Shown: in pieces, positions 1 to 25,907 of the stretch
Numbering within the stretch: the stretch's first letter is position 1
Layout: every line of letters begins with the position of its first letter
IMG/VR virus record: IMGVR_UViG_3300025508_000133
Location: 1-25,907 of that record
Origin: a virus
Strand: one strand, 5' to 3'
Length of the DNA: 25,907 nucleotides
The notes under the pieces: model-generated
Seen by the model: the letters and a program-made list of their open reading frames with translations, nothing else
Told to the model about the DNA's origin: nothing
The model's database searches: none
Program-made: the position numbers and the translations under genes

Positions 1-2
1 TT

Positions 3-416
3 GATTGGTTGATGGATTATAATGGCACTTTCATGGCGATCGAAGACCTAGGAGTTGCGAATGCCCACCAACAACACCTCAAGGGTGTAATGCAGTCTGG
101 TGTAATGGCATGGAGAGGTGCTGCAATGGATTGGATCAATGCAGAGTTCTTCTTTACCAGAGAGGAGACCCTGTCCAAGTTTAGAGGTGACGGGGAGTGG
201 TTGAACTCTGTTATACGGAAACGTGACCTGTTGCAACATCTGTATCCGAACAAACTAAAGTCGTATAAGTATGAGGTATATCCTGACAAGTTAGACGACA
301 CATCAATCATCTGCTTTCATGGAAGGCCTAGTGTGATACAAGCACAGAATGAATCGGTTACTACTCCGATGAAAACATATGAACCCCAAGGTTGGATTGA
401 GGAATACTGGAAATGA
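3..416 (+). CDS. Glycosyltransferase-like protein, 3' part only
   Basis: The reading frame is open to the left edge of the window, so only the C-terminal ~137 residues are seen and the true start lies upstream. The visible part has a pattern I associate with phage and bacterial nucleotide-sugar transferase-like proteins: a Trp/Phe-rich stretch (WINAEFFF), then GDGEWL, then LYPNKLKSYKYEV, then a hydrophobic strand ending in CFHGRP, and a Trp-rich tail. In that family the last motif is usually written CFHGKP and lies near the C-terminus, as here. The next gene starts inside its last codons (ATGA, 413-416), so the two are translationally coupled. Its likely role is sugar transfer to a phage or host surface structure, which is inference. 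The catalytic N-terminal part, including any DXD motif, is outside the window. Confidence 0.55.
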   Translation, partial: DWLMDYNGTFMAIEDLGVANAHQQHLKGVMQSGVMAWRGAAMDWINAEFFFTREETLSKFRGDGEWLNSVIRKRDLLQHLYPNKLKSYKYEVYPDKLDDTSIICFHGRPSVIQAQNESVTTPMKTYEPQGWIEEYWK

Positions 417-1072
417 AAATCTGTCATGTAATTGGTAATGGAGATAAGGCACATTACTACAATGAGAAACCCAGAAAGGGGATGAAACTCCTCTGTAATA
501 TGCCTCCCTTTGAGATTGACACCAAGGAAGTCTATGCAACCTGCATGGTTGACTTTAAGATGATGATGGCGTTAACTAAGGGTGAACTCGCACTAGATCA
601 ATACGAGTGGATACTTGGAACTCGTCCCCGTATCTGGATGTACGAGAGAAGTCAGTTCTATCTGAAGTATGCACATAAGATCAAAGACTTCTACACCGAT
701 GTGCCGAAGTATGCAGGTAATGCAACTAACTTCAACTGTGGACATATGGCAGTACACTACGCAGCAAAGAAACACAAGATGGATGAAATCAACATGTATG
801 GGTTTGATACTATCTTCGACTTTAACATGAGAAGTTATACAGATCTGATGCTTGCGAGTGACCGTAGTGACAGCAACAACTATCGTCTACTGGGCAACTG
901 GAGACCGGTGTGGGTTAACCTGTTTAAAGAGTTCCCCAACACCCAGTTCGTTCTACACCACAACCACGATCACATGAAGATCCCTAAACTGGATAACGTT
1001 AGAGTAGAGGTGTACAAAGGTAAGATGACTAAACTTCAAGAACGATCAGATCCATCGGACATGACCAAGTGA
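413..1072 (+). CDS. MptE/DUF115-like protein, possible glycosyltransferase
   Basis: This 219-residue protein starts with a beta strand and glycine turn, VIGNGDKAHYY (residues 5-15), as in Rossmann-like proteins. Around residues 107-135 it has NFNCGHMAVHYAA followed by INMYGFD. A small-residue helix followed by a strand ending in GFD is typical of the MptE-like (DUF115) and CST-like sialyltransferase superfamily, where it contributes to the nucleotide-sugar or diphosphate site. I see no signal peptide or membrane segment. The gene lies between a glycosyltransferase-like gene and an FkbM methyltransferase, with 4-base overlaps on both sides, which suggests joint work on a glycan. The family call is by eye and the substrate is unknown. 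It could equally be an uncharacterised phage-specific protein with a similar fold. Confidence 0.45.
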   Translation: MKICHVIGNGDKAHYYNEKPRKGMKLLCNMPPFEIDTKEVYATCMVDFKMMMALTKGELALDQYEWILGTRPRIWMYERSQFYLKYAHKIKDFYTDVPKYAGNATNFNCGHMAVHYAAKKHKMDEINMYGFDTIFDFNMRSYTDLMLASDRSDSNNYRLLGNWRPVWVNLFKEFPNTQFVLHHNHDHMKIPKLDNVRVEVYKGKMTKLQERSDPSDMTK

Positions 1073-1740
1073 TCTTCAACGCAGAAGGGTACGCGTTTCC
1101 CGATTACCAGAAGAGAACTGCTCACATCTGGACAAATCTGATGACACGAGAAAGTGCTCACTGGAATACGATTTTAAAAAACACGACCGATCGAAGACTT
1201 GCAATAGACTTCGGTGGTCATGTTGGGGGGACTGCAATTAAGTTCGCCCAAGAGTTCGATAATGTCGTTTCCTTTGAACCAGTCCCTGCGCTTTACGAGT
1301 GTCTGGAGTACAACACAAAGGACATTGATAATATCCAGATACACGATACTGGTATTAGTGATCGAAGTGGTTCTGCCAATATATGGGTCAACCCGTCAAA
1401 TCCTGGCTCGAACGTGATAGAGAATCACCAAACCGAGGCATTGATCAAATCACGATGGTATGATCCTAATAGAGAAGGATTTAATCTATCTCAACAGGTT
1501 CTGATTGATGTGAATACTATTGATTCCTACTCGTTTGACAATGTAGACTTCATTAAGATGGATACTGAGGGTTACATCATGGAACCTCTGTATGGTATGA
1601 AAGAGACATTAGAACGTTGTAAACCCCTGATAATGATTGAACGTGCCGCAAAGACTGGATGTGGTGAACAACAAAAGTGGCTCTCTCAGTTTGGATACCG
1701 AAGAATAGCCACCATTGCCGATGATGACTTCTTTGCTTAA
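1069..1740 (+). CDS. FkbM-family SAM-dependent methyltransferase
   Basis: This 223-residue protein has a class I methyltransferase fold. The SAM-binding motif I is AIDFGGHVGGTAIKFA (about residues 45-60), followed by the acidic strand end VVSFEPVP (about 66-73). The FkbM signature follows: a VDVNTIDSY strand, then DFIKMDTEGYIMEPLYG (about 160-176), then a strand ending in MIER. FkbM enzymes O-methylate sugars or polyketides, and phage members usually sit with glycosyltransferase genes, as here. I chose GTG at 1069 because it overlaps the upstream stop as GTGA and leaves about 45 residues before motif I. A metK gene in the same window could supply its cofactor. The methyl acceptor is unknown. 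Confidence 0.85.
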   Translation: MIFNAEGYAFPDYQKRTAHIWTNLMTRESAHWNTILKNTTDRRLAIDFGGHVGGTAIKFAQEFDNVVSFEPVPALYECLEYNTKDIDNIQIHDTGISDRSGSANIWVNPSNPGSNVIENHQTEALIKSRWYDPNREGFNLSQQVLIDVNTIDSYSFDNVDFIKMDTEGYIMEPLYGMKETLERCKPLIMIERAAKTGCGEQQKWLSQFGYRRIATIADDDFFA

Positions 1741-1787
1741 TCGGGTCACACATAGTGCTTTACAAATGCACTTGTTCGTGTTATACT
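1741..1787 (+). promoter_or_regulatory. Sigma70-like promoter ahead of nuclease and bilin genes
   Basis: A -35 box TTTACA (1759-1764) and a -10 box TATACT (1782-1787) are separated by 17 bases; each differs from consensus at one position. Directly upstream is GTCAC (1745-1749) with GTG at 1755-1757, an element also found at two later promoters in the window. The first gene starts 27 bases after the -10 box. This is the only clear promoter before the heme oxygenase and bilin reductase genes, so they are probably co-transcribed with the nuclease. Confidence 0.7.
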
Positions 1788-1813
1788 ACACCCTGAACTA
1801 AAAAGAGTAATGA

Positions 1814-2533
1814 ATGATGTTTGAACATATTGATACAGACCTAGGTTACAAAGACCTTGAAACAACACAGACTGAAGATGGTAGACGTTATGTCCTACCA
1901 CAGGGTGGTAACTACCCCTCCATCACTACAGTGTTGTCTATACTCTCCGAGAAGGGTATCGCCATGTGGCGTAAACGTGTGGGTGAAGAGGAAGCGAATA
2001 AGATCTCGTACCGTGCATCCCAACGTGGTACCGCAGTACACGAGTTGATTGAGAAGTACATCGACAACGATCCTCAGTACACCAAAGGTTATATGCCTAA
2101 TGTTCATGCTGACTTCCTCAAGGTTAAGGACATACTAGATAGTCGCATCGGTAAAGTCTACCTACAGGAAGCACCTCTATACTCCGACCACCTAAAGGTC
2201 GCAGGTCGTGTGGATTGTGTTGCAGAGTTTGATGGTAAACTATCCATCATTGACTTTAAGACTTCACGTAAGACCAAGAGTAAGTCCCACATTAAACAAT
2301 ACTTCCAACAAGAGACTGCATATGCAATCATGTGGGAAGAACGTACGGGAATGCCAATTACCCAACTTGTCACCATCATTGCCGTAGACGAGGGAGACGC
2401 ACAAGTCTTTGTTGAACATCGCGATGATTGGTACCCTAAATTACAAGAGACTATAGATAGTTACTATGAACGAGAAGATAAAAGAAGTGCACGACGAAGT
2501 AGAGAAGATGCCGTTCTCCCTTTCCCTATTTAA
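1814..2533 (+). CDS. RecB-like PD-(D/E)XK nuclease
   Basis: This 239-residue protein has the RecB/Cas4-type nuclease core: GTAVHE (residues 72-77, His76), an acidic QEAP (118-121), GRVDCVAEFDGKLSIIDFKT (131-150) with Asp134, Asp147 and Lys149 as expected metal and catalytic residues, and QQETAY (165-170), which fits the QxxxY motif. Such nucleases act on DNA ends, and marine T4-like phages carry stand-alone members assigned to DNA processing. Two ATG codons stand in tandem (1814 and 1817); a purine-rich AAAAGAG lies 7-13 bases upstream. The C-terminal 68 bases overlap the start of the heme oxygenase gene in another frame, and its basic tail is encoded in that overlap. The exact role in this phage is inferred. 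Confidence 0.8.
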   Translation: MMFEHIDTDLGYKDLETTQTEDGRRYVLPQGGNYPSITTVLSILSEKGIAMWRKRVGEEEANKISYRASQRGTAVHELIEKYIDNDPQYTKGYMPNVHADFLKVKDILDSRIGKVYLQEAPLYSDHLKVAGRVDCVAEFDGKLSIIDFKTSRKTKSKSHIKQYFQQETAYAIMWEERTGMPITQLVTIIAVDEGDAQVFVEHRDDWYPKLQETIDSYYEREDKRSARRSREDAVLPFPI

Positions 2534-2978
2534 GGGTGAGTTGACCGATACACAGTCTATTGCTTATATGACCAATCACTGGTTTATTTTTCAGGCAATG
2601 GAACGTAACATCTTTCGTAGTCTTCCCCATCCGAGTTTGCCTCGATGTGATAAGATCCAAGATTGTGTAGAGGCAATGGGTGCACAGATCACAGGTGACG
2701 TGATGTGTACTGCAACCTCAAAGTATATTAACTATATCATTGGTTGTGAAGACGATAAGAAGAAGTGGAGTTCTCACATCTATCTGAATTACATGGCATG
2801 GTTGATGGGTGGACAACTTCTCTCTGAGGCAAACCCCGACATGGAGTGGATGTTTCACTTCAGTGATACGACAGCGGCGATTGCTTCGATACGTAAATTA
2901 GAAATCGACTGGGATCAAGTCCACCAAGGATTTATATACCATCGTGATATGTTAAAGGAACTACAAAGTGTGGAATGA
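2466..2978 (+). CDS. ho1: Heme oxygenase (biliverdin-forming), compact phage type
   Basis: The 170-residue product matches the HO-1-type heme oxygenase pattern. IKEVHDEVE (residues 5-13) carries His9 at the position of the proximal heme ligand. LFKGELTDTQSIAYM (21-35) follows, then the distal-helix motif YMAWLMGGQLL (109-119) with the conserved Gly115-Gly116. Known enzymes of this family cleave heme with O2 and electrons, usually from ferredoxin, to biliverdin IX-alpha, Fe2+ and CO. The start at 2466 is required to keep His9, although it overlaps the nuclease gene by 68 bases; the next Met would lose the ligand. At the usual position of the distal Asp (human Asp140) there is Trp112. The protein is short compared with the usual 200-240 residues. 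The bilin reductase gene starts inside its 3' end. Confidence 0.88.
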   Translation: MNEKIKEVHDEVEKMPFSLSLFKGELTDTQSIAYMTNHWFIFQAMERNIFRSLPHPSLPRCDKIQDCVEAMGAQITGDVMCTATSKYINYIIGCEDDKKKWSSHIYLNYMAWLMGGQLLSEANPDMEWMFHFSDTTAAIASIRKLEIDWDQVHQGFIYHRDMLKELQSVE

Positions 2979-3645
2979 TTTCATTGATCTACAACACGAA
3001 CTGGAAGGGATATTTACCTACTACTGTGACAGTGCTGTAACTGATCACCGAGAAGAGTACGGTCACTACAATTGGTTCTGGCGCAGTCGCGTTCTTGATA
3101 TGGGTCATATCAGTGTTGTGGACAAGAGAGAGTCACACGGTATATGGATGATGCACGTCAATGCATATTCCAAGTCAAACACACCAATGCCTATCTACGG
3201 GTTTGATGTGGTTTGTTCTAAGAAGAAAGTAACAGGATGTTTCCACGATTTGTCTCCTACTGGATTCAATGATATGACGATGGAACGAAAGGTAGTTAAA
3301 CGTGAACGTGAACTCCCTGAATGGGCAAAAGAAATCTTCTCGGAGAACATGATTGCTGCGGGTAACATAAGAGATCAAGATGAGATGCAGGAGTTAGCTG
3401 CCTTCGGTATGGAGAACCTTGAAAGATGGTTCACCAAAGCGGTCGTCCTACCCATGGCAGAACAGGTTGAGTTTACAGATCTAGACTCTCAGTATGCAGC
3501 AGAACAGTATGAGTTCCTTTTGGCGCGTGAGAAATACTGTCACAATCAGTTACAAAACCCCCATAGTTTCAAGGTCATGTTAAATCTAGGATTCCCAGAA
3601 GACTATTTGACTGACTTTAAAAGTAATAAACAGTTCCCCTATTAG
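2968..3645 (+). CDS. pcyX: Ferredoxin-dependent bilin reductase, PcyA/PcyX type
   Basis: This 225-residue protein aligns by eye with cyanobacterial PcyA through its length. PIYGFDVV (75-82) matches PIFGCDIV; HDLSPTG (93-99) matches ADLSPTQ; ERELPEWAKEIFSEN (113-127) matches QRELPPWGEIFSEY; and the C-terminal REKYCHNQLQNP region matches the Asn219 helix. His63 and Asp80 are 17 residues apart, exactly as PcyA His88 and Asp105, the main catalytic pair. PcyA Glu76 does not appear to be kept (Ser49 in my alignment). PcyX from uncultured marine phages is PcyA-like but makes phycoerythrobilin, so PcyX is the best call; PcyA-like phycocyanobilin activity remains possible. GTG at 2968 is chosen: AAAGGAA lies 7 bases upstream and the start overlaps the heme oxygenase end by 11 bases. 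Confidence 0.88.
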   Translation: MWNDFIDLQHELEGIFTYYCDSAVTDHREEYGHYNWFWRSRVLDMGHISVVDKRESHGIWMMHVNAYSKSNTPMPIYGFDVVCSKKKVTGCFHDLSPTGFNDMTMERKVVKRERELPEWAKEIFSENMIAAGNIRDQDEMQELAAFGMENLERWFTKAVVLPMAEQVEFTDLDSQYAAEQYEFLLAREKYCHNQLQNPHSFKVMLNLGFPEDYLTDFKSNKQFPY

Positions 3646-3678
3646 ATCAAAACGGTCTAAAAAAACATCCCCGTCCGC

Positions 3679-3707
3679 TTGCTTTTGTTCTCAAAACATG
3701 AGATAAT
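3679..3707 (+). promoter_or_regulatory. Sigma70-like promoter with the repeated spacer
   Basis: TTGCTT (3679-3684) and GATAAT (3702-3707) are 17 bases apart. The spacer ends in CAAAACATGA, which recurs exactly at 5690 and nearly exactly at 4402. The first codon of the next gene lies 35 bases downstream of the -10 box, behind a purine-rich leader (AGAAGAGAAAG). It probably drives the two-gene unit 3743-4347. Confidence 0.65.
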
Positions 3708-3742
3708 ACTCCTGTATTCAATGAGAAGAGAAAGTAAATATT

Positions 3743-3979
3743 ATGAAATTAACTGCTAATGACCTTGCCCGCCTTAGAACTCAGACTACCTTTGTCGAGT
3801 ATCTCCTAGACTTTTACGGTGCCGGTGGCATCTACGACTTCGGTGTGACCGAGAAAGACATCCTAATTGCTACTGGCATTCGTATGAACGAACGTCCTGA
3901 CCTGCCCTTTGAAGGCGACAGTATGGATCGTGAGATCGTTCGTGACATCATGGAGAGAATGAAAGAGGAGGCTGCGTAA
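3743..3979 (+). CDS. Hypothetical phage protein
   Basis: This is a 78-residue acidic protein that I do not recognise. It begins MKLTANDLARLRTQTTF and appears mostly helical, with a GAGG turn near residue 26 and a charged C-terminal helix (IMERMKEEAA). There are no cysteines, membrane segments or catalytic motifs. It is the first gene after a sigma70-like promoter (-10 at 3702-3707) with the purine-rich stretch AGAAGAGAAAG upstream of the ATG. Its stop overlaps the next start by one base (TAATG). The position suggests an early or middle gene, perhaps host-directed, but nothing in the sequence gives a function. Confidence 0.7.
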   Translation: MKLTANDLARLRTQTTFVEYLLDFYGAGGIYDFGVTEKDILIATGIRMNERPDLPFEGDSMDREIVRDIMERMKEEAA

Positions 3980-4347
3980 TGAAAGTATCAGTATTTTTTC
4001 ATGAAGGACGAGGCACGTTCACTAGAGAAGCCATCATCAATGCTGGTGATAGAACCGGTGACGAAGCCCTTGAGTATGCATACTTCCGAACGCAGAACAT
4101 CCAAGGTTCATGGTCTAAGGGTGAGATCTTCCCTTCCGGTGAACGCAACATGGACTACAGTCCTGATATAAACTTCGTTGGTACCCATCCTGAGTACCGA
4201 GGTGAGAAACTGGGTGCACGATCCTCGATGGTTAATGACGAGATGGTGATGGATGGTGTGACATATGCTGTCGCTTGGGCTGGGTTCAAACGGGTCAGTC
4301 CTGTGCAAGAGACTGGAAAGATCTTTTACCAACACATCTCAGCGTGA
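3979..4347 (+). CDS. Hypothetical phage protein
   Basis: This is a 122-residue soluble protein with no recognised family. It opens with a strand (MKVSVFFHEG) and has several aromatic and glycine-rich turns, including WSKGEIFPSGERN and WAGFKRVSP, which suggests a compact beta-rich fold. There is no signal peptide or membrane segment and no cysteine cluster. It is coupled to the upstream 78-residue gene by a TAATG junction and is followed, 9 bases after the stop, by a terminator hairpin (4357-4391). That makes 3743-4347 a closed two-gene transcription unit. The function is unknown. Confidence 0.7.
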   Translation: MKVSVFFHEGRGTFTREAIINAGDRTGDEALEYAYFRTQNIQGSWSKGEIFPSGERNMDYSPDINFVGTHPEYRGEKLGARSSMVNDEMVMDGVTYAVAWAGFKRVSPVQETGKIFYQHISA

Positions 4348-4356
4348 CCCAAAGGG

Positions 4357-4391
4357 AGCAACTGGTCGCGTATAACAGTTGCTTTTCTTTT
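4357..4391 (+). terminator. Rho-independent terminator
   Basis: The stem AGCAACTG (4357-4364) and CAGTTGCT (4376-4383) is a perfect 8-bp inverted repeat with an 11-base loop, followed by CTTTTCTTTT. It closes the unit 3743-4347. The -35 box of the next promoter (TTGCTT, 4379-4384) lies inside the 3' arm and the start of the U-tract. Confidence 0.8.
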
Positions 4392-4407
4392 AAAAACATG
4401 AGATAAT
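4379..4407 (+). promoter_or_regulatory. Sigma70-like promoter overlapping a terminator
   Basis: TTGCTT (4379-4384) and GATAAT (4402-4407) are separated by 17 bases. The spacer end AAAACATGA is shared with the promoters at 3679 and 5667. The next ATG is 33 bases after the -10 box, preceded by AAAGAGAAGAAAA. Its -35 hexamer is embedded in the preceding terminator stem. Confidence 0.68.
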
Positions 4408-4440
4408 ACGTACCTAATTGATTAATAAAGAGAAGAAAAT

Positions 4441-4620
4441 ATGAGTTTATACGAAATGTCCGACAAGAACTTTGACGCTTACCAAGAGTTCATCATGGAC
4501 AATGTTGATCCTTCTGAAGTCACTATCTGTAATGGAGACACTCTGTTACAAGCTGCTGAGAATGAATACCTTATGGAAGAGTTCATGAAGTCTCCGCAGT
4601 ATGACGTGACCAATCTTTGA
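4441..4620 (+). CDS. Small acidic hypothetical protein
   Basis: This 59-residue ORF starts MSLYEMSDKNFDAYQEF and ends YDVTNL. It is strongly acidic and probably helical (QAAENEYLMEEFM). It was found by translating the stretch between two promoters. It is credited as a gene because it sits at the expected distance behind a good promoter with a purine-rich leader, fills the gap and ends just before the next promoter element. One cysteine (residue 30) is present and no known motif was found. It is likely an early protein of unknown function, as is common for small acidic T4-type early proteins. Confidence 0.6.
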   Translation: MSLYEMSDKNFDAYQEFIMDNVDPSEVTICNGDTLLQAAENEYLMEEFMKSPQYDVTNL

Positions 4621-4623
4621 GAT

Positions 4624-4670
4624 CGAGTCACTCATAGTGTTTGACTTTGTTATGGAAACAATGGTATAAT
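4624..4670 (+). promoter_or_regulatory. Sigma70-like promoter with upstream inverted repeat
   Basis: TTGACT (4641-4646) and a perfect TATAAT (4665-4670) are 18 bases apart, making this the closest match to consensus in the window. Directly upstream is the inverted repeat CACT-cat-AGTG (4629-4639) within GTCAC...GTG, an element shared with the promoters at 1759 and 5667. The leader GAGATGAGAGAGAAG precedes the ATG at 4700. Confidence 0.75.
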
Positions 4671-4699
4671 AGTTACCTATTGAGATGAGAGAGAAGATT

Positions 4700-4837
4700 A
4701 TGAATTACGAGACTGCTGACCTAATGAACGACCTTATGATGTTGATCGAAGCCCAAGAGGCTTACAACGAAACGTACTTCAACAGTGAGTACAAGCGAAT
4801 CACTGATCGCATTACTGAGATAGGAGATGTCAAATGA
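4700..4837 (+). CDS. Small hypothetical protein
   Basis: This 45-residue ORF (MNYETADLMNDLMMLIEAQE at the start, EIGDVK at the end) is a likely single amphipathic helix pair rich in Asp and Glu. It is supported by a near-consensus promoter 30 bases upstream, a good purine-rich ribosome site (GAGAGAGAAG) and an ATGA overlap (4834-4837) with the next gene. I do not recognise it. The short length and acidic helical character would suit a binding or inhibitory peptide, but that is only a guess. Confidence 0.55.
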   Translation: MNYETADLMNDLMMLIEAQEAYNETYFNSEYKRITDRITEIGDVK

Positions 4838-5145
4838 AAACACAATTTGATAAAGACCAGTTTGTTTGGGACGGCATGTACTTGATGTATCGTGGTCGTC
4901 ACAGTAAGTCTGTGAACATGGAGGTCGCAAGACCTGATTGTCACCCATCTTGGCACGGTATGCCACAACCAACTTTCATTGCGCGATTCAAGTATGGTTC
5001 TAAACCTTGGAAGTCATGGGTTAACTTCCTTTGTAAGACTACTTCAGTTGAAGATTATATCGAGTTGAGTGAAGAATCCTCCCCGATGCAAGCGATGGAA
5101 TACTTGGGGTGGAAACCTAGAAAGAAACGTCAGAGGATAGCATAG
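4834..5145 (+). CDS. Hypothetical phage protein
   Basis: This is a 103-residue protein with no family I can name. The N-terminal half is rich in Trp, Tyr and His (FVWDGMYLMYRGRH; CHPSWHGMPQP), and the C-terminus is basic (GWKPRKKRQRIA), which could mean nucleic-acid contact. Two cysteines (near residues 36 and 67) do not form a clear metal motif. It is translationally coupled to the 45-residue gene upstream (ATGA) and followed after one base by the next gene start at 5147. It is part of the run of short early-type genes. Confidence 0.7.
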   Translation: MKTQFDKDQFVWDGMYLMYRGRHSKSVNMEVARPDCHPSWHGMPQPTFIARFKYGSKPWKSWVNFLCKTTSVEDYIELSEESSPMQAMEYLGWKPRKKRQRIA

Positions 5146-5146
5146 T

Positions 5147-5635
5147 ATGAAAATAGTAGTTGAAACACAGTACCGCGAAAACTACGGCGGTCACGACTGG
5201 GACGGCCAGGGCGAGTGCCCACAACGTTGGAAGATGAAGGGTGGTAACACCTACTTCGTTGACTGTACGTTGTCTGAGGCGCAGTCTACGGAGTACTGGG
5301 ATCATGTCCGAGACTCTATCGAGAGTTATGATGATTACCAAGAAGAGTACATCCTCAGCTCCACGTTAGTCGATGCAATCGATTTCGACCCAAAGGATTA
5401 CGAAGAGTCCGAGCACCGAGGCGGTGTTTACATGGAGAAGGATTCTGATGGCAAGTTCGTATGTCAACAGACTGTGACAATCGGTCGTGGAACTCGTGAT
5501 GACAACCGTCATCAACGTATCACTACATGGCATCAACAGGGCGGTTCTCAACGCGAGATGCGAGTGGTAGTGGTAAGACCAGATGGTACGTCAATCCCTT
5601 ACATGGAGTATATCGAGGAGTTACGTGTAGCATGA
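5147..5635 (+). CDS. Hypothetical phage protein
   Basis: This 162-residue acidic protein begins MKIVVETQYRENYGGHDWDG. The opening resembles a type of conserved phage protein with an ETQYREN..H start, but I know of no function. It is rich in Asp, Glu, Tyr and Gln, with a segment of consecutive acidic and aromatic residues (SIESYDDYQEEYI) near the middle. Two Cys are spread (about 24 and 40) and a third lies near 107. No catalytic motif or membrane segment is seen. It ends just before a promoter element at 5651, so it closes the unit that began at 4700. Confidence 0.7.
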   Translation: MKIVVETQYRENYGGHDWDGQGECPQRWKMKGGNTYFVDCTLSEAQSTEYWDHVRDSIESYDDYQEEYILSSTLVDAIDFDPKDYEESEHRGGVYMEKDSDGKFVCQQTVTIGRGTRDDNRHQRITTWHQQGGSQREMRVVVVRPDGTSIPYMEYIEELRVA

Positions 5636-5650
5636 CCCATACTAGTTATC

Positions 5651-5695
5651 GGGTCACTCTTTGTGCTTTACTTTGTTATCAAAACATGAGATAAT
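5651..5695 (+). promoter_or_regulatory. Sigma70-like promoter with repeated spacer and upstream element
   Basis: TTTACT (5667-5672) and GATAAT (5690-5695) are 17 bases apart. The spacer ends in CAAAACATGA, shared with the promoters at 3702 and (nearly) 4402. GGGTCAC(5)GTG (5651-5664) directly upstream is shared with those at 1759 and 4641. The leader GAGTTGAGAGAGAAAG precedes ATG 5727. Confidence 0.72.
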
Positions 5696-5726
5696 GGCTG
5701 TACAAATTGAGTTGAGAGAGAAAGTT

Positions 5727-5870
5727 ATGATTAAGTATGTATTGAGAAACGTTGTTAATGACCAGTTAATTAACTGTGAGATGTTCGACACTATGGTCGA
5801 TGCTCTTAACTATCGTATGACTTATCTTGAGCGTGATGTTGCTTGGGTTGACCAAGTGGAGGTGAAGTAA
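5727..5870 (+). CDS. Small hypothetical protein
   Basis: This 47-residue protein begins MIKYVLRNVVNDQLINCEMF. The frame is open further upstream, but an earlier start would lie within the promoter (-10 box at 5690-5695). ATG 5727 has a GAGAGAGAAAG ribosome site and is the reasonable start. The protein has a beta-like opening and an amphipathic helix, with a single Cys and no motif. TAATG overlap couples it to the next gene. The pattern of a strand, a short loop and a helix with an acidic end is compatible with a tiny binding protein, but there is no evidence for a function. Confidence 0.6.
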   Translation: MIKYVLRNVVNDQLINCEMFDTMVDALNYRMTYLERDVAWVDQVEVK

Positions 5871-6082
5871 TGTTTCATACTAATCAAGTCTTTAAACGCA
5901 ACGATAGCGAAGATACTTTTACTTATTTCTACAACCGAACTCGCGATACCTTTACTACACGTTTTGAGTTCCTCGCAATGAAGGGTGACACTGATATGAT
6001 TATAGTCGACAAGACTAATACTGCACAAGATGTCGATATCCTTTTCAACGCAATCTACGGAGACGAACAATATGCAATTTAA
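5870..6082 (+). CDS. Hypothetical phage protein
   Basis: This is a 70-residue protein that I do not recognise. It starts MFHTNQVFKRND and is rich in Phe, Thr and Asp, with alternating hydrophobic residues that suggest a beta sheet (FTYFYNRTRDTFTTRFEFLAM written as two adjacent hairpin strands), then an acidic helix. The start is coupled by TAATG to the 47-residue gene before it. Its final 11 bases overlap the next gene. It has no cysteine, signal peptide or membrane segment, and is part of the short early-gene run. Confidence 0.62.
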   Translation: MFHTNQVFKRNDSEDTFTYFYNRTRDTFTTRFEFLAMKGDTDMIIVDKTNTAQDVDILFNAIYGDEQYAI

Positions 6083-6509
6083 AAATGGCGACAAGGTGAT
6101 ACCTCATCCAGGCGTTGGTTCACAAGACTGGGGCATCCGAGAGGTTGTTGACGCTAAACCACAACCTTCTTTGTTCGGTAACGTGCCTTGTATCATTGTC
6201 AGACCTGTACTGAACCCCGGTATGACGTACTACTCCGGTACGACGTACTACTCCAGAGAGACGTACTTGGTTCCGGTAGATCACCTTGAACTGTTACGTG
6301 ATGAAGATGTCTCTGTTGAGAGTCTTGAACGTCTTATGTATGAATACTATTCTTACTTCCCCGGCGGTCATTCGATGACTGATGACCATAGTGTCTACCA
6401 GAAGGGTGTTAGAATGTGGGAAGCCATCCGTAGTATGTCTACTCTGGTGGGTGAGGGAATCATGGGCGAGATACATACTAAACTACGTTCAAAAGGTCGC
6501 ATCATATGA
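6072..6509 (+). CDS. Hypothetical protein with KOW/SH3-like opening
   Basis: The chosen start at 6072 gives 145 residues. It has GGAGA at 6059-6063 as ribosome site and puts the conserved-looking NGDKVIPHPGVGS at the N-terminus. The frame is open to 6030, but that part overlaps the previous gene and has no ribosome site. The opening resembles KOW/CarD-type barrels (GDKV, glycine turn, then a strand ending in VRPV), which often bind RNA polymerase or RNA; this is only a resemblance. Residues ~52-66 contain a tandem duplication (TYYSGT TYYSRE TY) encoded by an 18-base direct repeat. The C-terminal half is helical. An ATGA overlap couples it to dCMP deaminase. Confidence 0.65.
   Translation: MQFKNGDKVIPHPGVGSQDWGIREVVDAKPQPSLFGNVPCIIVRPVLNPGMTYYSGTTYYSRETYLVPVDHLELLRDEDVSVESLERLMYEYYSYFPGGHSMTDDHSVYQKGVRMWEAIRSMSTLVGEGIMGEIHTKLRSKGRII
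6224..6266 (+). repeat. 18-base tandem repeat inside a gene, 2.4 copies
   Basis: GACGTACTACTCCGGTAC (6224-6241) is followed by GACGTACTACTCCAGAGA (6242-6259) and a partial GACGTAC (6260-6266). The unit is 6 codons, so the duplication is in frame and adds TYYSxx to the encoded protein. Confidence 0.85.
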
Positions 6510-6991
6510 AAAAGAAGTATCTATCTTACTACATGGAAATTGCCCGCACTACTGCGGGTCTCAGTACTGCACTCAAGGCGAAGGTCGGTGCGGTAATTGT
6601 TAAAGACAATCGCATCATCTCCACTGGGTACAATGGTACGCCATCTGGTTGGGATAACAACTGCGAAGAGTGGTACCAATACCCCGAGGTCAACTGGACA
6701 GTTGCTGGTGAGGATAAGGATGTGTATGGTGAGTATAGATCTAAACCTGAAGTACTTCACGCAGAAGCAAATGCAATCACTAAACTTGCAAAGTCTACTG
6801 AGTCGGGAGAAGGTGCAACATTGTTTACGACACATCTACCATGTATCGAGTGTGCTAAGTTATTGTTCCAGTCAGGTATCAACACGGTCTATTATGATAT
6901 ACCTTACCGTGCGTCTAAAGGATGTGGTGAGGACTTCTTGATCAAGAGTGGAGTTGTTTTAAAACAGTTGGGGGGGAATGATGAAAGATAA
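6506..6991 (+). CDS. cd: dCMP deaminase
   Basis: This 161-residue zinc enzyme converts dCMP to dUMP, feeding dTMP synthesis during phage replication. The catalytic motif HAEANAI (residues 85-91) supplies the zinc ligand His85 and the proton-shuttling Glu87. LPCIECAK (111-118) supplies Cys113 and Cys116. The substrate-site motif GYNGTPSGWDN (41-51) is typical of the deoxycytidylate deaminase family. Length is close to that of T4 Cd (193) and bacterial homologues. The start overlaps the upstream stop (ATGA), and Lys-rich MKKKYL follows. No thymidylate synthase is in the window. It could also use dCTP as an effector, as in T4, but this cannot be read here. Confidence 0.93.
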   Translation: MKKKYLSYYMEIARTTAGLSTALKAKVGAVIVKDNRIISTGYNGTPSGWDNNCEEWYQYPEVNWTVAGEDKDVYGEYRSKPEVLHAEANAITKLAKSTESGEGATLFTTHLPCIECAKLLFQSGINTVYYDIPYRASKGCGEDFLIKSGVVLKQLGGNDER

Positions 6992-7136
6992 TATGAAACG
7001 TTTCTTTTTTAGGTATGGTGTGGTGTATCCTATTGCCTTTGTGTGGGACTTAGTATATACTTTAATAACTGGGATCTACAAAGGTGCATCTTGGATAGAT
7101 CGCGTTGGTGGTGAATACTTGGAGCGTAAGTTATGA
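6981..7136 (+). CDS. Small membrane-associated hypothetical protein
   Basis: This 51-residue ORF begins MKDNMKRFFFRYG and has a hydrophobic stretch VVYPIAFVWDLVYTLITGIY (residues 14-33), broken by one Asp, with positive residues before it. That fits a short inner-membrane or membrane-surface peptide. A run of seven G (6970-6976) is a strong ribosome site for ATG 6981 (ATG 6978 is in the same frame). It overlaps the dCMP deaminase end and ends in an ATGA junction with the next gene (7133-7136). The function is unknown. The hydrophobic stretch is long enough to span a membrane once, but the Asp makes this uncertain. Confidence 0.6.
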   Translation: MKDNMKRFFFRYGVVYPIAFVWDLVYTLITGIYKGASWIDRVGGEYLERKL

Positions 7137-7723
7137 ACATATTTTATCTTGATCCAGATCCGATGACATGTGCAGAACAACACTGCGACAAACATGTTGT
7201 TAAAATGATTATCGAATATGCACAGTTGATGTCTACTGCACATCGCATGATCGATGGTCATGAGTGGGAAGGTCGTACTACCAAGGGTCATCGTATCCGT
7301 AGGTTCTTTCACCCTGACCCCATGGCGAATGAAACATTGTACAAGGCGTGTCACATCAATCACCCATCTGCAAAATGGGTACGTGAGTCTGCTGCAAACT
7401 ATAACTGGTTGTACGAGATGTGGATCAATCTATGTCACGAGTACACTCACCGATATGGTCGTCGCCATCTGACACAGTTCAAACTAGAACATATGTTGTT
7501 GATCCCGCCCATGAATATCAATGTGGATAAAAGATTCACTCAACCTACACCTGCGATGGCACAGTTTCCTCATTGTATTGTAGCGGGTGACTCTCTTACG
7601 TCCTATCGACAGTTTTACTTTGAAGATAAATACGCCTTTGCGAAGTGGACTAATCGTTCAAAACCTGAGTGGTGGAGTAAGTATGAATGGGAAAGGGGAC
7701 AAACCGAGACCGTACTCGGTTGA
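7133..7723 (+). CDS. Conserved phage protein of unknown function
   Basis: This 196-residue protein has an N-terminus, MNIFYLDPDPMTCAEQHCDKH, followed by VVKMIIEYAQLMSTAHR, that I recognise as a pattern common in phage genomes without a known function. Other conserved-looking parts are HPSAKWVRES (about 77-86), the WLYEMW helix, and a C-terminal SYRQFYFEDKYAFAKW then WWSKYEW. It is rich in His, Trp and Tyr, mostly helical, with no signal peptide. The His and Cys clusters near the N-terminus could bind metal. It starts within the stop of the 51-residue gene (ATGA), and its 3' end overlaps the next gene by 41 bases. I do not assign a role. Confidence 0.75.
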   Translation: MNIFYLDPDPMTCAEQHCDKHVVKMIIEYAQLMSTAHRMIDGHEWEGRTTKGHRIRRFFHPDPMANETLYKACHINHPSAKWVRESAANYNWLYEMWINLCHEYTHRYGRRHLTQFKLEHMLLIPPMNINVDKRFTQPTPAMAQFPHCIVAGDSLTSYRQFYFEDKYAFAKWTNRSKPEWWSKYEWERGQTETVLG

Positions 7724-7886
7724 TACAGAAACAATGTCATCTAATTGGGCACGTATATACGGTGATCCACCGAAACCCGAGACCGTATGGTGGCAACACC
7801 AGTGTGAAGTTTCGGGGTGTAAATTGAAGTTACTGGTTACTGAACAGTGTAACTTCTGTAGTTTAAATTATGAGGGAAGTGAGTAA
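7683..7886 (+). CDS. Small putative zinc-binding phage protein
   Basis: This 67-residue protein starts MNGKGDKPRPYSVDTE. The N-terminal GKGDKPRP motif is familiar from many short phage proteins of unknown function and decides the start at 7683, although the frame is open to 7587. NWARIYGDPPKP follows. The C-terminal half has four cysteines, Cys41, Cys46, Cys56 and Cys59 (C-x4-C ... C-x2-C), consistent with a small zinc ribbon. GGAG lies just upstream as the ribosome site. The gene overlaps the upstream gene by 41 bases and the downstream gene by one (TAATG). It may bind nucleic acid or protein; this is inference. Confidence 0.7.
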   Translation: MNGKGDKPRPYSVDTETMSSNWARIYGDPPKPETVWWQHQCEVSGCKLKLLVTEQCNFCSLNYEGSE

Positions 7887-8611
7887 TGTCAACATTAAAG
7901 ATTACTGGATTCAATACTAAGGTTAAGAAAAAGAAGAAGACCATAGCTCGCCGTCAGATCAAGACTTTGATCCCTGCACCTAAGTGGGATGAGTTGAAGA
8001 AGGCACAGACCGAAGAAGATCAGATGGCCGCATTCAAAGCATGTGAGGCATTTGTCCACAGTGAAGTGACCGAGAAAGAGTGGTTGCACTCTATGAAGAA
8101 GTGGATTCGTGATCACTCAGAGTTTAATGTGGACTACCGAGCGTTACCTGACATATACATAGTCAGTGTTGCCAAACATGGTTGGAAGGCAATCAAGTTA
8201 GGTTTTATGCCTGATGAGTATCGAGAGTCCCTGCGTAAGATTCTAGTACCGATGTATGAACGTGCAGATCACATTCGTGCGACTATGCACCGAGAGACTC
8301 CGATTCATCCGTCACTGAAGAATCTTGAGGAGGGTCACAGACTACACCCAGACAAGGTCAGACAGTGGCTTACTGCGTGGAAGGATGCAAAGGATCCTAG
8401 TCCTATCGCGAAGATGTACGTCGCCAACATGCAAACCTATTTCCGGACTGGTTGTTGGCAGGATGATTGTTACGGACTAAACCGTGATCGAAAGATCACA
8501 CCAATCAGTATCGCCCTCGCGTATGACAGTAAAGGCGAAGTCAAACGAACTATAGGAGTATACTATTCTGATATCTGTAAAGTATGGAAAGGTGAAGGAA
8601 GTGACGAATGA
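7886..8611 (+). CDS. Hypothetical phage protein with basic N-terminus
   Basis: This 241-residue protein opens with a strongly basic tail (VKKKKKTIARRQIK, residues 13-26) and then a largely helical body. No known catalytic motif is clear. A tryptophan- and charge-rich centre (EKEWLHSMKKWIRDH) is followed by HPSLKNLEEGHRLHPDKV and a C-terminal beta-like part (ITPISIALAYDSKGEVKRTI). The basic tail suggests contact with DNA or RNA. It lies between a small zinc-ribbon protein and gp33, in a region of regulatory and nucleotide genes. I do not recognise the family. Confidence 0.7.
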   Translation: MSTLKITGFNTKVKKKKKTIARRQIKTLIPAPKWDELKKAQTEEDQMAAFKACEAFVHSEVTEKEWLHSMKKWIRDHSEFNVDYRALPDIYIVSVAKHGWKAIKLGFMPDEYRESLRKILVPMYERADHIRATMHRETPIHPSLKNLEEGHRLHPDKVRQWLTAWKDAKDPSPIAKMYVANMQTYFRTGCWQDDCYGLNRDRKITPISIALAYDSKGEVKRTIGVYYSDICKVWKGEGSDE

Positions 8612-8846
8612 TACTGAACTTAAAGATGTGGTAATGACCAAGAAACGTTTCCAAACAATGATTGAAGAAGTTGTTTTGAAACATCGTTGTAATTACCTTG
8701 ACGCAATTATTTACCTATGTGAGAGATTCACAATCGAACCTGAAGACGCCAAGAAGTATATCAGTCCGGTGATCAAGGGTAAACTAGAGGCAGATGCAAA
8801 ACGTCTCCGGTATATCCAACAGGACGATTCGGTCTTACCCATATAG
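8592..8846 (+). CDS. 33: Late transcription co-activator gp33
   Basis: The 84-residue product resembles T4 gp33, which bridges RNA polymerase (beta flap) and the sliding clamp to activate late promoters. The core, MIEEVVLKHRCNYLDAIIYL continuing into a CERFTIEPEDAKKYI segment, matches the T4 pattern of a YLEA helix, then a short loop with IPE, then KFIPSGI, here YISPVIKGKLEADAKRL. T4 gp33 is 112 residues, so this is a shorter marine-type form. The T4 clamp-binding tail (LDFLL) is replaced by DDSVLPI. The start is uncertain: GTG 8592, GTG 8601 and ATG 8634 are possible, and the first keeps the overlap with the upstream gene. Two TATAAATA late promoters downstream agree with the call. Confidence 0.72.
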   Translation: MKEVTNDTELKDVVMTKKRFQTMIEEVVLKHRCNYLDAIIYLCERFTIEPEDAKKYISPVIKGKLEADAKRLRYIQQDDSVLPI

Positions 8847-8857
8847 AAGGAGAATCC

Positions 8858-9931
8858 ATGAAGTACACGTTTACAAGCGAGAGTGTTAGTGCAGGTCATC
8901 CTGATAAGGTTGCCGATGCAATCTCGGATGCAATCGCTACCTATCTAATCGACTATAAGAAAGAGAATCGTGCTGCGGTCGAGACGATGGTTACTACCAA
9001 CTCAGTCACTGTTGCGGGAGAGTATCGTTCTAACAAGAGTCTCGAAGACTGTGAAACGATCGCTCGTGACGTTGTGAAAGAAATTGGTTATGAACAGGAA
9101 GGTTTTCACTGGGAGACCTTTGACTTCACCAACCATCTTCATGGACAGAGTTCTGATATCGCAATGGGTACGGACGACTTTGGTGCAGGTGATCAGGGTC
9201 TGATGTTTGGTTATGCCTGTAAGGAAACCAAAGAGTATATGCCCCTTGCAATCTCCTTGAGTCATGAGATTTTGAAGAACGTAACTAAAACTCTCCCTTA
9301 TGGCCCTGATGCGAAGGCACAGGTTTCTGTAGACTATGACGATATTGGTAAACCTGTACGAGTCAGTAAGGTTGTCTGTAGTGTTCAACACAAAGAGACC
9401 CAGAGTATTAGTTCGGTACGTAACATCGTACAGGGGTGCATTGAACGCATTCTAGAGGGTTGGGTGGACATTGATACCGAGTATCTGATCAACCCCACTG
9501 GTCAGTTCATCATTGGTGGGCCTGATGGTGATGCGGGTCTGACAGGGCGTAAGATCATTGTTGATACCTATGGTGGATACTGTCCTCACGGTGGTGGTGC
9601 GTTCTCCGGTAAGGACTGTACTAAGGTAGATCGGTCTGGTGCATACATGGCACGTTATATCGCAAAGAATATAGTACATGAGTTCGGGTTAGAGAACTGT
9701 ACTGTTCAGTTGAGTTATGCGATCGGTGTTAAAGAACCCACCAGTCTGTACGTCTATGCAGATGGCAAAGTCCGTGACGACCTCGTAGAAGAGATTAGAA
9801 GTAAGGTTGACCTTACACCCGAGGGAATCATAGATCGGTTTAAACTCTTCTCTAGAGACCTTACCCTCATGACAAACTATGGTCACTTTGGCAACAAGGA
9901 TCTGCCATGGGAGAAACTTGACCTCTTCTAG
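8858..9931 (+). CDS. metK: S-adenosylmethionine synthetase
   Basis: This 357-residue enzyme makes SAM from methionine and ATP, releasing phosphate and pyrophosphate. All core motifs are visible: GHPDKVADAISDA (residues 13-25) with the catalytic His14 and Lys17; GAGDQGLMFGYA (109-120), the hexapeptide region; GPDGDAGLTGRKIIVDTYGG (221-240); and FSGKDCTKVDRSGAYMARYI (249-268) with phosphate-binding Lys and Arg. Length is slightly below the ~384 of bacterial MetK, and nothing essential seems lost. AGAAGGAGA five bases before the ATG is the strongest ribosome site in the region and suggests high expression. A phage-borne MetK is an auxiliary metabolic gene. It may support methylation (the FkbM protein here) or offset SAM shortage; its actual use is not shown. 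Confidence 0.96.
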   Translation: MKYTFTSESVSAGHPDKVADAISDAIATYLIDYKKENRAAVETMVTTNSVTVAGEYRSNKSLEDCETIARDVVKEIGYEQEGFHWETFDFTNHLHGQSSDIAMGTDDFGAGDQGLMFGYACKETKEYMPLAISLSHEILKNVTKTLPYGPDAKAQVSVDYDDIGKPVRVSKVVCSVQHKETQSISSVRNIVQGCIERILEGWVDIDTEYLINPTGQFIIGGPDGDAGLTGRKIIVDTYGGYCPHGGGAFSGKDCTKVDRSGAYMARYIAKNIVHEFGLENCTVQLSYAIGVKEPTSLYVYADGKVRDDLVEEIRSKVDLTPEGIIDRFKLFSRDLTLMTNYGHFGNKDLPWEKLDLF

Positions 9932-9965
9932 AAAGGCACTGTTACCCTATGGTACCAGTTCAAAT

Positions 9966-10283
9966 ATGCCCGCGATTGAGTTACCGGACAATGATATGTT
10001 CCTATCTCAACGCGGGTCTCTTGCACGTAATTACTTTGAAAACAAAATAGATCTCATTAATGATGAATACCGAAAACTTGTGGAGCTTGCCAAGTTGAAC
10101 GAATTGATATATACTGCATCTTATAACTTCACACCTCGGGTAGGAGTGGAGTACCATCTTTACCGTATTAACGGTAAGGTGATTCTAAGTCTGATTGAAC
10201 CTGAACGTTGGGATCAAGAGTTCTTAGGGTCATTTGTATTTACTGCGGATTCTGTCTGGCAACCCTTGCCAACTGGTATCTAA
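9966..10283 (+). CDS. DUF2452-like phage protein
   Basis: From ATG 9966 this is a 105-residue protein. The pattern RNYFENKIDLINDEYRKLVE, then LNELIYTASYNFTPRVG, then YHLYR, then LSLIEPERW and FVFTADSVW matches what I know of DUF2452 proteins, which are short, common in marine phages and bacteria, and lack a known function. The start is ambiguous: the frame stays open upstream, and LLPYGTSSN before the Met looks like family sequence too, so a non-ATG start just after metK (for example CTG 9939) is possible. ATG 9966 lacks a good ribosome site. It lies 34 bases after metK and before the gp32 promoter, whose -35 overlaps its 3' end. Confidence 0.65.
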   Translation: MPAIELPDNDMFLSQRGSLARNYFENKIDLINDEYRKLVELAKLNELIYTASYNFTPRVGVEYHLYRINGKVILSLIEPERWDQEFLGSFVFTADSVWQPLPTGI

Positions 10284-10294
10284 AGTGATACAAT
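10266..10294 (+). promoter_or_regulatory. Sigma70-like promoter for gene 32
   Basis: TTGCCA (10266-10271) and TACAAT (10289-10294) are separated by 17 bases, with one mismatch to consensus in each hexamer. It lacks the CAAAACATGA spacer of the other promoters. The -35 lies in the last codons of the upstream gene. It would give gp32 a leader of about 62 bases. Confidence 0.6.
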
Positions 10295-10300
10295 ATACAC

Positions 10301-10358
10301 TAGTCACGCATACTGTGACGACTAATAAACTAGAAACTATACATTGTATACAAGGAAA
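10301..10358 (+). promoter_or_regulatory. Structured gp32 mRNA leader, possible autogenous operator
   Basis: A hairpin GTCAC-N7-GTGAC (10303-10319) is followed by an A/U-rich stretch, a perfect palindrome TTGTATACAA (10344-10353) and the ribosome site AAGGAAA (10352-10358). T4 gene 32 is translationally repressed by its own protein through a leader structure and an unstructured A/U-rich tract. The same design is inferred here from layout only. Four loop bases (ATAC, 10310-10313) could pair with GTAT at 10346-10349. Confidence 0.4.
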
Positions 10359-10363
10359 TAAAT

Positions 10364-11251
10364 ATGTCTTTTGCAAATCTAAAACGTAACCGTAGTTCAA
10401 TTGGCGACCTAGTTGCCGCCGCCACCCCCGAAACCAAGTCAGACAAGAAGTCCTATAAGGATGATCGTCAGTGGAAACCAACTGTTGATAAAGCAGGTAA
10501 TGGTTATGCTGTAGTTCGTTTCCTTCCGGGTCTTGATGGTAACGTACCTTTCGTGCGATACTGGGATCATGGTTTTAAAGGGCCTACCGGTCAATGGTAC
10601 ATCGAACGATCTTTGACTTCTATTGGTCAACAAGATCCAGTATCAGAAATGAACAGTGAGTTATGGGCAACTGAGACTGATGACAATCGTGCGATCGTTC
10701 GCGAACGTAAACGTCGTCTGCACTATGTTGCTAACATTATTGTTGAGTCCGATCCATCTAACCCTGAGAATGAAGGTAAAGTATTCCTTTATACTTTCGG
10801 TAAGAAGATCTTTGATAAGGTCATGGACATGATGCAACCACAATTCCAAGATGAAGAACCAGTAAATCCGTTCGACTTCTGGGAAGGTGCATCGTTCAAG
10901 TTGAAGATTCGAAACGTTGAAGGATATCGTAACTACGATAAGTCTGAGTTCGCATCTCCAACCCCACTGTCAGAAGACGAAGCAGAGTTAGAGTCTGTCT
11001 ACGAAAAGTTGTATGATCTAAATGAGTTTACTGATCCTGCTTCTTACAAGACTTATGATGAGTTGAAGACTCGTCTTCAGATGGTACTTGGTGAGGTTCC
11101 AAGGGCGCAGATCCCGACAGTTCAGGCGGTAGCGCTGGAAGAAGTCCGTGACCCAGCGCCAATGCGATCCAGTGCTGCTCCAGAACCTCGGGTATCTGAA
11201 GGCGACGAAGATACGATGTCATTCTTCGCCAAACTCGCAAATGAAGACTAG
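10364..11251 (+). CDS. 32: Single-stranded DNA-binding protein gp32
   Basis: This 295-residue protein is the T4-type replication and recombination SSB. The N-terminal B region SFANLKRNRSS (2-12) carries the basic motif for cooperative self-binding. The core OB fold includes YAVVRFLPG, FVRYWDHGF and GQWYIERS, and the C-terminal acidic tail ends in EGDEDTMSFFAKLANED, the part used to recruit replication proteins. Unlike T4 gp32, which has a His-Cys3 zinc site, this protein has no cysteine at all: the region normally read as CPVCE is DPVSE (about residues 91-95). It has its own promoter and a structured leader. Its stop codon overlaps that of the convergent gene (CTAG, 11248-11251). Confidence 0.95.
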   Translation: MSFANLKRNRSSIGDLVAAATPETKSDKKSYKDDRQWKPTVDKAGNGYAVVRFLPGLDGNVPFVRYWDHGFKGPTGQWYIERSLTSIGQQDPVSEMNSELWATETDDNRAIVRERKRRLHYVANIIVESDPSNPENEGKVFLYTFGKKIFDKVMDMMQPQFQDEEPVNPFDFWEGASFKLKIRNVEGYRNYDKSEFASPTPLSEDEAELESVYEKLYDLNEFTDPASYKTYDELKTRLQMVLGEVPRAQIPTVQAVALEEVRDPAPMRSSAAPEPRVSEGDEDTMSFFAKLANED

Positions 11252-12741
11252 GACGCATAGGCACTCGCACGGGTGCCATTGTTAGAGGTTGGGGATCGCA
11301 TTGATCTCCGACCTTGAACAGACTGATTGACATTTGATTGATTGGAGGAGTTCACAGAGTTGTCTTGGATTATTACTGGGGCGCTCTGTGAACTACCTAC
11401 ATTAGTAACACTCTCTGTATTGATCGCATTCGTGATCGCATTCTCTTCATTAATTGCCTGTAGTGACTCTGCATTAAACTGTTGTCGTAACTTCTCAATG
11501 TTCTCCGTAGAGACTGTACTATCACTATTGGTCGTTTCACCACCTACACTTGAAACGTTGGATGTGTCACCACCACTACTATTGGATATGAATCCAATTC
11601 CACCCGGTGCTTCCATTCCTGCATAGTTGTACACCGAATCAGGAATAGGATTCAGTTGCATCGACCCACCACCAAGAGTTTTGCCGAACACTTCAAATGA
11701 AGGTATCTCAAACTTCAATGTATCTGCTTCAGGTAACACTGACCTGACTAGGTTTTTACCAAAGTCATCAAAGCTTATCTCACCTGTAAAAAGATCCTTT
11801 ACGTTGGTGAAGAGTGTGCCAAACCAGGCATTTATGCCATTCATAATGTCCCACACACCATCGATAATAGCATCACCAAGACCTGCGAAAGTAAAGGAGT
11901 CTAATGCTTTCTCTACACCATCAAATCCAAGTAAACCTGCAAACCAACTGATAATGTCTTTGGGTATGTCTAAGAAGATTGCAAAGAAGTCCACAACCGC
12001 TTTCTGGAGACCCTTCATTACCGCTTGAATCTTTCCACCAACCCCAAAGATATTGTCGCCAGATTTTCCAAGTTCCTCAGACACGTTCGTAAAGGTTTCA
12101 TATAACGCAACAAGAGGTACAGCGAATCTACCTAGTAGTTTACCAATACCCGCCAGTACTTTCACAAAAGGACTCTGCATCAACTTTGCACCGAACTCTG
12201 TGATTGGTGCCAACATCTTCTTGATGTTATCTACAATGCCTAAACCACTGGTTGATATTCCACCAAATAGACCAGATATCTTACTACCGATGTTCTTAAA
12301 GAAGTTTCCGATTGACTTGAGTTTATCACCGATGAATCCGAATATAGACTCTATTGGTTTGAAAACGTTTACCCTAAACATCTTCTTGGTCTGTTCAACA
12401 AAACCTTTAACAAAGTCTCTTGCGAATAATGCGAGTCCCGCACCTAAAGTGATGATAGGCATTTCAATGCCTTTGTACGCTTCTTCAGGTTTCAACTTCT
12501 CCTCGTCATCTTGAGGAGCAGGTACGAGTCCATCCCTTTTCTCACGGCGTGCCTCGTCCTCAAGTGCATATTGTTTACGCACAAGACCAAGGAACGTTTC
12601 GAACTGTTCGTTGAGTAACTCAAGACCCGCGAAACTGTCACCTTCCATCTCGATCAGAATGTTAGTCCTATCGACTAACCTACCGAGAGTTTCGTTGGTG
12701 TCCATTTGTTCGAGGACTACGTCTTCAAGTGTTATTGCCAT
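11248..12741 (-). CDS. Putative tail tape-measure / structural protein
   Basis: This 497-residue protein has an N-terminal helical, charged region (residues ~1-90), a hydrophobic Gly/Phe-rich middle (MPIITLGAGLALFARDF near 94-110; further segments to ~330), and a long Ser/Asn/Gln-rich C-terminus. The layout, with a long helical protein directly after a frameshifting pair of tail-assembly genes (gp26/gp51), is what a tape measure shows in other tailed phages. In T4 that role belongs to gp29 (590 residues), to which I see no clear motif match. The start overlaps the gp51-like ORF by 17 bases. Alternative: another virion or baseplate-hub protein. Its stop overlaps the gp32 stop tail to tail. Confidence 0.55.
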   Translation of the reverse strand: MAITLEDVVLEQMDTNETLGRLVDRTNILIEMEGDSFAGLELLNEQFETFLGLVRKQYALEDEARREKRDGLVPAPQDDEEKLKPEEAYKGIEMPIITLGAGLALFARDFVKGFVEQTKKMFRVNVFKPIESIFGFIGDKLKSIGNFFKNIGSKISGLFGGISTSGLGIVDNIKKMLAPITEFGAKLMQSPFVKVLAGIGKLLGRFAVPLVALYETFTNVSEELGKSGDNIFGVGGKIQAVMKGLQKAVVDFFAIFLDIPKDIISWFAGLLGFDGVEKALDSFTFAGLGDAIIDGVWDIMNGINAWFGTLFTNVKDLFTGEISFDDFGKNLVRSVLPEADTLKFEIPSFEVFGKTLGGGSMQLNPIPDSVYNYAGMEAPGGIGFISNSSGGDTSNVSSVGGETTNSDSTVSTENIEKLRQQFNAESLQAINEENAITNAINTESVTNVGSSQSAPVIIQDNSVNSSNQSNVNQSVQGRRSMRSPTSNNGTRASAYAS

Positions 12742-12922
12742 GTTTTGCCTTCTCTTTAGCTTCTTTCTCTTCTTCCAGTGCTTGGAGCAGGAGAATGGTA
12801 TGTACCTCTTTCTCCCACGGTATCATCATATCTAGTTCAGTCAATGTATAATTATGATGCCTCTGCAACAAGAAGTTTACTTTAAAGTAATTGGAAAGTT
12901 CTTCATGTGCGAGGCATATCAA
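12725..12922 (-). CDS. 51: gp51-like tail/baseplate hub assembly ORF, likely made by frameshift
   Basis: This 65-codon ORF lies directly after gp26, where T4 has gene 51 (hub assembly catalyst). The segment LSNYFKVNFLLQRHHNYTLT followed by ELDMMIPWEKEVHTILL has the compact helical look of tail-assembly chaperone C-terminal parts, ending in a charged helix (EEEKEAKEKAKHG). It has no ATG near its 5' end and would need a TTG start without a good ribosome site. Its first codon coincides with the T8 run at the gp26 stop, in the -1 frame. I therefore read it as the C-terminal part of a gp26-gp51 fusion made by a -1 frameshift, about 293 residues in all. Independent TTG initiation is the alternative. 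Confidence 0.62.
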   Translation of the reverse strand: MICLAHEELSNYFKVNFLLQRHHNYTLTELDMMIPWEKEVHTILLLQALEEEKEAKEKAKHGNNT

Positions 12923-12928
12923 AAAAAA
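12919..12928 (-). other. Probable -1 programmed frameshift site (T8 run)
   Basis: On the minus strand gp26 ends AGT TTT TTT TGA. The eight consecutive T allow both tRNAs to slip back one base and continue TTG ATA TGC into the gp51-like frame, bypassing the stop. It resembles the -1 shifts in tail-assembly genes of many tailed phages (lambda G/GT is the model). Confidence 0.55.
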
Positions 12929-13605
12929 CTTTGCATTCCCTTTATTTCAATATCTTCTGCTGCACCACAACTCTGACACACGAAAGGTAAGTCATACTTT
13001 ACCACCGGTGAGTCTTCGAAAAACTGTGTGATCAACTTGAACTGATCCTGTGTCATAGATTCAAGGAACCCAATCACACCCTCAAACGGTTCGTCTTCGA
13101 CCTCTATCTTCTCGTCTCCACTGATCACACTCTTGATACTACTTGCAATCAGATTGAAACCTACATCTTCTCCTGCGTCAGTAGGGATATCCTGATAACT
13201 AGGATACTTCATCACTACCGTTACTGCGTCGGATATCTTAATGACCGGGTCTGCGGTCGAGTTAGATACCTTAATCTCGTTTAGTGGTATAGTCACCTTC
13301 TGTTGACTCTCACACTTAGGACACTTCAGTAGAATGTCACTGGTCTCGCCCGTTGATTTGGATCTCAACTGAATGAAGATATATTCCAGATCAAACGTGG
13401 TCAGTGATCGTACGTCAAGACCTTCTACACATGCACCTACCGTATCATGTACTGCATTCATTATCTGTTTGGGATCTTCTGATGAAGATGCCATGAGGAG
13501 GATCTTCTCCTCTTTCACTAAGTATGGTCGATATCTACACTCTTTGCCGGTAGATGGGACTGTCAAACTGTACTTGGGTGTTTCATTTAACTTCGGTAAT
13601 GCCAT
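12919..13605 (-). CDS. 26: Baseplate hub assembly protein gp26
   Basis: This 228-residue protein opens MALPKLNETPKYSLTVPSTG, then YRPYLVKEEKILLMA, the usual start of T4-type gp26 in marine phages. In T4, gp26 acts in baseplate hub formation and is followed by gene 51, as here. Two CxxC pairs, Cys95/Cys98 (CPKC) and Cys210/Cys213 (CQSC), could together hold one zinc ion. The C-terminus (KGMQSFF) is encoded by the slippery T8 run, so a fraction of ribosomes probably extends into the gp51-like frame. The neighbour order (tube protein, gp26, gp51, tape measure) suits a tail-assembly chaperone. There is only a 16-base gap from the upstream gp54-like gene. Confidence 0.82.
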   Translation of the reverse strand: MALPKLNETPKYSLTVPSTGKECRYRPYLVKEEKILLMASSSEDPKQIMNAVHDTVGACVEGLDVRSLTTFDLEYIFIQLRSKSTGETSDILLKCPKCESQQKVTIPLNEIKVSNSTADPVIKISDAVTVVMKYPSYQDIPTDAGEDVGFNLIASSIKSVISGDEKIEVEDEPFEGVIGFLESMTQDQFKLITQFFEDSPVVKYDLPFVCQSCGAAEDIEIKGMQSFF

Positions 13606-13621
13606 TATAAAGCTCCACTAA

Positions 13622-14383
13622 TTAAAATATTAAATCTGATATCTTCTTGCCAAGTTTATCAAATGTATCGTTTACTAACTTTCCTGCCTTCTGTGCCGCG
13701 TCTGTTGAGACTCCGACATTTGCATCAATACCACTTGTACGACTGCCGTTAACCTCTGTGCCAGTAAAGTACTTGTATGCGAACTCTACGGTTATTTCAC
13801 TCGTAACACCCTTCCTGTCGTCACTCAACTGTTCCTGAGTGAAGGAAATAGGATATGCGTCCTTGAGTACCCATCGGTATACCTCACGTCCAGATTGGCG
13901 TATATCCACATCTAGGGAAACGTTAACGTTGATGGGGCCAACACCAATACCTTTATTCGCATTGAGTCCTGCAAAGGAGATACCTCGATCCAACTGAGAG
14001 ATCTTAATGTCTCGCATGTAAGTCTTGGGGTATGCAATTGCAACATGACCCTCTACGTTTTCTTCGTATCGTTGAACCATAGTGTTCTGCCAGTCTTCGA
14101 TATACTGTCGAGTCAACTGATCATTAAGTACACGGAAGGTCATTGATACAGTCCCATTGGTATATCCATAGGGTACCTTGGTTTGATCCACGCCGATATT
14201 TCTTTCTACGGTCAACATGTTTCTTGAGGGCAACGTGACATTACGGACAAAGTATTCGATCGATTGTTTCTGTTCACCTGACAAATTACGTGCGGGTAAC
14301 TGAACATAGTACAGACTAGGGTTTGCATACCCTTTACCTGCGGTGATCTTTGCCTTTAAATCATCTACGTTAGGTATTCTCAT
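13622..14383 (-). CDS. 54: Tail-tube-fold baseplate protein, gp54-like
   Basis: This 253-residue protein contains the run YFVRNVTLPSRNMLTVE (about 44-60), a PYGYTNGTVSMTFRVLND strand pair (71-88) and YIEDWQNTMVQRY (93-105), a pattern typical of T4-type tail-tube-fold proteins (gp19, gp48, gp54). gp48 is encoded separately at 15511, and the length is well above that of the tail tube gp19 (163 in T4), so gp54, the tube initiator on top of the baseplate, is the best fit. T4 gp54 is 320 residues. It overlaps the upstream gene by one base and is followed after 16 bases by gp26. A gp19-like tube protein remains possible. Confidence 0.6.
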   Translation of the reverse strand: MRIPNVDDLKAKITAGKGYANPSLYYVQLPARNLSGEQKQSIEYFVRNVTLPSRNMLTVERNIGVDQTKVPYGYTNGTVSMTFRVLNDQLTRQYIEDWQNTMVQRYEENVEGHVAIAYPKTYMRDIKISQLDRGISFAGLNANKGIGVGPINVNVSLDVDIRQSGREVYRWVLKDAYPISFTQEQLSDDRKGVTSEITVEFAYKYFTGTEVNGSRTSGIDANVGVSTDAAQKAGKLVNDTFDKLGKKISDLIF

Positions 14384-14964
14384 TAGATCATTTTCCTTGC
14401 ATCTGAGTATGCTTGACTTCTACCACCTTTCTGCCATTGTGCCGCAGGTAAGAATGTGGCAATCTCCCACTCTGGTGGTGGAATGTATGCGAGTTTACCC
14501 TCTACCTGTTTGGTTAGGTAGTGTTTGAAACAGGGTTTGAAGTACTTCATGGTAGACGAAGACTTCAAGAACTGATATGACATATCAAACTTAGTTGACT
14601 CGTCATACCTTTTATTGTTTGTGATGTCCATTAGACTATCCAGAAACTTTGCACGTAACGGTATTGGTAGGTAGTGCAAGTTCAGACCATGGAATCCACC
14701 CGGTGCGGGGCCAATTGCAATGATCAATGGAAACGAATCGTAGTACGGTAGGGTGTCACGATGTTTGGGATCGTAAAAGAACATAAACATAGAACCCGCT
14801 GCATACTTTGCACGTTGTTCCACTGGTTCTTCTCGCATCAAACTGCGTCTATTGACACCCATGTTCTGTACTTTCTTACGGAACCACGCACGTGACTCTC
14901 GCGTACGAGGTGTGATCCCCGCACGAAACGCTTCTAATTCTACTTTTTGAAATAATCCGGCCAT
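14383..14964 (-). CDS. 2: Head completion / DNA end protector, gp2-like
   Basis: This 193-residue protein carries FFYDPKHRDTLPYYDSFPLI (residues 62-81), then GGFHGLNLHYLPIPLRAKFL (89-108). I associate this with T4-like gp2, the DNA end protector that with gp4 closes the packaged head. The N-terminus has an Arg-rich helix (TPRTRESRAWFRKKV). T4 gp2 is larger (274 residues). The neighbour upstream on the same strand is gp4, and the pairing of gp2 and gp4 supports the call. The gp54-like gene starts at its last base. Less likely, it is another conserved neck protein. Confidence 0.58.
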   Translation of the reverse strand: MAGLFQKVELEAFRAGITPRTRESRAWFRKKVQNMGVNRRSLMREEPVEQRAKYAAGSMFMFFYDPKHRDTLPYYDSFPLIIAIGPAPGGFHGLNLHYLPIPLRAKFLDSLMDITNNKRYDESTKFDMSYQFLKSSSTMKYFKPCFKHYLTKQVEGKLAYIPPPEWEIATFLPAAQWQKGGRSQAYSDARKMI

Positions 14965-14968
14965 GATT

Positions 14969-15454
14969 CTATTTAGTCTTTTTCTTGAAAGGTTTAAGAG
15001 GTTTCAGTGGTTTTGTTGACTTGGGTAGTATCCCCATCTTACTCAGAGTCTTCTCTGTCCATATCTCGAACGTCCACCCCCGATCCAACGCATATTCCAT
15101 TGCTGCACCCCACTTGTTCATGTTCTTAACGTAGGTATATCCCTCAGTGATATACCGCTTGGTACGTCTCTGACCAGTAGGAGGACGGGTTTGTGCGTCA
15201 GGTTTAACTTCGACAAGTACCGTCTTACCATTGTTATAGGTTATCTTGAGATCCATATAGTAACGATGATACTTCTTATCCACCTCATAGAGATAGGGAA
15301 TCACCACTTCTTCACTTGACCACGACTTCACGTCTTTATTATCATCACACCAACGAAAACATTGTCGTTCCCAAAGACTACGATAAATAATAGTAGTAGG
15401 ATCTCCTTCGTATTTCTTAGTGTTTTTTGGTTTAAACTTTCCTTTATACGCCAT
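14969..15454 (-). CDS. 4: Head completion protein gp4 (nuclease-fold)
   Basis: This 161-residue protein resembles T4 gp4 and TnsA-type nuclease folds: MAYKGKFKPKNTKKYEGDPT at the N-terminus, IIYRSLWERQCFRWCDDN (22-39) with the Glu of the WE motif, WSSEEVVIPY (45-54), then YYMDLKITYNNGKTVLVEVKP (65-85) in which Asp68, Glu82 and Lys84 fit a PD-(D/E)XK site. The C-terminus is Lys/Pro-rich (KSTKPLKPLKPFKKKTK), as DNA-binding tails are. In T4, gp4 acts after packaging and before tail joining. It heads the minus-strand operon, divergent from gp48 with 56 bases between them. Confidence 0.88.
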   Translation of the reverse strand: MAYKGKFKPKNTKKYEGDPTTIIYRSLWERQCFRWCDDNKDVKSWSSEEVVIPYLYEVDKKYHRYYMDLKITYNNGKTVLVEVKPDAQTRPPTGQRRTKRYITEGYTYVKNMNKWGAAMEYALDRGWTFEIWTEKTLSKMGILPKSTKPLKPLKPFKKKTK

Positions 15455-15462
15455 TATTTTCC

Positions 15463-15470
15463 TATAAATA
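15463..15470 (+). promoter_or_regulatory. T4-type late promoter ahead of gp48
   Basis: TATAAATA matches the T4 late -10 element exactly. It lies 41 bases before the gp48 ATG in the divergent gp4/gp48 region and would drive the baseplate operon 15511-23589. The presence of gp33 in the window supports late-type transcription. Confidence 0.75.
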
Positions 15471-15491
15471 GACAGACAAATGTTATAAACT

Positions 15492-15499
15492 TATTTAGG
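15492..15499 (-). promoter_or_regulatory. Possible weak late promoter for the gp4 operon
   Basis: On the minus strand CCTAAATA matches six of eight positions of TATAAATA. It is 38 bases upstream of the gp4 start, similar to the spacing of the plus-strand late promoter to gp48. It is the best candidate for driving 15454 down to 11248, but the match is imperfect. Confidence 0.3.
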
Positions 15500-15510
15500 G
15501 TATACTAAAA

Positions 15511-16659
15511 ATGTCACGTGGCACACGCGGTAGTAAAGCAATCAATCGATCGACAGTCGATCCGGGGAAACAGGAAACTCAGACAAAGACTGAGGAAGTG
15601 GTTCTGGCCCAACATAGTGCACCCAATAGAGAAGTCGCAGTCGACATCTCACAAGAAACAATAGACCGAACTCGGGACTTACGATATCCCCTCAATGGTG
15701 GATTCGATACCGCACCGGGTCGGATTATTTTCACTGTGTTCAAGATAGATTCCTTCTTTGACCTCAGTGGAGAAGTTGATACTGATGCTAGAACGAAGTC
15801 TAGTCGAGAAGCAATCAACAAAGTCAATGAGATAAGATCAACAGCGGAGAAGAAGGCTTCCGAGGCGAGAGATGGAGTTGTGGCTGAAGCCAGTTCCGGT
15901 GTAATCAAGACACTGTTAAAGTCATACGAGAATGTCGATGGTGGGGATCCAGGCGGGTCAGTTACCTTTCCCCTCTCACGTGGACTAAAGTATACTGATG
16001 GTGTATCATACAATGTTGTAGATGTTGGTCTACTTGGTGCTGCCGGAGATATAGGCAGTGCATCATCTGAAGACGGACGGTTGACTGGTGCTGCAAAGTC
16101 CCTTGCAATAAATGCAGCTGGTAAAGCATTGGGCCCTGCCGCAGGTAGTATTGTCGGTGCTGCACTTGGTAAATTGGGTGGAGCTGCATTGGGTGGTCTC
16201 GGTGGTGCTAGTATTGCAGCACAGACCGGTGCCATTGCACAGAGTGCGACACGTGTATCCACTGCACCCAATGAGAGAACGTTATTCGAACGAGTCAAAC
16301 TGCGGAACTTTGCATTCTCGTTTACTATGATTGCACGAGAAGCAGACGAACAGGTAGAGATCAAAGAGATCTTAAAGTTCTTCCGTTCAGAAGTATATCC
16401 AGAAGCAATAACGATTTCTGGAGGTGCGCCCTTTGCCTACGAGTTCCCCAATGTGTTCCAGATTGATATCAAGAACCGAGATGGTACCAACCCCGGATTC
16501 AACATACAGAGATGTTATCTGGAGAGTGTAGACACTACATTCAACGGAACATCTAGTGGTATGTTTGAAGGAAGAGAGTTTGTTGAAGTTCAAGTCAACT
16601 TGAGTTTCCGCGAGATTGCCGCAATGCACAAAGGCAAAGTTAGCAAGGAAGGATTCTAA
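15511..16659 (+). CDS. 48: Baseplate tail-tube cap gp48
   Basis: This 382-residue protein has a C-terminal tube domain, LFERVKLRNFAFSFTMIARE (258-277), then EILKFFRSEVYPEA (286-299), FAYEFPNVFQIDI and a strand ending FVEVQVNLSFREI. These motifs fit T4-like gp48, which sits on the hub and starts the tube together with gp54. The middle holds a coiled-coil-like stretch (about 96-135) and an unusual glycine/alanine-rich stretch (203-245), with GAALGKLGGAALGGLGG, resembling a glycine zipper. T4 gp48 is 364 residues. A late promoter lies 41 bases upstream, and the next gene starts on the last base of its stop (TAATG). Confidence 0.82.
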   Translation: MSRGTRGSKAINRSTVDPGKQETQTKTEEVVLAQHSAPNREVAVDISQETIDRTRDLRYPLNGGFDTAPGRIIFTVFKIDSFFDLSGEVDTDARTKSSREAINKVNEIRSTAEKKASEARDGVVAEASSGVIKTLLKSYENVDGGDPGGSVTFPLSRGLKYTDGVSYNVVDVGLLGAAGDIGSASSEDGRLTGAAKSLAINAAGKALGPAAGSIVGAALGKLGGAALGGLGGASIAAQTGAIAQSATRVSTAPNERTLFERVKLRNFAFSFTMIAREADEQVEIKEILKFFRSEVYPEAITISGGAPFAYEFPNVFQIDIKNRDGTNPGFNIQRCYLESVDTTFNGTSSGMFEGREFVEVQVNLSFREIAAMHKGKVSKEGF

Positions 16660-17411
16660 TGTCAAGTTATTTCGAAAAAGTTCCAAAGATCGCATACATA
16701 TTCGGCAATGAAAACAATTCAACTCAGTTTCAGAACCTTGCCAACTATTCCGATCTAATTGACACATATCGTGATGATGCTTCTGCATATACAGAGTATG
16801 AGATACGTGACGGAGAACGACCCGACACACTATCCTATCGTCTCTATGAGAAGAGTGACTATGACTGGACGTTCTATCTAATGAACGAACGTCTACGAGA
16901 GACTGGATGGCCTATGTCCCGTACACAGATTATGGAACGTGCACAGAGTGAATACTTTAAACACTACACCTGTAAGTTACAGGCACTCACTGCGGACAGT
17001 GCTGCGTTGTTCTCTGGGTTATATCCTACTGGGACTGAAGTCTATGTGGGAAATAAAAAGGGTACGGTCGTACGTAAGAACCTAGGTCTCGCTGAGATTG
17101 TAGTTTCTTCGACCACCAACCTAACCGGAAATAGTACTTTATCCTATCAATTACCAGACAGTTCAGATCCACTACAGTTAGGGGCAAGTCTGCTGGATAC
17201 CGTGTATGAGTATGAAGGTACACACCATTATGCAAACGATTCTGGGGAAGAGAAAGATCGGTTCTTCGATCCAATGGGTGGTGTAGATCCAGTAACAAAC
17301 CTACAGTGGTTGATTGATGAGAATGATAAATCCAAAAGGATACGTGTAATCAAAAAGAATCTAGTAGGTGAGTTAGTCGGTGAGTTGAAGAGACAGTTGG
17401 CAAACGATTAA
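16659..17411 (+). CDS. 53: Baseplate wedge protein gp53
   Basis: This 250-residue protein has the gp53 N-terminal domain: YFEKVPKIAYIFG (4-16), then a helix and YEIRDGERPDTLSYRLYEKS (47-66), YDWTFYLMNERL (68-79) and GWPMS (83-87). T4 gp53 (196 residues) joins wedges into the ring and shows the same PDTLSY..Y region, related to LysM-like folds. The extra length is in the C-terminal half, which contains a beta-rich insert (EVYVGNKKGTVVRKNLGLAE). Single-base overlaps with gp48 and with the next gene (TAATG) show a tight operon. Confidence 0.9.
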   Translation: MSSYFEKVPKIAYIFGNENNSTQFQNLANYSDLIDTYRDDASAYTEYEIRDGERPDTLSYRLYEKSDYDWTFYLMNERLRETGWPMSRTQIMERAQSEYFKHYTCKLQALTADSAALFSGLYPTGTEVYVGNKKGTVVRKNLGLAEIVVSSTTNLTGNSTLSYQLPDSSDPLQLGASLLDTVYEYEGTHHYANDSGEEKDRFFDPMGGVDPVTNLQWLIDENDKSKRIRVIKKNLVGELVGELKRQLAND

Positions 17412-18754
17412 TGGCTAAATCACGATTCACAATCATCAATGCGGATGTCATCCTATCTTCGGGTTCGGACAATAAAGTCATTGACGTGCGTCAGAACATA
17501 GTCGAACTAAGTTTCTTTGAAAGTTTACACAAAGAATATGTTGATGCACGTATGGTCATGCTGGACGACTTTGGTTTTCGAACTGAACTATCCACGACAG
17601 GTACCGAGAGAATCAACATAGTCGTTGCGAATGGTGATAACCCCCATGCGCCCCATATCAATAAGACATTCTTCTTCTCTAAGATCAACGATGTCGAGAA
17701 GACAAACGAACGATCAGAAGTACTGTCCATTGATCTAGTGGAAGAACACGTCTATGTCAATGCGATGAAGTGTATCAGTAGATCCTACGAAGGTACATTA
17801 GAAGACGCAATCATTGACATATCCCAACGAGATCTTGGTAAAGAAGTTATCAAAACAAAAAGGTTCGAGGGTAGTGCACAGGGACAAAGAAAGTTCGTCA
17901 TCCCATATATGAGTCCCCTAGAGACTATCGTGTGGTTGAAAAATCGAATGACCACTCGTACAGGTTCTCCCATTTACCTCTCTGCGGATCTCTATAATAA
18001 CGATCTCATATTCCAATCATTGGATGAGTTGTTACGAGCTGACGTAATCAACGAGGACTTGCCACTCCGATACACTGATGCGATGATGTCTGGAGAAGGT
18101 GACGTTGATCGTGAACAAATCACACACTTCGAAGAGACTAATGCGGAAGATGCTCTCGCACTATACGAAGAGGGTGCAATCGGTTCTTTCTATTCTAGTC
18201 TGGATACACACACTGGTCAAAGGTTTGATACTCACATATCCGTACGAGAGATTATTCAAGACTTCTATACCAACGAGTTGATTAGTCCAACAACAACTCA
18301 GACCATATTCGATCCCTCCTTGGTTATCGGAGGCAAACCCTCAGATGAGTACGATGCGATTGCAATACATCAAGTGACCTCGTCTAACACCTATAACCAA
18401 TTCAAGAGTTACCACGACGAGTCACAGTTGATTGATGGTACTACTCTATACGAGTCACGACTAAAAGTCAAGAACAAAATCATACGTCAGATTCTCAGAA
18501 AGAATATGATTGATATTGAGATGGACGGTGGGTTGTTCTTTGAAAGTAAGATATCGCCGGGTGCAAGACTACGATTGATATTCCTGAACCCTAACAGTTC
18601 AGCATCCTCGAAAGATGTCAACAAGAGTATTGATAACAAGAGATCAGGTGACTATCTACTGATGAACACTGCCCATAATATGTTAGATGAGGATCACAGT
18701 GTGAGTGCACGATTAGTTAAACTGGGTGACATACCGAGTACCTTTACCCTATGA
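17411..18754 (+). CDS. 27: Baseplate hub protein, gp27-like
   Basis: This 447-residue protein begins MAKSRFTIINADVILSSGSD. It shows several strand-rich blocks (VVELSFFES-like opening, MVMLDDFGFR, then FFSKINDVEKTNERSEVLSI) and a helix-strand part with VIPYMSPLETIVWLKNR (residues ~157-173). The last feature fits hub proteins of the T4 gp27 / Mu gp44 type, in which two barrel domains encircle the spike. T4 gp27 has 391 residues. The position next to the gp5 modules agrees with gp27 being the partner of gp5. Sequence similarity to T4 itself is not obvious by eye, so the call rests on fold-like features and position. ATGA overlap with the next gene. Confidence 0.6.
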   Translation: MAKSRFTIINADVILSSGSDNKVIDVRQNIVELSFFESLHKEYVDARMVMLDDFGFRTELSTTGTERINIVVANGDNPHAPHINKTFFFSKINDVEKTNERSEVLSIDLVEEHVYVNAMKCISRSYEGTLEDAIIDISQRDLGKEVIKTKRFEGSAQGQRKFVIPYMSPLETIVWLKNRMTTRTGSPIYLSADLYNNDLIFQSLDELLRADVINEDLPLRYTDAMMSGEGDVDREQITHFEETNAEDALALYEEGAIGSFYSSLDTHTGQRFDTHISVREIIQDFYTNELISPTTTQTIFDPSLVIGGKPSDEYDAIAIHQVTSSNTYNQFKSYHDESQLIDGTTLYESRLKVKNKIIRQILRKNMIDIEMDGGLFFESKISPGARLRLIFLNPNSSASSKDVNKSIDNKRSGDYLLMNTAHNMLDEDHSVSARLVKLGDIPSTFTL

Positions 18755-19602
18755 ACATTCTAAGACCAATACAACAAGAGTATTATGGTGACGACTACCG
18801 GTGGTTCTTTGGTACCGTTATCAATGCACATCCTCCTAGTGGACTAGAGGGTCGTGTTAAGGTACGTATCAATGGTGTACACAATCCAAGTACCGGTGAG
18901 ATACCCGAGAAGGATCTGCCGTGGGCACAGGTATTACTTCCTACGACCGAGGGTGGTGTATCCGGTTTTGGTCGCATACCACAACTCCTTGCAGGATCAT
19001 TCGTGTTTGGTTGTTTCCTTGATGGTGCGTCCTCTCAGATACCTCTGGTGATGGGTAGTCTACCTCGACTAGAGTTCCCCACTAACGTACAGTTAGGTAA
19101 GACAGGATCAATAGAAACCAATGCTCGTCTACAGAACTCAGTACAGGAACCACTTGCAGACGATGATGTCGCATTGACTTCTAGTCAATTGAGACGACAA
19201 CAGTCCATGAAGTTCTTCCTTGATAATGGATACAATCTGATTCATGCCGCTGCAATCACTGGTGCGTTACAGTCTGTATCACTATTCAGAACCTTTCATA
19301 ATATTACAGATCCTAAAATAGGTATTGCAGGTTGGGAACGTTCTGACAATGTTGGTAGTAGATTCAATGGACTGCTTGCGTTTGCACAACAATTCCAACC
19401 CACGTCTGACTGGAGATTGTTTTCAATACAACTATCCTATGTGTTGTTTGAGTTACGGAATAGATATAGTTCAGTTAATCGTAAACTGTTGAACACTACA
19501 GACATCGAGTCTGCCAGTAGAATCTTTAACAGGAATTATATTATCACAACAAACCGTACTGACATACTTGCACAGACCGCATACGATGAGGCATTTGAAT
19601 GA
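18751..19602 (+). CDS. 5: gp5-like OB-fold hub protein with degenerate tail-lysozyme domain
   Basis: The 283-residue protein has an N-terminal OB domain: YRWFFGTVINAHPPSGLEGR (16-35), VKVRINGVH (36-44) and PWAQVLLPTTEGGVSGFGR (57-75), as in gp5/VgrG N-terminal parts. From about residue 150 it has MKFFLDNGYNLIHAAAITGA (153-172), GIAGWER (191-197) and SIQLSYVLFELRNRY (225-239), which fits phage tail lysozyme (Phage_lysozyme2). That family normally has an ES dipeptide after the first helix (as in NLMQES); here the residues are ALQSVS, so the catalytic Glu appears absent. No beta-helix spike is present in this protein; it is encoded two genes downstream. ATGA junctions lie at both ends. Confidence 0.75.
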   Translation: MNILRPIQQEYYGDDYRWFFGTVINAHPPSGLEGRVKVRINGVHNPSTGEIPEKDLPWAQVLLPTTEGGVSGFGRIPQLLAGSFVFGCFLDGASSQIPLVMGSLPRLEFPTNVQLGKTGSIETNARLQNSVQEPLADDDVALTSSQLRRQQSMKFFLDNGYNLIHAAAITGALQSVSLFRTFHNITDPKIGIAGWERSDNVGSRFNGLLAFAQQFQPTSDWRLFSIQLSYVLFELRNRYSSVNRKLLNTTDIESASRIFNRNYIITTNRTDILAQTAYDEAFE

Positions 19603-21512
19603 CCGATAAATCAAAACTAAAGGATCTGGTACAGAGAAGTTCATCCTCCTTTGATAGAACCTCCTTAACCAAGTCAGCACAGACTGCAACCAATGCACAG
19701 ATCAACGCAAAGGTTTCTCAAGCAGGTGCGATTGTCAATGAGGTTAATGGTGGAGTCAAGTCACTGACCTCAAAGGTCGACAAGTTTCAGGATGCGTCTG
19801 CTAAACTCAAGGGTGTTACTACCGAAGGTCTATTGGATGCGGGGTCTGCGAGTATCGAGAACCTCAAGACTGATGCGGTCAATGCGGTCAAGAGTAAAAT
19901 CTCTGGTGCATTTGCTGCAAAGGTTGAAATATCCTTTACCACTGACTCTAATGGACTAACCCTCCCTGATACGTCTTCTCTGGACGTTACAGGGGGTATT
20001 TCGGGTACAGTTGCAGCAATCCTACAAGCAATTACCGGTTTGGGGAAAGGTTTACCTGATCCTAGTGATCTTGCAGGTGATCTGACTAAGAAGGTGATGG
20101 ATGCATCTCCCGCTGGTTTGTTACAGGCAGGTACAGATCTAACAGGTAAGATTGGTGGATTCACCTCTACCTCAATCAATTCACTTGCAACAGATGCGAT
20201 CTCAAGTGTAACAGACGAACTGACAACCTTGGTGGGTAGTGTTACTGATGTAAACCGCACTATGATCTTACCCTCTGCCATGGACAACGATTCAACATCT
20301 CCTACATTCGGTGAGTTCACATCGAGTAGTTTTACCTCGTCTATGCCTACCGGTGATAGCGAGTTCTCTCTTGCAATCAAGAATGTGAAGACAGATCCGC
20401 TTGCATCCCTTTCAAATGTCATTACCAAGGCACAAGAGATCAAACAGAATCTGGTTGGTGGAGAGAATGATTTCAAAACATTATCGGGAAGTAAAACTGC
20501 CACGGGTAAAGAAGTCATTGAGTCGTCACAGAATCAACAGAATCTGCGTAACCGATACCTAGCACTCGCAGATCAAAAGAACAGTTTGGTGAAATCAAAG
20601 CTTGCCAATGACGGCGAAACTGGTATAATAAGCTCACTGTCTATTAAAACTCTAACAGATATAAACAAACGTTTAAAAGCATTTGCGCCAAAGTTGCCAA
20701 AGAGTGAGTACTCCAGAATAATAAAGTTATCTCAGGGTAACTCACAGGACGTATCTCTATGTATTGATCTATTATATAAGTCCACCGGCAAAGATGCACA
20801 AGATATCCGAACGTTCCTAAAGACGATCGACACCACCATAACCTCTGCGACTCGCGGTACAATATCCACTCAAGTCTTCGATACACCCTACATAATCGGT
20901 TCCTATGCGAAGTCGTGGACTAAAGGAGAAGGTGAACCAGTCTTCCCATACGTTTCTTCGGTAGAAGAACTACAGGCAGAACTCCGTAACATCCGGAGAG
21001 AGGTTACTGAGGTAGTTTGTCACTGGACAGAAACCCCGACCAACAAGAACATCGGTAGTGAAGAGATCAATAACATCCACCTAGATCAAGGGTTGAATGG
21101 TATCGGTTATCACTACATCATTCGAAGAGATGGATCTATTCAGAGAGGACGCCCTGTCAACCTAGAGGGTGAACACGCTTCCGCTGGTCTCTTCAATAAT
21201 CACAATCGATATAGTATCGCAATTTGTTTTGTGGGTGGTATCAACGTACCTAGTGAGACTCAGAATATCACTCGATACATCTCCGCACAATCATTGACCC
21301 GTAGTCAGTTCAATTCCTTTGACCACTTCTGTCGTGCATTCTATAATGTCTATCCGGGTGGACAGGTGATCGGACACTCTGATATTGACGACTTGACTAA
21401 TGATCCCGGATTTGATGTTCGTGCATACGTTAAGTCAAACTTTGACAAGGACTCCAAGTTCGATACACCAATAACTAGGGGGCCATTTACCACGAATGAG
21501 ATCAACTCATGA
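19599..21512 (+). CDS. Virion protein with C-terminal N-acetylmuramoyl-L-alanine amidase
   Basis: Of 637 residues, the first ~440 form a Ser/Thr/Ala-rich structural part with predicted helices. The last ~170 form an amidase_2 (PGRP/AmpD-type) domain. Visible motifs are EVVCHWTETP with His475, GIGYHYIIRRDGSIQRGRP, GEHASAG with His526, and QVIGHSDI with His593 followed by NDPGFDV with Asp602. His475, His593 and Asp602 are spaced as the zinc ligands of AmpD. Such enzymes cut the amide bond between muramic acid and L-alanine. Being inside the baseplate operon, it probably digests the wall at DNA injection rather than at lysis. ATGA overlaps on both sides place it between the OB module and the spike gene. 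Confidence 0.85.
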   Translation: MTDKSKLKDLVQRSSSSFDRTSLTKSAQTATNAQINAKVSQAGAIVNEVNGGVKSLTSKVDKFQDASAKLKGVTTEGLLDAGSASIENLKTDAVNAVKSKISGAFAAKVEISFTTDSNGLTLPDTSSLDVTGGISGTVAAILQAITGLGKGLPDPSDLAGDLTKKVMDASPAGLLQAGTDLTGKIGGFTSTSINSLATDAISSVTDELTTLVGSVTDVNRTMILPSAMDNDSTSPTFGEFTSSSFTSSMPTGDSEFSLAIKNVKTDPLASLSNVITKAQEIKQNLVGGENDFKTLSGSKTATGKEVIESSQNQQNLRNRYLALADQKNSLVKSKLANDGETGIISSLSIKTLTDINKRLKAFAPKLPKSEYSRIIKLSQGNSQDVSLCIDLLYKSTGKDAQDIRTFLKTIDTTITSATRGTISTQVFDTPYIIGSYAKSWTKGEGEPVFPYVSSVEELQAELRNIRREVTEVVCHWTETPTNKNIGSEEINNIHLDQGLNGIGYHYIIRRDGSIQRGRPVNLEGEHASAGLFNNHNRYSIAICFVGGINVPSETQNITRYISAQSLTRSQFNSFDHFCRAFYNVYPGGQVIGHSDIDDLTNDPGFDVRAYVKSNFDKDSKFDTPITRGPFTTNEINS

Positions 21513-22966
21513 CAAACTTTTCAGATGAATACAAGACCCGAGTAGACAAACAGGGTATTGCAAAAGAAGTTACGGAGGGTATCCCCAAGGATGGGTTTTC
21601 TGATCCGACCGGCGAGTTTCCTAAACGCGAATACTTCTACGATAATAGTATTAGTAAAGCCGCGACAGGAGAGAAGGTCAACAACCTTTCCATAGGGGGT
21701 GGAGATGTCGGAGTAGATTTGGATCTACCTGATCAAGAACCCTCTGTATTCCCGTACAATCAGGTATCCGAGACGCCGAGTGGGCATTCATTTGAGATGG
21801 ATGACACACCGGGTGGTGAACGTATATTAATTAAACATCGAACCGGTGCAGGTATTGAATTACGTGCGGATGGTAGTGTTGTCATTTCAACCCGCAAACA
21901 ACGTATCGAAGTTGTTGGTGGTGATTCCAAAACTATTGTCGAAGGGGAAGGGGATCTAGTTTATAAAGGTAACGTTGACCTACGCATAGATGGCGATTTC
22001 AATGTTAGTGTTGGTGGGGATTATAATGTTGATGTGTCTGGAGACAAAGTCGAAAATATCAAAGGTCGACACACCCAAACTATAAACCGCGATCAGAACA
22101 GTACGGTCAAGGGTAATAAAGGTGAACAGGTTGTGGGTATGAATACCTCTACCACTCTGGGAGATCGATACTTGATCACTAAGGGTAACCTGAATATGTT
22201 TACCGAAGCATCCACCGAACTCTTGACGGGTGTGGATCTGATTACCACTGCGGTAAACGAGTGGGTCGCTGCGTCTTCTACTGCAAACATAACTGCACGA
22301 CATGTATCAATGATTGGTCACAAGGGAACGTTTGGTGGCCCTATGATGGACTACTACGGTAAGACTTACGGTGGTATGCCTGGGGGTCTCACCAACCTGT
22401 CCACATTCTACGGTACTCTGGTAGGTCGCGCAACAGAAGCGATTCATGCAGACTATGCGATTAAGTCTACCTTTGCTGACTTTGCGAAAGGTGCAAAGAA
22501 TGCGGTCATTGCAGCGAAGGAATCACCATGTGTTGTCCTACCCGGTATTCCTAAGATTGGTATCATGCCTTACATCCCCCTGCCATCAACTGCACCATTA
22601 CCCAACCCTGCAATCGTAGAACTACAGTTATCTACAAGTCGTTATGGTATCAGAGGTGTAAGTGTTGATGACAAGTTGGAAGAGAAGATCCTCAAGTCAG
22701 ACGATTACTCTGAGTTGTTCAGTCACGATCCTACTATAGATGAGATCCGTTCTAAGTTACGAGACCCGTCTAACTTGAACAATGGTAAGTTCACAAGTTT
22801 CCTTGTAGGTGAAGGAAAACTGAACAGTGAGTTTAAGGTTAACATACCGAGGAACATTGGACGGTCTGCAAACAAGAGAGGCACAATGAGATTTGGACAA
22901 GAGTTGATTGGTAACAACCCATCTGACAACCGTAGTAAGAGATTTAAGGTGAATGAGAACACATGA
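21509..22966 (+). CDS. gp5 C-terminal-type beta-helix spike protein
   Basis: This 485-residue protein contains a run of short repeated strands in the middle: GERILIKHRTGAGIELRADG, then VVGGDSKTIVEGEGDLVYKG, NVDLRIDGDFNVSVGGDYNV and DVSGDKVENIKGRHTQTI. These have the GxDxxVxVxG periodicity of the T4 gp5 C-terminal triple beta-helix and VgrG spikes. No OB or lysozyme domain precedes it; those are in the gene at 18751. The C-terminal ~200 residues are more ordinary, with a Gly/Pro-rich part (VVLPGIPKIGIMPYIPLPS), and end in a basic segment. It probably forms the trimeric membrane-piercing needle under the hub. Confidence 0.8.
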   Translation: MTNFSDEYKTRVDKQGIAKEVTEGIPKDGFSDPTGEFPKREYFYDNSISKAATGEKVNNLSIGGGDVGVDLDLPDQEPSVFPYNQVSETPSGHSFEMDDTPGGERILIKHRTGAGIELRADGSVVISTRKQRIEVVGGDSKTIVEGEGDLVYKGNVDLRIDGDFNVSVGGDYNVDVSGDKVENIKGRHTQTINRDQNSTVKGNKGEQVVGMNTSTTLGDRYLITKGNLNMFTEASTELLTGVDLITTAVNEWVAASSTANITARHVSMIGHKGTFGGPMMDYYGKTYGGMPGGLTNLSTFYGTLVGRATEAIHADYAIKSTFADFAKGAKNAVIAAKESPCVVLPGIPKIGIMPYIPLPSTAPLPNPAIVELQLSTSRYGIRGVSVDDKLEEKILKSDDYSELFSHDPTIDEIRSKLRDPSNLNNGKFTSFLVGEGKLNSEFKVNIPRNIGRSANKRGTMRFGQELIGNNPSDNRSKRFKVNENT

Positions 22967-23589
22967 AAATATTAGTTGACCCCACCTATAACCCTGCTGG
23001 AAAGGACATTACGTCATCCACCAAACTCGCACCGGGTATCACATGTGCGAAGTTCCTTGGTGCATTGGGATCACGTACACAGTTTGATAGACTATACGAT
23101 GACTCATTCAGTGGCCCAATAGACCGCGATCAGGTTGCACGTAATCTAGTCCTTCATGCGAATGCAATGAATAGTGTCACCTTCAACTCTGAGTTTACAC
23201 AACACAGACTGGTGGTATCGGATGGTGTCTACGAACCTTACCAAGACTTTACTTCGGATGGTTATAAGGGCGAAAGACCCACAGGATTCAATGACCTACG
23301 GCGCACCGGTCGTGGTATTGGTTATCAACTGATAGACAAACACGGCAAGAGTGATCCTCGTAAGACTTATGACCTCGCCGTGTTTTGGAAAGATTATCTG
23401 GACTATGACGAGATAGAACTCGCATATGACACCTTTGATCCTAACAATGATCTTGTTACAACGATTCTACTTTCTGTTCCTGAAGTAGGGAGAGACTTTG
23501 ATGTTTCTTTTAATTATGATATAAACACCACATTCAATGGCACTTTACAAACTCAGTCGGAGTTGTTAGAGATTCTGCCTGAAGAATAG
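22963..23589 (+). CDS. Probable baseplate-associated structural protein, unknown
   Basis: This is a 208-residue protein that I do not recognise. It starts MKILVDPTYNPAGKD, with QVARNLVLHANAMN (57-70) and a strand LVVSDGVYEP (80-89). The second half is beta-rich, with acidic stretches (YDTFDPNNDLV). The helix and strand arrangement ARNLVLHA... VVSDGVY faintly recalls M15-type peptidases or lysozyme hydrolase cores, but the expected His/Asp zinc residues are not evident. It starts in an ATGA overlap with the spike gene and ends just before a late promoter, so it is the last gene of the gp48-to-spike operon and is most likely in the virion. Confidence 0.6.
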   Translation: MKILVDPTYNPAGKDITSSTKLAPGITCAKFLGALGSRTQFDRLYDDSFSGPIDRDQVARNLVLHANAMNSVTFNSEFTQHRLVVSDGVYEPYQDFTSDGYKGERPTGFNDLRRTGRGIGYQLIDKHGKSDPRKTYDLAVFWKDYLDYDEIELAYDTFDPNNDLVTTILLSVPEVGRDFDVSFNYDINTTFNGTLQTQSELLEILPEE

Positions 23590-23590
23590 T

Positions 23591-23598
23591 TATAAATA
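23591..23598 (+). promoter_or_regulatory. T4-type late promoter ahead of gp25
   Basis: TATAAATA matches the late -10 consensus exactly and lies 25 bases upstream of the gp25 ATG, in the 33-base gap after the previous gene. It would start the gp25-gp6 wedge unit. Confidence 0.75.
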
Positions 23599-23622
23599 AA
23601 AGAAAAAGGTTTCACTGATCAT

Positions 23623-24294
23623 ATGGCAAAGATATTTTCACCCGAAGACGGTAACCTCAGTAAGAGTACTAGGGTAACACGCGAACGTACGTTCTCTGAT
23701 GTCGACTTGACATTGGATGCACGAATTGCGCCCACGTATTCTTCTGGTGACGGTGATGTTCTGCGTAAGACAGATGCTGCAGCAGTAAAACAATCACTGA
23801 AGAATCTTTTGTTAACTAACAGGTTCGAGAAACCATTCCGACCTGCATTTGGTGGGGATCTAAGTAGTCTATTGTTTGAGATGATGGACACGACTACTGC
23901 GGATAAAATGATTCAACAGATTCGTGCCTCCGTTAAGAGATTCGAACCTCGTGCAATTATCACTAACCTAAAGGTTGTTGCAACCCCAGATTACAACGAG
24001 ATATCTGTAGTTATTGAGTTTAGAATAGTTAACTCACAGGTATCGGATACGTTACGAATTAAACTCAGTGATCAGGGTGGTGTGTTACCCGTGGTTCTGC
24101 CGGTCACTGCAACGCCAGTACCAGATGAGATTATACTATCTGAAGCGGGTAATCGTCTATTGACGTTTGCTGGGTTGTTATTACGAACAGACGAACTAGG
24201 TATTCTGGATGGTGCAATCCTGACCGTTGGAACCAATGGCGATATACAGTTACTGACACAGAACGAAGAAGTAATACTATCCGAACAAGTATAA
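23623..24294 (+). CDS. 25: Baseplate wedge protein gp25 with C-terminal extension
   Basis: This 223-residue protein has the GPW/gp25 fold: a KTDAAAVKQSLKNLLLTN helix (49-66), RFEKPFRPAFGGDLSSLLFE (67-86) and the core motif EPR in RFEPRAIITNL (106-116), the signature used in baseplate wedge cores of phages and type VI secretion. T4 gp25 has only 132 residues, so about 80-90 residues are added, beta-like and hydrophobic (GVLPVVLPVTATPVP; LLTFAGLLLRTDEL). The late promoter just upstream and the gp6 gene 12 bases downstream give the standard wedge-core pair. Confidence 0.9.
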   Translation: MAKIFSPEDGNLSKSTRVTRERTFSDVDLTLDARIAPTYSSGDGDVLRKTDAAAVKQSLKNLLLTNRFEKPFRPAFGGDLSSLLFEMMDTTTADKMIQQIRASVKRFEPRAIITNLKVVATPDYNEISVVIEFRIVNSQVSDTLRIKLSDQGGVLPVVLPVTATPVPDEIILSEAGNRLLTFAGLLLRTDELGILDGAILTVGTNGDIQLLTQNEEVILSEQV

Positions 24295-24306
24295 GGACAA
24301 AGTAAA

Positions 24307-25907
24307 ATGGCAACAACAATAAAGTCGACCGAATTAGACTTTGATGGAATCAAGAATAATCTAAAGTTGTTCCTCGCACAGAAGGAAGAGTTTGTCGATT
24401 ATAATTTCGAAGCATCCGGTGTCTCGAACTTACTAGACGTGCTTGCGTATAACACACACTACAATGCACTTCTTGCAAACTTTGCGTTGAATGAGTCATT
24501 CATATCGACTGCACAGTTGAGATCATCTTTGGTTGGTCTTGCAAGTTCATTGGGTTACACGGTAGCGTCTCGTAATGCATCCTTTGGTGTTGTAAGAATG
24601 TATCTGGACTATTCATCTGATGTGACTCGACCTGCGTCTGTTACCATGCCTAAAGGTTTTCAGTTTACCAGTACTGTGGATAACAAAACGTTTACCTATA
24701 AGACCCGAGATGTATTAATAGGTAATGACGATGGTAACGGTCTATACTATTTTGCTGTCAATGCAAACACTAACGTCGCCATACACGAAGGTATTCCCCG
24801 ATCTAAGAACTTTATTGCTGGCCCTGTGTCCGAGAACGATTCTTATGTTATACCTGAGACACGTTTAGACCTTGCCACCGTAGAGGTAAGAGTGTATAAT
24901 GATACCTCAACTTCTTCATATGATGTGTATACCAATCTAAACACCACGACCAATATCAGTTCTTCTTCAAAGATATTTGTTATTAAAGAAACTCCTAATG
25001 GATCCTATGAGATCACCTTTACTAATGGTACCTCAATAGGACTTTCTCCCCAGTCTGGTAATCGGATTGAAGTAGTCTATGATATAGTTGCAGGGCCAGA
25101 GGCAAACGGTGCACGTACCTTCACCCCCGCTTCAGGTATCAACGGCAAACCAATACAAATTACCACCACGACTATATCCTCTGGGGGATCACTCAAAGAA
25201 GATCTAGATTCTATTCGTAAGAATGCACCCTATCAGTATGCTGCACAGAACCGTGCAGTGACCGCAGAAGATTACTCCTCCTTGATATTACGAGAGTATA
25301 GTAATGTTATTACTGATGTAAAGACATGGGGTGGAGAAGACAATGTTCCTCCTCAATACGGTACGGTATTCACGTCACTCGTATTTGCATCTGATGACAC
25401 AACCATCAAACAAACAACTAAGGATGGTATCCGAGGTCTGTTAAAGGATCTCGCAGTCGTTACCTTTGGTCTTGAGTTTGTAGACCCCATTGAGACATTC
25501 ATTGAGGTACAGACTTTCTTCCAGTACAATCAGAACCTGACTGCATTGAATCAGTCGTCTGTTCAGAACAACGTCAAGACAACCATGCAGTCTCACTTCG
25601 ATGCAAACCTCGGCGACTTCGATCAGTCATTCCGGCGTTCTAATCTGTTAACTGAGATAGATGACACAGACCCTTCTGTTCTATCTTCCCGTGCGGAAAT
25701 TAAAATGCAGAACAGATTCCTACCAGTGACGGGTCAAACCAACTATAAAGTGTACTACCCAACTTCAATTGCTGCACCTGACGATAAAGTACACACAGTT
25801 ATATCAAAGAACTTCCGATATGGGGGTGACATCTGTTACCTTCGCAATCGTCTGGGTTCAAATGTCCTTGAGTTGTTCAACGTTAACACAGGTAAACTTG
25901 TATTTGA
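24307..25907 (+). CDS. 6: Baseplate wedge protein gp6, 5' part
   Basis: The frame runs open from ATG 24307 to the right edge, giving 533 residues; the 3' end is outside the window (T4 gp6 has 660). The N-terminal block, with SGVSNLLDVLAYNTHYNALL followed by ANFALNESFISTAQLRSSLV and GLASSLGY, is the most conserved part of T4-like gp6 (baseplate J type fold), which dimerises to form the inner baseplate ring with gp25. The middle has beta-rich domains, then the FxPxxGINGKPI region and AVTAEDYSSLI (conserved in gp6/J proteins). No stop or frameshift occurs inside. It follows gp25 after 12 bases. Confidence 0.92.
   Translation, partial: MATTIKSTELDFDGIKNNLKLFLAQKEEFVDYNFEASGVSNLLDVLAYNTHYNALLANFALNESFISTAQLRSSLVGLASSLGYTVASRNASFGVVRMYLDYSSDVTRPASVTMPKGFQFTSTVDNKTFTYKTRDVLIGNDDGNGLYYFAVNANTNVAIHEGIPRSKNFIAGPVSENDSYVIPETRLDLATVEVRVYNDTSTSSYDVYTNLNTTTNISSSSKIFVIKETPNGSYEITFTNGTSIGLSPQSGNRIEVVYDIVAGPEANGARTFTPASGINGKPIQITTTTISSGGSLKEDLDSIRKNAPYQYAAQNRAVTAEDYSSLILREYSNVITDVKTWGGEDNVPPQYGTVFTSLVFASDDTTIKQTTKDGIRGLLKDLAVVTFGLEFVDPIETFIEVQTFFQYNQNLTALNQSSVQNNVKTTMQSHFDANLGDFDQSFRRSNLLTEIDDTDPSVLSSRAEIKMQNRFLPVTGQTNYKVYYPTSIAAPDDKVHTVISKNFRYGGDICYLRNRLGSNVLELFNVNTGKLVF

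Follow-up and report, generated by a model that had tools for sequence, protein, structure and literature searches.

A probable -1 frameshift signal joining gp26- and gp51-type reading frames of a tail assembly chaperone in an uncultured T4-like marine virus

In the genome of an uncultured T4-like marine virus, a gp26-like gene terminates on a run of eight T's, directly at which a small gp51-type ORF opens in the -1 frame. This raises the question how the small ORF is translated and whether its product is a protein in its own right or the C-terminal part of a longer form of the gp26-like protein. An initial annotation proposed that the two are joined by a -1 frameshift on the T run, in the layout of the G/GT genes of phage lambda. 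The latter encode tail assembly chaperones with a -1 frameshift, the short form coating the tape measure and the extension recruiting the tube protein. Comparison with related genomes establishes the slip site, its register, its stimulatory elements, selection on the extension and homology to T4 gp26/gp51. On this basis we consider it highly likely that this locus specifies a short and a long form of a tail assembly chaperone with one start, of which the long form would be generated by a -1 slip on U_UUU_UUU aided by an anti-Shine-Dalgarno (anti-SD) contact and a stem. The features concerned all lie on the minus strand of the window, i.e. the whole stretch of 25,907 nucleotides that was analysed:

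13622..14383, minus strand: tail-tube-like protein, immediately upstream of the gp26-like gene; phrog_45 (tail tube, E 9e-32) and PF06841 (E 7.8e-6, just below the Pfam cut-off)
12919..13605, minus strand: gp26-like short form (TAC-N), 228 aa, TGA stop at 12921..12919; PF12322, phrog_150
12936..12943, minus strand: Shine-Dalgarno-like element AAAGGGAA, with 8 nt from its GGGA to the slip heptamer
12922..12928, minus strand: slippery heptamer T_TTT_TTT (X_XXY_YYZ), Phe codons in the P and A sites, register kept in relatives
12857..12917, minus strand: putative stimulatory RNA structure, stem ATGCCTC (12917..12911)/GAGGCAT (12863..12857) with inner helices and a 4-nt spacer; z-score of the minimum free energy -4.2 to -4.9
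12725..12922, minus strand: -1 frame extension (TAC-C), 65 codons (LICLAHEE...HGNNT), C-terminal part of a predicted 293-aa fusion; phrog_634
11248..12741, minus strand: large ORF of 497 aa, tape-measure candidate, its ATG overlapping the end of the extension; weak PHROG matches

The gp26-like ORF matches Pfam family PF12322 (T4_baseplate) with an E-value of 8.5e-61 and 205.9 bits, compared to a gathering cut-off of 24.5, and phrog_150 (baseplate hub) with an E-value of 1e-63. A confident AlphaFold2 model of its product (pLDDT 91.6) was compared with known structures, and among 999 chains aligned to residues 1-95 the top three were 3FGX (Z 8.0), 2OB9 (Z 7.5) and 3KLU (Z 7.2), followed by the next unrelated chain at Z 4.7; scores of 7 to 8 fall in the middling range of the tool and can reflect a common arrangement. 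3FGX and 3KLU (YqbN) are, we assume, TAC-like. Since a Foldseek search with the gp26 model alone gave no match with E < 0.1, this fold likeness is taken as support and not as proof.

The 3' end of the gp26-like ORF reads ATG CAA AGT TTT TTT TGA, with the eight T's at 12928..12921, so that the initial annotation was right in both the coordinates and the frame relation of the two ORFs. The -1 frame of the extension is open for only 25 nt ahead of the gp26 stop, its first ATG is codon 32 of 65, in agreement with the claim that none lies near its start, and its sole nominal start, the TTG at 12922, sits inside the slip site. The predicted junction, ...MQSFF/LICLAHEELSNYF..., is the one proposed at the outset (SFF followed by LICLAHEE). 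The -1 ORF matches phrog_634, a gp51-type 'hub assembly catalyst' family, with an E-value of 1.3e-19.

The first check that had been suggested was to look for the same slippery run and frame relation in related phages. Relatives were chosen by gp26 peptides excluding the slip site and reduced to a non-redundant set of 50 sequences (<80% identical), all 50 of which carry T_TTT_TT[T/C] in the same register (30 TTTTTTT and 20 TTTTTTC), as do all analysed loci with a complete junction. The codon preceding Phe-Phe ends in T in 50 of 50 cases compared to 28 expected from codon usage (log10 P = -13.3, an indicative value that assumes independence and ignores shared ancestry), and the first Phe codon at the slip is always TTT, compared to 64% elsewhere (the P value likewise ignores shared ancestry). 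The same slip site is present in the isolate phages phiM9, phiN3, ZPAH1, D482, ACP17, DLP_6, P-SSM2 and ACG-2014d and in a more distant contig set, while scans with the gp26 of Vibrio phages K475 and D482 returned no related contigs. A backward slip of the ribosome by one base on the T run is very probable.

Selection acts on the extension from the slip onward, and in all 50 non-redundant relatives the conserved part of the -1 ORF begins there. Over its 31 pre-ATG codons, pN/pS is 0.00 to 0.02 in four comparisons of the window with its closest relatives, and by this measure the extension is protein-coding and under purifying selection. Directly after the slip, relatives encode L, R, Y, S or W, and because of this variation no start codon is conserved at the slip. 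In cyanophage records, the gp51 C-domain is annotated from an internal ATG (S-CAM22, L083:3262-3399) or left unannotated (ACG-2014d, L092:1504-1692), and the frameshift is missed in both. The analysis indicates that 'gp51' genes listed on their own are in fact extensions reached by frameshifting, which leaves the annotation of many cyanophages and marine myoviruses incomplete.

Next to the heptamer, two further elements bear the marks of selection. Upstream, the anti-SD duplex energy in the 50 relatives reaches a z-score of about -7 to -10 compared to synonymous recoding, versus 0.3 +/- 1.7 (minimum -2.7) at other, farther-upstream positions. Downstream, 60-nt windows starting 3-6 nt past the heptamer have a mean z-score of the minimum free energy (MFE) of -1.5 to -1.8 over the 50 relatives, and the same-placed windows in the virus itself score -3.2 to -4.9, compared to about 0 for most windows elsewhere. 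Compared to synonymously recoded versions of the extension, the mean z-score is -1.49 +/- 0.26, with 18 of the 50 relatives at p <= 0.05 versus none of the 50 for the next window downstream. The ATGCCTC/GAGGCAT stem is 98% paired in 8 relatives, compared to 27-52% when slid, and contains one compensatory change; RNAalifold reports five pairs with two-sided changes. Other lineages have different stems in the same place (GCATTAGGGCA/TGCCCTAATGC in L035 and TGCTGAACCA/TGGTTCAGCA in L074). As the downstream stem reaches significance in roughly one lineage in three, this virus among them, and about two thirds lack a significant one, it is not universal; an Rfam search gave no match. Synonymous recoding shows both the SD-like element and the stem to be under selection, and together they are the further two parts of the classic bacterial -1 signal. 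This evidence renders the site amenable to a standard reporter.

The relation to T4 is more intricate than initially described. Genes 26 and 51 of T4 are indeed adjacent, yet they lie on opposite strands and are divergently transcribed, and gp51, treated as one of two separate proteins, is itself the counterpart of the long form. Both T4 proteins match PF12322. In T4 gp51 (249 aa), residues 1-201 are gp26-like (PF12322, E 3.9e-52) and residues 202-246 match the small -1 ORF (hhalign of the ORF to the gp51 C-terminus, E 1.2e-7), so that the downstream ORF, named gp51 in the initial annotation, equals just the last ~45 residues of that protein. A profile of the predicted fusions aligns with T4 gp51 up to residue 246 (hhalign E 2e-19), placing the frameshift junction at about gp51 200/201. 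Given this collinearity, gp51 would be the long form and gp26 the short form in T4, which thus has two genes where this virus would use a frameshift. A Foldseek search with a T4-type gp51 model gave nothing usable. T4 gp28 was considered as a further gp26 paralogue and dropped: its phrog_1140 match is weak (E 9e-4) and BLASTP found no similarity to T4 gp51.

Could the small ORF instead be a separate protein without any fusion, initiated on its own at the TTG of position 12922 or through translational coupling? Genome annotations of cyanophages and rhizobial phages list it as a gene of its own, and some relatives (D482, K475) have a TAATG stop-start overlap. In the virus studied here, however, the late first ATG and the position of the TTG inside the slip site speak against such a start, as does the distance of about 14 nt between the SD-like element and this TTG. 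Moreover, the equivalent codon in relatives is usually not a start codon, conservation begins at the slip rather than at a start codon, and the fused form is a single protein in T4, all of which makes separate initiation improbable.

Still less probable is transcriptional slippage, by which RNA polymerase would slip on the T run and yield mRNAs with an altered number of U's. Eight T's in a row could suffice for a degree of polymerase slippage, but 20 of the 50 non-redundant relatives have TTTTTTC and hence six T's only, and neither a ribosomal register nor an mRNA structure would be needed under this explanation. Homopolymers are also typical sites of indel errors, whence the notion that the junction reflects a sequencing or assembly error or a decayed gene; this is refuted by comparison, given that about 80 independent metagenome contigs, as well as isolate genomes, share the arrangement and that the extension is under purifying selection, and we give it hardly any credence. 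Ribosomal frameshifting at the heptamer thus stands as the preferred explanation.

A number of relatives have other layouts. In Ackermannviridae, the 3' end of gp26 (L106-L123, e.g. L109:2786-2830) reads GAR ATT TTC ATY TAA T[TG]T TTG and is devoid of a slippery heptamer; conservation of the -1 ORF starts at the junction, with 15 of the 17 loci listed lacking an ATG, GTG or TTG until a GTG ~12 codons in. The C-domain of this family could possibly be made from an AUU start, through a non-canonical slip or by some other mechanism. Vibrio phage D482 (L089:3319) has both the slip heptamer and the TAATG overlap, and Vibrio phage K475 (L087:3223) the overlap only; these layouts may be intermediate between frameshifting and separate translation.

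The order of tube-like gene, chaperone and large ORF is in line with the proposed G/GT-like layout, and the tape-measure identity of the next ORF, also proposed, draws on position, size and similarity. This large ORF matches PHROG tape-measure families weakly (E 1e-6 to 7e-3), and its counterpart in relatives occupies the same position and varies in length, which hints at a tape measure; a profile comparison with T4 gp29 gave no match. Homology of the large ORF to T4 gp48 or gp27 was likewise considered and rejected, as no profile match was found. Elsewhere in the window, a 357-aa ORF (8858-9931, plus strand) resembles S-adenosylmethionine synthetase as judged by its sequence, a metabolic gene near phage structural genes, and a T4 gp4-type head closure protein (14969-15454, minus strand; phrog_218, head closure) matches the TnsA-like endonuclease N-terminal Pfam domain (E 2.4e-18).

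Taken together, a G/GT-type chaperone pair made by -1 frameshifting is the best reading of the locus, supported by the heptamer and its register, selection without a start codon, the stimulatory elements, gene order and fold similarity. Most ribosomes would reach the gp26 stop and release the 228-aa short form (TAC-N). A minority, held by the upstream anti-SD contact and the downstream stem, would move back by one base on U_UUU_UUU, read the -1 ORF and so produce the long form (TAC-NC), a fusion of 293 aa. If the roles follow those of lambda G/GT, the tape measure would be coated by the short form and the tube protein recruited by the extension. That slippage occurs, its rate and the chaperone function are what we infer. 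More tentatively, and with a probability that we would put a little below even, the chaperone frameshift of T4-like phages might be a full three-part signal (SD-like element, U_UUU_UUY and stem), of which the stem arose repeatedly, each time with another sequence, in separate marine lineages and which was later replaced, in T4 by gene duplication (gp26 and gp51) and in Ackermannviridae by an unexplained heptamer-free junction. If so, the chaperone switch would offer a natural series on the gain and loss of recoding.

The abstract of a 2022 study by Vladimirov, Gautam and Davidson reportedly names T4 genes 26 and 51. Tail assembly chaperones of T4-like phages encoded by these genes are the subject of that study (Virology 2022, 566:9-15, PMID 34826709), as cited in PMC10885494 and PMC12846349; according to the latter, it describes poly-T slip signals within the TAC-N genes of T4-like phages, and both citing papers mention that some of these phages have distinct genes for the short and the fused long form. 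The function of gp51 was called unknown in a 2010 review. The tie of T4 gp26/gp51 to the tape-measure chaperone system that the initial annotation suggested is therefore correct as an idea but not new: as represented in the citing papers, the frameshift scheme including T4 gp26/gp51 is already published, and this virus adds a lineage and quantified stimulatory elements. That T4 gp51 is collinear with the fusion lends support to the interpretation of 2022, as so cited, in which this 'hub assembly catalyst' represents a tape-measure chaperone in its long form. A known mechanism is hereby extended to a large uncultured marine lineage.

The signal in E. coli dnaX consists of an SD-like element, an X_XXY_YYZ heptamer and a stem a few nt downstream. 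The site described here has this three-part architecture, but it uses poly-U instead of poly-A, serves an unrelated gene and has a stem that is not conserved in every lineage. The HK97 chaperone 2OB9, 3FGX and YqbN (3KLU) align with gp26 residues 1-95 (Z 7.2-8.0), at an identity of 2-12%, and gp26 has about 130 further residues. With lambda G/GT, the locus has in common the order of tube protein, short form, -1 extension and large ORF and a long form that would be a -1 slip fusion; it differs in the U_UUU_UUY slip site and in a longer, Cys-rich C-terminal part of gp26, the likeness being one of layout. Compared to the T4-like chaperones of 2022, as far as they are covered in the citing papers, the two protein forms and the homologues are the same, whereas the lineage, uncultured and marine, is new and the SD-like element and stem are quantified.
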